Source of the DNA: Oscillospiraceae bacterium
GTDB taxonomy: Bacteria; Bacillota; Clostridia; Oscillospirales; Oscillospiraceae
DNA: 48,719 nt
Direction: 5' to 3'
Assembly: GCA_017435615.1 (NCBI GenBank)
Contig: JAFSET010000026.1
Location: 1-48,719, forward strand
The position numbers were made by a program, and so were the translations under genes. The notes under the pieces are model-generated. The model ran no database searches. It was not told the DNA's origin and saw nothing but the letters and a program-made list of their open reading frames with translations. This document shows, one piece after another, positions 1-48,719 of the stretch. Positions within the stretch are counted from its first letter, which is position 1. Each line of letters begins with the position of its first letter.

Positions 1-75
1 ACAGGGGACGGTTCTCTGTCTTGACCGTGGGACAATTGAAAGGAAGGAAGAAAACCTATGATCCCAGGAAAAAGA
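1..75 (+). repeat. Duplicated lipoprotein-leader sequence, copy 1
   Basis: This stretch matches 2028-2100: the first 39 bases differ at only three positions. Both copies carry a purine-rich ribosome binding site and the first codons of a gene (ATG at 58 here, at 2084 in copy 2). Its left edge coincides with the window edge, so the repeat may extend further. Confidence 0.85.
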
Positions 76-84
76 AAAAGTTAA
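58..84 (+). pseudogene. Truncated start of a lipoprotein gene (8 codons)
   Basis: The ATG at 58 follows AAGGAAGG and reads MIPGKRKS then TAA. The intact gene at 2084 begins MIPGKRVLCV with the same upstream DNA. The most economical reading is a remnant left by duplication or recombination, where homology stops after the sixth codon. A functional mini-peptide cannot be excluded but nothing supports it. Confidence 0.55.
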
Positions 85-408
85 ATATTTTCGCAAGTTT
101 ATTGCGAATTCCTAACATTTATATTAGGGCCTTAGTTAGTTCCAAAAAGATTATCCATTTTTCATCTGCTATTTTTGACCTGCTGATATGGCTACTAATC
201 GTGCAGGCCAAACGGATAGAACAGAAGAAAGTCACGCAAACACCGTTAAAATTGCGCAAAACAAGCACCCATAATTCCTTGGCTTAAAATTTCAGTTGTA
301 ACAGGTTTAATCGGTTGCTTTCACAGCACAAACAAAATCGTAATACTGACATTTTTTTCAACGAGATGTAACATATGGACGTTTTGTCCCTTTAGTGGAG
401 GTGCATTT
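85..408. other. AT-rich non-coding gap
   Basis: About 320 bases of AT-rich DNA follow the truncated leader. An open frame crosses it, but it has no ribosome binding site of its own, is lysine-rich and starts inside the repeat, so I do not call it a gene. No tRNA, terminator or clear promoter was recognised. Confidence 0.5.
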
Positions 409-867
409 ATGAAACACGATTCTAAGATTATTTCCTTGCAAATAGTTCTTTTCCTAAAACTGCTTACTACAGCTTTGGTACTGTTCTTTCCACAGGCTTT
501 GCTTGGTCTGATAGGTCCATTGGGAATGTTCTCACCTCTCCTTGTTGGTGCAATAGCATATTCCGGGATTCCCAAGTGTTTACTTACCGTTGTTACAATA
601 TTGATGATCATAGTTACTGTTTTGCTTGTGACTTTTTCCATATGTATTATCGTGAACCCTAAATATGCCACATATTTTGCTTATGTTTTAGTATTTTGTT
701 ATGGAATAGAGGGCATAAGCTGCGTCTTATCACTGTTTTCTGGAAGCCTACTGTTTGCCAATCTCGTAGGGTTAATTTTCAACACATTAATCGTTAAACT
801 GCTGTGGACTGCAAAAAAGGTGCAGGACAACAGGACAGGGCACGCTTCACTGTCTTGCGGACTTTAA
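409..867 (+). CDS. Small hypothetical multi-pass membrane protein
   Basis: A 152-residue protein that I do not recognise. It is almost entirely hydrophobic: membrane segments lie near residues 9-36, 41-52, 55-82, 88-110 and 113-133, followed by a short charged tail. The start is supported by GGAGGTG just upstream. The gene is AT-richer than most of the window and sits upstream of three lipoprotein genes, so it probably belongs to the same accessory island. It could be a small integral membrane protein of unknown role or a transporter fragment. No catalytic or binding motif is visible. Confidence 0.7.
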   Translation: MKHDSKIISLQIVLFLKLLTTALVLFFPQALLGLIGPLGMFSPLLVGAIAYSGIPKCLLTVVTILMIIVTVLLVTFSICIIVNPKYATYFAYVLVFCYGIEGISCVLSLFSGSLLFANLVGLIFNTLIVKLLWTAKKVQDNRTGHASLSCGL

Positions 868-879
868 AGGAAAATCACA

Positions 880-1473
880 ATGAAAAAATTCACAGTTTGC
901 ATTGTTTGGCTTATAGGTTTTCTTATGAGTTCATGTAGTAGCGAATACAGCGTCGATGGGTTTGCAAATTTTCAGAGAGAATATCATTCGCATTATGAAC
1001 TAAATTATTATATTTTGCCTTCTGAAGATTTTGCGAATCGCTATCAATATGTCGATATTGATTATCACTACTATGACAAATATAAAACAATAGCCAATTA
1101 TGTTGAAAAGTCGTTGGTTTCCATAAGCTATGAACAGGGCACCTATGAGCAAGCCAAGGAATACTGCCTCAAAAATATGCAGCTTTCAGCTTCCAACACG
1201 GTGACGTATGAAGACTATAGGTTTGTCGAAAATGTAGCATTAGCGAAAGAGCAAGGTCGCTCTAACAACAGCTTTCCCCATTGGTTCAATATGTTTGCAT
1301 ATAATGACCGTCTTAAGCAACTTGTGTTTATGGGGTTCTACAGTCCCAATTACACATCGGCTGATGCGCAGAATGTTCTTCAAAATTGGGACGATTTTTT
1401 AGTGGAACATTTCCCACACAGTTGGACAGGGATTGACTTCAGCAGGGCAGAGGGCGGCTCTATCGTCTCTTAG
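880..1473 (+). CDS. Hypothetical lipoprotein
   Basis: The 197-residue product starts with a short positive end, a hydrophobic stretch and a lipobox-like MSSC (Cys19), so it should be exported and lipidated. AAAGGA precedes the ATG, and only 12 bases separate it from the membrane protein gene. The mature part is rich in Tyr, Phe and Asn and has no recognisable domain. Its arrangement loosely resembles the lipoprotein at 2084: a DFRENY/NFQREY-type motif after the lipid Cys, an LP(S/Q)-type motif, and a late block in which an aromatic-rich strand precedes a hydrophobic strand. They may be distant paralogues. Codon use is AT-rich. Confidence 0.75.
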   Translation: MKKFTVCIVWLIGFLMSSCSSEYSVDGFANFQREYHSHYELNYYILPSEDFANRYQYVDIDYHYYDKYKTIANYVEKSLVSISYEQGTYEQAKEYCLKNMQLSASNTVTYEDYRFVENVALAKEQGRSNNSFPHWFNMFAYNDRLKQLVFMGFYSPNYTSADAQNVLQNWDDFLVEHFPHSWTGIDFSRAEGGSIVS

Positions 1474-1530
1474 TACGCAGGCGCCGTTTGGGATTTACAG
1501 TTTCACAAAGTATGTTGCGAGGTATTATTC

Positions 1531-2016
1531 ATGAGATATGCAAAGCTTGTCGGCTTAATAATGGTAATTATGTGTCTCTTATTAGGGTGCTCAAGTGACG
1601 TAAACCAAGATTGGGAAGATGTTATTATTTATGGTTCTGGCTCCATATCTATGCCATCCGATTGGCGATGCTTCGAAGAACAAGGGTATACATATATTGT
1701 TGACAATAATAATATACCAATGATGATTCAATCGTATTCCTTTGCCGGGATAGAAGATGGAAGTGAAGGAGAAGCTGAATCAAACAAATATGCTGAAAAT
1801 TTCCAAAGTATTAAGGTGTTGACCAGTACCGGATTATCCAATGGAGCTACCTACGGAAAAATGCTTGTTTCCTGCAACGGAAACAACTACGAAAGATTTT
1901 ATATTGATATTACAGTAGAAGTACCCATGCAATTTATTGTGTGGAGCGACTCCATTGATGAAAAAATGGTAAAAAATATAGCCAAATCTTATGTAGCAGA
2001 GGGATACGAGGACTAA
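1531..2016 (+). CDS. Hypothetical lipoprotein
   Basis: A 161-residue protein with a clear lipoprotein signal: hydrophobic residues 5-18 ending in the lipobox LLGC (Cys20). GAGGT precedes the ATG. After the Cys, the sequence around SISMPSDW reads like the start of a small beta-rich secreted domain, but I cannot assign a family. It lies between two other lipoprotein genes on the same strand and ends about 10 bases before the duplicated leader at 2028. AT-rich codon use fits the island. Role unknown; a surface or envelope protein is all that can be said. Confidence 0.75.
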   Translation: MRYAKLVGLIMVIMCLLLGCSSDVNQDWEDVIIYGSGSISMPSDWRCFEEQGYTYIVDNNNIPMMIQSYSFAGIEDGSEGEAESNKYAENFQSIKVLTSTGLSNGATYGKMLVSCNGNNYERFYIDITVEVPMQFIVWSDSIDEKMVKNIAKSYVAEGYED

Positions 2017-2027
2017 CACAGACCAGG

Positions 2028-2100
2028 ACAGGAGACGGTTATCTATCTTGACCGTGGGACAATTGAAAAGGATGGAAAAAACTATGATTCCAGGAAAAAG
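2028..2100 (+). repeat. Duplicated lipoprotein-leader sequence, copy 2
   Basis: Second copy of the sequence at 1-75, here joined to an intact lipoprotein gene. Similarity spans the upstream DNA, the ribosome binding site and the first six codons, then stops. Confidence 0.85.
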
Positions 2101-2599
2101 AGTCTTATGTGTATGGGTTTGTGCTGCCGTTCTTGCTGCACTGCTCAGCGGGTGTTCTGTGAAAAAATTGGCGGATTTCCGTGAAAACTATCTGCAGGCA
2201 TATGCGTCTGTTGTGTTTCCTGATTATGCGCTATTTCCCCAAAAGGAAGCATTATCGGATACGGTGGTAAATGATTATCAGAGTGTTACAATAAGCACCT
2301 TGTTTTTTGATGATGTTTACTTCTTGTTAAGCTGTACATATTCAGATTCGGAATTCAACCAAGAAGTGGATCGTTTGCAAACAACGGGCGCTGAGTATCG
2401 GAAGGACCTTTTCCGCTATCCTGCATATGTCATGCTGTACTCCGGAATATACTATGAGTATGCTTTGGTGGAGGAGCAAACGAATGCCATCGTATATGTT
2501 TACGTGCAAGGAAGTTTTGTCCTGCTTGAAGATTTCCCCGTGGAATACCGGCCACACAATGCAAAAAACGTAGACATTTGTCATTATGAGTCGCAGTGA
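2084..2599 (+). CDS. Hypothetical lipoprotein
   Basis: A 171-residue product starting MIPGKR, followed by a hydrophobic stretch and the lipobox LSGC (Cys24). An in-frame start 36 bases upstream is possible, but it would destroy the signal-peptide shape, and AAGGA fits the ATG at 2084. The mature part has a DFRENY motif soon after the Cys and is rich in Tyr and Val. No known domain is recognised. It may be a distant paralogue of the lipoprotein at 880. Its 5-prime end and leader are duplicated at 1-84, evidence of local rearrangement. It converges on the SGNH gene and shares the hairpin at 2696. Confidence 0.78.
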   Translation: MIPGKRVLCVWVCAAVLAALLSGCSVKKLADFRENYLQAYASVVFPDYALFPQKEALSDTVVNDYQSVTISTLFFDDVYFLLSCTYSDSEFNQEVDRLQTTGAEYRKDLFRYPAYVMLYSGIYYEYALVEEQTNAIVYVYVQGSFVLLEDFPVEYRPHNAKNVDICHYESQ

Positions 2600-2695
2600 A
2601 AACGCTGCTTCGTATCCATTTCCCATTTGAGTCAATACTCCGGAAAGGGGCGAGAACACGTCCTCTATGGGGAATTTATGATCCGATAGAATCAG

Positions 2696-2737
2696 AAAAG
2701 GACCGGGGTGGCATTGGTGCCACAACGGTCCTTTTTT
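2696..2737. terminator. Bidirectional terminator
   Basis: Stem AAAAGGACCG (2696-2705) pairs with CGGTCCTTTT (2726-2735), with an inner GGTGGCA/TGCCAC helix. Runs of A and T flank it on both sides. It lies between convergent genes and reaches the stop codon of the minus-strand gene. Confidence 0.85.
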
Positions 2738-4088
2738 ACGGTTGTACGGAAACGCCAGCGTATTGGTAGCTGCCGTAGAGCCATTGGCCGCCTGACCGGA
2801 TGCAGGGGACGACACGGTATTCGTAGGTTTCTCCGGCCACAATATCCCGGTCCTGATACTGACAGTCGGCCACGCTGGCACAGGCCTGCCACGGCGTTTT
2901 GGCGGTCTTTCGGAAGATGCTGTACCGCTCAGCACCGGATACGCCATCCCAGGTGATGAGGACGGAACCGCTGACTGCCCTGGCGGAAAGATTGGTTGGT
3001 GAACGGAGCTCTGTGCGTGTGCCGCCGTCCAATTCAAAGGGGAGCAGGTAGTGGGCAGCGTTGCGGTAGTAGGTCTCACAGGACTTATGCCAGGAGGCAT
3101 ATTGGCTGCTCTCCCGTTTGTCGGTAAATCCGTAGTGCTCGATCAGATATTCCGATAAATACCGGGTAAATTTAAAAGAGCCATGGATGTTGGTATGCTC
3201 TTCGTTGTAAAAATCCTGCGTTAAGTCCAGTCCCAACGCTTCATAGTCGTTTAAAAGATCCAAAACAGGATACCCGTGCTCCCGGGCAATGGCCGCAAAA
3301 GCGTTGATCATGCCCACCTCCCGGTAGGATGTCCGGGCCTGGGGAACCGCAACGAAAACCACCGGAAGCTGCTCTTGATCGCAGTAATCCAGTAGCTGCT
3401 GTATGTAAGCGGTCAGTTGATCATTCAGGACAGTGATGTTGTCGGTGGATTTATACAGGTGGCTGATGTTTGTCTGCCTGGAAAAATAGGGGCTGTACAT
3501 ACTGACACCCTTGCGCCATAGGGCAGGACGCTCCAGATCCTCCCACTCGAATTCGTTCCAGCGGTCGTGATAGCGGACAATGTGAAAATAAAACTCCATC
3601 TGCTGCTCCAGGGGGATATCCCCGGCCTGACACAGCGTGTGGGTCAGCTCCAGCTTGTTCAGGGAGAAGGGCATATAGTCCAGCAGCCAGTGCATCTGCT
3701 TATAATCGATGGCCTGATCGATGATGGTGTTGATATTTACGATAAAAACCGCATCTGGCTGGGTTTTTCGGCACTCCCGGATCAGGTGCTTGACTGCGTA
3801 AAAGGGCAGGGAGGAGCTGGCGAAAGGATAGACGCAGATGCCGTATTCTTCCCAGGCGTGGAGGGAGTTCCAAAAAACATAGCAGTTGCTGGATCCGATA
3901 TATACAGCATCCAGCGAATTTTTGGGTTCTTCGTAAAAGCCGGAGATTTGGTGATAGTCGATGCTGGAAAGGGCCACAAGGGGCTCTGACACCAGGCTCA
4001 CCAGCAAGATAAGCAGCACGCAAAAAAGAACAGCCCGAACAGGCCGGCCGATCTTTTCGCGCACCTTGGTTTTTTCAGAAATTACCAC
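2736..4088 (-). CDS. Exported SGNH/DltD-like hydrolase with C-terminal fibronectin type III domain
   Basis: The 450-residue protein has a short cytoplasmic end, one membrane anchor near residues 16-36, an SGNH-type domain and a C-terminal fibronectin III domain (about the last 90 residues). The likely nucleophile serine is in AVYIGSSN. The late block DFYNEEHTNIHG resembles the Asp/His motif of DltD/AlgX-like SGNH enzymes, which often act on surface-polymer acyl groups. The start is chosen as GTG at 4088 because a near-perfect Shine-Dalgarno (4092-4101) lies 8 bases upstream. The in-frame ATG at 4103 overlaps that site and has none of its own. No acyltransferase partner is adjacent, so the substrate is unknown. 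Confidence 0.8.
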   Translation of the reverse strand: MVISEKTKVREKIGRPVRAVLFCVLLILLVSLVSEPLVALSSIDYHQISGFYEEPKNSLDAVYIGSSNCYVFWNSLHAWEEYGICVYPFASSSLPFYAVKHLIRECRKTQPDAVFIVNINTIIDQAIDYKQMHWLLDYMPFSLNKLELTHTLCQAGDIPLEQQMEFYFHIVRYHDRWNEFEWEDLERPALWRKGVSMYSPYFSRQTNISHLYKSTDNITVLNDQLTAYIQQLLDYCDQEQLPVVFVAVPQARTSYREVGMINAFAAIAREHGYPVLDLLNDYEALGLDLTQDFYNEEHTNIHGSFKFTRYLSEYLIEHYGFTDKRESSQYASWHKSCETYYRNAAHYLLPFELDGGTRTELRSPTNLSARAVSGSVLITWDGVSGAERYSIFRKTAKTPWQACASVADCQYQDRDIVAGETYEYRVVPCIRSGGQWLYGSYQYAGVSVQP

Positions 4089-4166
4089 CTTAATCACCTC
4101 CATCCAGCCTGACCAGTATACCGCAAACAAAGATGAAATGCAACGAAAAAACTATTCTGGTGTATA

Positions 4167-4195
4167 TTGCAAAATGATAAGTGTTTTGCTATAAT
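4167..4195 (+). promoter_or_regulatory. Promoter of uridine phosphorylase gene
   Basis: TTGCAA (4167-4172), a 17-base spacer and TATAAT (4190-4195), followed by AGGAGGA ahead of the ATG at 4225. Confidence 0.8.
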
Positions 4196-4224
4196 GAGAG
4201 AAAGCTTTTTTAGGAGGATGCGCT

Positions 4225-4989
4225 ATGCAAGATATCGGCATGCAGTATCATATTCACTGCAAAGAGGGCGATGTGGGCCGTTATTGCTTCCTGCCCGGTG
4301 ATCCGGGACGCTGTGAAGCCATTGCAGCTTATTTTGATGATCCCGTACATATCGGTATGAACCGGGAGTACAATATCTACACCGGCACCCTGTTGGGGGA
4401 AAAGGTCTCCGTATGCTCTACCGGTATCGGCGGTCCTTCTGCCTCTATTGCTATGGAGGAGCTGGCTGCCATCGGCGTGGATACCTTTGTGCGGGTCGGC
4501 ACTTGCGGCGGTATCGATTTGGAGGTTCTGCCCGGTGATGTGGTGGTGGCCACCGGTGCCATCCGTTATGAGCACACCTCTATGGAATATGCCCCCATCG
4601 AATTTCCGGCAGTGCCGGATTTCGGCGTGACAGCGGCGCTGAAGGCTGCCAGTGAGGAGCTGGGCTACCGGACCCATATGGGCGTTGTCCAGTGCAAGGA
4701 CTCCTTCTACGGTCAGCACTCCCCGGAGAAGTCCCCGGTGTACTATGAGCTGCTGCAAAAATGGGACTCCTGGAAACGGTTAGGCGTGAAGGCCAGTGAA
4801 ATGGAATCGGCTGCCTTGTTTGTGGTGGCTGCCGCGCTGGGCGTGCGATGCGGCTCCTGTTTCCACGCGGTATGGAACCAGGAACGGGAAAAGCTGGGTA
4901 TGGAGATGCCTATGACGGAGGATACATCCGGTGCGGTGAAGGTGGGCATTGAGGCCATGAAGCGGATCATTGCCGCGGATAAGGCGTAA
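4225..4989 (+). CDS. udp: Uridine phosphorylase
   Basis: A cytoplasmic enzyme of pyrimidine salvage that splits uridine with phosphate into uracil and ribose-1-phosphate. The 254 residues are typical of the NP-1 nucleoside phosphorylase family. The phosphate loop LPGDPGR is near residues 23-29, GTCGGI sits mid-protein, [10 protein letters not shown] is characteristic of the clostridial uridine-specific branch, and EMESAALF near residue 192 matches the ribose/base site. An AGGAGGA site and a strong promoter precede it. Uracil made here could feed Upp, encoded 2 kb away on the other strand. A purine nucleoside phosphorylase is the main alternative, but the KDSFYGQ block favours uridine. Confidence 0.9.
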
Positions 4990-4994
4990 TATAA

Positions 4995-5028
4995 GGGCGC
5001 ATTGCAGTATTTTGCAATGCGCCCTTTC
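4995..5028 (+). terminator. Terminator after udp
   Basis: Perfect 12-base stem GGGCGCATTGCA (4995-5006) with 5013-5024, loop GTATTT, then TTT. Confidence 0.85.
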
Positions 5029-5081
5029 GTTTAAAGATACAGATAACGAAATACATATTTTTCAAGCTGTTTTTCAAAACT

Positions 5082-5225
5082 CGTAGGGACACCCCTCCCG
5101 GGGTGTCCGCAAAGATTTTGGGGCTTAATACGCCAAAATCTTTTTTATTCGTTTAGGCACAGGAACAAAATCGGCCCATCGAGGCCCAATTTTGTTTCGG
5201 ACACCCCAGGAGGGGTGTCCCTACG
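5082..5225. repeat. Multi-hairpin inverted-repeat element (MITE-like)
   Basis: Perfect 15-base terminal inverted repeats (CGTAGGGACACCCCT at 5082-5096 and its complement at 5211-5225) enclose 144 bases. Inside are two further hairpins, AAAGATTTTGG/CCAAAATCTTT (5111-5143) and one built on ACAAAAT/ATTTTGT (about 5165-5195). It has no coding capacity. The shape suits a non-autonomous mobile element or a structured intergenic repeat. Confidence 0.75.
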
Positions 5226-5276
5226 AAAATACTGCAACGGCTCAATAAACTAGTGTTTGAGGTTTTGTTGTCGCAG

Positions 5277-6164
5277 TTATTGCGGTTTTTTTATTTCGAT
5301 TTGGGAAAGGATCACGGCTAAGAACACAAGGCCGCTGCCCAAAAGCTCTGTGCCGGACATTTTTTCCTGTAGGAGCAGCCAGCCAAACACAGCGGCAAAA
5401 ACCGACTCTAAGCTCATGATCAGAGCCGCCGGGGCCTGTGGAAGATCCTTTTGGCCTAAAATCTGCAGGGCATAGGCTGCGCCCATGGACAAAAATCCCA
5501 CATGGGTCAAAGGCACGATGCAGGCGGCCACATCAGAAAGGGCAGGGGGCTGTTCGGTGAAGGCCGCTATCGTAGAAAGCACGGCGCAGACCAATGCCTG
5601 TAAGGTATTCAGCCGCAGAGGGTCCACCTGATCCACAAACCGGTCCACCATATTGATCTGCACCGCAAACATCACCGCACAGCCAAGGAGCAGCAGGTCA
5701 CCGGTCTGCACCTGTGTAACGCCGACGCAGCTTAAAAAGTACAGGCCAGCCACGGCAATGACCACACTGACCGGCACCAGAATGGATGGCTTTTGCTTGC
5801 GAAACAGCCCAATGATCGGCACAAATACGATGTACATGGCAGTGAGAAACCCGGATTTTCCGGCGTCCACATCCACAAGGGCAAGCTGCTGCAGATTGCA
5901 GGCGAAAAACAGCGGCACGCCGCACAAAAGCCCGGCAAGCCACAGCTTTTCGTCCATCCAACGACTCCAAAAGCCGGTATTGTTCCGCAGCTTGTCCCAA
6001 ATGAAGACGATCACCACCATGATCAGCACAGCTAAAAAGCAGCGGATCGCCTGAAAGGTAAAAGGCTGCATATGGTTCATTGCCACGCTTTGGGATACAA
6101 ACGCGGAGCCCCAGATCACCGTGGCTAAGAGCAGCAATAAGCTGCCACGAAGTTTTTTGTTCAT
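5277..6164 (-). CDS. EamA/DMT-family transporter
   Basis: A 295-residue integral membrane protein of the drug/metabolite transporter superfamily, with about ten hydrophobic helices in two homologous five-helix halves. The N-terminal LLATVIWGSAFVSQ is the characteristic first-helix motif of EamA proteins. Substrate is not predictable from sequence; family members export amino acids, nucleobases or other small molecules. The start is ATG at 6164, six bases after AGGTG; an in-frame GTG at 6173 overlaps that site. The upstream region contains paired palindromic repeats. Confidence 0.85.
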   Translation of the reverse strand: MNKKLRGSLLLLLATVIWGSAFVSQSVAMNHMQPFTFQAIRCFLAVLIMVVIVFIWDKLRNNTGFWSRWMDEKLWLAGLLCGVPLFFACNLQQLALVDVDAGKSGFLTAMYIVFVPIIGLFRKQKPSILVPVSVVIAVAGLYFLSCVGVTQVQTGDLLLLGCAVMFAVQINMVDRFVDQVDPLRLNTLQALVCAVLSTIAAFTEQPPALSDVAACIVPLTHVGFLSMGAAYALQILGQKDLPQAPAALIMSLESVFAAVFGWLLLQEKMSGTELLGSGLVFLAVILSQIEIKKPQ

Positions 6165-6297
6165 TTTTATCACCTGAGATACTCTATCATAGGATTTTGG
6201 TTTTTATATCGTTTGTGTATTGTAGGATCATCATCAAATTCCAGTTTATCGAGCAGATTGCCCTGACGGGCAATGGCATTTTTCAAATGCCGAGGAA

Positions 6298-6338
6298 ACG
6301 GATTGCCACGCCAGTGTGCGCACTGGCTCGCAATGACA
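6298..6338 (-). repeat. Palindromic intergenic repeat, copy A
   Basis: A 41-base element with core palindrome CCAGTGTGCGCACTGG. It is exactly the reverse complement of copy C at 17860-17900. Ends read ACGGATTGCCACG and CGCAATGACA. Confidence 0.9.
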
Positions 6339-6430
6339 AATCGGTGGGTTTCTACCGTTTCGTTAAACAGGAAAAACGCTGATGCGTAACATTTTTTCTC
6401 CTTTTGCAGCAAAACAAAAACCTAAAGCGG

Positions 6431-6475
6431 TGTCATTGCGAACCAGTGACCGATGTCACTGGTGTGGCAATCCGT
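6431..6475 (+). repeat. Palindromic intergenic repeat, copy B
   Basis: Same ends as the other copies (TGTCATTGCGA and TGGCAATCCGT) with a different core, CCAGTGACCGATGTCACTGG, that is still self-complementary. It is inverted relative to copy A, 92 bases away. Confidence 0.88.
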
Positions 6476-6578
6476 TATCTCTTGCAATGCGCAGCATTGC
6501 GCCGCCCACAGGGCGGCAATTTGACATCCTCAGCAGCTCAAAAAATAAGAATTTACAGCATTTAAATTAAGCAGAAAA

Positions 6579-6612
6579 TGGGGATGCCCCGGGTTGTTCC
6601 AAGGCATCCCTT
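6579..6612 (-). terminator. Terminator-like hairpin after upp
   Basis: GGGATGCC near 6580 pairs with GGCATCCC near 6602-6609. It lies just past the upp stop on the minus strand. The T tract is weak, so efficiency is uncertain. Confidence 0.6.
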
Positions 6613-6618
6613 CGCTTT

Positions 6619-7248
6619 TTATTTTGTGCCGAAGATGCGGTCACCGGCATCACCCAGGCCGGGGACAATGTAGGCATTTTCGTTCAGGCCTTCATCCATG
6701 GATGCAATGTAGATATCCACATCCGGGTGGAGGTTGTGGACAAATTCCGCACCCTCCGGGGTTGCGATCAGGTTGATCACCCGGATGTTCTTGCAGCCCC
6801 GTTCCTTCAGGGCTGTGATGCCGGCTGCGGTAGAGCCGCCGGTGGCGTTCATAGGCTCCAGCATCAAAATATAAGAGTTGGGAGCCTCGGCAGGCAGCTT
6901 GCAATAGTAGGGGACAGGCTTGTGGGTCTCTTCGTCCCGGTACATACCAATGTGGCCCACCTTGGCGTTGGGCAACAGGTTCAAAATGGCATCCACCATG
7001 CCGAGACCGGCCCGGAGAATAGGCACCAGGCATATCGGCTGCTTTTTCAGCATCGGCACAGTTGCCGGTCCGATGGGAGTTTCCACCTCCACCTGCTCGG
7101 TGGGCAGATCCCGGGTGATCTCGTAGGTCATCAGCATGGCGATCTCCGAAAGCAGCTCCCGGAATTCCTTGGTGTTGGTTGCCTTGTTGCGCATGATGCT
7201 CAGCTTGTGCTGGATCAGCGGATGGTCAAAAATATATACTTTACCCAT
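6619..7248 (-). CDS. upp: Uracil phosphoribosyltransferase
   Basis: Makes UMP from uracil and PRPP in the cytoplasm. At 209 residues it has the normal length. Family features include [16 protein letters not shown] at the N terminus, [10 protein letters not shown] near residue 75, the PRPP loop at 131-140 and a C-terminal [10 protein letters not shown] block near the uracil site. The PRPP loop reads [10 protein letters not shown], whereas most Upp proteins have DPMLATGGS, so the leading Asp is Glu. AAGGGAG precedes the ATG. It is 11 bases downstream of nahK and almost certainly cotranscribed with it. Confidence 0.95.
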
Positions 7249-7259
7249 GTTTATCTCCC

Positions 7260-8381
7260 TTATGCGTATTTTTTAACAACATCGTGCATGGCCTGGAACT
7301 GCTGCTCCATATCCGATACCAGCTTGAACTGGGTCCGGCAGCGGTCCAAATTCTGTTCCGGGTAGTGGATGCGGAAATAGTGGTCACCCTCCAGGTAGTC
7401 GGTCAGGAAACGGATGCCACATTCTAAGGTCATCAGCTTGGCACCCCAGGGCAGATATTCCAGCTCCTGAGCAGTCAGGGAGCCCTGAGCGCCGGCCAGG
7501 AAGCCACGGGTGTAGGCCTCGTACAGCTCAATGTCGAAGTTGACCTTGCTCAGGTCCTTTTCGTCCTCGGCGGTGTGGTTGGCACCGAAGCGGATGGAGT
7601 CACCGAAGTCATTGATAGACAGGCCGGGCATGGTGGTGTCCAGATCGATGACACACACGCCCTCGCCGGTGGTCCGGTCAATGAGAATGTTGTTCAGCTT
7701 GGTGTCGTTGTGGGTAACACGCAGCGGCAGCTTGCCCTCACGCAGGGCCTGCATAGCCACGGAGCAGTCCGCCTTGCGGTCCATTACAAACTGAATTTCA
7801 GCCTGGACCTGGGCAGCACGGCCCATTTTGTCAGCCTCCAGTGCGGCAATGAACTTTTCAAAGCGATTTTCCGTGTCGTGGAACCGGGCAATGGGCTCGT
7901 GCAGGGTTTCCGCAGGATACCCCTGGAGCATGTACTGGAACCGGCCAAAGGCTCTTGCGGAGGCTTCAAACAACTCCGGAGTGGCCTTTTGGTAGCAGTC
8001 GGTATTCTCAATAAAGGGGGTCAGACGCCACACCTTTCCGTTGCAGTCGGTGTAGTAGTCCTTGCCGTCCCTGGTCTTCACCAAGCTCAAGGTCTCCCGG
8101 AGGGGGTCACCGCCTGCGGCAATGATCTTTTCACGCAGATAGGAGGTGATGCCCACCATATTTTCCATCAGCTCTTCCGGATGGGGGAAGGCAGCGGAGG
8201 AAAGGCCCTGCAGAATGAAACGGATGCAGTCACCGTCCTGAGGCTGGCAGATCACGCAAAAGGTATCGTTGATATGGCCCTGACCGTAACGGACTGCACC
8301 CATCAAGGTCGCGGGGAAGTCGTAAGCGGACAGAACCTGGGAAAGTACCTCCGGCTGGGAGGGAAGATAAAGCTGTTCCAT
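7260..8381 (-). CDS. nahK: N-acetylhexosamine 1-kinase-like phosphotransferase
   Basis: A 373-residue kinase of the APH-like fold. Much of the sequence follows bifidobacterial NahK: YGQGHIN near 32-38, [14 protein letters not shown] near 162-175, [16 protein letters not shown] with the catalytic Asp at 226, the metal-binding IDLDT at 245-249, [10 protein letters not shown], and a C-terminal LADYLEGD-like block. NahK phosphorylates GlcNAc and GalNAc at carbon 1 in the lacto-N-biose/galacto-N-biose pathway. The ATG at 8381 is chosen because GGAGG lies 8 bases upstream; the in-frame ATG at 8396 overlaps that site. No lacto-N-biose phosphorylase is nearby, so the exact sugar is inferred. Confidence 0.85.
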
Positions 8382-8416
8382 GGAAATTGCCTCCATATTT
8401 CAAAAATTCTTCACAC

Positions 8417-8445
8417 ATTATAGTACACAATAAAACAATTTTCAA
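8417..8445 (-). promoter_or_regulatory. Promoter of nahK-upp
   Basis: On the minus strand: TTGAAA (8440-8445), a 17-base spacer and TATAAT (8417-8422). Confidence 0.82.
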
Positions 8446-8491
8446 CTATATTAAAAAAATACGTAAAAAATCACATTATTTGTAAAAAATA

Positions 8492-8520
8492 TTGCGCTTG
8501 GGATTTCGCGGTGCTATAAT
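8492..8520 (+). promoter_or_regulatory. Promoter of the PfoR-like gene
   Basis: TTGCGC (8492-8497), a 17-base spacer, TATAAT (8515-8520), divergent from the nahK promoter. Confidence 0.75.
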
Positions 8521-8565
8521 ACAGCCAATCGGGAGAGGCTCCCGGAAAAAAGAAAGGAGAAAAAT

Positions 8566-9678
8566 TTGAAAGAAAGCGTAAAGAAGGGCGGCCTAAAAGC
8601 AACCCTTCTGAAGTACTCCAAGCGGTACTTCATTGATGCTATGGGGGCGATGGCAAACGGCCTGTTTGCTTCGCTTCTGATGGGCACCATTATCAAAACC
8701 CTTGGCCAGCAGTTAGGAAACCTGTTGGCCGGAACCCCCTGGCAGGTGATCACGGACGCCTTGGTGCAGATCGGTGACTTTGCCTGCGCCGCAGACGGCT
8801 GTGCCATGGCAATGGCCATTGGCTATGCTCTGAAGGCCCACCCCCTGGTACTGTTTTCCCTGGCGGCTGTGGGCGTTGCTACCGATACCTTAGGCGGTGC
8901 CGGCGGTCCGCTGGCAGTGCTGATCGTGGCCATTGTGGCCTCGGAGGTCGGTATGCTGGTCAGTAAAAAGACCAAAGTCGATGTGATCGTCACACCCTTT
9001 GTGACCGTGGTAGTCGGCTGCGCCCTGGCACTGCTGATCGCAGGTCCCATTGGAGAAGGCGCAAAGGCCCTTGGCGGCATTATCCGCTGGGCAACATTGC
9101 AGCAGCCGCTGGTGATGGGCATTGTGATCTCGGTGGTGATGGGCATGATCCTGACCCTTCCCATCAGCTCCGCTGCCATCTGCGCCAGCTTAGGACTGAC
9201 CGGTCTTGCCGGCGGTGCGGCGGTGGCAGGCTGCTGTGCCCAAATGATCGGCTTTGCCGTGATCTCGTTCCGGGAAAACCGCTGGGGCGGACTGATCGCC
9301 CAGGGCTTGGGAACCTCTATGCTTCAGGTGCCCAATATCTTCAAAAACCCCCGGATCTGGATCGCACCCACCCTGGCTTCTGCCATTACAGGCCCCCTGG
9401 CTACGACCCTGTTCCATTTGGAAATGAACGGAACGGCCGTGTCCGGCGGTATGGGCACCTGCGGTATGGTAGGCCCCATCGGCGTGATCTCCGGCTGGCT
9501 GAGTCCTACTGCGGAGGCAATTGCCGAAGGCGCTGCGGCCATCACCCCCGGCGTTATGGATTGGGTAGGTCTGCTGCTGATCTGCATCGTACTGCCTGCG
9601 GTGCTGAGCTTTGTGTTTAACGAAATTTTGCGCAAGCTCGGCTGGGTCAAAGACGGCGATATGAAGCTTTCTGTATAA
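8566..9678 (+). CDS. PTS IIC-like membrane protein (PfoR family)
   Basis: A 370-residue polytopic protein of the PTS_EIIC_2 family, known from Clostridium PfoR. Many glycine- and alanine-rich helices occur with conserved stretches GGAGGPLAV, KTKVDVIVTP, LPISSAAI, GCCAQMIGFAV, AQGLGTSMLQ and ITGPLATT. Related proteins are annotated as sugar-specific PTS membrane components or as toxin-gene regulators; transport has not been settled for the family. Translation starts at TTG 8566, six bases after AAAGGAGA. No IIA or IIB component is adjacent, so it looks like an orphan IIC. It has its own promoter and terminator. Confidence 0.82.
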   Translation: MKESVKKGGLKATLLKYSKRYFIDAMGAMANGLFASLLMGTIIKTLGQQLGNLLAGTPWQVITDALVQIGDFACAADGCAMAMAIGYALKAHPLVLFSLAAVGVATDTLGGAGGPLAVLIVAIVASEVGMLVSKKTKVDVIVTPFVTVVVGCALALLIAGPIGEGAKALGGIIRWATLQQPLVMGIVISVVMGMILTLPISSAAICASLGLTGLAGGAAVAGCCAQMIGFAVISFRENRWGGLIAQGLGTSMLQVPNIFKNPRIWIAPTLASAITGPLATTLFHLEMNGTAVSGGMGTCGMVGPIGVISGWLSPTAEAIAEGAAAITPGVMDWVGLLLICIVLPAVLSFVFNEILRKLGWVKDGDMKLSV

Positions 9679-9684
9679 TATAAC

Positions 9685-9721
9685 AAACTGGGTGCTGCTC
9701 ATTTTGCAGCACCCAGTTTTT
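9685..9721 (+). terminator. Terminator after the PfoR-like gene
   Basis: AAACTGGGTGCTGC (9685-9698) pairs with 9706-9719, followed by T residues. The A tract on the other side may let it also serve yebC. Confidence 0.88.
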
Positions 9722-9758
9722 ACGATATCATTTAGCATTTTGCATTATGCAGTTCGCA

Positions 9759-10496
9759 TTACTCCTGCTCCCAGTTGTGCCAGACGTTCTGCACATCGTC
9801 ATCGTCTTCCATAATGTCGATGAGCTTTTCCATCAGCTTGATATGCTCTTCGCTTTCCAGCTTCTGGTAGTTCTGGGGGACCATTTCGATCTGCGCAGAG
9901 GCAAAGCTATACTTCTTTGCGGTCATGGCATCGGCAACGGCGTTGAAATCGTCGGGATCGGTGTAGATGGTGAAGCAGTCTTCCTCAGCCTCAAAATCAT
10001 CGGCGCCGCAGTCCATAGCGTCCATCATTACGGTGTCTTCGTCATAGTCACCGTCTTCGTTGTCGATCACCAGCACGCCCTTCTTGTCAAAGCTCCAGCT
10101 CACGCAGCCGCTGGCGCCCAAATTGCCGCCGAACTTGTCGAAGTGGTGGCGCATAGAGCCGGCGGTACGGTTGCGGTTGTCGGTCATGGTCTCCACGATC
10201 ACGGCAACACCGCCGGGGCCGTAGCCTTCGTAGGTGATGGATTCGTAGCTGTCACCGCCGCCTGCACCGGCAGCCTTCTCCAAGCAACGCTTAATGTTGT
10301 CGTTGGGCATATTGGCAGCCTTGGCCTTGGTGATGACGGTGGCCAAACGGGAGTTGTTGGCAGGATCGGTGATGCCGCCGCCTTCCTTGACGGCGACGAT
10401 CAGCTCTTTTGCGATCTTGGTGAAGGCGGCAGCACGCTTGGCGTCCTGTGCGCCCTTGGTCTTTTGAATATTATGCCATTTGGAATGTCCGGACAT
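9759..10496 (-). CDS. YebC/PmpR family protein
   Basis: A 245-residue cytoplasmic protein with the family signature MSGHSKWHNIQ at the start, then KAANMPNDNIKR, YEGYGPGGVAVIVE, and an acidic central and C-terminal part. Family members were first described as DNA-binding regulators; more recent work on YebC-type proteins links them to ribosomes stalled at proline runs, so I leave the function open. GAGAGGTAG precedes the ATG. A likely promoter lies just upstream, past the stop of the nif3-like gene. It is shorter than the roughly 246-250 residues usual for the family only by trivial amounts. Confidence 0.92.
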   Translation of the reverse strand: MSGHSKWHNIQKTKGAQDAKRAAAFTKIAKELIVAVKEGGGITDPANNSRLATVITKAKAANMPNDNIKRCLEKAAGAGGGDSYESITYEGYGPGGVAVIVETMTDNRNRTAGSMRHHFDKFGGNLGASGCVSWSFDKKGVLVIDNEDGDYDEDTVMMDAMDCGADDFEAEEDCFTIYTDPDDFNAVADAMTAKKYSFASAQIEMVPQNYQKLESEEHIKLMEKLIDIMEDDDDVQNVWHNWEQE

Positions 10497-10530
10497 GGTT
10501 ATCTACCTCTCACAAAAATAAATTCAATGT

Positions 10531-10560
10531 ATTTTAGCACAACTAAACAGGAAAAATCAA
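10531..10560 (-). promoter_or_regulatory. Probable promoter of the yebC-type gene
   Basis: Minus strand TTGATT (10555-10560), an 18-base spacer, TAAAAT (10531-10536). Confidence 0.6.
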
Positions 10561-10564
10561 CACA

Positions 10565-11356
10565 TCAGGCGAAGAAATTCATGCAATCGCTATGATTTTT
10601 TGAAATTTCCACCTGAAGCTGGGGGAATTTGGCGGAAATTGCCGCTGCCAAAATGGCGCACACCGGGTTTTCCGTGTGGAAATGACCGGCATCGATCAGG
10701 TTGATGCCCAGCTCCTTGGCGTCCCAAAACTGGTTGTAGCGCACATCGGCGGTGACAAATGTGTCGCAGCCTGCGTAAAATACCTGTTTTAAAGAGCCTG
10801 CACAGGCACCGCCGCCTACTGCTACCCGGTTTACCGGCTTTCCGCAGTTTACATAACGCAGTCCGTCGCAGCCCAATGCGGTCTTGACCGTCTCCAAAAA
10901 GGCGGAAAGGGGTTGACTCTCTACTTGCCCCTGGCGCAGCAGGCCGTAATCCCGGCCCAGCTCGTCAGTCCCTACAGGGCTGATCACCTGAATATCCTGA
11001 AGACCCAACGAAGCGGCTAAAGTGTCGTTGACGCCGCCGGGAGCGCAGTCCAAATTGGTGTGGGCGTTGAGATGGGCAATGCCGTTTTCGATCAGGTACA
11101 GGGCGTTTTTACCCTGGGCGCTTTCGTCGGTCAAAAAGCCTTGCTCCCACAAAAGAGCGTGATGGGTCACCAAAAGCTCTGCACCCATTTCCTTTGCCTC
11201 TTTACATACCGCCTCAAAGGGATCCAGGGCCACCAGCACCTTGGTCACCGGGGCATCCATATGGCCGCAGTTCAGGCCTACACGGTCCCAGCTTTCTTTC
11301 ATATAGGTGGGGGCAAGCGTCTGCACACATTGCAGAATATCTTTGACAGTAATCAT
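10565..11356 (-). CDS. Nif3-like dinuclear metal center protein
   Basis: A 263-residue protein of the NIF3/DUF34 family. It shows the metal-ligand blocks expected of the fold: VTHHALLW near residue 65, HTNLDCAPGGVND near 100-112 and AGHFHTENP near the C terminus. The biochemical role of the family is unresolved. The ATG at 11356 is preceded by AAAGGAGG and overlaps the trmK stop codon as ATGA; a longer in-frame extension would run deep into trmK and is rejected. The trmK-nif3 order is common in Bacillota, which supports the pair being one transcription unit. Confidence 0.92.
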   Translation of the reverse strand: MITVKDILQCVQTLAPTYMKESWDRVGLNCGHMDAPVTKVLVALDPFEAVCKEAKEMGAELLVTHHALLWEQGFLTDESAQGKNALYLIENGIAHLNAHTNLDCAPGGVNDTLAASLGLQDIQVISPVGTDELGRDYGLLRQGQVESQPLSAFLETVKTALGCDGLRYVNCGKPVNRVAVGGGACAGSLKQVFYAGCDTFVTADVRYNQFWDAKELGINLIDAGHFHTENPVCAILAAAISAKFPQLQVEISKNHSDCMNFFA

Positions 11357-12054
11357 CCTTGTTCCTCCTTTAAAAATGACAATTCCGGCTGCTGGGCCAG
11401 CAGCTTCAGCTCCTGTAAGATACGCACCTTTTCCGCGTCGGCGTGTTCTGCCTGTCCATCCACAGCTCGCTGCAGCCGGGAAAGGACCTGGCGGTAGTAG
11501 GCAGGAAGCTCCGTAGAAGGGTTTTCCAGCAGGGCAGGGGGGAAATGGCACTCAGCCGGGGTCAGGGCAAAGCCGGGGCGGTAGCCTGCTTCCATAACGG
11601 TGTACAAAAATCGTCCATCCCGGACCACGGCCTCCTCATAGATCCGAAAGTCGTTGTCAGATAAGTATTTCCGCAAATAGGGAGTCCGGGACTGGCATTG
11701 CAAAATCAGCCGGTATTGGCTGCTTTTCAGCCAGGGCGCGTTTTGCAGGATGCTCATGATGGTGTCAGCGCCCATACCGGCGCAGACCAGGGTGTCAAAA
11801 TCCCGGGGAAAGCCTTTTAGTCCGTCACTGAGAAAAAACTGTATTTTGTTCGAAACGCCGTATTTGGCAGCGTTGCGAACGGCGCTTTGCAGCGGCCCTT
11901 CGTTTACATCCCCGGCATAAACATAGCTGGCAGTGCCTGTTTGAAGCAGATGGATGCTTAAGTACCCGTGGTCACAGCCCACATCTGCCACCCGTTCGCC
12001 CGGGGCAACCAGGCCGCAGCAGACCTGCAGCCGTGGAGATAATGTAATACCCAT
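11353..12054 (-). CDS. trmK: tRNA (adenine(22)-N1)-methyltransferase
   Basis: A 233-residue methyltransferase that modifies A22 in the D arm of tRNAs. The SAM-binding motif VADVGCDHGYLSIHLL is near residues 23-38, followed by AGDVNEGPL and an AGMGADTI motif, all typical of TrmK. The start is the ATG at 12054 with AGGAGG directly upstream; an in-frame ATG 48 bases earlier would lie within the upstream terminator. It overlaps the Nif3-like gene by four bases, giving translational coupling. Confidence 0.92.
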   Translation of the reverse strand: MGITLSPRLQVCCGLVAPGERVADVGCDHGYLSIHLLQTGTASYVYAGDVNEGPLQSAVRNAAKYGVSNKIQFFLSDGLKGFPRDFDTLVCAGMGADTIMSILQNAPWLKSSQYRLILQCQSRTPYLRKYLSDNDFRIYEEAVVRDGRFLYTVMEAGYRPGFALTPAECHFPPALLENPSTELPAYYRQVLSRLQRAVDGQAEHADAEKVRILQELKLLAQQPELSFLKEEQG

Positions 12055-12069
12055 AGTACCTCCTGAGTG

Positions 12070-12105
12070 AAAAAGGTGCGCTGCAAAAAACTTGCAACGC
12101 ACCCG
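12070..12105 (-). terminator. Terminator between the DUF1858 gene and trmK
   Basis: Read on the minus strand, GGTGCGTTGCAA pairs with TTGCAGCGCACC (12075-12103), followed by TTTTT. It separates the DUF1858 gene from trmK. Confidence 0.85.
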
Positions 12106-12110
12106 GTCTA

Positions 12111-12344
12111 TTACTGTGCCTTTTCAGCCTGGTCAGCCTCGTAGGCTTCCAGGAAGTGATTCAGCTGAGCCAGGAACGCATCACAATCGATGTCGTGGAC
12201 CTGACATGCCTCTTCAACGGTCTCGCCCCGGGAGGAGGGGCAGCCCAGGCAATGCATACCGATGGCGAAGAACAGCGGCGCAGCCTGCGGCGCAATGTCC
12301 AGCACATCACCGATAATGGTATTTTTTTCGATTTTTACAGCCAT
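12111..12344 (-). CDS. DUF1858 domain protein
   Basis: A 77-residue soluble protein made of one DUF1858 domain, a family sometimes described as hybrid-cluster-protein-associated disulfide oxidoreductase. The conserved core GMHCLGCPSSRGET holds the two-cysteine CLGC motif near residue 32. The function is not established; a redox or metal-cluster role is inference from the cysteines. GGAGGTCC lies 8 bases before the ATG. It is a single-gene unit, with its own promoter upstream and a terminator immediately downstream. Confidence 0.88.
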   Translation of the reverse strand: MAVKIEKNTIIGDVLDIAPQAAPLFFAIGMHCLGCPSSRGETVEEACQVHDIDCDAFLAQLNHFLEAYEADQAEKAQ

Positions 12345-12375
12345 AATATGGACCTCCTAAATTATTTCCTGCCAT

Positions 12376-12404
12376 ATTATAACCCCTTATGACGAAAAAA
12401 ACAA
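12376..12404 (-). promoter_or_regulatory. Promoter of the DUF1858 gene
   Basis: Minus strand TTGTTT (12399-12404), a 17-base spacer, TATAAT (12376-12381). Confidence 0.7.
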
Positions 12405-12445
12405 GAGGGAAATAAGATCAATATCATTTAATTCATAAGGAAAGA

Positions 12446-13927
12446 TTATTTTCCGGCAAGGCCCTTCAGCCAATGAAGATCCTGTCGGCTTACAATTCCC
12501 ATCAGGGTCAAAAGACTGAAAAACAGCAGCATAAAGGCACCGGCCTGGACAAAGGCGTTGGGCAGGGCCTGACACAGCAGAAGGGAAAGACAAGTGGCAA
12601 GGGCTATCGTAGCCGGTGTTTTCAGCTTCACAGGAAGTCTTGCGGTGCGCAGCAGCAGCCGTAGGCTGAGGATGAAGTTTAAAAGATGGGTTACAAGAAA
12701 GCTGAAAAAATACCCTTGCATCCCATATTTGGGCAACAAAATATATAAAAACAGCACATCCAGCGCTGCGGTCAGCACATTATACCGCACGCAGATCTTT
12801 TGCTGTCCCAGCCCCTTGTTCATGGCATCAATGATGGCGTCGCAGTAGAGCATAGGCGCTAAAAAGGCGTAGCGGGACAGGTAAGTGCCTGCGTCCAGGC
12901 TGCGGTAAAGGCGCATACACAGAGGCTGCGCGGAAATGTGCAGCAACGCGCCTGTCAGGCAGCTATACAGCAACACGATGCGCAGGCTCTTTCTTGCCAG
13001 GTAAACGATACGTTTTTGACTGCCTGCGGCGGCACACCGGGCCATTTCCGGGATAAGCAGCTCTGCCAGGCTGAACACGATGGCTGCCGGAAACATCAGC
13101 ACCGGGAAGACCATGGCGCACACGGTGCCGAAAACCGCCAAGGGGTCGGCAGCCCCGGAAAAAAGCGCCAGTCTTTTGGGTACGATCAAGTTTTCAGTGG
13201 TGGAAATGCAGGCTTTTAAGTCATCTGCTAAAGCCAGGGGAAAGGCGGTGCTTACCAGCCGTTTGCACAAGGGGAAGGGCGGCGCTTTGGGGGCGTGTTC
13301 CAAAAGCCGCAGAATACTTAAGATGATCAGCGTCACGCAGGCACCGACACTGCTGCCCAGGACCACGCTCTGACAGGCTCTCCCCGGATCACTGCCTGCC
13401 CAAAGGGTCAGGGCCAGCATGGTAGCTCCCATAGAACATAGCTGCTCTGCAATCTCTGTAACGGATAGCGCCCGGATGCGACCCGCGGCGGTAAAGTAGC
13501 CGGTCATCACGCCGCAAAGACAGCTTACAGGCAGCATACAGGCCAATAGCCGTATGGCAGCCACAGTTTGGATGCTGCCGATCCAGTTCGACGCGATCAT
13601 GGGTGCAAACAGGTACAGCAGAAGACCGATACATCCGCTGCAGATGATGCTGTAGGTCACACAGCCGGACAGGATGTGACAAATATGTTCCTTGCGGTTT
13701 CGGCCCAGCTCTGCCGCAGTCAGGTACATGGCAGTGGTGCGGATGCCTGCGCTGGCAGCGGTCATGGCCATACCGCCTACAGAAAGCACAAGCTGCAGCA
13801 GCCCCACGCCGGCGGCACCGATCTGTCCGGAGATATACACCTGGAAAGAGGTGGATACCAGCCGCAGCAGCAGGTTTACACCGGTCAGCAGCAGGGCGTT
13901 GTAAAAAATTGGTGACTTCCCGGACAA
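12446..13927 (-). CDS. SpoVB/MurJ-like polysaccharide flippase family protein
   Basis: An integral membrane protein of about 493 residues with some 13-14 helices, resembling stage V sporulation protein B and other MOP-superfamily lipid-linked oligosaccharide flippases. The opening SPIFYNALLLTGVNLLLRL and the mid-protein stretch MVFPVLMFPAAIVFSLAELLIP... (shortened here) are typical of SpoVB-like proteins. TTG at 13927 is chosen because AAGGGGGG lies six bases upstream; an ATG at 13948 in the same frame has no ribosome binding site but cannot be excluded. The presence of a SpoVB-like protein does not by itself prove sporulation. It is transcribed with or after nth on the same strand. Confidence 0.82.
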   Translation of the reverse strand: MSGKSPIFYNALLLTGVNLLLRLVSTSFQVYISGQIGAAGVGLLQLVLSVGGMAMTAASAGIRTTAMYLTAAELGRNRKEHICHILSGCVTYSIICSGCIGLLLYLFAPMIASNWIGSIQTVAAIRLLACMLPVSCLCGVMTGYFTAAGRIRALSVTEIAEQLCSMGATMLALTLWAGSDPGRACQSVVLGSSVGACVTLIILSILRLLEHAPKAPPFPLCKRLVSTAFPLALADDLKACISTTENLIVPKRLALFSGAADPLAVFGTVCAMVFPVLMFPAAIVFSLAELLIPEMARCAAAGSQKRIVYLARKSLRIVLLYSCLTGALLHISAQPLCMRLYRSLDAGTYLSRYAFLAPMLYCDAIIDAMNKGLGQQKICVRYNVLTAALDVLFLYILLPKYGMQGYFFSFLVTHLLNFILSLRLLLRTARLPVKLKTPATIALATCLSLLLCQALPNAFVQAGAFMLLFFSLLTLMGIVSRQDLHWLKGLAGK

Positions 13928-13981
13928 AACGATCCCCCCTTGTCCCATACATCACAGTATGCGCAAAAAGGGGGGAGTATG

Positions 13982-14608
13982 CTATGGATTATATTGGGCG
14001 CACAGGTGGCTCAGGGGACACACATCGCATTTAGGACTTCTGGCGGTGCAGATATCCCGTCCGAACAGGACGATGCGGTGACAGAAATCACTGCTTTCCT
14101 CCGGCGGCAAAATGGCCCGAAGCTGTTTTTCCACCTTCTCTGGATCTGTTCCGGTGGAAAGTCCCAATCTGCCGCAAATACGGATGCAGTGGGTGTCGCA
14201 AACCACACTGCCCGGCACGCCGTAAAGGTCACCCAGCAGTAAATTGGCAGTTTTGCGTCCCACGCCGGGCAGTGCCAGCAGCTCGTCCATAGAGCCGGGG
14301 ACCTTGCCGCCGTGATGGGTCAGAAGCTTTTGACAGGCGTAGACGATATCGGCTGCCTTTTGCCGGTAGAAGCCACAGGAATGAATATATCCTTCAATAT
14401 CCGAGATCTGAGCAGAGGCAAGGGCTTCCAAAGTGGGATAGGCCTGAAACAGGGCAGGCGTTACCAAATTGACCCGGGCATCGGTGCACTGGGCAGACAG
14501 CCGCACCGCGATCATCAGCTCGTAATCCTTTTGATAGTTCAGGGCACAAAGGGCCTGTGGGTACTGCTTTGTCAGCAGATCGATCACTTCGCGTGCTTTC
14601 TTTTGCAT
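13982..14608 (-). CDS. nth: Endonuclease III
   Basis: A 208-residue bifunctional DNA glycosylase/AP lyase that removes oxidised pyrimidines. The helix-hairpin-helix LPGVGRKTANLL carries the catalytic lysine, CDTHCIRI the catalytic aspartate, and the C-terminal C-X6-C-X2-C-X5-C set (CTARSPKC-DVC-PLSHLC) binds the [4Fe-4S] cluster. AGGAGGGA precedes the ATG. Length and motif order are standard. The gene lies between the two-OB-fold SSB gene and the flippase, all on the minus strand. Confidence 0.96.
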   Translation of the reverse strand: MQKKAREVIDLLTKQYPQALCALNYQKDYELMIAVRLSAQCTDARVNLVTPALFQAYPTLEALASAQISDIEGYIHSCGFYRQKAADIVYACQKLLTHHGGKVPGSMDELLALPGVGRKTANLLLGDLYGVPGSVVCDTHCIRICGRLGLSTGTDPEKVEKQLRAILPPEESSDFCHRIVLFGRDICTARSPKCDVCPLSHLCAQYNP

Positions 14609-14744
14609 AGCGATCCCTCCTTTTCCAACAGTTTATCATAAAATGCGCCTGTTGAAAAGAAGAAAAATACGCTGTCACATTATTGCCACTTCCGGGATAA
14701 AATGGACTATACCGTCTGGCAGGCCGGCGACCGGACGTGGCTTT

Positions 14745-14771
14745 GGGGCAGTGGGTTAAGTCCACTGCCCC
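14745..14771. other. Perfect 10-base hairpin
   Basis: GGGGCAGTGG pairs with CCACTGCCCC around a TTAAGT-type loop, six bases past the stop of the SSB gene. There is no T tract on either strand, so it may be a Rho-independent terminator remnant or an mRNA 3-prime stabiliser. Confidence 0.6.
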
Positions 14772-14777
14772 GGCATG

Positions 14778-15383
14778 TTAAGCAGGAGGATCGATGCACT
14801 CTGCGGACAAGGCGGAAAGCTCATAGGCGGTGCGTTCTGTAGCACCGTCCGGGGTCAGCTTGGTGTAGACCCGGCTTTGCAGCCGGCCTTTTACGCTGAT
14901 CCATTGTCCCACGCCGCACTGGGAAAGCTCCTGGGCAGTGCGTCCCCATAAAATACAGGGCAGATAATCGGCCCGGCGAAATGCCCGGGGTACGGCAACC
15001 ATCACATCACAGATCTCCCGGCCCAATGGCGTTCTGCGATAGGTGGGTACTCGGCATACTGGCCCTTCGATCAGGGCTTCGTTGATGGGCTCGCCTTCCT
15101 CCGCGACAATGTCCGTAGCGAAAACGAAGATCAAAAGCCGCCGCAGACCGTCCTGCCGCTGGTTGTGGGAACGGATCTGTCCGGTGACAGAAAGCATAGA
15201 CCCGGCGGTGGGGTCCAGGCGGAACAGAATTTGCTCCTGAACGATCACCGGCAAAAGATCCACAGCGCCGGAAAGCCTGGGTACTTCCAAAACAAACCGG
15301 TAAAACCGCCGTCCGTGATTTTCGTGGGAAAACTGGGGAAGATCCTGCAGGCTGCCCCGCAGAACGATGCTGTTATGCTCCAT
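14778..15383 (-). CDS. Single-stranded DNA-binding protein with two OB folds
   Basis: A 201-residue protein with two similar halves. Residues 1-95 (NSIVLRGSLQDLP, FYRFVLEVPRLSG, DLLPVIV) and 103-190 (GPVCRVPTYRRTPLG, ICDVMVAVPR, DYLPCILWGRTA, VGQWISVKGRLQSR) each follow the bacterial SSB fold. Related two-domain proteins are found in Clostridia beside the ordinary one-domain SSB. The acidic SSB tail ending in a phenylalanine is absent here (it ends ECIDPPA), so docking of repair partners may differ. GAGGTGG precedes the ATG. Cotranscription with nth would suit a repair role; this is inference. Confidence 0.8.
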   Translation of the reverse strand: MEHNSIVLRGSLQDLPQFSHENHGRRFYRFVLEVPRLSGAVDLLPVIVQEQILFRLDPTAGSMLSVTGQIRSHNQRQDGLRRLLIFVFATDIVAEEGEPINEALIEGPVCRVPTYRRTPLGREICDVMVAVPRAFRRADYLPCILWGRTAQELSQCGVGQWISVKGRLQSRVYTKLTPDGATERTAYELSALSAECIDPPA

Positions 15384-15476
15384 AGAACCACCTCAAAAAG
15401 CGTTGTATGGAACATCCTATGGCTGTGCTCCGGCAAAAAGACCATCCCCTGGATAAAGTTTTATGACAGGATTAGC

Positions 15477-15505
15477 TTGCAAAACGGACACGGACAGGGT
15501 ATGAT
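15477..15505 (+). promoter_or_regulatory. Promoter of the flavin reductase gene
   Basis: TTGCAA (15477-15482), a 17-base spacer, TATGAT (15500-15505), then GAGGGGGT before the ATG. Confidence 0.72.
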
Positions 15506-15536
15506 AGAAGTATATTTAAATGAGGGGGTATCCTTT

Positions 15537-16061
15537 ATGAAACGGAAAATCGAATTATGGGATGAAGCCGGCCATATTTTGTCCAGCGTGGGCAAGGGCG
15601 TTTTGCTGACAGCGGCTGCTGACGGCAAGGTCAACACCATGACCATTGGCTGGGGTACTTTGGGCATTGAATGGTCAAAGCCCATCTTTATTGCCTTTGT
15701 CCGGGAGAGCCGGTATACCAAGGAGCTGCTGGACAAAAATCCGGAATTTACGGTGAATATTCCCTACGGTGAATATGACAAATCCATTTTAGGCATCTGC
15801 GGAACCCGTTCCGGCAGAGATATGGACAAGATAAAGGAACTGGGACTGACCTTAGAGCCGTCGGAAACCGTCAGCGTGCCGGGCATCCGGGAGCTGCCGC
15901 TGACGCTGGAGTGCAAGGTCATCTACAAGCAGGAGCAGGATGAGCACGCCATCAACGAGGAAAATACCCAGCATTATTATCCCAAGGAGGGACCGCAGCA
16001 GAAAGGGGATTACCATACGGCTTACTACGGCCAGGTTACTGCTGCGTATATCATTGAATAG
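15537..16061 (+). CDS. Flavin reductase-like FMN-binding protein
   Basis: A 174-residue protein of the split-barrel flavin reductase family. It shows the usual FMN-site pattern: KVNTMTIGWGTLGIEWSKP near residues 34-52, FIAFVRESRYTKELL, and FTVNIPYGEYDK, followed by an ICGTRSGRDMDK block. Such proteins reduce or bind flavins or act as small oxidoreductases; the electron acceptor is unknown. The ATG at 15537 is set by GAGGGGGT; upstream in-frame sequence runs antisense through the SSB gene and is rejected. The next gene's -35 element starts at the base after its stop. Confidence 0.87.
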   Translation: MKRKIELWDEAGHILSSVGKGVLLTAAADGKVNTMTIGWGTLGIEWSKPIFIAFVRESRYTKELLDKNPEFTVNIPYGEYDKSILGICGTRSGRDMDKIKELGLTLEPSETVSVPGIRELPLTLECKVIYKQEQDEHAINEENTQHYYPKEGPQQKGDYHTAYYGQVTAAYIIE

Positions 16062-16090
16062 TTGACGAAACCGTAAAATAATGGTATAAT
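16062..16090 (+). promoter_or_regulatory. Promoter of the ABC exporter gene
   Basis: TTGACG (16062-16067) begins right after the stop codon of the flavin reductase gene; 17-base spacer; TATAAT (16085-16090). AGGAGGTG follows. Confidence 0.85.
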
Positions 16091-16123
16091 CAAACATTAT
16101 GTGTGTAAAGGAGGTGCCGGAAA

Positions 16124-17806
16124 ATGAAGAAAGACGGTCTTTGGCGTTGGTATTTGCGATCCTTTAGGCCCTGGATCCCGGCACTGATTTTGCTGGTTTT
16201 ATGCCATGTGGCAATTGCCTGCCTGGGCGTAGGCTTTGCGTTGGGCAGCCAGGAGGTCATCGATACTGCGGTAAACGGTGCGAAAACCGGTGAGCATCAG
16301 CCCTTTGTCTATGCCTGTATCAAACAGGCAGCACTAATCCTTTCCATTATCGTGATCAATGCAGCGTCCCACCTGATCCATGAACAGCTTATGGCGGTTA
16401 TGGACCGGGACTGGAAGCATAACCTGCTGCACCGGCTGCTCCGGGGAGAGTTTGCCGCTGTTTCCAAGTATCACACCGGTGAACTGCTGAACCTGATGAA
16501 CAATGATGTTCGGATCATGATCACCAGTGTGCTGAATTTGCTGCCTTCCATTGCAACCATGAGCACCAAGCTGATCGCGGCCCTGAGCGTGCTGATCGCA
16601 ATGGAGCCAAAGCTGACTTATGTGGTGGTGATCGCCGGCGTTACCGTGGTGATCGTTACCGGCTTTATCCGCCGCAAGCTGAAATCCCTGAACAAGCAGG
16701 TCAGCAAGGCCCAGGGTAAGGTCTCCGGCTTTATTCAGGAGACCCTGGAAAAGCTTTTGATGGTCCAGGCTATGGACATATCCGATGTGATCGACGACCG
16801 GGCGGATGTGCTGCTGTTAGAGCGGTACAAGCTGCAAAAGAAACGGAAAAATATTTCCGTGCTGTCCAGACTCTGTATGAGTATTTTGGCCTACGGCTCT
16901 TCCTTTGGCGCGCTGGCTTTCTGCGCCAACGGTATTTTGCAGGGAACCATGAGCTTTGGCACCCTGACGGCCATTACCCAGTTGGTATCGCAAATTCGCG
17001 GTCCTTTTACCAGTATGTCCGGCATCGGCCCTCAGTATGCGGCAATGTGCGCCGCGGCAGAGCGGCTGAAGGAGTTGGAGGATCAATGCAGCTACGAAGA
17101 AATTCAGCGCAAGGACACCCGGCGAATCTATGAACAGGCTACCTGCATTGAAGCCCGGGAGCTGACCTTTGCCTACGACCGGGACTATGTGTTCGACCAT
17201 GCCAGCTTCACCCTGCCGAAGGGCAGCTTTGGTGTGATCACCGGCCACTCCGGTATCGGCAAAAGTACATTGCTGAAGCTGCTTTTGGGTATATTCCCAC
17301 CCCAGTCCGGTTCCTTAAGTATTGTCACGGAGGAAGATCACATTCCAACAGACCGTACGGTACGTCGGCTGTTTGCCTATGTGCCTCAGGGTAATTTGCT
17401 GTTAAGCGGAACACTCCGGGATAACCTGTTGGTGACCAACAAGGATGCTACCCAGGAGGAGATCGACCGGGCCATTTACATCAGCGCGATGGATGCCTAC
17501 CTGCCTACCTTGCCGGAGGGATTGGACACCGTAGTGGGTGAAAATGCCCTGGGGCTTTCCGAGGGTCAGGCGCAGCGGCTGAGCATTGCCCGTGCCATTT
17601 TGAGCAACGCTCCCATTTTGCTGCTGGACGAGGCGACCTCTGCCCTGGATGACGAAACGGAAAAACAGGTTCTGCAGCGGATCCGGGAGCTTCCCGGCAA
17701 GACCTGCATTGCTGTAACCCACCGCAGTGCCGCCACGGAGGTGGCCGACTGGGCATTGGAGATGCACGAAGGCAAGTGTACAGTCAAATTTAAAAACCCA
17801 ACATGA
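16124..17806 (+). CDS. ABC exporter, fused permease and ATPase
   Basis: A 560-residue half-transporter that should work as a homodimer. The membrane domain (about 1-320) has six helices, followed by the ATPase: Walker A GHSGIGKST at 374-382, Q-loop VPQGN near 420, signature LSEGQ at 478-482, Walker B ILLLDE at 498-503 and H-loop His533. The signature has Glu instead of the usual Gly at position 3. The family exports lipids, drugs or peptides; no peptidase domain is present, so the substrate is open. AAAGGAGGTG precedes the ATG. It has its own promoter and terminator. Confidence 0.92.
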   Translation: MKKDGLWRWYLRSFRPWIPALILLVLCHVAIACLGVGFALGSQEVIDTAVNGAKTGEHQPFVYACIKQAALILSIIVINAASHLIHEQLMAVMDRDWKHNLLHRLLRGEFAAVSKYHTGELLNLMNNDVRIMITSVLNLLPSIATMSTKLIAALSVLIAMEPKLTYVVVIAGVTVVIVTGFIRRKLKSLNKQVSKAQGKVSGFIQETLEKLLMVQAMDISDVIDDRADVLLLERYKLQKKRKNISVLSRLCMSILAYGSSFGALAFCANGILQGTMSFGTLTAITQLVSQIRGPFTSMSGIGPQYAAMCAAAERLKELEDQCSYEEIQRKDTRRIYEQATCIEARELTFAYDRDYVFDHASFTLPKGSFGVITGHSGIGKSTLLKLLLGIFPPQSGSLSIVTEEDHIPTDRTVRRLFAYVPQGNLLLSGTLRDNLLVTNKDATQEEIDRAIYISAMDAYLPTLPEGLDTVVGENALGLSEGQAQRLSIARAILSNAPILLLDEATSALDDETEKQVLQRIRELPGKTCIAVTHRSAATEVADWALEMHEGKCTVKFKNPT

Positions 17807-17811
17807 TCCAA

Positions 17812-17841
17812 AGCAGGTGCCGCCGATGGCACCTGCTTTTT
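17812..17841 (+). terminator. Terminator after the ABC exporter, twin 1
   Basis: AGCAGGTGCC (17812-17821) pairs with GGCACCTGCT (17828-17837), then a T tract. A close relative lies at 18030. Confidence 0.92.
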
Positions 17842-17859
17842 CAGTCTGTCAAAAACCCC

Positions 17860-17900
17860 TGTCATTGCGAGCCAGTGCGCACACTGGCGTGGCAATCCGT
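17860..17900 (+). repeat. Palindromic intergenic repeat, copy C
   Basis: 41 bases identical, in inverse orientation, to copy A at 6298-6338. Core palindrome CCAGTGCGCACACTGG. Confidence 0.9.
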
Positions 17901-17954
17901 TTCTCAAAAAAATCCGTTTTTGCTTATTTTTCAGGTAAAACATATACTTTTAGG

Positions 17955-17991
17955 AACGGATTCCCACGTCGCTTCGCTCCTCGGAATGACA
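17955..17991 (-). repeat. Palindromic intergenic repeat, copy D
   Basis: Shares the end motifs of the family (ACGGATTCCCACG and GGAATGACA) with a different core, GTCGCTTCGCTCC. It is inverted relative to copy C, 54 bases away. Confidence 0.75.
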
Positions 17992-18029
17992 CGTATTTCG
18001 GAAAAGGTACTTTTTTGACACTCTGCCAA

Positions 18030-18059
18030 AGCAGGTGTCGCCAAAGACACCTGCTTTTT
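18030..18059 (+). terminator. Terminator-like hairpin, twin 2
   Basis: AGCAGGTGTC (18030-18039) pairs with GACACCTGCT (18046-18055), then TTTTT. Differs from twin 1 by a compensated base pair. Confidence 0.85.
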
Positions 18060-18134
18060 GTATCAGGGAGGATATTTCCGATTTGTTGCGGCAAAGGAAC
18101 GACAAATTGGGACTTAAGCACATCGTTTCTTTAC

Positions 18135-18163
18135 TTGCTATTTTACCCTAAGCGGTATATAAT
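18135..18163 (+). promoter_or_regulatory. Promoter of yfmF-yfmH-lgt
   Basis: TTGCTA (18135-18140), a 17-base spacer, TATAAT (18158-18163). Confidence 0.75.
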
Positions 18164-18191
18164 AATTCCAACAACCTTGAAAGGACCTTTT

Positions 18192-19454
18192 ATGATCAAG
18201 ACCTTTGAATTACAGCCCGGTGTTATCCTGCGGTGCTGTCAGGACAGCCGGTTTAAAATGAACTGCCTGAGTGTTCAGCTTGTACGGCCTGCCTGCCGGC
18301 AGGAGGCGGCTGCCAATGCGTTAATGCCGGCGGTGCTGCTGCGTGGCACGCAAAGCTGTCCGGATCTGCGGGATATTACCCTTCGGCTGGACGATTTGTA
18401 CGGGGCTTCTGTAGGGGCGCTCGTTCGCCGGGTGGGAGATTATCAGACCACGGGCCTGGCCTGCGGTTTTACAGAGGATCGGTTCGCCCTGAACGGTGAT
18501 GCTATTTTAGAGCCTATGGCTGACTTCTTACAGGAGCTTTTGCTGAAGCCAAGGCTGGAGCAGGGGATATTCTGCAAGGAATTTGTGGAAAGCGAAAAGC
18601 GCAATCTGCTGGCAGCCATTGAAGCCAGAAAAAACGATAAGCGGCTGTATGCCGCCGGACAACTGACGAAGTTTATGTGTGCTGCCGATCCGGTGGGAAT
18701 TCCCCGGCTGGGAGAGCCGGAGGATGTGGCTGCATTGGAGCCGGAGGGCTTATACCGCCACTATGAGAAGATTTTGCGGGAAAGCACCGTAGAGCTATTT
18801 TATGTAGGCGCCCAGGCGCCGGAACGGATTTGCGGGCTTCTTTCCCGGCTCTTTGAGAATACCCCCCGGCAGCATTGTCCGCTGCCGCCGCAGACACCCT
18901 TCCGGGACGGCGGCAAAACACGCAATGAAGAATTTTTGGACGTGACCCAGGCCAAGCTGCAAATGGGCTTTTTGTCGCCTGCTACCATCAAGACAACAGA
19001 CTTTGCGGTGATGCAGGTGCTTTGCAGCGTTTTTGGCAGCAGCTCTATCAGTAAGCTGTTTATGAATGTACGGGAGAAAATGTCCCTGTGCTACGATATC
19101 GGTTCGTCCTACCAGGGCACCAAGGGGATTTTGACGGTGGGTGCCGGCATGGACCAGGATCAGGTGGAAACCGTGGAGCAGGAGGTTATGAACCAGTTGG
19201 AGCAGTGCCGTCGGGGAAATATCTCCGCCTTGGAGCTGGAAGCTGCCCGGCAGTCTTTGCTCAGCTCTTTGCGCAGCGTTCACGACAGCCCCGGTGCTAT
19301 TGAAAACTATTATGCCACCGCCGCATTAAGCGGCCTTGGTATGTCTATCCAGGAATATATGGATCAGGTATCTCAGGTAGATGTGTCCCAGCTTGCTCAG
19401 GCAGCCCAAAGTCTGCAGCTTCACAGCGTGTATACCTTAAAGGGGGTGCAGTAA
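18192..19454 (+). CDS. yfmF: M16-family protein YfmF (EF-P modification-associated)
   Basis: A 420-residue M16-like protein, usually encoded with YfmH and linked in Bacillus to the 5-aminopentanol modification of elongation factor P. The zinc motif HxxEH of active M16 peptidases is absent from the N-terminal domain, where residues 30-70 read RQEAAANALMPAVLL and LRLDDLYGASVG. It is therefore the non-catalytic partner of a pair. The C-terminal domain has the typical SSSISKLFMNVREKMSLCY motif. The ATG at 18192 follows AAAGGA; upstream in-frame sequence crosses the repeats and is rejected. Its stop overlaps the yfmH start by one base. Confidence 0.88.
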   Translation: MIKTFELQPGVILRCCQDSRFKMNCLSVQLVRPACRQEAAANALMPAVLLRGTQSCPDLRDITLRLDDLYGASVGALVRRVGDYQTTGLACGFTEDRFALNGDAILEPMADFLQELLLKPRLEQGIFCKEFVESEKRNLLAAIEARKNDKRLYAAGQLTKFMCAADPVGIPRLGEPEDVAALEPEGLYRHYEKILRESTVELFYVGAQAPERICGLLSRLFENTPRQHCPLPPQTPFRDGGKTRNEEFLDVTQAKLQMGFLSPATIKTTDFAVMQVLCSVFGSSSISKLFMNVREKMSLCYDIGSSYQGTKGILTVGAGMDQDQVETVEQEVMNQLEQCRRGNISALELEAARQSLLSSLRSVHDSPGAIENYYATAALSGLGMSIQEYMDQVSQVDVSQLAQAAQSLQLHSVYTLKGVQ

Positions 19455-20734
19455 TGGACTTGCGTCACTATCCCCGTTTGGATGAACGGATCTGTTGGGA
19501 TACTCTGCCCAACGGGATGAAGCTTGCGGTCATTCCCCGTCAGGGCTTTTCCCGGAAAATGGCCTATTTTATCACCGGTAACGGCTCTATGCACCGGCAG
19601 TTTACCCTGGACGGTCAGGATCATAACGCGCCCATGGGTGTTGCCCACTTTTTAGAGCACAAGCTCTTTGATATGCCGGGACGGGATATTTCCGGAGAAT
19701 TTGCGGAAATGGGCGCATCGGTGAATGCCTTCACTACCTACGATATGACCGCCTACTATTTTTCCTGCACAGACCGGTTTTTTGACAGTCTGAAGCTGTT
19801 GCTGGAGTTTGTGACACAGCCTTATTTTACACAGCAGACTGTGGATAAGGAGCAGGGGATCATCGGTCAGGAGATCGATATGAACGAGGATGCCCCGGAA
19901 ACACGGATGTTTGAGCAGCTTGTGGATGCTATGTACACTGCCCATCCCATCCGGGAACCGATCTTAGGCACCCGGCAGAGCATCCGTCAGATCACCCCTC
20001 AGGTGCTATACGATTGCCACCGGGCTCTGTACAGTCCGCAGAATATGCTGCTGTGTGTCATCGGTGATGTGGACCCCAATGAGGTTCGCAGCCAGGCAAT
20101 ACGCGGCACTTCCCAAATGCCTTGCACGCAGGTCACACTGGACCGGTGCTGGCCTGAGGAAATGACTGTCCGTGTGCCACGGGTCTGCTCCAAAATGGAG
20201 GTGGCCCGGCCTATGTTCCAGTTGGGCTTCAAATGCCCGGACCCGGGCAAGGGGGATGCGGCCATCTATCAGGAATTTGTGGGTGACCTGGCAGCGGAGG
20301 CACTGTTTGGCGAGTCATCCCGGCTGTATTTGGAGCTGTATCAGCAGGGTCTGATCGATCCGTCCTTCGGCGGCGGTTTCGATACGGTGTCCGGCATGGC
20401 AATGCTGTCTGCCAGCGGCGACAGTGACCATCCGGAGCAGGTCCGGGATGCCATTTTAAAGCAGGCGCAGGTTCTGGCGCAGCAGGGGATCGACGAGAAG
20501 GATTTCCTGCGGATGAAGCGCAGTGCCCTGGGTGCAAGAATTCACAATTTAGACAGCTTTGACTCCACCTGCTTCCGGGTGGCAGCCTACTATTTTTCCG
20601 GCTTTGACTATTTCCGTTTCCCGGAGATCTACGAAAGCGTCCAGGCAGAGGATGTTCGCCAATTTATCGAAAAGACTGTGATCCCGGAACGGTGCTGTTT
20701 ATCCGTCATTGAACCAAAGGAGGAACAATCATGA
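19454..20734 (+). CDS. yfmH: M16-family peptidase YfmH (EF-P modification-associated)
   Basis: A 426-residue M16 metallopeptidase. The zinc site HFLEH (in GVAHFLEHKLFD, near residues 65-76) and a downstream Glu in EQGIIGQEIDMNEDAPE near 130-146 are intact, so this is the catalytic member of the YfmF/YfmH pair. Role in EF-P modification is taken from the family, not shown here. AGGGGGTG precedes the ATG, which shares a base with the yfmF stop. The 3-prime end overlaps the lgt start as ATGA, which suggests tight coupling of all three. Confidence 0.92.
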   Translation: MDLRHYPRLDERICWDTLPNGMKLAVIPRQGFSRKMAYFITGNGSMHRQFTLDGQDHNAPMGVAHFLEHKLFDMPGRDISGEFAEMGASVNAFTTYDMTAYYFSCTDRFFDSLKLLLEFVTQPYFTQQTVDKEQGIIGQEIDMNEDAPETRMFEQLVDAMYTAHPIREPILGTRQSIRQITPQVLYDCHRALYSPQNMLLCVIGDVDPNEVRSQAIRGTSQMPCTQVTLDRCWPEEMTVRVPRVCSKMEVARPMFQLGFKCPDPGKGDAAIYQEFVGDLAAEALFGESSRLYLELYQQGLIDPSFGGGFDTVSGMAMLSASGDSDHPEQVRDAILKQAQVLAQQGIDEKDFLRMKRSALGARIHNLDSFDSTCFRVAAYYFSGFDYFRFPEIYESVQAEDVRQFIEKTVIPERCCLSVIEPKEEQS

Positions 20735-21672
20735 GTACAATAACCTTTCCTGGCCTGGGATTGGAGCTGAATCCCCCCAGGGGCTTCGCCATCCCCGGCA
20801 CCGACTTTATGATCTACTTTTACGGCGTGATCATTGCTGTGGGCCTGGTGCTGGCAGTGATCTACGGCATGCGCCGCAGTAGCCAGTTCGGCCTGAAGCA
20901 GGACGATATTTTGGACGGCGTGCTGTTTATCGTGCCCGTTGCCATTATCTGCGCCCGGGCATATTACTGCATCTTTGAGTGGGAGCAATACCACAGCTTT
21001 GCCGATTTGATCAACATCCGCAAGGGTGGCCTGGCCATTTACGGCGGCGTCATCGGTGCAGCCGTTGGCGTGGTGGTGTTCAGCCGGATCAAAAAGGTGA
21101 GCCTGCCGGCGGTGCTGGATCTGGTGGCCCTGGGTTTTCTCATCGGACAGTCTATTGGCCGCTGGGGTAACTTCATCAACCGGGAGGCCTACGGTGCACC
21201 AACCGAGTTTTTCCTGAGAATGGGCCTTGTGGTGGACGGTCAGCAGCAGTATTTCCATCCCACCTTCCTATACGAATCCCTATGGAACGCTGTTGGTTTT
21301 ATTGTGCTGCATTTTCTGTCGAAAAAGCGGCAATACGACGGACAGATCGCTTTGAGTTATGTGGCATGGTACGGCTTGGGCAGAGCCATGATCGAAGGCC
21401 TGCGGATGGATAGCCTCTATTTGGGACCCTTCCGTGTCAGCCAGCTTTTGGCGGCGGTATCCTGCGCAGCCGCAGTGGTGGTGCTGTTGGTGATGAATAT
21501 GAGGCCCCACGACCGTGCAAAGCTGTTTGTCAACCGCATAGCTGCGGAAGCCGCCGAAGCGGAGGAAGCAGCAGAGGAAGCAGCAGAGGAAGCAGCAGAG
21601 GAAGACGGTGAGACGGCAGAAGCAGTCGAAACCGCCGAAACTGTCGAAACCGCCGAAGGTCAGGCACAGTAA
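20731..21672 (+). CDS. lgt: Prolipoprotein diacylglyceryl transferase with acidic C-terminal tail
   Basis: A membrane enzyme that transfers diacylglycerol from phosphatidylglycerol to the lipobox cysteine of prolipoproteins. Of 313 residues, about 1-265 are the normal multi-helix Lgt core with GGLAIYGGVIGA and the signature GRWGNFINREAYG. The last 45 residues are an unusual Glu/Ala/Thr-rich cytoplasmic tail. At DNA level the tail contains three exact copies of GAGGAAGCAGCA (21562-21597) and a shorter repeat after it. The start overlaps the yfmH stop (ATGA). Substrates could include the three lipoproteins at the left end of the window. Confidence 0.94.
   Translation: MSTITFPGLGLELNPPRGFAIPGTDFMIYFYGVIIAVGLVLAVIYGMRRSSQFGLKQDDILDGVLFIVPVAIICARAYYCIFEWEQYHSFADLINIRKGGLAIYGGVIGAAVGVVVFSRIKKVSLPAVLDLVALGFLIGQSIGRWGNFINREAYGAPTEFFLRMGLVVDGQQQYFHPTFLYESLWNAVGFIVLHFLSKKRQYDGQIALSYVAWYGLGRAMIEGLRMDSLYLGPFRVSQLLAAVSCAAAVVVLLVMNMRPHDRAKLFVNRIAAEAAEAEEAAEEAAEEAAEEDGETAEAVETAETVETAEGQAQ
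21562..21603 (+). repeat. 12-base tandem repeat in lgt tail
   Basis: Three perfect copies of GAGGAAGCAGCA plus half a copy, encoding Glu-Glu-Ala-Ala. The in-frame unit allows copy-number change without a frameshift. Confidence 0.9.
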
Positions 21673-21680
21673 TGCACATA

Positions 21681-21716
21681 AAAACGGCCGTGTCCGGAAT
21701 GGGACACGGCCGTTTT
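21681..21716. terminator. Bidirectional terminator
   Basis: Perfect 15-base stem AAAACGGCCGTGTCC (21681-21695) with 21702-21716, between the convergent lgt and cysteine-rich genes. Confidence 0.93.
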
Positions 21717-21725
21717 CATATCCAA

Positions 21726-22058
21726 TTAACCTTCGAAATCAGCCTCGTCGGCAGCAACAGCGGCCTCCTCGGAAGCTTCTTCTGCGATTTCCTCAGTAGC
21801 CTCGGCTTCTTCCTCACAGCAGCAGTTTTCACAGGCGCAGGAGTCGCAGTCGTCCTCACAGGGACATTCGTCACAGTCGTCCTCGCACTGGCAGTCACAG
21901 TCGCATACGCACTGACCGTCGCACAGGCACTGCAGTTTCCCCAGCATCTTTTTACACCAGGCAACGATCCGGTCACCGTAGGTGGCGGCAATATAAACAA
22001 TGCCGGCAATTGCGGCCAAAACAGCCAGGATCTTCAAAATAATATTGATCGCTTTCAT
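21726..22058 (-). CDS. Cysteine-rich membrane miniprotein with acidic tail
   Basis: A 110-residue protein that I do not recognise. One hydrophobic helix (about 6-26) is followed by a basic turn and a dense cysteine segment: 17 cysteines between residues 35 and 81, with Asp and Glu between them. It includes a near-duplicate unit, CEDDCDECP then CEDDCDSCA. The final 28 residues are Glu/Ala-rich. The pattern suggests metal or cluster binding; this is inference. The ATG at 22058 follows GGAGGTCC; an ATG seven codons upstream overlaps that site. It has its own promoter (22095-22123) and a terminator at its 3-prime end. Confidence 0.8.
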   Translation of the reverse strand: MKAINIILKILAVLAAIAGIVYIAATYGDRIVAWCKKMLGKLQCLCDGQCVCDCDCQCEDDCDECPCEDDCDSCACENCCCEEEAEATEEIAEEASEEAAVAADEADFEG

Positions 22059-22094
22059 AATTATGGACCTCCATTCCATTGAGTTTCTAAGTCC

Positions 22095-22123
22095 AGTATA
22101 ACCAATCTCTGTGAAAAATGCAA
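22095..22123 (-). promoter_or_regulatory. Promoter of the cysteine-rich gene
   Basis: Minus strand TTGCAT (22118-22123), a 17-base spacer, TATACT (22095-22100). Confidence 0.72.
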
Positions 22124-22130
22124 CTAAAAA

Positions 22131-22928
22131 TTATACATATCCGTAAAGTCCCCGGACACTGATCTCGCCGGAACTGACAGTTTCTGTTTTCCCGTCCTGA
22201 AAACGGACGATCAGGCTGCCGTCGTCAGTTAAATCCAGTGCCGTGCCGTAGCGTCTTTCATCACCTCGCAGCAAAACGACCTGCTGACCTAAGGTCATAC
22301 AATCTGCTTTGTAGCGATCCATAATCGTTTGCTTCTGAGAAAAAAGACCGGAACGCATACGGTGCAGAGCCAAAATCATGTGACCGGCAAGGGGAGCAGG
22401 GGAGAGCTGTACGCCGCACATAGCCAGGGAGGTAGCCATATCCTGAAGCTGGGCAGGAAAATCCTCTTTTTGGTGACAGCAATTGAGTCCGATTCCGACG
22501 ATCGCCCACTGCACCAGGCCGGTGGTGCTGTCCACAGACAGCTCTGTTAAAATGCCTCCCAGCTTTTTGCTGCCTACCACAAAATCGTTGGTCCATTTGA
22601 TCTGCGGCCGTAAATGGGCCGCTTGTTCTACTGCGTCGCACACAGCCTCTGCCACGCAGCAGGTCAGGTGCATCAGCTCCTGGGGCTTGCAGTTGGGGCG
22701 CAGTACTGCTGACAGGTATACACCAAGCCCCTCAGGGGCGTGAAAGCTCCGTCCAAGGCGGCCGCGACCGGCAGTTTGTGCGCCTGCAATCACCACAGTG
22801 CCCTCCGGTGCGCCCTTGGCTGCCAGTTCTTTGGCGGTGGTGTTGGTAGAGGGCAGGCTGTCATAATCATAAATGCAGTTCTGCCAGGGGTGATCCCCCG
22901 GCAGAACAGAAAGAATATCTTGTTTCAT
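22131..22928 (-). CDS. birA: Biotin--[acetyl-CoA carboxylase] ligase, monofunctional
   Basis: A 265-residue biotin protein ligase that activates biotin as biotinyl-AMP and attaches it to carrier proteins. Motifs: SLPSTNTTAKELA near 24-36, the biotinoyl-AMP loop AGRGRLGRSF near 53-62, KWTNDFVVGSKKLGGIL near 109-125. The N-terminal DNA-binding HTH domain of bifunctional BirA is missing, so it should not act as the biotin repressor. The ATG lies three bases after the stop of the membrane E2-like gene and has no clear ribosome binding site, pointing to translational coupling. Confidence 0.92.
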   Translation of the reverse strand: MKQDILSVLPGDHPWQNCIYDYDSLPSTNTTAKELAAKGAPEGTVVIAGAQTAGRGRLGRSFHAPEGLGVYLSAVLRPNCKPQELMHLTCCVAEAVCDAVEQAAHLRPQIKWTNDFVVGSKKLGGILTELSVDSTTGLVQWAIVGIGLNCCHQKEDFPAQLQDMATSLAMCGVQLSPAPLAGHMILALHRMRSGLFSQKQTIMDRYKADCMTLGQQVVLLRGDERRYGTALDLTDDGSLIVRFQDGKTETVSSGEISVRGLYGYV

Positions 22929-22931
22929 AGG

Positions 22932-24383
22932 TTAGTCAATATCATCGAGGATTTCTTCAGGAGGCACATCCAATACTTCAGGTCTGGCGAGAATACGTTT
23001 AAAGTGCTTGAAGAATGCGGCGTAGTAGAAGCCGTCCACGATTCGCTCATCCATAGTAAATTTGCAGTCTAAGTACTTGCGCTGTACGACGGAGCCGTCC
23101 TCCTGTACCTCCAGGGCCCTGCGCTTGCAGCCGAAGGAGCCAAATACAGGCAAATTGCCAAAGTCGTACAGATGGTGGTATATAGGAGGAATACCCAAAG
23201 AACCCATGGATGTGAAGAACACAGAGCCGTGGAACGGGCTGACCTCCAAAAGGAACTTGGGCAGCAGACCGAAGTAATCCAAAGTCCGCAGCAGCCAGAC
23301 TACGAACTTCAAAACCACACCAGGAATCAGCATCAGCGCGTGGGCAGTTTGGTCGAAGCTGGAGTCTAAGGGGGTGTTTTTGACTTCCTCTACCTTTTCG
23401 TTCAGCTTTCTGTAAACGTCTTCGGCGGTATCGCTGGGGGACAGATGTACCTTGATTACGGTTTCCGGGGAATCGGAGGTCATTTCCTTTTTGATGGTCA
23501 TGCAAAACTGCAGATCTTTACCTCTGGAATAGATCTTTTGTCCGCCGATAAACCGGTTCAGCTTGGGGTACTTTGCGATGGCTCGGCAGTAGCAGGCCAA
23601 AAGCACATGGGTCAGACCAAAGCTGGTCAGGCCTTCTCTGCGTTTTTGACGGATGTAACGCTCCACATGGGTGATCTCAAAAGCTTCTGTAAAGTAGTTG
23701 GTGGAGGTATTCCGGGTCACCATAATGTAGGGAGAGACCTGGTTCATAGGCGGTTCAGTACGGATGCGCCGTCCGTCACTGCGGTCACCCCAGGTGGGGT
23801 GGTATTCGCCAACAGGATGCCGGTCGGTGGCCATAATGGCGAAAATTACACCCAGGACCATTAACAGATCGGCACAGCCTGCACGGTAACCGCCCAGGTT
23901 TTCCAAAACCGCATTACCGGTCAGGATCTGCAGGAAGCTGCCGGAGAACAGAGCGTGTCTGTACATATAGCCAACAGCCAGCATAGGGATGCTCACAGCC
24001 GGAATGGTCAGCCAGGCACGGCTGGATTTTTCAGAGGTAAGCTGGGTGTAGAAAATGGCAATGGCTAAGAAAATGATACCGTAGAGAATGGTGATCATGG
24101 TGTCAAAGGGCTTGAAATTGCCGTTTTTGAAGACACAGAAGAAGTAGATCATCATCATCCATACAGGGATGGCGGTTTTGTAGAACCGCTCCTTTCCGTT
24201 TATCAGGGCAATGAGCGCATACAGTATGGCGGCAGCAATCGGCAATATGATTTGACTCCACAGGCCGGTGCCTTCCTCACCGGCAAACAAAACGCGGGTC
24301 ACAGCCGAACCGATCATACACAGGGCCATCAGCCACGTCAGCGGATTTTTCATGCTGACGTAAATTCTTGTTTTGTTTTCCAT
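22932..24383 (-). CDS. Membrane-anchored E2-like acyltransferase domain protein
   Basis: A 483-residue fusion. Residues 1-185 are hydrophobic with about six helices. Residues 205-465 resemble the catalytic domain of 2-oxoacid dehydrogenase E2 or chloramphenicol acetyltransferase: SPYIMVTRNTSTNYF, FGLTHVLLACYCRAIAKYP, NRFIGGQKIYSRG and SPFHGSVFFTSMGSLG. The active-site block that reads DHRxxDG in true E2 enzymes is DERIVDG here, so the catalytic His is Glu. No lipoyl or subunit-binding domain is present. Acyl transfer is therefore doubtful and a binding or scaffold role is possible. It is cotranscribed with birA. A promoter lies so close to the ATG that the transcript may be leaderless. Confidence 0.82.
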   Translation of the reverse strand: MENKTRIYVSMKNPLTWLMALCMIGSAVTRVLFAGEEGTGLWSQIILPIAAAILYALIALINGKERFYKTAIPVWMMMIYFFCVFKNGNFKPFDTMITILYGIIFLAIAIFYTQLTSEKSSRAWLTIPAVSIPMLAVGYMYRHALFSGSFLQILTGNAVLENLGGYRAGCADLLMVLGVIFAIMATDRHPVGEYHPTWGDRSDGRRIRTEPPMNQVSPYIMVTRNTSTNYFTEAFEITHVERYIRQKRREGLTSFGLTHVLLACYCRAIAKYPKLNRFIGGQKIYSRGKDLQFCMTIKKEMTSDSPETVIKVHLSPSDTAEDVYRKLNEKVEEVKNTPLDSSFDQTAHALMLIPGVVLKFVVWLLRTLDYFGLLPKFLLEVSPFHGSVFFTSMGSLGIPPIYHHLYDFGNLPVFGSFGCKRRALEVQEDGSVVQRKYLDCKFTMDERIVDGFYYAAFFKHFKRILARPEVLDVPPEEILDDID

Positions 24384-24392
24384 AACACCGTA

Positions 24393-24421
24393 ATCATATC
24401 AAAAAACTGCAGAATACGCAA
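24393..24421 (-). promoter_or_regulatory. Promoter of the E2-like gene, very close to its start
   Basis: Minus strand TTGCGT (24416-24421), a 17-base spacer, TATGAT (24393-24398). Only nine bases separate the -10 element from the ATG at 24383. Confidence 0.68.
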
Positions 24422-24453
24422 GAAAAATATGAACAAATTTAAAATTATAACAA

Positions 24454-24481
24454 GGACGCTGCGAAATGATCCGCAACGTCC
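24454..24481 (-). terminator. Terminator-like hairpin after the homocysteine methyltransferase gene
   Basis: GGACGCTGCG (24454-24463) pairs with CGCAACGTCC (24472-24481) with one wobble pair. A T-rich stretch follows on the minus strand. Confidence 0.65.
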
Positions 24482-24601
24482 CCTGTGACTTCATAGTTAA
24501 AGAATTTTTCGGTTTATCGTTTTTAATATGGCAACACACCCTTCTACCCAAGGAGAAACCTTTGCACAGAGGGCCTGCAGCAGCGCAGTAAAATGGGGGT
24601 A

Positions 24602-25471
24602 TCATACGTTTTGAAGTTGGGCAATAAACTGTGGGTCAGTGCCGCAGCAGCCGCCTAAAACGGAAGCTCCCATAGCCTGGCATTGTGCCATAAGATTGCC
24701 AAATTCCTCCGGCGACATAGGGTAATGGGGAAGACCGTCCGGTCCGATCACCGGATTGCCGGCATTGGGCTTGCATACAAGCGGTCCTTTTACATACCGG
24801 CGCAGCTTGCTCACAAGTCCGGGAAGCATCGTGTCAGCGGCAACGCAGTTAAAGCCAACAGCCGCAGCGCCCGCTTGCTCCAAGGCCTGCAAAACCGGTC
24901 CCACCTCCCGGCCGGAGAACAGACTGCCGTCCGGCTGCATAGTAAAGGTGTACATAACCGTTTGCGCCCCCTCCAGCTCAGCGGCAGTCAAAATAGCCTC
25001 AGCCTCAGTGGGGTACATCAGGGTCTCCGCTGCCAAAAGATCGGCACCGCCCTCCAAAAGACCAACGATCTGCTGTCGGTAGTTTTCCACCAGCAGGTCA
25101 AAGCAGGCTTCGTCGTAGCTGTCTGTGAAGGCTGCCAGTGTGGTCAGGTTTCCGGCCACCAGGGCCCGATCCCCGGCGGCCTCACGGCTCAATTGTACCA
25201 GCCGGGCATTGATCGTTTGTGTTTGCTTTTCCAGTCCCTGCTTTTCAAGGGCAATGGGCTGGGCTTGAAAGGTGGGGGCATAGATCACCTTGCTTCCGGC
25301 ATCCACATACTGCCGCTGCAGCTTAATCAGTGCATCCGGATGCTCCAGGATCCACGTTTCTGTACAGCAGCCCCGGGGCATACCGGCCTTTTGCAGATTG
25401 GAGCCGGTGGCTCCGTCCAAAATCAGCGGTCCTGTTTGCAATAAAGCGCAGAATTCAGACTTTGTCAGCAT
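24602..25471 (-). CDS. Homocysteine S-methyltransferase family protein
   Basis: A 289-residue zinc-dependent methyltransferase of the MHT/BHMT fold. The N-terminal GPLILDGATGSNLQKAG, the mid-protein AAETL motif, and the zinc cysteines in GFNC (near residue 210) and GGCCGT (near 274-279) are all in place. Members move a methyl group, from S-methylmethionine, betaine or a corrinoid, to homocysteine. With only this domain, the donor cannot be told. AAAGGATT precedes the ATG, and a clear promoter lies upstream, divergent from the M29 peptidase promoter. Confidence 0.9.
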   Translation of the reverse strand: MLTKSEFCALLQTGPLILDGATGSNLQKAGMPRGCCTETWILEHPDALIKLQRQYVDAGSKVIYAPTFQAQPIALEKQGLEKQTQTINARLVQLSREAAGDRALVAGNLTTLAAFTDSYDEACFDLLVENYRQQIVGLLEGGADLLAAETLMYPTEAEAILTAAELEGAQTVMYTFTMQPDGSLFSGREVGPVLQALEQAGAAAVGFNCVAADTMLPGLVSKLRRYVKGPLVCKPNAGNPVIGPDGLPHYPMSPEEFGNLMAQCQAMGASVLGGCCGTDPQFIAQLQNV

Positions 25472-25502
25472 AGGAAAATCCTTTCTGTAACGTAGTAACC
25501 GT

Positions 25503-25531
25503 ATTATACTTTAATGGGAAAAATAATGCAA
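25503..25531 (-). promoter_or_regulatory. Promoter of the homocysteine methyltransferase gene
   Basis: Minus strand TTGCAT (25526-25531), a 17-base spacer, TATAAT (25503-25508). Confidence 0.82.
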
Positions 25532-25537
25532 CGGTTA

Positions 25538-25566
25538 TTGACTAATAAATGGGAATTTGTTATGAT
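25538..25566 (+). promoter_or_regulatory. Promoter of the M29 aminopeptidase gene
   Basis: TTGACT (25538-25543), a 17-base spacer, TATGAT (25561-25566). It is back-to-back with the minus-strand promoter, -35 regions only six bases apart. Confidence 0.82.
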
Positions 25567-25596
25567 GGACCAAATTTTAAAAAGGAGATCTTACCA

Positions 25597-26820
25597 ATGA
25601 AAAAGACTGTTCTTCGTCAGTATGCCAAACTGATCGTGCAAGTGGGCGTTAATGTCCAAAAGGGTCAGGATGTAATGATTTACGCGGATCTGGATCAGCC
25701 GGAATTCGTGCAGATGGTGGTAGATGAGGCTTATAAGGCCAAGGCGGCCAAGGTCATCGTGGAATGGAATTATCAGCCGTTGTCGAAACTGCATGTGCGC
25801 TACCAGAGCGTGAAGACCCTGGGTACCGTCACTGAGTGGCAGAAGGCTCGCCGTCAGCATATGGTGGATACCGTCCCTGCCCGTATCCACCTGATCTCTG
25901 AAGATCCCGACGGGCTGAAGGGTATGAACATCAAGAAGCTGGCAAAGGCCCGGCAGATGTCCTATCCCATCCTGAAGCCCTATGCCGATCAGTTGGAGGG
26001 CAAGCAGCAGTGGTGCATTGCTGCGGTTCCCGGCGCAGCATGGGCAAAGAAGATGTTCCCTGGTGTCCGCACCAGTGTGGCTATGGAAAAGCTGTGGGAG
26101 GCAATTATTGAGACCTCCCGTGTCAATGAAGACCCCATCAAGGCATGGCAGGAGCATAATGACAACCTGCACGCCCGTTGCGAGTATCTGAACAGCCTGG
26201 GTATCACCGAGCTGCACTATACCGCTGACAACGGCACCGACCTGACGGTTGGTATGATCCCTGAGGCTGTGTTCTGCGGCGGCAAGGAGATCAGCAGCCA
26301 GGGGATCGGCTTCAATCCCAACATTCCCACTGAAGAATGTTTCATCTCGCCTATGAAGGGCAAGGCCGAGGGTATCGTCTATTCCACCAAGCCTCTGTCC
26401 TATCAGGGTCAGTTGATCGAGAATTTCAGCTTCCGTTTTGAAAACGGCAAGGTGGTGGAAGCCAAGGCTGAGGTAGGCGAGGAGCTGCTCAACACCATGA
26501 TCTCCATGGATGAGGGCGCGGCATACCTGGGTGAATGTGCCCTGGTGCCCCAGAAGAGCCCCATTTGCCAGAGCGGTCTTCTGTTCTACAATACGCTGTT
26601 TGATGAAAACGCCGCCTGCCACCTGGCGGTGGGCATGGGCTTCCCCGATACCATCCGGGATCACCACAATAAGACCCTGGAGGAATGCCGTGCTATGGGC
26701 ATCAACGACTCCATGATCCATGAGGACTTTATGATCGGCTGCGACAGCATGAATATCGATGCCAAAACTGCCGACGGCAAGACCGTTCCCATTTTCCGTA
26801 ACGGCAACTGGGCATTTTGA
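25597..26820 (+). CDS. M29-family metallo-aminopeptidase
   Basis: A 407-residue cytosolic aminopeptidase of the AmpS/PepS (M29) family. The expected metal ligands appear in order: Glu in NIPTEECF near residue 250, Glu in AAYLGECALV near 312, His in ACHLAVGMGFP near 340, and HEDFMIG near 371-377. GGAG lies upstream of the ATG at 25597, and the promoter -10 element is downstream of the other in-frame ATG at 25549, which excludes that one. The acetyltransferase gene follows two bases after the stop. Confidence 0.92.
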   Translation: MKKTVLRQYAKLIVQVGVNVQKGQDVMIYADLDQPEFVQMVVDEAYKAKAAKVIVEWNYQPLSKLHVRYQSVKTLGTVTEWQKARRQHMVDTVPARIHLISEDPDGLKGMNIKKLAKARQMSYPILKPYADQLEGKQQWCIAAVPGAAWAKKMFPGVRTSVAMEKLWEAIIETSRVNEDPIKAWQEHNDNLHARCEYLNSLGITELHYTADNGTDLTVGMIPEAVFCGGKEISSQGIGFNPNIPTEECFISPMKGKAEGIVYSTKPLSYQGQLIENFSFRFENGKVVEAKAEVGEELLNTMISMDEGAAYLGECALVPQKSPICQSGLLFYNTLFDENAACHLAVGMGFPDTIRDHHNKTLEECRAMGINDSMIHEDFMIGCDSMNIDAKTADGKTVPIFRNGNWAF

Positions 26821-26822
26821 TT

Positions 26823-27443
26823 ATGGCACTGGATGATTATTTGCACAGCGGTGCGCTCTACCTGCCCACTGATCCGGAGATCATGGAGCAGCAGCTTCAG
26901 TTTCTGGACCGGCTGCACCGCTTCAATCAGCTTCTTCCTTCTCAGCTTCAGGAAAAAGGAGAAATGCTGAAGCAGATGTTTGCGGAGATCGGAGAAGGCT
27001 GCTATATCGAAACACCCTTTCGCAGCAACTTCGGCGGACGCAATGTCCATTTTGGTAAAAACATCTATGCCAATTTTAATTTAACATTGGTGGATGACAC
27101 CCATATCTATGTGGGGGACTATACGATGTTTGGACCAAATGTGACGGTAGCCACCGCCGGACATCCCATCCATCCGGACCTTCGCCGGAAGGGCCTGCAG
27201 TACAACGCCCCTGTGCGCATCGGCTGTAACTGCTGGATCGGCGCTGGCGCGGTGATCCTGCCGGGAGTGACCATTGGTGACAATGTGGTGATCGGTGCCG
27301 GCAGCGTGGTGACCAAGGACATCCCCTCAGATGTGGTGGCCGTAGGCAATCCCTGCCGGGTGCTGCGGTCTGTGGGAGAGCGTGACAGGCAGTATTATTT
27401 CAAAGATAAAAAGATCCTGCCGGAATTGTTTGAAAAATATTAA
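26823..27443 (+). CDS. Maltose/galactoside O-acetyltransferase-like protein
   Basis: A 206-residue hexapeptide-repeat acetyltransferase of the Maa/LacA type. An N-terminal helical maltose-acetyltransferase domain (about 1-60) precedes a left-handed beta-helix with repeated I/V-G-x-x motifs. The catalytic histidine is in ATAGHPIHP near residue 117. The family moves acetyl from acetyl-CoA to sugars; the natural acceptor here is unknown. The ATG at 26823 lies two bases after the peptidase stop and lacks a strong ribosome binding site, suggesting coupled translation. Confidence 0.9.
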   Translation: MALDDYLHSGALYLPTDPEIMEQQLQFLDRLHRFNQLLPSQLQEKGEMLKQMFAEIGEGCYIETPFRSNFGGRNVHFGKNIYANFNLTLVDDTHIYVGDYTMFGPNVTVATAGHPIHPDLRRKGLQYNAPVRIGCNCWIGAGAVILPGVTIGDNVVIGAGSVVTKDIPSDVVAVGNPCRVLRSVGERDRQYYFKDKKILPELFEKY

Positions 27444-27451
27444 AAAAACAC

Positions 27452-27480
27452 TTGCAATTCAGGAAAGCTTGTGCTACAAT
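27452..27480 (+). promoter_or_regulatory. Promoter of rpmE
   Basis: TTGCAA (27452-27457), a 17-base spacer, TACAAT (27475-27480). About 60 bases of leader follow before the ATG; I see no confident regulatory structure in it. Confidence 0.82.
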
Positions 27481-27546
27481 AGCTAAGCGATTAAAGAATT
27501 GCTGGGGTTTCTATGCCCTTGAACTTATAAGAAAGAGGTGAACGAC

Positions 27547-27747
27547 ATGAGAGAAGGCATCCATCCCAACTACGAGCAGACCACCATCCGTTGCGCTTGT
27601 GGCAACGTCTTTACTACCGGCTCCACTAAGAAGGAGATCCGTGTTGAGATCTGCTCCAAGTGCCACCCTTTCTACACCGGCAAGCAGAAGCTGGTCGACA
27701 CCGGTGGACGTGTTGATCGTTTCAACAAGAGATTTGGTCTGAAGTAA
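27547..27747 (+). CDS. rpmE: 50S ribosomal protein L31, zinc-binding type
   Basis: A 66-residue protein of the large ribosomal subunit. It begins MREGIHPNY and keeps the zinc cysteines as CAC near residues 16-18 and CSKC near 36-39, which marks the zinc-containing C+ form. GAGGTG precedes the ATG. Codon use favours CGT and AAG, as expected for a highly expressed gene. It is a single-gene unit with its own promoter and terminator. Confidence 0.97.
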
Positions 27748-27751
27748 GTCA

Positions 27752-27786
27752 AAAATCCGCACTGCGAAATGTAGTGCGGATTTTTT
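27752..27786 (+). terminator. Terminator after rpmE
   Basis: AAAATCCGCACT (27752-27763) pairs with 27773-27784, followed by T residues. Confidence 0.93.
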
Positions 27787-27820
27787 GTATATAAATGACA
27801 TGATTTTCAAGATTTTCTAT

Positions 27821-27848
27821 TTGCAAACGGTGGGCGTTGTGCTATAAT
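27821..27848 (+). promoter_or_regulatory. Promoter of the hflX-dnaG-rpsA gene run
   Basis: TTGCAA (27821-27826), a 16-base spacer, TATAAT (27843-27848). Confidence 0.75.
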
Positions 27849-27876
27849 GAAGTGATAAAATGCGGAGGATTGGGTT

Positions 27877-29139
27877 TTGGAACTACAACAGCAGATACAA
27901 GAGCGGGCGGTCCTGGTGGGACTGAACGCGGATTGCTTTACAAAAGAACAAACTGCCACCGATGAGACCCTGGAGGAATTGGAAGCCCTGCTGGAAACAG
28001 CCGGAGGATTTTGCGTCGGAAAGGTGCTGCAAAACCGCCATGCCCCGGATGCTCACAGCTTTATCGGTGAGGGCAAGGCCCAGGAGGTCCGGATGCTGGC
28101 AGAAGCCACCGAGGCCACCATGGTGCTATTCGATAATGAGCTATCTCCCGGCCAGATCCGGGCACTGGAGGAGATCTTCAGCATGACGGTGCTGGACCGT
28201 TCTGCCCTGATTTTGGATATTTTCGCCCAACGGGCCAAAACCCGGGAGGGCCGTTTGCAGGTGGAGCTGGCCCAGTATAAATATTTGCTGCCCAGACTGT
28301 CCGGTATGGGCAAGAGCCTGTCCCGTCAGGGCGGCGGCATCGGCACCCGTGGCCCCGGTGAGACCAAGCTGGAATCGGACCGCCGTCACATCCGGGAACG
28401 GATCAACCGGCTGCAAACAGAATTGGAGCAGGTGCGTCAGGTCCGGGCGGTGCAGCGTGACCGGCGTATGAAAAACTCCGTGCCGGTGGTGGCCCTGGTG
28501 GGCTACACCAATGCCGGAAAATCCACTTTGTTAAATCAATTGACCGGGGCTGGGATCCCTGCCAACAACCGGCTGTTTGATACTTTGGATACCACCTCCC
28601 GGCAGCTCACGGTTTCGGATAATTTGGATGTGATCCTTTCTGACACCGTTGGCTTTATTGCCAAGCTTCCCCACCATTTGGTGGATGCGTTCCGGGCAAC
28701 GCTGGAGGAGCTGGAATATGCGGACCTTCTTTTGCACGTGATCGACTCTGCCGATCCCAACCGGCAGGAGCATATTCAGGTGGTGGAAAGCCTGATCACC
28801 AAGCTGGCAAAGCCGGGGACCAAGGTGCTGCAATGCTATAACAAGGCAGACCTGGTGGAACCGGAGGATATCCCCATAGGGGAGGATGTTGTGAAAATAT
28901 CCGCTGCCCGGGGCGAGGGGATGCAGGAGCTGCTGCAGGCCATTGAAAACGCCTTGGGGCACAGCTGTCACCGCATTGAGGTGACCTTGCCCTATTCCAT
29001 GGGCGGCATGGTGGATACCCTTCACAGCAGCGCGCAGGTGCTGAATGTGGATTACACCCCGGAGGGGATCGTGGTGCAGACTGTTGTGGATCCCATCCTT
29101 TACGGAAAGCTTCGAAGCTATATCACCGCCGAAGAGTAA
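27877..29139 (+). CDS. hflX: GTPase HflX
   Basis: A 420-residue ribosome-associated GTPase that splits or rescues stalled ribosomes. The N-terminal nucleotide-binding domain ends in the glycine-rich GGGIGTRGPGETKLE. The GTPase domain has G1 GYTNAGKST near 208-216, G3 DTVGF near 254 and G4 NKAD near 322. Translation starts at TTG 27877, eight bases after GGAGG. It is the first gene of a dense run that continues through dnaG and cmk to rpsA. Confidence 0.95.
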   Translation: MELQQQIQERAVLVGLNADCFTKEQTATDETLEELEALLETAGGFCVGKVLQNRHAPDAHSFIGEGKAQEVRMLAEATEATMVLFDNELSPGQIRALEEIFSMTVLDRSALILDIFAQRAKTREGRLQVELAQYKYLLPRLSGMGKSLSRQGGGIGTRGPGETKLESDRRHIRERINRLQTELEQVRQVRAVQRDRRMKNSVPVVALVGYTNAGKSTLLNQLTGAGIPANNRLFDTLDTTSRQLTVSDNLDVILSDTVGFIAKLPHHLVDAFRATLEELEYADLLLHVIDSADPNRQEHIQVVESLITKLAKPGTKVLQCYNKADLVEPEDIPIGEDVVKISAARGEGMQELLQAIENALGHSCHRIEVTLPYSMGGMVDTLHSSAQVLNVDYTPEGIVVQTVVDPILYGKLRSYITAEE

Positions 29140-29163
29140 CGGCGGAAAAAGGAAGTGAGCAGT

Positions 29164-29793
29164 GTGGATGAATATCTGGTGCCGACTTCGTTCGGTGAGG
29201 ATGAATTTGTGGAGAAAAAGTCCCGGTTCATTGGCAGAGTCTGGCCTGTGGAAACAGAGCAGGAGGCTTTGGACCGGATCGCGGAAATGAAAAAGCAGCA
29301 CTATGATGCCACCCACAACTGCTGGGCCTATGTGATCCGGGACGGAGCCGTCCGCTTTTCCGATGACGGAGAGCCCGGCGGCACAGCCGGTATGCCTATG
29401 GTGCAGGTGCTGCAAAAAGAGCAGCTTTATAATGTAGTGTGCGTGGTCACCCGGTATTTTGGCGGTACGCTCTTAGGTGCCGGAGGACTGGTACGTGCCT
29501 ACACCAAGGGCGCAAAAATTGCAATTGACGCAGCCGGAAGGTCCATGAAGCGTGTGTGGTCCGTGATTTATCTGCCTTGTCCCTACAGCTATTACGAACG
29601 GGTAAAGCTGGAAGTGGCGGCCTTTGACGGACTGATCCGGGATACCCAGTTTACCGCCGAGGTGGAGCTGGAAATTCTCATTGCCCGTGACCGGGCTCAG
29701 GCCTTTTTGGACCGGATCGTGGATATGACCGCCGGTACTGTAGAGGGAATGGAAACGGCCCAGGAGTACAGAGCCTTTCCTGTCACACAGTAA
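29164..29793 (+). CDS. YigZ/IMPACT family protein
   Basis: A 209-residue protein of the YigZ (UPF0029/IMPACT) family, with the characteristic KKSRFIG, HNCWAYV, FSDDGEPGGTAGMP and RYFGGTLLGAGGLVRAY motifs in the N-terminal domain and a ferredoxin-like C-terminal domain. The biochemical role of the bacterial proteins is unresolved. GTG at 29164 is chosen because a long Shine-Dalgarno-like sequence (29149-29160) ends just before it; GTG at 29155 lies inside that site. Confidence 0.9.
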   Translation: MDEYLVPTSFGEDEFVEKKSRFIGRVWPVETEQEALDRIAEMKKQHYDATHNCWAYVIRDGAVRFSDDGEPGGTAGMPMVQVLQKEQLYNVVCVVTRYFGGTLLGAGGLVRAYTKGAKIAIDAAGRSMKRVWSVIYLPCPYSYYERVKLEVAAFDGLIRDTQFTAEVELEILIARDRAQAFLDRIVDMTAGTVEGMETAQEYRAFPVTQ

Positions 29794-29808
29794 GGAGGAG
29801 AACGGCCA

Positions 29809-30819
29809 ATGAATATTAAGGAAATTTTAGAACAGCAGGAGCATTTTCGCCTGGATGAAAAGGCAGCATTTTCCGACGAGAGCCACCGGCTCAGACCGGA
29901 GGCGGAACGGGAAAACGATGTGCGTACAGCCTTTCAGCGGGATGCGGACCGGATCGTCCACTGCAAATCCTTCCGCAGACTGATGCACAAGACCCAGGTG
30001 TTCCTCAGCCCGGAAGGGGACCACTACCGTACCCGGATGACCCATACCATTGAGGTGATGCGTATTGCCCGGACTGCGGCCAGAGCGCTGAACCTGAATG
30101 AGGATCTGACAGAGGCGGTGGCTATGGGCCACGATCTGGGCCATACGCCCTTCGGCCATGCCGGTGAGGGCGCGCTCAGCGCCTGCCTGGGCCGTCCATT
30201 TTACCATAACCAGCAGAGTCTGCGTGTGGTGGATGTATTGGAAAAGAACGGTCAGGGCCTGAATTTGACCAACGAGGTCCGGATGGGCATTGTAGGCCAT
30301 ACAGGCCCCAACATTCCGGATACCCTGGAAGGACAGATCGTCCGTCTTTCTGACCGGATCGCCTATATCAACCACGATATTGACGATGCTATCCGGGCAG
30401 GTATTTTGCAGGATACAGATATTCCCAAATCGATTACAGCCCTGCTGGGCGCGCACCACTCTCAACGCGTTAACACCCTGACCTGCGATATGATCAACAC
30501 CTCCCGGGAGGCCGGAACGGTGATGCTGTCGGAAAATGTGGACCGGGCCTTGACAGAGCTTAGGAGCTTTATGTTTGAGCACGTGTACCGCAATCCGGTG
30601 GCCAAGGGCGAGGAAGTCAAGGCTCAGGATATGCTGAAACGGCTGTATGAGTACTACTACACCCATCCGGAAGCACTGCCGGCGGATTTCCAGCCGCAGC
30701 TTTCCTTTGAGGGTATGGAGCGGATCGTCTGTGATTACATTGCAGGCATGACCGATAATTACGCTGTGGATAAGTACACAGAGCTGTTTATTCCCATGGG
30801 CTGGCACGTCCGGGGCTAA
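29809..30819 (+). CDS. Deoxyguanosinetriphosphate triphosphohydrolase-like HD protein
   Basis: A 336-residue HD-domain phosphohydrolase of the Dgt family, which splits dNTPs into nucleoside and triphosphate. Metal ligands sit in RTRMTHTIEV (His near residue 84) and AMGHDLGHTPFGHAGE (near 104-119). AAGGAGGAG precedes the ATG. It lies upstream of dnaG, as is common in Clostridia, and may help control dNTP levels during replication; the exact dNTP preference cannot be seen. Only 15 bases separate it from yigZ. Confidence 0.92.
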   Translation: MNIKEILEQQEHFRLDEKAAFSDESHRLRPEAERENDVRTAFQRDADRIVHCKSFRRLMHKTQVFLSPEGDHYRTRMTHTIEVMRIARTAARALNLNEDLTEAVAMGHDLGHTPFGHAGEGALSACLGRPFYHNQQSLRVVDVLEKNGQGLNLTNEVRMGIVGHTGPNIPDTLEGQIVRLSDRIAYINHDIDDAIRAGILQDTDIPKSITALLGAHHSQRVNTLTCDMINTSREAGTVMLSENVDRALTELRSFMFEHVYRNPVAKGEEVKAQDMLKRLYEYYYTHPEALPADFQPQLSFEGMERIVCDYIAGMTDNYAVDKYTELFIPMGWHVRG

Positions 30820-30828
30820 GGAGTTATT

Positions 30829-31278
30829 ATGGATAATAAAGCAGTCAAGATATTGATACGTATGGCAAGAATTCTTCTGCCGCTGGGCGCTTTGGTGCTC
30901 AGTTTGCTGCACGGCAGCTACCAAATGCCGGTAAAGGAAACGGCAGAATCCACGGAAATTATGTACCGCATTGCCACAAACTACCTGGATCTGCGTGTGT
31001 TCGACAGCGGAAACTGGTGTCCGCTGCTGTGTACGCTGCTGCTGGGGGCCACAGTGGTAACTGCCATCGTTTGCCTGTTCAAGGAAACGGAAAACAGCCT
31101 GGTGACCCTTGCCACTTTTGCCAGCCTGGCTTTGGTGGCCTGCCTGGGAAATTTGGTCTTTATTTTCGAACTGACCTGGCAAGGCTGGTCCATCGTGATG
31201 ATCCAGATCATACTGATCACCGTCACGGCTGTGCAGGAGATCCGTATGGAAAATGCCCGGAAGGGCATCAAATTCTAA
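30829..31278 (+). CDS. Hypothetical membrane protein between dgt and dnaG
   Basis: A 149-residue protein that I do not recognise. It has four hydrophobic segments, near residues 10-28, 64-84, 90-112 and 116-136, with an extracytoplasmic loop between the first two. The C terminus is basic and probably cytoplasmic. AAGGAG precedes the ATG and the gene lies nine bases after dgt and 33 before dnaG, so it is translated as part of the same run. No motif suggests a role in replication. Confidence 0.8.
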   Translation: MDNKAVKILIRMARILLPLGALVLSLLHGSYQMPVKETAESTEIMYRIATNYLDLRVFDSGNWCPLLCTLLLGATVVTAIVCLFKETENSLVTLATFASLALVACLGNLVFIFELTWQGWSIVMIQIILITVTAVQEIRMENARKGIKF

Positions 31279-31311
31279 AACAAACTCTCTGCAGGAAAGG
31301 AGGGGAAGGAT

Positions 31312-33066
31312 ATGGCGTTTCCCCCATCATTTATCGACGAACTGATCGCACGTAATCCCATTGAGGATGTGGTGGGCCAGCGGGTCAATTTGCGGCGTTC
31401 CGGTTCCAATCTGTTTGGCCTGTGCCCGTTCCACGGGGAGAAGACGGCGTCCTTCTCCGTGGCACCTGATAAAGGAATCTACTATTGCTTCGGCTGCCAT
31501 AAGGGTGGCGGTGCCATCAATTTTGTTATGGAGCTGGAGGGCCTGAGCTACCCGGATGCGGTCCGCAACCTGGCGGAGCGCTGCGGTATGGAAGTGCCTG
31601 AGGACGAGCAGTATCAAAGCAGATACCGCCAGCAGGAACGGCTTTGGGCTTTGCATAAGGAGGCGGCCCGGTTTTTCCACAGCCAGCTTTATGCCCCGGT
31701 GGGCAAGGCGGCACTGGCCTATGCCATTGGCCGTGGGATGCCCAAGTCGGTCCTGATCAAGTTTGGCATTGGTTACGCCCCGGATAGTTGGGATGCGCTG
31801 ATCAAAGCCTTGCGGTCCAAGGGGTATACAGACGAGGAGCTGAAAGAGTCCGGACTGGTGACGGTTTCCCAAAAATCCGGCAATTTGTTTGACCGGTTCC
31901 GTGACCGGCTGATGTTCCCCATTATTGATATCCGGGGCAATATCATCGGCTTCGGCGGACGGATCATGAACAATAAAGACCCCAATGCGGCCAAGTACTT
32001 AAATTCTCCGGAAACACTGATTTTTAATAAGCGAAAAAACCTGTTTGGCCTGAATTTTGCCAAAAAGAGCAAGTTAGGCTACCTGATCCTGGTGGAAGGC
32101 TATATGGATGCCATTGCTTTGCACCAGCACGGCTTTGACTGCGCCGTTGCCTCTTTGGGCACCAGCTTGACCCAAGAGCATGCAGTGCTGATCAGCCGGT
32201 ATGTGGAGCAGGTGGTGCTGATCTACGACGGTGACGAAGCCGGTCAGCGTGCTACACGCCGGGCCATTCCTATTTTGGAAAAGGCCGGTATTCAGGTGAA
32301 GGTCCTGAAAATGCGTGACGCCAAGGACCCGGATGAGTACCTGAAAAAATTTGGAGCGGACAAGTTCCGTCTGCTGTTGGAGGACTCCTCCAACCGGGTG
32401 GAATACCAGCTCAATGCCATCAAATCTAAGTATGACCTGCGTGAAGACGATCAGAAGATCCGCTATGTCCATGAAAGTGCGGAGCTGATCAGCACATTGC
32501 CCAGCTCCGTTCAGCGTGAGGTCTACGGCGGCAGAATTGCGGAGGCCGCAGGTATCAGTACTGAAGCAATGCAACTGGAAGTGAAAAAAGCCTATAAGCG
32601 CCGCCTTGAGCGTGAACGCAAACAGCAGGAGAAGATCGATTTGGCGCCGGTGCAAAGCTTGCAGCCCAAGGTCCGCACAGTGCGTTATGACAATATGAAG
32701 TCCGCTATGGCGGAGGAGAAAATCCTGGCCAACGCTTTGCAGGATCCGTCCTTGATGGACCAGGCCAAGGGCTTGAAAGGAGACCGGTTCTCTGTGGAGC
32801 TGCTGGGCCGGGTCTACGATCAGCTTTATACGCTGTACAAAAATGGCCTGGAGGTTACCCTGGCGGCGGTTGCGGACCTGACACCGGAGGAAATGTCCCA
32901 TATTGCCGGCGTGTGTCAGCGTCAGGATGGGCCGGTCAGCGAAACAGCCTTTACCGACTGTGTCAACACGGTACTGGGCATCAGTCAGGCTGCAATGGTC
33001 AGCACCGACGCCGATCTTTTGGCCTTCCGCAATAAACTGAGGGAAAGCAAGGGGACGAAGTCATGA
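31312..33066 (+). CDS. dnaG: DNA primase
   Basis: A 584-residue primase that makes RNA primers at the replication fork. The CHC2 zinc finger is complete: Cys38, His41, Cys59, Cys62. The catalytic core with RFRDRLMFPI and the TOPRIM motifs LVEGYMDAIALHQ and YDGDEAGQRA follows, then a helicase-binding C-terminal domain. AAAGGAGGGG precedes the ATG. The last four bases overlap the sigma-factor start (ATGA), as in the classical macromolecular-synthesis arrangement. Confidence 0.97.
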   Translation: MAFPPSFIDELIARNPIEDVVGQRVNLRRSGSNLFGLCPFHGEKTASFSVAPDKGIYYCFGCHKGGGAINFVMELEGLSYPDAVRNLAERCGMEVPEDEQYQSRYRQQERLWALHKEAARFFHSQLYAPVGKAALAYAIGRGMPKSVLIKFGIGYAPDSWDALIKALRSKGYTDEELKESGLVTVSQKSGNLFDRFRDRLMFPIIDIRGNIIGFGGRIMNNKDPNAAKYLNSPETLIFNKRKNLFGLNFAKKSKLGYLILVEGYMDAIALHQHGFDCAVASLGTSLTQEHAVLISRYVEQVVLIYDGDEAGQRATRRAIPILEKAGIQVKVLKMRDAKDPDEYLKKFGADKFRLLLEDSSNRVEYQLNAIKSKYDLREDDQKIRYVHESAELISTLPSSVQREVYGGRIAEAAGISTEAMQLEVKKAYKRRLERERKQQEKIDLAPVQSLQPKVRTVRYDNMKSAMAEEKILANALQDPSLMDQAKGLKGDRFSVELLGRVYDQLYTLYKNGLEVTLAAVADLTPEEMSHIAGVCQRQDGPVSETAFTDCVNTVLGISQAAMVSTDADLLAFRNKLRESKGTKS

Positions 33067-33938
33067 CAGACCTGGATTATGCCCGGCAGGACACAGGGGA
33101 GGTTCTCCCCGGCAGCGAAGACAGTGTCAATCAATATATGAAAGATATTCGCCAGTACCCCCGGCTGACCCTTCAGCAGGAGCAGGAGCTGGCAATGGGC
33201 TGTGCGGCCGGTGATCAGGAGGCCATCCGTCAGATGGTCAGCTCCAATTTGCAGCTTGTGGTGTCCATTGCCCGGGAGTATGCAGGCAGAGGCGTTCCTC
33301 TTTTGGACCTGATCCAGGAGGGGAGTATCGGCCTGATCGCGGCGGCTAAGAAATTTGACCCGGCAAGACAGCTTCGGTTTTCCACCTATGCCACAAAGTG
33401 GATCCGTCAGGGCGTTGCCCGGTGTGTGGTGGACCATAGCTGTATGATCCGTGTGCCTTATTATACAGCCCAGCGGATGAACAAGGTACTTAGGGTCAGA
33501 AATGCGCTGCTTCAGCAAAACGGTGTCGAGCCGGATGCCGGAGAAATTGCCCTGCAGTGCGATATGGAGCCAGAGAAGGTTTTGCAGCTATTAAGCCTTG
33601 CGCCTCAGGTGTATTCTCTGGATGCGCCGGTGGGCCAGGAGGGAGAAAATGAGCTGCAAAGCCTTGTGGAGGATCTGCAATCTCTGCAGCCTCAGGAGGA
33701 ACTGGTTCGCCGGGAGCTGAAGGCTACCATAGGCAGCTTGCTGTGTATGCTGACGCCCCGTCAGCAGCAGGTTTTGGAGCTGCGTTACGGCCTGGAAAAC
33801 AGCCAGCCTATGTCCCAGGAGCAGGCATCGAAAATTTTGGGTATCTCAAAGGAACGGGTTCGCCAAATCGAGCATGAGGCTATGGCAAAGCTGAAAAAAA
33901 TGGGTGCGGACTTTGGATTGGAGGATTTTTTGCTGTGA
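33063..33938 (+). CDS. RNA polymerase sigma-70 factor, short SigA-like form
   Basis: A 291-residue sigma factor in the position usually held by rpoD. It starts directly at region 1.2 (SVNQYMKDIRQYPRLT near 21-36), so region 1.1 is lacking. Region 2 is intact (NLQLVVSIAREYAGRG, LLDLIQEGSIGL, RFSTYATKWIRQGV), with Lys in place of the first Trp of the usual YATWWIRQ. Region 3 and region 4 (LTPRQQQVLELRYGL, GISKERVRQIEHEA) are complete, and the residues that contact the -35 element look standard. It overlaps dnaG by four bases and the next sigma-like gene by four. Confidence 0.9.
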   Translation: MTDLDYARQDTGEVLPGSEDSVNQYMKDIRQYPRLTLQQEQELAMGCAAGDQEAIRQMVSSNLQLVVSIAREYAGRGVPLLDLIQEGSIGLIAAAKKFDPARQLRFSTYATKWIRQGVARCVVDHSCMIRVPYYTAQRMNKVLRVRNALLQQNGVEPDAGEIALQCDMEPEKVLQLLSLAPQVYSLDAPVGQEGENELQSLVEDLQSLQPQEELVRRELKATIGSLLCMLTPRQQQVLELRYGLENSQPMSQEQASKILGISKERVRQIEHEAMAKLKKMGADFGLEDFLL

Positions 33939-34963
33939 CAGAATTGGATTTTTGCTTTGAGGAGCCCCTGTGGCAGCGGCAGCTTCAAAGTCTGGAAAAT
34001 CAAGGCTGCATCTGCGCGGCACAGTTTCTGACGGTGTTGGAGCCGGAGGATCAGCTTGCGGCAGAGGAGGCCTTCTCCTGGCTGGATGAGCATCATATTA
34101 CATTAAATATTGACGACCTGCCGCCGGTGCAGCTTACCGGCACGGCAGCCTTGCGACTGAAGCAGGAGGAGCAGCAGAGCCTTGCGGATGTGACACAGGG
34201 CCTGGACCCCAATGATCCGCTGTTGCTGTACCTGCAGGAAGTGTCTATGATTCCGGCTGCAGGAGATCCCCAGCTTTTGGCGGAGCGTTATAGCGCAGGA
34301 GAGCACCATGTGGCAGAGCAGTTGGTGAACAATTGCCTGAGTATGGTCACGCAGCAGGCAATGGCTTATACCGGCCACGGTGTATTGCTGTTGGATCTTA
34401 TTCAGGAAGGCAGCATGGGCCTGTGGCAGAGCATTATCCGCTACGAAAGCGGTGATTTTGTGGCCCATGCCCAATGGTGGATCCGTCACTTTATGGCCAA
34501 GGCAGTGACATCTTATGCGCGCAGCAGCGGTGTCGGCCTGCATCTGCTGGAAAGCATGCAGGACTATGTGGATGCAGACCAGCGGCTATTGACAGAGCTG
34601 GGCAGAAACCCGGTGCTGGAGGAGATCGCCGATGCGCTGCATATTTCTGAGCAGCAGGCCGCTACCGTGGAAAAAATGGTAACCCAGGCCCGGAGCCTGC
34701 AAAAGATCAAAATGCCGGAGCCGGAGCCTACACCGGAGGATGAGCAGGCTGTGGAGGATACGGCATACTTCCAGCTTCGTCAGCGGATCGCAGAGCTGCT
34801 TTCCGTGCTGCCGGAGCAGGATGCCAAATTGCTGACTCTGCGCTTTGGCCTGGAGGGAGGACAACCCCTGACACCGGTACAGACCGGTGAAATATTGAAT
34901 ATGACACCGCAGGAGGTGGTGCGCCGTGAGGCGGCAGCGCTTTCCCGTCTGCGCAATGTGTAA
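33935..34963 (+). CDS. Divergent second sigma-70-like protein
   Basis: A 342-residue protein clearly derived from SigA but degenerate. An N-terminal domain of about 90 residues resembles region 1.1. Region 1.2 (NDPLLLYLQEVSMIP) and core-binding region 2.2 (LLLDLIQEGSMGLW) are kept. Region 2.3-2.4, normally FSTYATWWIRQ, reads FVAHAQWWIRH, and the basic RTIRIP motif is gone. Region 4.2 lacks the RERxRQIE helix (TPQEVVRREAAAL). It may bind core polymerase but should not recognise ordinary promoters. GTG at 33935 overlaps the previous stop (GTGA), with GGAGG upstream. A regulator, an altered-specificity sigma or a decaying copy are all possible. Confidence 0.85.
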   Translation: MTELDFCFEEPLWQRQLQSLENQGCICAAQFLTVLEPEDQLAAEEAFSWLDEHHITLNIDDLPPVQLTGTAALRLKQEEQQSLADVTQGLDPNDPLLLYLQEVSMIPAAGDPQLLAERYSAGEHHVAEQLVNNCLSMVTQQAMAYTGHGVLLLDLIQEGSMGLWQSIIRYESGDFVAHAQWWIRHFMAKAVTSYARSSGVGLHLLESMQDYVDADQRLLTELGRNPVLEEIADALHISEQQAATVEKMVTQARSLQKIKMPEPEPTPEDEQAVEDTAYFQLRQRIAELLSVLPEQDAKLLTLRFGLEGGQPLTPVQTGEILNMTPQEVVRREAAALSRLRNV

Positions 34964-34990
34964 ATACAGACAGTAAGGATGGAAGATAAC

Positions 34991-35671
34991 ATGGCAAAGA
35001 CCTATGCAATTGCGATCGATGGCCCGGCCGGTGCCGGAAAAAGCACCATTGCCAAACGCCTGGCAAAGGAACTGGGCTATTACTATGTGGATACCGGTGC
35101 GATCTACCGTACCGTGGCGTATTTTCTGGACCTGTGGGGCGTCAGCCCCAAGGATGTGGACGGTGTGGAGCGTTATATTGACGAGCTGACGGTGTCCATT
35201 GAATATGACGAAGACGGCAGTCAGCATATGATCATGAACGGCATGGATGTGACCAACGATATTCGCACCCAGGAAATATCCCAAAAGGCATCCCTGGTTT
35301 CTGCCCATGCAGTGGTCCGGGAGGTGCTGCTGGATATGCAGCGTGAGGTGGCCCACCGCCATAATGTGATCATGGACGGCCGTGATATCGGCACCGTGGT
35401 CCTGCCCAAGGCGGATGTGAAGATCTTCTTGACAGCCGCGCCGGAGGTCCGGGCAAAGCGCCGCTGTGATGAGCTGCTGGCAAAAGGACAGAAGGCGGTT
35501 TATGAAACGGTTCTGCAGGAGATCATCCAGCGGGACTATCAGGACAGCCACCGTGCTATTGCGCCGCTGAAGATGGCCCGGGATTCCGTGAAGGTGGATA
35601 CCTCCAACCTGGATATTGACGGCGTGATCGCGGAAATGAAGCGTGTGATCGGAGAGAAAATTCCGTTATGA
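34991..35671 (+). CDS. cmk: Cytidylate kinase
   Basis: A 226-residue nucleoside monophosphate kinase that converts CMP and dCMP to the diphosphates. The P-loop GPAGAGKST is at residues 11-19, YYYVDTGAIYR near 33-43, MDGRDIGTVV mid-protein, and LTAAPEVRAKRR near the lid. The ATG at 34991 is preceded by GGAAG; an ATG at 34979 overlaps AAGGA and is less likely. Its stop overlaps the ispH start (ATGA). The order cmk then ispH-rpsA is common in Clostridia. Confidence 0.96.
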   Translation: MAKTYAIAIDGPAGAGKSTIAKRLAKELGYYYVDTGAIYRTVAYFLDLWGVSPKDVDGVERYIDELTVSIEYDEDGSQHMIMNGMDVTNDIRTQEISQKASLVSAHAVVREVLLDMQREVAHRHNVIMDGRDIGTVVLPKADVKIFLTAAPEVRAKRRCDELLAKGQKAVYETVLQEIIQRDYQDSHRAIAPLKMARDSVKVDTSNLDIDGVIAEMKRVIGEKIPL

Positions 35672-37710
35672 GTGTAGTGGTAGCGAAAAATGCCGGCTTC
35701 TGCTTCGGTGTGAACCGGGCGGTGGAGCTTGTGGAGCAGGCAGCAAAGGAAAACCGTGACGTGGTGACGCTGGGTCCGATCATCCACAACCGCCATGCGG
35801 TAAAGCATTTCGAAGAAATGGGAGTAAAGGTCATTGACAGTCCTTTCGATGCCCAGCCGGACCAAACGGTGGTCATCCGTTCCCACGGCGTATCTGCCGG
35901 GGTGTATCGGCAATTGGAGCAGCAGGGGGCAAGGATCGTGGATGCTACCTGTCCTTTTGTGAAACGAATTCACGGCATTGTCAGTGCCGCTGAGGAGGAA
36001 GGCCGCCTGCCGGTGATCATCGGCACACGGGCCCATCCGGAGGTGGAGGGCATTGCCGGCTGGTGCAGCAAATGCATGATCTTTGAAAGCCCCGAGGAGC
36101 TGGCGCAGTGGGCAAAATCCCCGGAAATTCCGTCGGATTTGCCAATTTGTATGGTTTGTCAAACAACTTCCACTGAAAGTTTGTGGAAAATGTGCGCCGA
36201 AATAGCAAAAAAACAGTTTACTAATTTGAAAATTTTTGATACAATATGTAAAGCTACTGAAATGCGGCAGTCTGAAGCGGCGAAATTAAGCGCCGGTTGT
36301 CAGGCCATGGTGGTTGTGGGAGATACCCATAGCTCCAATACCGGGCGTTTGGCAATGATCTGCCGGGAGCACTGCGACCGGGTGGTGCTGGTGGATAACG
36401 CCAGCGAGCTGGATCCCGGGTTTTTCGCTGGTGCCGTCAATGTCGGAATCACTGCGGGAGCATCGACTCCTGCGTGGATTATAAAGGAGGTCAACAAGAC
36501 TATGAGCGAAATTATTAATGCTGAGGCTGTGCAGGAGGAGAACTTTGCCGAACTTCTCGAGCAGTCCATCAAGACTTTAAATACAGGAGATAAAGTTACC
36601 GGTATCGTAACAGGTATTGGCACAACCGAAGTCCAGATCGATCTGGGCACCAAGCATGCCGGCTACATCCCGTATGATGAAGTCAGCGCCGATCCCGCTG
36701 TGAAGCCTGAGGATATCCTGAAGGTTGGCGACGAGATCGAAGTGTTTGTCGTTCGTGTGAACGACCAGGAAGGCACCTGCCAACTGTCCAAGAAGAAGCT
36801 GGACGGTATGAAGGTGTGGGACGATATGGCTGTCTGGTGTGAGGAGAAGACTGTTGTCGATGCCGTGATCACCGAGGAAAATAAGGGCGGCCTGGTTGCC
36901 ACTGTTAAGGGTATTCGTGTGTTCATTCCTGCTTCCCAGTCCGGTGTTGCCAAGGGTGGCGATATGGCTGCTATGGTAGGCCAGAATGTTCAGATGAAGA
37001 TCACCGAGGTCAACCGTGCACGCCGCCGTGTCATCGGCTCCATCCGTGCTGTGACCGCTGAGGCCCGTAAGGCTGCTCAGGAGAAGATCTGGAATGAGAT
37101 CCAGGAGGGCGCCAAGTACCACGGTACTGTTAAGTCCCTGACCTCCTACGGTGCATTTGTGGACATCGGCGGCGTTGACGGTATGGTCCACGTTTCCGAG
37201 CTGAGCTGGAACCGTATCAAGACCCCTGCTGAGGTCGTCAGCGTGGGTGATGAGATCGATGTGTACGTCATTTCCTTCGATCCCGTGAAGCACAAGATCT
37301 CTCTGGGCTACAAGACCGCTGAGATGAACCCCTGGAACAAGTTCATGACCGAGTACAACATCGGTGATGTTGTGGATGCCAAGATTGTGAAGCTGATGAC
37401 CTTCGGTGCCTTTGCTGAGATCCTGCCCGGCGTAGATGGCCTGATCCACATTTCTCAGATCGCCAACAAGCGCATCGGCAAGCCTGAGGACGTACTGGCT
37501 GAGGGCCAGCAGGTCCAGGTGAAGATCACCGATGTGGATGCCGAGAACAAGCGCATCTCCCTGTCCATCCGTGCACTGCTGCAGGAGGAAGAGCCTGAGG
37601 ATGCCGAAGAGGCTGAAGAGGCAGAGGAAGCTGTGGAAGCTGCTGAGGAAGTGGCAGAAGCAGTGGAAGAAGTGGCTGAGGAAGTTGCTTCCGAAGAGGC
37701 TGCTGAGTAA
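35668..37710 (+). CDS. ispH: Fused IspH (HMBPP reductase) and ribosomal protein S1
   Basis: A 680-residue fusion known from Clostridia. Residues 1-278 are IspH, the last enzyme of the MEP isoprenoid pathway: [4Fe-4S] ligands Cys12, Cys95 and Cys194, His40 in GPIIHNRH, and the catalytic Glu in TRAHPEVEG. Residues 279-680 are S1 with four S1 RNA-binding domains (about 310-377, 393-459, 477-546, 562-632) and an acidic Glu/Ala tail. Inside the gene, an AT-rich patch carries a good promoter (36217-36245), and AAAGGAGGT stands before an in-frame ATG at 36502, so free S1 may also be made. Arginine codons change from CGG to CGT/CGC at the junction. Confidence 0.95.
36217..36245 (+). promoter_or_regulatory. 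Putative internal promoter for the S1 half
   Basis: TTTACT (36217-36222), a 17-base spacer, TACAAT (36240-36245) preceded by TGA (extended -10). It lies inside an AT-rich patch of the ispH half, 257 bases before the S1 start. Confidence 0.6.
36483..36504 (+). promoter_or_regulatory. Internal ribosome binding site and start codon of S1
   Basis: AAAGGAGGT (36483-36491) followed 11 bases later by ATG (36502-36504), in frame with the fusion and exactly at the domain junction. Confidence 0.65.
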
Positions 37711-37728
37711 TTTACTTACACATTACAT

Positions 37729-37762
37729 ACCGGGACCGAAATTGCTCGGTCCCGGTATTTTC
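37729..37762 (+). terminator. Terminator after ispH-rpsA
   Basis: ACCGGGACCGA (37729-37739) pairs with 37746-37756, then ATTTTCT. Confidence 0.9.
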
Positions 37763-37795
37763 TGTGATACCGTAATCTGTTAGGAGGCAATCATT

Positions 37796-38080
37796 ATGAT
37801 CAAGCACATTGTTCTTTATACACTCAAGGAGGGCGTCAACAAGACTGAAGCTGTTGAGGTGATCAAAAAAAGCCTGGAGCCGTTGGTTGGCATCATTCCC
37901 GGACTTACCCACCTGGAGATCCGTCAGGCCTACCAGGGCGGTATGGATTACGCCTTATATTCCGAGTTTGAAAGCCGGCAGGCTCTGGCGGATTACGCCC
38001 AGCATCCTGCTCATTTGGAGGCCAAGACCCACTTTTGGTCCTTCCTGGACAAGCGCTTCTGCGCAGACTACGAGTATTAA
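37796..38080 (+). CDS. Dabb family protein
   Basis: A 94-residue protein made of one dimeric alpha/beta barrel (Dabb, stress-responsive) domain. It starts MIKHIVLYTLKEG and has the family pattern of a short opening strand, a helix with LEPLVG and a later HPAHLEAKTHF block. Roles in the family vary and none can be assigned. TAGGAGG precedes the ATG. It is followed 12 bases later by the ACT-domain gene. Confidence 0.88.
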   Translation: MIKHIVLYTLKEGVNKTEAVEVIKKSLEPLVGIIPGLTHLEIRQAYQGGMDYALYSEFESRQALADYAQHPAHLEAKTHFWSFLDKRFCADYEY

Positions 38081-38092
38081 GGAGTGTTTTCT

Positions 38093-38362
38093 ATGAAAGC
38101 GATTGTAACAGTGGTTGGCAAGGACCAGGTCGGTATTATTGCCGCGGTCTGTGTGCATCTTGCATCTTATAACGTCAATGTGTTGGATATCAGCCAAACG
38201 GTTATGCAGGGATTTCTCACCATGATGATGGTGGTGGATGTTTCTGCGTGCAACGTGCCTGTAGCAGAGCTTGCTCAGGCTGTGGAGGAGAAGGGCAAGG
38301 AAATGAATTTGTCCATCCGCCTGCAGCGGGAGGATATCTTCTCTGCCATGCATCAGGTGTGA
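38093..38362 (+). CDS. ACT domain protein (UPF0237 type)
   Basis: An 89-residue stand-alone ACT-domain protein. The start MKAIVTVVGKDQVGIIAAV and NVNVLDISQTVMQGFLTMMMVVD are typical of the family that is nearly always encoded beside PFL/DUF711 proteins. A ligand-binding, probably amino-acid-sensing, role is inferred from the ACT fold. The ATG at 38093 follows AAGGAG; a GTG three codons earlier overlaps that site. The PFL gene starts eight bases after its stop. Confidence 0.93.
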   Translation: MKAIVTVVGKDQVGIIAAVCVHLASYNVNVLDISQTVMQGFLTMMMVVDVSACNVPVAELAQAVEEKGKEMNLSIRLQREDIFSAMHQV

Positions 38363-38370
38363 GGTAAGCT

Positions 38371-39729
38371 ATGCTGAATGTAAAGGATATTTTGTCGACC
38401 CAGGATATGATCGACAAGCGCCATTTGGATATCCGTACCATTACAATGGGCATTTCCTTGCTGGATTGTACCGATACGGATGTTAACAAGTGTGCGGATA
38501 AGATCTACGATAAGATCGTCCGCCGGGCAGAAAACCTGGTCAAGGTCGGTCAGGAGATCGAGTGGGAATTCGGTATTCCCATCGTCAATAAGCGCATTGC
38601 TGTCACGCCCATTTCTTTGGTGGGAAGCAGTTGCCAAACAGACAGCTATGTACCCCTTGCCATTGCTATGGACAGGGCGGCCAAAAACTGCGGCGTTAAT
38701 TTTATTGGCGGTTTTTCCGCTTTGGTGCAAAAGGGCGCAACCAGTGGCGATGAGGTGCTGATCAATTCCATCCCGGAGGCATTGGCACAAACAGAGTGTG
38801 TCTGTGCCAGTGTGAATGTAGGCTCCACAAGAGCCGGTATCAATATGGATGCGGTGGCCAAAATGGGCAGAATTATTAAGGAAACTGCCAATATTACCGC
38901 TGACAAGGATGGTTTAGGCTGTGCGAAGCTGGTGGTTTTTGCCAATGCGGTGGAGGACAATCCATTTATGGCAGGTGCGTTCCACGGCGTTGGAGAACCG
39001 GAATGTGTGCTTAATGTGGGTGTGTCCGGCCCCGGTGTGGTGTACCACGCCTTGCAGGGAATCAAGGGTCAGCCCTTCGATGTGGTGGCAGAAACGGTAA
39101 AGAAAACTGCCTTCCGGATCACCCGGATGGGACAGATGGTAGGCGTGGAAGCCTCTAAAAGACTGGGCGTTCCCTTTGGTATTGTGGACCTGAGCCTTGC
39201 CCCCACACCGGCTGTGGGTGACAGCGTGGCCCGGATCCTGGAAGAAATGGGCCTGGAGGTTTGCGGCACCCACGGTACTACCGCTGCCTTGGCACTGCTG
39301 AACGACGCTGTAAAAAAGGGCGGCGTGATGGCAAGTAACCATGTAGGCGGCCTGTCCGGTGCGTTTATCCCGGTCTCAGAGGATGAGGGCATGATCGCTG
39401 CGGCTGAATGTGGTACGCTGACTCTGTCCAAGCTGGAGGCAATGACCTGCGTCTGCTCTGTGGGATTGGATATGATCGCAGTACCTGGTGATACCTCCGC
39501 GGCAACCATCTCTGCTATCATTGCAGACGAAGCCGCCATTGGCATGGTCAATTCCAAGACCACCGCCGTGCGGATCATTCCGGCCCCCGGCAAGTCTGTC
39601 GGTGACCGGGTAGAAATGGGCGGTCTGTTGGGCAGTGCTCCGGTAATGCCGGTAATCGACAAGGGCAGTGAATTGTTTATCGACCGCGGCGGCAGAATTC
39701 CTGCGCCGCTGCAAAGTCTAAAAAACTAA
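38371..39729 (+). CDS. PFL family protein (UPF0210/DUF711)
   Basis: A 452-residue cytosolic protein that follows the ACT-domain gene, the conserved pairing in Bacillota. Long stretches match the family: [14 protein letters not shown] near 21-34, [28 protein letters not shown] and [18 protein letters not shown]. The family is related to pyruvate formate-lyase-type folds by name only in many databases and has no proven reaction. The ATG lies after GAGG. It ends at a strong bidirectional terminator. Confidence 0.92.
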
Positions 39730-39739
39730 AGACATAGAC

Positions 39740-39775
39740 AACGGGTCTGTTGTAAATTGCTACAACAGACCCGTT
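39740..39775. terminator. Bidirectional terminator
   Basis: Perfect 15-base stem AACGGGTCTGTTGTA (39740-39754) with 39761-39775, between convergent genes. Confidence 0.92.
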
Positions 39776-39777
39776 TA

Positions 39778-41139
39778 CTATACCTCGATTTGTTTCTGCT
39801 TCCAGCCAGCCTGCAGATAGTTGCAGCCGTCAAAGCTGACCCGGCGCAAAATGCTGGACGCCACATAGAACGGCTTGCAGCTACCTTCCCAGGAAAACAG
39901 ACTGATATCTAAATAGCGTGCCAATTCTACAATTTGGGGCGTTTCGTTGCACAAAACATGCCATGTGGTCATCATCACGCCGAACATATCGTATTGTACA
40001 AGGGTATCGATCATGTTTTTGTAGCCGTAATCGATATACCAGGGCGCACCGATCACATCATGGCCGCAGTCCTTCAGACTGGTCAGACTTTCTACGGGGG
40101 CATTCTTGGGGATGTACTGCCAGTCCACGCAAACCGTTTCCGGTGCCAACTTGCTGCGCCGTTCTGCAGCCTCCTGGGCTGTGGCAGAGCCAAAGTACCT
40201 GGGGGAGCTTTCCGGAACCTCCTCCAAAAGCATATCCATCCACATCATTGGCCTTCGTCTTTCACAGGCAACCTCCGTCGTCAGGTCGTGGAGGTAATTG
40301 CCAATATCCTTGCGTGTTTCCCGGTTCAGGATATAATAATCCGCCTCGTCGCAGCCAATGTGAATATATTCACCGGGGCCAAACAGGTCATACAGCTCTG
40401 CACGCAGGGCCTTTAACAGCTTTCTGACCTTGGGGGAATAAATATCCCAGGCCCAGCCGTCCGGGGTAAAGAGTGTTTGCAGCCGGGGATTTTGATCCAA
40501 AACCGTGTGCTTGCCCAAAATGGCCCGGGACATGGCAGCATGACCCAACTGATTAAGCATGGGGACAGGCTCCATACCCAATTCCCGGACCTGCCGGATC
40601 ACATCCCGGATCTGATCCTTGGAATAGGCCTGAGGCCAAGCAAGTTCTTTTAAAGCATCGTATTGGAGCATACCCCAAAATTCGATGACCACATGGGTAA
40701 ATTGCAGCACACCGCAAAGGCGGACCATTTGCTTCAAAAAGTGCAGCTCCGTCTCCGGGAAGACACAGAGGTGGATCATCCGGTTTTTCAGCTTGTAACG
40801 ACTGACTTCGCTGCAGGCTTCTACAAACAGGTCTTCCTGCCCTTCATCCAAATTGTTGTAGCCGATCTTCATCAGCAGGCTGATGTAGCCACGCATCAGT
40901 CCGCCATAGTCCTGTCCAATGACGGCGGCACCCGCTGAGGTAATCTCCAGTGCATATTCCTTACCTTCCGGCAAGTGAGGGATTTGACAATTACCCAAAA
41001 CAAATGTGTTTTCCGGGCCATCTTCTAAAGAAAGCACGGAGCAGGTAAGGGTAAAACCCCTCCAAAGGTTTTTCACCGTTTCATGATGCATCCGCTTATC
41101 TGCCTTTGCAGTAACGGCTGTTTGTAATTTCAGTCGCAT
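39778..41139 (-). CDS. Glycoside hydrolase family 20-like beta-N-acetylhexosaminidase
   Basis: A 453-residue cytosolic protein without a signal peptide. It has a short GH20b-like N-terminal domain and a barrel with the GH20 catalytic Asp-Glu pair in IHIGCDEADYY (near residue 264), preceded by PMLNQLGHAAMSRAI. GH20 enzymes use substrate-assisted catalysis to release terminal GlcNAc or GalNAc. Being intracellular, it should act on imported short glycans, and NahK at 7260-8381 could use the product; that link is inference. GGAGGTG precedes the ATG. The AraC-type regulator is divergently encoded. Confidence 0.87.
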   Translation of the reverse strand: MRLKLQTAVTAKADKRMHHETVKNLWRGFTLTCSVLSLEDGPENTFVLGNCQIPHLPEGKEYALEITSAGAAVIGQDYGGLMRGYISLLMKIGYNNLDEGQEDLFVEACSEVSRYKLKNRMIHLCVFPETELHFLKQMVRLCGVLQFTHVVIEFWGMLQYDALKELAWPQAYSKDQIRDVIRQVRELGMEPVPMLNQLGHAAMSRAILGKHTVLDQNPRLQTLFTPDGWAWDIYSPKVRKLLKALRAELYDLFGPGEYIHIGCDEADYYILNRETRKDIGNYLHDLTTEVACERRRPMMWMDMLLEEVPESSPRYFGSATAQEAAERRSKLAPETVCVDWQYIPKNAPVESLTSLKDCGHDVIGAPWYIDYGYKNMIDTLVQYDMFGVMMTTWHVLCNETPQIVELARYLDISLFSWEGSCKPFYVASSILRRVSFDGCNYLQAGWKQKQIEV

Positions 41140-41158
41140 TCGAACACCTCCTATGTTC

Positions 41159-41187
41159 AGTATAGCAAGGCCTCAAATATCTTTAAA
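41159..41187 (-). promoter_or_regulatory. Probable promoter of the GH20 gene
   Basis: Minus strand TTTAAA (41182-41187), a 17-base spacer, TATACT (41159-41164). The weak -35 would suit dependence on an activator. Confidence 0.6.
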
Positions 41188-41222
41188 CTCACAAAATAAC
41201 AGAAAAGGTGGATAAAACAACA

Positions 41223-41250
41223 TTGAAAACGGAAAATACTTTGATATAAT
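41223..41250 (+). promoter_or_regulatory. Promoter of the araC-type gene
   Basis: TTGAAA (41223-41228), a 16-base spacer, TATAAT (41245-41250) preceded by TGA (extended -10). Confidence 0.75.
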
Positions 41251-41268
41251 GAAGATGAGGTGGATACT

Positions 41269-42015
41269 ATGCTGTATGAAGGTAATAACCATATCACCGA
41301 GATCATCAATGCGGAACGGTTGGTTTGGCGGCCGGGGACCTTTGATGTAAAGCCCCGGAAGGTCTGTGCATTGGCGTTTCGGGTTCAGGGTACGGCGGAT
41401 ATGCGCTGTGCAGGAAAGCACTATTTTATCGATGCCGGGGATGTGCTGTATATGCCCCAGGGATTGGGATATCAGGTGGAGTACAGCCAAACGGAGATGT
41501 TCGCATTTCATTTTGTGACAGAAAAGGACGATCCGGAGCCGGAGGTCTACCGCTTGCAAAATCCCCGGGAAATTCATCAGCTTTTGATGCAGGCTGCCGA
41601 TCTTTGGAGTCGAAAAGAACTGGGTTATGTAAACTACTGCACCGGATTGCTTTATCAGGTACTGGGCCAGTTGTGTGCCCAAAATATGCAGTTGGAAATG
41701 CCGCCCCATTTCCGCAGGGCGGTGTCCTATATCCACCAGCATTTTCGGGAGAATATTGCCATTACAGAGCTTTGCAGACAGGTGCGCATCAGCCCCACGG
41801 CGTTCCGTCAGCTTTTTCATCAGCATTTTGGCATGCCGCCAACGGAATACATTCGCCGGCTTCGATTGGAATATGCCCGGGGCCTGATCGCAGGCGGTTG
41901 TACAGTTGAGCAGGCTGCGCAACAGTGCGGAATACCCGATCCAAAATACTTTGCTCGGCTGGTGCAAAAGGAATACCACTGCACGCCCAGACAGCTCAAG
42001 CTGTACGGCAAATAA
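41269..42015 (+). CDS. AraC-family transcriptional regulator
   Basis: A 248-residue regulator. Residues 1-125 form a cupin-type sensor domain (AFRVQGTADM, DAGDVLYMPQGLGYQVEYS), and residues 145-245 carry the two helix-turn-helix motifs (ITELCRQVRISPTAFRQLF and VEQAAQQCGIPDPKYFARLVQ). Family members usually sense a sugar and activate nearby catabolic genes. The divergent position makes the GH20 gene the likely target; this is inference. The ATG at 41269 follows GAGGTG. Confidence 0.93.
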   Translation: MLYEGNNHITEIINAERLVWRPGTFDVKPRKVCALAFRVQGTADMRCAGKHYFIDAGDVLYMPQGLGYQVEYSQTEMFAFHFVTEKDDPEPEVYRLQNPREIHQLLMQAADLWSRKELGYVNYCTGLLYQVLGQLCAQNMQLEMPPHFRRAVSYIHQHFRENIAITELCRQVRISPTAFRQLFHQHFGMPPTEYIRRLRLEYARGLIAGGCTVEQAAQQCGIPDPKYFARLVQKEYHCTPRQLKLYGK

Positions 42016-42017
42016 GC

Positions 42018-42047
42018 AACCCCCTTGGCTGTTAGCCAAGGGGGGTC
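42018..42047. terminator. Bidirectional terminator
   Basis: ACCCCCTTGGCT (42019-42030) pairs with AGCCAAGGGGGGT (42034-42046), between the convergent araC-type and U32 genes. Confidence 0.88.
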
Positions 42048-42049
42048 GG

Positions 42050-43267
42050 TTATTTTGCGGACAGGTCCACGGCTTTTCGTAAGATGGTAAAGTCCGGAAC
42101 TTGACAGGGGAGTTGCATGTAAAACTGCATTTGAGGCTTTTTGGGCTCGTCCAGCGGCTGGCCCTCCAAATCCTGCATCATAGGAACGGTAATCGGGAAG
42201 GGACGCAGGTCCGGGCCGACGGCCTCTAACTCATCACCTGCGGAAAACTTGTTTCTGAGGGAGCACAGAGCCAGGCCGGTTTCGTCGCAGTGTTCCACAA
42301 TGGCGGCCACCTGATATTCCCGGATGTACCGGGAGTTTTCTGTGTACTGGCCGGGATGACCGAAATAAAAGCCGGTGGAGTATATCCGATGGGAGACCTT
42401 ATCCACTTCGTTCCGCCAAACCGGGTCAATGGGGGAGCCGGCAGCCAAATCATCGATCACGTGGCGGTATGCCCCGGTGACGATGGCCGCGTAGTAGGCG
42501 GATTTGGCACGGCCTTCGATCTTGATGCAGTCGATACCGGCATCGGTCAGCTCCTGAATGTGATCAATGGTGCACATATCCCGGGAGTTTAGAATATAGG
42601 TGCCCTTTTCGTCCTCGAAAACAGGGAAGTACTCCCCGGGCCGTTTCTCCTCCATCAGCGTGTACTGATAGCGGCAGGGCTGGGCACAGGCTCCCCGGTT
42701 GGAATCCCGGCCGGTCATATAGTTGCTCAGCAGGCATCTGCCGGAGTAGCTGACGCACATGGAACCGTGGCCAAAGGTCTCGATTTCCAGCTCCTTTGGG
42801 GTTTTCTGCCGGATCTCTGTGATCTCCTGCAGGCTGAGCTCCCGTGCCAGTACCACCCGCTGTGCACCCAACTCGTACCAGGCCTTTGCGCACGCATAGT
42901 TGGCAATGGACTGCTGGGTGGAAATATGGCGCTGACAGTTGGGAGCATATTTGCCTGCCAGTGTGAAGGCACCTAAATCCGCAAGGATCAGCGCATCCAC
43001 ATTGGCATCCTGTAAACGCTCCAAATAAGCCGGGAGGCTGCAAACCTCGTCGTTTCGCGGCATGGTGTTGACGGTGACGTGGACCTTCACACCGTGGCTG
43101 TGGGCAAATTCCACAGCCTTAGGCAGCTCCTCGGGGGTGAAATTTCCGGCAAAGGAGCGCATACCAAAGTCGGTACCTGCCAGGTAAACCGCATCAGCAC
43201 CGTACAGAACAGCCATTTTCAGCCGTTCCATATCCCCGGCAGGACTTAACAGTTCAATTTTCTTCAT
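42050..43267 (-). CDS. U32-family peptidase-like protein (probable tRNA/RNA hydroxylation factor)
   Basis: A 405-residue protein annotated as peptidase U32. The start [19 protein letters not shown] and the cysteine-rich block [30 protein letters not shown] are hallmarks. In the family, some members (TrhP, RlhA) are needed for hydroxylation of tRNA or rRNA rather than proteolysis; the mltG-linked clostridial type is closest in context to YrrN/YrrO. The ATG lies one base after the mltG stop and lacks a clear ribosome binding site. Confidence 0.9.
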   Translation of the reverse strand: [405 protein letters not shown]

Positions 43268-43268
43268 A

Positions 43269-44855
43269 TCAGTCTAAAGAGTTGACGTAGGCAATGTTCT
43301 GCTCGTGCTCCCACAAGGTTGAGGCAAAGATGTGCTCACCGTCCTGGGGATTGTACACATAGTAGTAGAAGTCTGTGCTCTGAGGATCCAGCGCGGCGTC
43401 CAAAGAGTTTCGTCCCGGATTGGAGATAGGTCCGGGAGGCAGCCCCCGTCTTGTATAGGTGTTGTAGGGGTGATCAGTTTGGATATCCTTCTCGGTCAGA
43501 GGCATGGACATGCCGGTTTCCGGATCGATATTGCCGCCCAAAGCATAAATCAGGGTGGCGTCAATGTTCAAATAGGGGAAATCAGCGGCGTTGTTCAGCC
43601 GGTTGTAGATGACAGAGGAAATGGCGTAGCTTTCCGAGGTGCTGGCGGTTTCCTTCTCGATCATGGAAGCCAAAATGATCACATCCCGGATGTCCAGGCT
43701 CAGGCCTGTTCGCTCGGCAATGGTTTCCAGCTTTTCCTTCATCACATCGGTGAAACGGTAGTCAAAGCCGTCCAGGAATTTTTTGATTACATTGGCCGGG
43801 TCGTCGTTGGTGTAGAAACGGTAGGTATCCGGGAAGAGGTACCCTTCCAGGCAGTACTTGTCACCACGGTCGATATTCTGCAGGAACCAGTAATCCGGCA
43901 GATCGCCGTAGGCAGCATAATGCTCAAGCTCGGAAACGGAGCAAACACCCTTTTCTTCCATCAGCGAGAAGATCTGCGCACAGGTATAGCCCTCGGGGAT
44001 CATAATGTCGATCTCCTCACGGGCTTCGCCGTAGTTGTACATATTGTTGATCAGTGCGTTGTAGTCGAATTTGCTGTTCAGAGTAAAGGTGCCTGCCTGA
44101 ATTTCCTGATCCTTTCCGGTCAGGGTGGCAAACATTTTAAACAGGGTAGGGTACTCGATCAGGTCTGCATCCGCCAGCTTTTGGGAAATGGAATCGATAT
44201 CGTCCTGCTGGGTAATGGTAACCGTGACCTGTTGATCCGGTTTGCCAAAAGCCATCAGGTCCGCACAGCTTACCCAAAGGGTGCGTCCCAAGGTGACACC
44301 GATGGCTAAAATGATCAAAAGCCAGATCAGGGTGGAAAGAATATGGGGGACACCCAGAAGACCGTAGCCCTTTTGCGGCTCCGGACGGGTCTTTTGCACG
44401 TTGGGATCTTCTTTGTCAGCAGCCTTTTTGGGTTTGGCCTTTCTTTCCGGTTTCGTCTTGTTTTCCTCAGCCTTTTGTTTCGCAGGCTCCTCAGGCACCT
44501 GGACTGCCTGGGTGTCGGAAACCGGGGTGAAGAACTGTGTAGGCTCCTGTACCGGTACAGGGTCCGGCTGCACAGGGAAGATCTGCGTATTTTGGGTCAT
44601 GGGGGGAGCAGACGGCTCCTCGGCAGATGCTGCGTTTTCATCGGTTTCGGTGACGGGCACCTGAGCTTCCGGAACGCTGTCCCAATCCTCCGCAAGAATC
44701 TGCTCCAACTCCATATCGTTGGGGTGCTTCAGCCCTGCGGCGTGGACTGCAAGCTCATCCGCACCCAATTCCCGGGCACTGTCGGATGTGCCTAAAAAAT
44801 CATCCAGCCAGTCATTTTGTTCCGGTACGCCGGACTGGTTTTGTTCTTTATCCAT
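43269..44855 (-). CDS. mltG: Endolytic transglycosylase MltG
   Basis: A 528-residue membrane protein that cuts nascent peptidoglycan glycan strands. The cytoplasmic N-terminal part (about 1-165) is long, charged and low-complexity, with Pro/Glu/Lys-rich stretches. A single membrane helix follows, near 170-190, then the LysM-like and YceG domains, with the catalytic Glu in ASMIEKETAST and the conserved DHPYNTYTRRGLPPGPISNPG. The ATG at 44855 follows AGGAGG; an ATG nine codons upstream overlaps the DJ-1-like gene. It is part of the tmk-DJ-1-mltG-U32 unit. Confidence 0.94.
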   Translation of the reverse strand: MDKEQNQSGVPEQNDWLDDFLGTSDSARELGADELAVHAAGLKHPNDMELEQILAEDWDSVPEAQVPVTETDENAASAEEPSAPPMTQNTQIFPVQPDPVPVQEPTQFFTPVSDTQAVQVPEEPAKQKAEENKTKPERKAKPKKAADKEDPNVQKTRPEPQKGYGLLGVPHILSTLIWLLIILAIGVTLGRTLWVSCADLMAFGKPDQQVTVTITQQDDIDSISQKLADADLIEYPTLFKMFATLTGKDQEIQAGTFTLNSKFDYNALINNMYNYGEAREEIDIMIPEGYTCAQIFSLMEEKGVCSVSELEHYAAYGDLPDYWFLQNIDRGDKYCLEGYLFPDTYRFYTNDDPANVIKKFLDGFDYRFTDVMKEKLETIAERTGLSLDIRDVIILASMIEKETASTSESYAISSVIYNRLNNAADFPYLNIDATLIYALGGNIDPETGMSMPLTEKDIQTDHPYNTYTRRGLPPGPISNPGRNSLDAALDPQSTDFYYYVYNPQDGEHIFASTLWEHEQNIAYVNSLD

Positions 44856-44868
44856 AATGCTCCTCCTG

Positions 44869-45411
44869 TCAGCGAATGACAAACTTCTTGCCGATTTCCT
44901 GTGATGTCTGAGGTCCCTTCAGGGCAGCAATCAACGCAAGACCAAAGGGAACGGCGCAGCCGGCAGAGGTGCCGGTGATCACAGTGCCGTCCTGAATGGC
45001 AGACAGCTCCTGCTGAGGGATAGCCCCCTGCATTTGGCTTTCACAGCCGGGGTAGCAGGTGGTTTTTTTGCCATCGGTAATACCAAGCTCGGCAAGAATT
45101 GTTGGACCGGCGCAGATCGCGGCGGTAAATTTTCCGTTATTGTGGGCAAAGCGGATGGCATCCATAGCCTGCTGGCTGGCCCGTATGGAGGCGACACCGC
45201 CCAAACCGCCGGGAAGAATGATCATTTCCAGGGCAGTCAGGTCCATTTGATCCAGGGTAATATCCGCTTCAATTCCAATGTTGTGGGAACCGTAAACGGT
45301 TTTGCCGTTGATGCCCACAGTGAGCACTTCGATCCCGGCACGACGCAAAAGGTCCAGGGGAGCAACGGCTTCGGTTTCTTCAAAGCCTGTACCAAGCAGC
45401 ATATATACCAT
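44869..45411 (-). CDS. DJ-1/PfpI family protein
   Basis: A 180-residue protein of the DJ-1/PfpI fold. It shows GFEETEAVAPLDLLRRAG near 9-26, the glutamate conserved beside the reactive cysteine, LPGGLGG, and the nucleophile elbow AAICAGP with Cys near residue 100. Activities in the family include glyoxalase, deglycase and chaperone claims, so I do not name a reaction. GGAGG inside the tmk end precedes the ATG by eight bases, and mltG starts 13 bases after the stop. Confidence 0.92.
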   Translation of the reverse strand: MVYMLLGTGFEETEAVAPLDLLRRAGIEVLTVGINGKTVYGSHNIGIEADITLDQMDLTALEMIILPGGLGGVASIRASQQAMDAIRFAHNNGKFTAAICAGPTILAELGITDGKKTTCYPGCESQMQGAIPQQELSAIQDGTVITGTSAGCAVPFGLALIAALKGPQTSQEIGKKFVIR

Positions 45412-45414
45412 CTG

Positions 45415-46083
45415 TTATTCCTCCATACATTGCAGCACTTTTTGCAGTACTTCCTCGTGAATATCTTCAATCGAACGCATTTTGCCGTCACGGACACAGT
45501 TTACCACGGTCCAGCCGTAAAATTCCGCAGCGGCACGGCCGGTGTTGCGGCAGGTGGCTAAATAGGAAAGATCCTTTTCGTGGATATCGGCAGTTGTGCC
45601 GGTGTCACTTTCTCTGTGGCGCATCAGCTTTTCGGTAAAGTCGGTGGGTACATCCAAATAGATGATCAGATCCGGACGGGGAAGACCCAGTCGGTCATAT
45701 TCAAAATCGTACAGCCAGCTCCAGAAGGCCTGCCGGTCCTGTTCCGGCTCTTTGGAGGCTTGATGAACGGCGTTGGAGGTGGTGTAGCGGTCGGAAAGCA
45801 CAAGGCCGCCTTCCTCATACCACTGTCCCCAGTCCATTTTGTAGGACGCATACCGGTCCACGGCGTAAAAGGAGCTGGCGGCGTAGGCGTTGACATCGGA
45901 AGGATTGCTGCCAAACTGACCGCCTAAGTACATCCGGATCAGCGCGGAGCTTTCCTCGCTGTACCGGGGGAAAACGATATGCCGGAACGCAGTACCGTTT
46001 TTCTCCAAACACTCCGACAAAAGCTTGAATTGTGTTGATTTTCCGGAACCGTCTGTTCCTTCGATCACGATTAGCTTGCCCAT
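45415..46083 (-). CDS. tmk: Thymidylate kinase
   Basis: A 222-residue kinase that makes dTDP from dTMP. The P-loop EGTDGSGKST is at residues 8-17, LSDRYTTSN near 97 carries the DRY-type motif, and a lid segment follows IIYLDVPTD. It is slightly longer than E. coli Tmk and belongs to a branch common in Clostridia. GGGGAGG lies about ten bases upstream of the ATG. It heads the minus-strand run to DJ-1, mltG and U32. Confidence 0.94.
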   Translation of the reverse strand: MGKLIVIEGTDGSGKSTQFKLLSECLEKNGTAFRHIVFPRYSEESSALIRMYLGGQFGSNPSDVNAYAASSFYAVDRYASYKMDWGQWYEEGGLVLSDRYTTSNAVHQASKEPEQDRQAFWSWLYDFEYDRLGLPRPDLIIYLDVPTDFTEKLMRHRESDTGTTADIHEKDLSYLATCRNTGRAAAEFYGWTVVNCVRDGKMRSIEDIHEEVLQKVLQCMEE

Positions 46084-46122
46084 TTTTCAGCAGCCTCCCC
46101 AGTACATAATAATTCAATCTAA

Positions 46123-46151
46123 AATATATCACATTTTTTTTCGTTTGTCCA
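46123..46151 (-). promoter_or_regulatory. Promoter of tmk-DJ-1-mltG-U32
   Basis: Minus strand TGGACA (46146-46151), a 17-base spacer, TATATT (46123-46128) preceded by TGA. Confidence 0.6.
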
Positions 46152-46174
46152 CACCTGTAAGTAAAATCAAGTGG

Positions 46175-46203
46175 TTGCATATTGGGGAAAAAGCTGTTAA
46201 AAT
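46175..46203 (+). promoter_or_regulatory. Promoter of the helicase-dprA unit
   Basis: TTGCAT (46175-46180), a 17-base spacer, TAAAAT (46198-46203). Confidence 0.68.
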
Positions 46204-46241
46204 AGAGAAAAATGAAATTATAGAGAAAAGGATCAGAAAAT

Positions 46242-47429
46242 ATGACCAACGATACCATAACATTTCAGGATATGGGTCTTTCTCAGCAGATGCTGATGGC
46301 CCTTGAGAAAAAAGGCTACGGCTACCCCACCACCATTCAGCAGCTTGCCATTCCTTCTTTTATGCAGTGGAAGGATGTGATCGCCAAGGCTCCCACCGGC
46401 ACCGGCAAAACCTTTGCCTTTGGTATTCCCATGATCGAGCATGTGGATGCCCAAAGCCAGGAGGTCCAGGGCCTGATCTTAGCCCCCACCCGGGAGCTGG
46501 CAATTCAGATCGGAGATGAGCTCCGTGGACTGCTGACCTACTATCAGGGAATTCGTGTGGCGGTGCTGTATGGCGGTGCCGGCATTGTGGGTCAGGCCCG
46601 TCAGCTGGAAAAGAAACCTCAGATCGTAGTAGCTACCCCCGGCCGCCTGATGGATCACTACAACCGGAAAAACATCCGCCTGGATAAAATTCAGACCGTG
46701 GTGCTGGACGAAGCCGACCGGATGCTGGATATGGGCTTTTTCAAGGATGTGACCCGGATCATTGAAAAGGTAAAGAACAGAAAGAATTTAGGCTTGTTTT
46801 CCGCTACCATCTCTCAGGAGGTGATGACGGTGTCCTGGATGTACCAGCGTGATGAGGTGGAGATCACCGTAGAGCCCCGGAAGGAAGACCGCCCGGACAT
46901 CGATCAGTACTGCATCACAGTTACTCCCCTGGAAAAGGCGGAGACCACATTGCGGCTGATCCGCACCCAGGGCTATGAACGGGTAATGATCTTTTGCAAT
47001 ACCAAGCATATGTGCCAGCGGCTCAGTGACGATTTTCAGCGTGCCGGAGCAGACTGCGACTGTATCCACGGTGACATCCGCCAAAGCCAGAGGGAAAAGA
47101 CCATGCAGAAATACCGTGACGGTAAGCTGTCCATCCTGATCGCCACCGATGTGGCATCCCGGGGTATTGATGTGGATGATGTGGACTGTGTGGTAAATTT
47201 CGATATCCCGGAAGAAAACGAATACTATGTTCACCGCATTGGCCGGACCGGCCGCGCCAAGCGGAAGGGTGTGGCGTGGTCCATTGTAGGCAATTTCCCG
47301 GAAAAGGCCAAGCTGGACGAGATCGCGAAATATTCCAACTATCAGATCAAACCCATGCTTTTAGGAGCTGACGGCACACTGACTGAGGAAGAGATCAAGG
47401 CTCCGGTAATCCGGAAGCGGTTCAAATGA
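46242..47429 (+). CDS. DEAD-box RNA helicase
   Basis: A 395-residue cytosolic ATP-dependent RNA helicase with only the helicase core and a very short tail. Motifs in order: Q motif YPTTIQQLAIPSF near 27-39, I APTGTGKT, Ia PTRELA, II DEADRMLDMGF, III SAT, V DVASRGIDVDDV and VI HRIGRTGRA. Likely roles are ribosome assembly, RNA turnover or cold adaptation; a particular one cannot be told without a C-terminal domain. AAAAGGA precedes the ATG. It overlaps the dprA-like gene by ATGA. Confidence 0.95.
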   Translation: MTNDTITFQDMGLSQQMLMALEKKGYGYPTTIQQLAIPSFMQWKDVIAKAPTGTGKTFAFGIPMIEHVDAQSQEVQGLILAPTRELAIQIGDELRGLLTYYQGIRVAVLYGGAGIVGQARQLEKKPQIVVATPGRLMDHYNRKNIRLDKIQTVVLDEADRMLDMGFFKDVTRIIEKVKNRKNLGLFSATISQEVMTVSWMYQRDEVEITVEPRKEDRPDIDQYCITVTPLEKAETTLRLIRTQGYERVMIFCNTKHMCQRLSDDFQRAGADCDCIHGDIRQSQREKTMQKYRDGKLSILIATDVASRGIDVDDVDCVVNFDIPEENEYYVHRIGRTGRAKRKGVAWSIVGNFPEKAKLDEIAKYSNYQIKPMLLGADGTLTEEEIKAPVIRKRFK

Positions 47430-48313
47430 CCGGGGCGGAGCAGGGCTTCCTGCTGCTGACCAGTCATTTAGGGGACCCGGAATGTAAACCGCTGACGGTT
47501 GCTCAGTTCCGGACCCTTGCTATGCGAGCTATGGCTATGACACCCCAGGATGACGTTCGAGAGCTGCGCAGCACGGACCTGACAGCCTTAGGCTACGATC
47601 AGGCTGCAGCCCGTCATATTGTACAGCTTTTGGAACGCCAGGATCAGCTTGAACATTATGTAAACCACGGAGCGAAAAAAGAGTGTCATCCTTTGGCCCG
47701 GATCCACAGACGGTATCCGGACATTCTGCGCAGACGCCTTGGGTTGCACAGTCCCGGCTGCTTATGGTACAAGGGAGATGTTTCCCTGTTGGGGCAGCCT
47801 ATGATCTCACTGGTAGGCAGCAGGGAGCTGCGCGGTGAAAATGAAGCCTTTGCTGCGGAAGTGGGCCGTCAGGCGGCCTTGCAGGGCTATGTTTTGGTAT
47901 CCGGCAATGCCCGGGGCGCGGACAAAACAGCCCAGGAAAGCTGCCTGGCACAGGGCGGTCAGGTGATTAGTGTGGTGGCGGACAGCCTGGAGGACTGCGT
48001 GTTAACGAACCGGGTGCTTTATCTCAGTGAAGATGGCTTTGAACTGCGCTTTTCTGCCCAAAGAGCTTTGAGCCGCAACCGCATCATTCACTGTCTGGGG
48101 CAGGCGACTGTGGTGGCGCAGTGCAGCTTGGAAAAAGGCGGCACCTGGAAGGGGACTGTCTTGAATTTGCGCCGGGAATGGAGCCCTGTGGTGTGCTTTC
48201 ATGACCACAGCCCCGGGATCGATGCGCTGATAGAACAGGGGGCCACCGGGATCACAGCCGCGGATCTGGAAGATCTGGATGCCCTTTGCTTGACACGCAA
48301 TTCATTTTTATAA
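47426..48313 (+). CDS. dprA: DprA/Smf-like DNA-processing protein
   Basis: A 295-residue protein with the Rossmann-like DprA domain: ISLVGSRELRGENE near 127-140, LVSGNARGADKTAQESCL near 155-172, and SRNRIIHCLGQATVVAQC later. In DprA, these blocks bind single-stranded DNA and help load RecA during natural transformation. The second and third blocks are similar, but the usual GSRxxTxYG start and the C-terminal winged helix are not evident, so it is a short or divergent member. The ATG overlaps the helicase stop. Whether the organism is competent cannot be judged. Confidence 0.82.
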   Translation: MTGAEQGFLLLTSHLGDPECKPLTVAQFRTLAMRAMAMTPQDDVRELRSTDLTALGYDQAAARHIVQLLERQDQLEHYVNHGAKKECHPLARIHRRYPDILRRRLGLHSPGCLWYKGDVSLLGQPMISLVGSRELRGENEAFAAEVGRQAALQGYVLVSGNARGADKTAQESCLAQGGQVISVVADSLEDCVLTNRVLYLSEDGFELRFSAQRALSRNRIIHCLGQATVVAQCSLEKGGTWKGTVLNLRREWSPVVCFHDHSPGIDALIEQGATGITAADLEDLDALCLTRNSFL

Positions 48314-48316
48314 TCG

Positions 48317-48349
48317 AAAAGGGTGTTGCCAAAATCGCAACACCCTTTG
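48317..48349 (+). terminator. Terminator after the dprA-like gene
   Basis: AAAGGGTGTTGC (48318-48329) pairs with GCAACACCCTTT (48337-48348). Only a short T run follows. Confidence 0.8.
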
Positions 48350-48359
48350 CTTGTGTTAT

Positions 48360-48719
48360 ATGTTCAGCATAGATCTGCTTCCTGAAATAGAGGACAGGGG
48401 ATAAGAAATTTTGTTGAGACCCAGGGAGTCTGAAGAACAAATGGACTTGCGCCCACATCCGTACCGGATGCGTTCGCAAGTCCATGGATTCTCCCTCGGA
48501 CTAAAAAACATGCCACCGGCATGTTTTTTACCCCAGCTTCGGTGGGGCCGTCCTCTTCGAATCCATCCTCATCCTCTGCCAACAAAAAAACCACACCCAA
48601 AGGTGTGTTTTTCGTTGGGAACTAACCCTAATTTTAATACAAGCGCACCCCCTTTTGAGGTTAGGGGGTGCATTTGTAGGTCAAGGGGGTGCAAATTACT
48701 TTTTATCCCGGATCTTCCT
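48360..48719. other. Hairpin-rich non-coding region
   Basis: No convincing gene. Five hairpins are visible: ATGGACTTGCG/CGCAAGTCCAT (48441-48485) with an inner CATCC/GGATG; AAAAAACATGCC/GGCATGTTTTTT (48503-48529); CCCCA/TGGGG (48531-48547); CCAAC..CACACC/GGTGTG..GTTGG (48579-48618); and GCACCCCCT (48645-48653), which can pair with AGGGGGTGC at 48663-48671 or at 48684-48692. Short open frames crossing these stems have no ribosome binding site. A structured RNA or a mobile-element remnant is possible. Confidence 0.6.

Follow-up and report, generated by a model that had tools for sequence, protein, structure and literature searches.

The locus described here lies in a window of 48,719 nt, the whole stretch of DNA that was analyzed, and its genes are all encoded on the plus strand. 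The gene for DNA primase, dnaG (positions 31,312 to 33,066; TIGR01391, 446 bits, above the cut-off), overlaps by 4 bases at its stop codon with the start of a gene for a short sigma-70 factor of 291 amino acids, designated S1 (33,063 to 33,938), which has regions 1.2 to 4 by Pfam and no region 1.1. The S1 gene overlaps, again by 4 bases, with the gene for S2 (33,935 to 34,963), a sigma-70 relative of 342 amino acids that starts with GTG and appears to be DNA-blind judging from Pfam, NCBIfam and residue conservation; both reading frames stand where the preliminary description had placed them. A GGAGGA sequence within the end of S1 (33,920 to 33,925) reads as the likely ribosome-binding site of S2, and comparable purine-rich DNA lies ahead of S2 in the genus loci inspected. 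The pattern used for this site has a single match elsewhere, which is the chance level. The next gene after S2 is cmk, for cytidylate kinase (34,979 to 35,671; TIGR00017, 236 bits). No anti-sigma gene was recognized adjoining the pair, whose flanks, dnaG and cmk, are housekeeping genes, and nothing in the window matched Rfam at gathering scores.

A sigma factor directs RNA polymerase to the starts of genes, and the parent family of S1 and S2 is RpoD/SigA (group 1 sigma-70), from which S1 differs in lacking region 1.1 and S2 in lacking the promoter-contact residues and the finger. By sequence criteria S1 is a sigma-70 factor, in which regions 2 to 4 and, W433 excepted, the promoter-contact residues are present. 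Its Pfam regions 1.2, 2, 3 and 4 all score above their cut-offs, and T429, Y430, W434, Q437, R451, E585, R586, R588 and Q589 (in the residue numbers of E. coli RpoD, anchored on W433) are conserved in 97–100% of 92 S1 sequences. The position of W433 is occupied by K in 91 of these 92 sequences (K112 in the present S1, codon at 33,396 to 33,398), as opposed to W in 103 of 103 RpoDs, so that the earlier characterization of S1 as a sigma factor without region 1.1 but with intact regions 2–4 agrees with the Pfam matches and needs correction at this one residue. S1 is best read as a working-looking alternative sigma factor. Neither protein qualifies as a group 1 (primary) sigma factor: S1 has no region 1.1, S2 has lost promoter-contact residues, and RpoD is encoded elsewhere.

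S2 is a sigma-70 relative by descent, because its profile retrieves SigA structures in the PDB (best score 202 bits) and Pfam and NCBIfam agree; its regions 2 and 4 exceed the Pfam cut-offs, region 3 lies at the cut-off, and its top NCBIfam match is the RpoD model NF006666 (135 bits over residues 44–341, with a model cut-off of 572). It nevertheless lacks the residues expected of a functional sigma factor, as those for the −10, extended −10 and −35 contacts and the finger are gone. Residues S428, T429, Y430, T432, R451, P453, H455, R586, R588 and Q589 of RpoD are retained in 0–9% of 95 S2 sequences, and the replacements seen in the single sequence of the preliminary description are therefore fixed throughout the genus. 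Its statement that the recognition helix of region 4.2 is lost holds for the contact residues, whereas the helices of region 4 (34,796 to 34,957; Pfam Sigma70_r4, 38.1 bits, above the cut-off) are still recognizable. The Pfam scores of regions 2 and 4 might suggest that S2 still reads promoters, with an altered recognition sequence, but this is very improbable, because the finger is deleted, R451 and P453 are changed to G in 95% and 96% of the sequences, R586 and R588 are retained in at most 1%, and domain 4 carries a net charge of −0.4, compared with +4 to +6 in RpoD.

What S2 has kept is region 2.2, together with parts of regions 1.2 and 4, as against the lost contact residues of 2.4, 3.0 and 4.2. 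The claim that its core-binding block is preserved was upheld by the residue table of 95 sequences, in which region 2.2 (G147–W164, 34,373 to 34,426; the core-binding helix in RpoD) is the best conserved part: D403, L404, Q406, E407, G408, G411 and L412 are retained in 93–100%, and D403, Q406 and E407, which belong to the β′ contact in RpoD, in 97–100%. Of the positions that never vary in RpoD, 13 of 30 survive in S2 within regions 2.1–2.2, versus 9 of 60 in the pooled DNA-contact and finger regions (2.3–2.4, 3.0, 3.2 and 4.2; Fisher p = 0.0046). Core binding by S2 may still be weak or absent, because it has lost 17 of the 30 invariant positions in 2.1–2.2 and carries another residue in place of N409, and because this segment has shifted from a net charge of about +3 to −2.

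The N terminus of S2 is acidic (mean charge −12). Its profile matches RpoD N termini over 44 columns with a probability of 43% (E = 2.5e-4), whereas five column-shuffled controls gave at most 0.35%; Pfam region 1.1 had no match in S2 up to E = 1. There is thus moderate support, from profile comparison, for a region 1.1-like stretch at about residues 18–62 (33,986 to 34,120).

S2 has also gained conserved motifs of its own, unlike those of RpoD. One lies in the counterpart of regions 2.3 to 3.0 (G173–Y211, 34,451 to 34,567), where the promoter-contact residues are replaced, and another, VEDTAYFQLRQRI, stands ahead of region 4 (34,751 to 34,789). These motifs may serve another partner, and S2 could be a decoy for a sigma-binding protein, either an anti-sigma factor or an activator of S1. 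The precedent is PhyR of alphaproteobacteria, a sigma-like protein that no longer starts transcription, as S2 probably cannot, and that has degenerate promoter and core regions and frees a sigma factor by binding the anti-sigma factor NepR (excerpts of PMC8103513 and PMC4598750). This explanation is improbable, as no anti-sigma gene was recognized beside the pair. PhyR moreover combines an ECF-type domain with a receiver domain and its core-binding part is degenerate too (excerpt of PMC8103513), whereas S2 is of RpoD-type descent and retains region 2.2; a PhyR-like mimic with a receiver domain was ruled out for S2, since no such domain appears among its Pfam matches up to E = 1.

The source bacterium very probably belongs to the genus Faecousia. 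Within the genus, S2 is present without internal stops in 35 of 37 genomes, and the two genomes with no S2 match also lack dnaG in the assembly. Of 80 further loci, 77 show the order dnaG–S1–S2 and the remaining 3 have no upstream DNA; cmk was found in 78. S1 adjoins S2 in all 30 genus loci retrieved, one of them truncated by the end of the contig, and in each of the 30 the two genes overlap, by 1, 4 or 8 bases. Because the arrangement is conserved throughout the genus, chance is excluded. Selection on S2, estimated from non-identical sequences that span 80% or more of the query (S1, 92; S2, 95; dnaG, 81; cmk, 91; the same sets gave the site counts), is purifying: of the 25 closest pairs, which are not independent because they share sequences, 24 have a dN/dS of 0.060–0.187. 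In the outlying pair (L096/L146) the ratio is 0.389 for S2, 0.342 for S1 and 0.323 for cmk. The preliminary description had allowed that S2 might be a random decaying copy, and S2 does evolve faster than the other five of the six genes analyzed over 50 loci (mean distance 0.69, versus 0.47 for S1 and 0.33 for dnaG), with a dN/dS reaching a median of 0.21–0.37 and a maximum of 0.93 in more distant, nearly saturated pairs. Decay is nonetheless hardly credible for a gene that is kept free of stops and in conserved order, under purifying selection in close pairs, and with new fixed motifs.

Scores of the S1 and S2 types are confined to the genus among the matches listed. The S2 profile reached at least 250 bits only in the source genus, in 6 of its genomes among the matches listed from 300 genomes of the family (best score outside, 210 bits) and in 5 among those from 394 genomes of the order (best outside, 204 bits); the S1 profile reached at least 439 bits in 4 genomes of the genus among the matches listed from 200 genomes (best other, 333 bits). 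For each genome these searches scored a limited set of candidates, and 65, 331 and 4 genomes, respectively, had no match and were not listed by name, so that a genome of the genus lacking the pair could be among them. The lower matches are all RpoD in the part inspected (L048–L071 and L222–L241).

The search for another full-length primary sigma factor that the preliminary description had proposed was successful, as a normal, full RpoD is encoded elsewhere in the source genome and in 20 of 20 genus genomes inspected. Because this separate RpoD is present and the promoter-reading regions all lie within S1, the reading in which one primary sigma factor is divided between S1 and S2 is rejected. 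Of the two circumstances that had been set jointly against a role for S2, a separate normal rpoD and no interaction of S2 with polymerase, the first is thus the case. The slot beside dnaG is still occupied by RpoD in 13 related genera that encode a second RpoD resembling the first, and therefore the S1–S2 pair probably replaced a redundant RpoD. This proposed origin is based on the dnaG slot and three shared states rather than on the tree. In the tree, built from 82 of 285 distinct sequences chosen by random draw and list order, S1 and S2 each form one clade (100/100 each), S1 adjoins the dnaG-slot RpoDs of genus g36 (97/89), and the branch of S2 is very long (3.34); a single clade of S1 and S2 (p-AU 0.224), S2 with the second RpoD (0.305) and S1 with the second RpoD (0.071) are not rejected.

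Since the DNA-reading residues are gone and the polymerase-gripping part is kept, S2 is probably a built-in regulator. According to excerpts of PMC4598750, the β′ coiled coil is bound by region 2.2 and the β flap by domain 4, and region 1.1 mimics DNA within the polymerase channel. S2 would be made together with S1, as the overlap of the genes suggests, and would dock on core RNA polymerase through the helix of region 2.2 and probably also region 4, while its acidic, region 1.1-like N terminus could occupy the DNA channel. No transcription would start from such a complex, because the promoter would be unreadable and the sigma finger is missing, and core polymerase occupied in this way would be less available, or differently available, for the loading of S1 and RpoD. 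The anatomy, the conservation, the purifying selection, the gene overlap and the separate RpoD are observed; from them we infer the core binding, channel occupancy, co-translation and regulatory effect, and give about even chances to the reading with S1 as an alternative sigma factor and S2, translated along with it, as a DNA-blind protein that binds core polymerase and limits or tunes the loading of sigma. Of the roles suggested earlier for S2, the surviving residues point most naturally to competition for core polymerase or modulation of S1; nothing here favors the supply of region 1.1 in trans over simple competition.

S1 and S2 could instead form one two-chain factor, in which S2 binds S1 and helps it to act, by providing region 1.1 in trans or an extra contact with polymerase. 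Wherever the sequence covers both genes they lie side by side and overlap, S1 lacks region 1.1 while S2 contains a region 1.1-like stretch, and SigO–RsoA of Bacillus subtilis, two sigma-derived proteins from neighboring genes between which the sigma domains are divided (excerpt of PMC8103513), is a precedent for a split sigma factor. This alternative is rather unlikely, however, as S1 already has regions 1.2 to 4, and both proteins have the region 2.2 block, so that competition for one core site is expected. The co-variation of S1 and S2 in the 50 loci with all six genes (partial r = 0.16, p = 0.046) also does not exceed that of control gene pairs (S1–ispH, 0.33; S2–dnaG, 0.28). A two-subunit sigma factor of the SigO–RsoA type is ruled out by the presence of regions 1.2 to 4 in S1 itself, S2 being a second, near full-length sigma relative. 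S2 might also act on elongating polymerase, in pausing or termination, rather than on initiation, through the β′ coiled coil or the β flap, as it retains region 2.2 and some of region 4, and the flap is also a site of elongation regulators (excerpt of PMC2988020). The promoter-type single-strand contacts of region 2.4 are gone from S2, though, and no feature points specifically to elongation; we regard this as slightly more improbable even than a decoy.

The competition proposed for S2 resembles the action of phage proteins. Like S2 in the preferred reading, gp33 of phage T4 is DNA-blind and binds polymerase at a sigma site, the flap, and it represses basal transcription (excerpt of PMC2988020), but it is a phage protein of 112 residues that binds the flap only and has no discernible sequence likeness to sigma. 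Ocr of phage T7 competes with sigma for core polymerase (abstract of PMC7064336), the effect proposed for S2, but is a phage DNA-mimic dimer, whereas S2 is a chromosomal sigma relative. A more specific reading, which we hold only tentatively, is that S2 has evolved from a sigma factor into a dedicated plug for core polymerase, which would dock as sigma does, place a region 1.1-type DNA mimic in the channel and start no transcription. It would have arisen from a redundant dnaG-linked rpoD by division of labor and be made in step with its sibling S1, in which the promoter-reading half was kept. Among the matches listed, in the titles and abstract openings of open-licence PMC papers, no report of the S1–S2 pair was found and this kind of regulator was absent.

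The finding is of a genus-wide pair, in a group of gut bacteria, in the slot where relatives have rpoD, and its members have kept different halves, promoter reading in S1 and the region 1.1-like part with the core-docking helix in S2. Both match sigma-70 models and one is probably unable to start transcription, which calls for caution in annotation. Should S2 bind core polymerase, the chromosome would encode an inhibitor or tuner of RNA polymerase derived from a sigma factor, and S2 would offer a natural test of how core binding and region 1.1 act when promoter reading has been taken away.

The short sigma-70 factor gene S1, whose product lacks region 1.1, lies after dnaG, the DNA primase gene, at 33063-33938 on the forward strand and has an open reading frame of 291 amino acids. 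S2, a sigma-70 relative without DNA-contact residues, follows on the same strand at 33935-34963 as a 342-amino-acid open reading frame with a GTG start, overlapping S1 by 4 bases. Pfam sigma-70 regions 1.2, 2, 3 and 4 are matched by S1; in S2, regions 2 and 4 exceed the cut-offs and region 3 is at the cut-off. NCBIfam sigma models, including those for RpoD, the normal primary sigma factor, match both proteins far below the model cut-offs, and a PDB search with an S2 profile returned SigA and RpoD chains, with a top score of 202 bits. Downstream of the cytidylate kinase gene (cmk), next after S2, ispH and ribosomal protein S1 form a fused gene (35668-37710), already known as NCBIfam family NF000907 (734 bits).

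Sigma region 2 was searched for in the genome that the window comes from, which is 76.6% complete, and turned up at 11 places; the top match, a 384-amino-acid RpoD spanning regions 1.1 to 4, is on a different contig from S1 and S2. Around this RpoD gene, 20 loci of the genus were fetched; RpoD is present in all 20, with 79-92% identity across the 19 other genomes, and in the three loci with listed open reading frames it adjoins a gene that we take to be lepA from its N-terminal motif. One genus genome carries a tandem pair of full-length RpoD genes (L163, G013:C23, 2697-5216), 84% and 82% identical to the RpoD of the window's genome and with all promoter motifs kept in both; the tandem stands at the second RpoD of that genome, as opposed to the dnaG slot, the place directly after dnaG. 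Besides RpoD and the S1-S2 pair, another genus genome (G028) encodes on the reverse strand of L246 (G028:C2) an extra RpoD-like protein of 322 amino acids, 57% identical to RpoD, with promoter motifs kept and the N terminus shortened.

The S1-S2 pair is a fixed trait of the genus. Counting the window's own genome, S2 occurs in 35 of 37 genus genomes with no internal stops, one copy being partial at a contig end. In G018 and G027 RpoD is the sole match; because dnaG is also unmatched there, the S1-S2 locus is probably absent from these assemblies. In each of the 30 fetched genus loci, one of them truncated at a contig end, S1 immediately precedes S2, and the candidate S2 start overlaps S1 by 1, 4 or 8 bases. 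Among further public loci, examined as the best 80 of 138 relatives, S2 is found in all 80, cmk in 78, and dnaG and S1 upstream of S2 in 77. The three exceptions lack upstream DNA, two at a contig end and L139 through a junction inside S1 at about 5870, where just the C-terminal part of S1 (residues 229-290) precedes an intact S2 and unrelated genes lie further upstream; this junction looks like an assembly fault. Because four of these 80 loci carry the name Candidatus Faecousia, the genus is presumably Faecousia, which the NCBI taxonomy places within Oscillospiraceae. When the S2 profile was run on samples of 300 genomes from the family and 394 from the order, scores of at least 250 bits were confined to this genus among the matches listed, and no genome outside it exceeded 210 bits, in line with the RpoDs read. 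With the S1 profile (200 genomes), genus genomes score at least 439 bits and others at most 333, again among the matches listed. The genus count of S2 rests on the 37-genome survey; the family, order and S1 samples mostly name matched genomes only.

Residues were compared in one alignment of 92 S1, 95 S2 and 103 RpoD sequences; a position with the same residue in at least 95% of RpoDs counted as kept when at least 80% of a group has that residue. S2 and S1, respectively, keep 7/14 and 7/14 positions in region 1.2, 13/30 and 23/30 in regions 2.1-2.2, 2/18 and 11/18 in regions 2.3-2.4, 1/11 and 5/11 in region 3.0, 3/5 and 2/5 in region 3.1, 0/10 and 6/10 in region 3.2 (the finger), 5/12 and 7/12 in region 4.1, and 6/21 and 12/21 in region 4.2. 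The strongest part of S2 is the region 2.2 block, with D403, L404, Q406, E407, G408, G411 and L412 at 93-100% (E. coli numbering). However, S2 lacks 17/30 RpoD-invariant positions of regions 2.1-2.2, and the net charge there shifts from about +3 to -2. It has conserved motifs of its own, one replacing region 3.0 and one before region 4. Its N terminus matches region 1.1 of dnaG-slot and single RpoDs over 44 columns (probability 43%, E 2.5e-4) and, more weakly, that of the lepA-side RpoD (8%, E 0.0043), with five shuffled controls at or below 0.35%. S1 keeps the majority of promoter contacts, with K for W433 in 91/92 sequences.

In a sample of 110 genomes, 13 genera of the family have an RpoD that shares 78-82% identity with that of Faecousia and is accompanied by a dnaG-slot RpoD. 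The slot was read in every one of the 13 and contains RpoD each time, in one case truncated at a contig end; among the genera read, S1 and S2 occupy it in the window's genus alone. The most parsimonious account is that the second RpoD made the dnaG-linked RpoD redundant, and the slot copy doubled and diverged in the genus ancestor. A common origin of S1 and S2 is favoured by three residue states that both carry and 0/103 RpoDs have (own-RpoD numbering), namely V at 171 (S1 86/92, S2 92/95), S at 181 (88/92, 84/95) and N at 153 (61/92, 63/95); the phylogenetic tree leaves this origin unsettled. Two further families of the order also have tandem full-length RpoDs after dnaG (L177, G043, 2895-5221; L183, G051, 2837-5196). 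S2 needs more than duplication, because all six RpoD copies of tandems L177, L183 and L163 keep their promoter motifs. Directly 3′ of a full dnaG-slot RpoD in L230 (G110) is a 75-amino-acid RpoD-like open frame (2938-3163, reverse strand), possibly a tandem-copy remnant or a frame artefact.

S2 is constrained despite evolving fastest of six genes (mean distance over 50 loci 0.69, versus 0.47 for S1 and 0.33 for dnaG). In 24 of the 25 closest locus pairs, ranked by dnaG, dN/dS is 0.060-0.187 for S2 and 0.030-0.130 for S1; the outlier, L096/L146, has 0.389 for S2 and 0.323 for cmk. More distant, nearly saturated pairs have median values of 0.21-0.37 (S2) and 0.24-0.27 (S1).

According to a review, sigma region 2.2 binds the β′ coiled coil and domain 4 the β flap, and region 1.1, which is acidic, mimics DNA within the holoenzyme channel (PMC4598750). 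T4 gp33 (PMC2988020) and T7 Ocr (PMC7064336) show that initiation can be restrained by core binders blind to DNA. From the region 2.2 block and region 1.1-like part that are kept, and the promoter reading and finger that are lost, we infer that S2 is a non-initiating core binder: it would bind core, start no transcription when bound and thereby tune sigma loading, in step with S1 because the two genes overlap. In full-text searches of mainly open-access literature, no report of the S1-S2 pair or of an RpoD-derived DNA-blind core binder was found among the matches listed. S1 and S2 are sigma-70 paralogues, one of which has apparently become a regulator.
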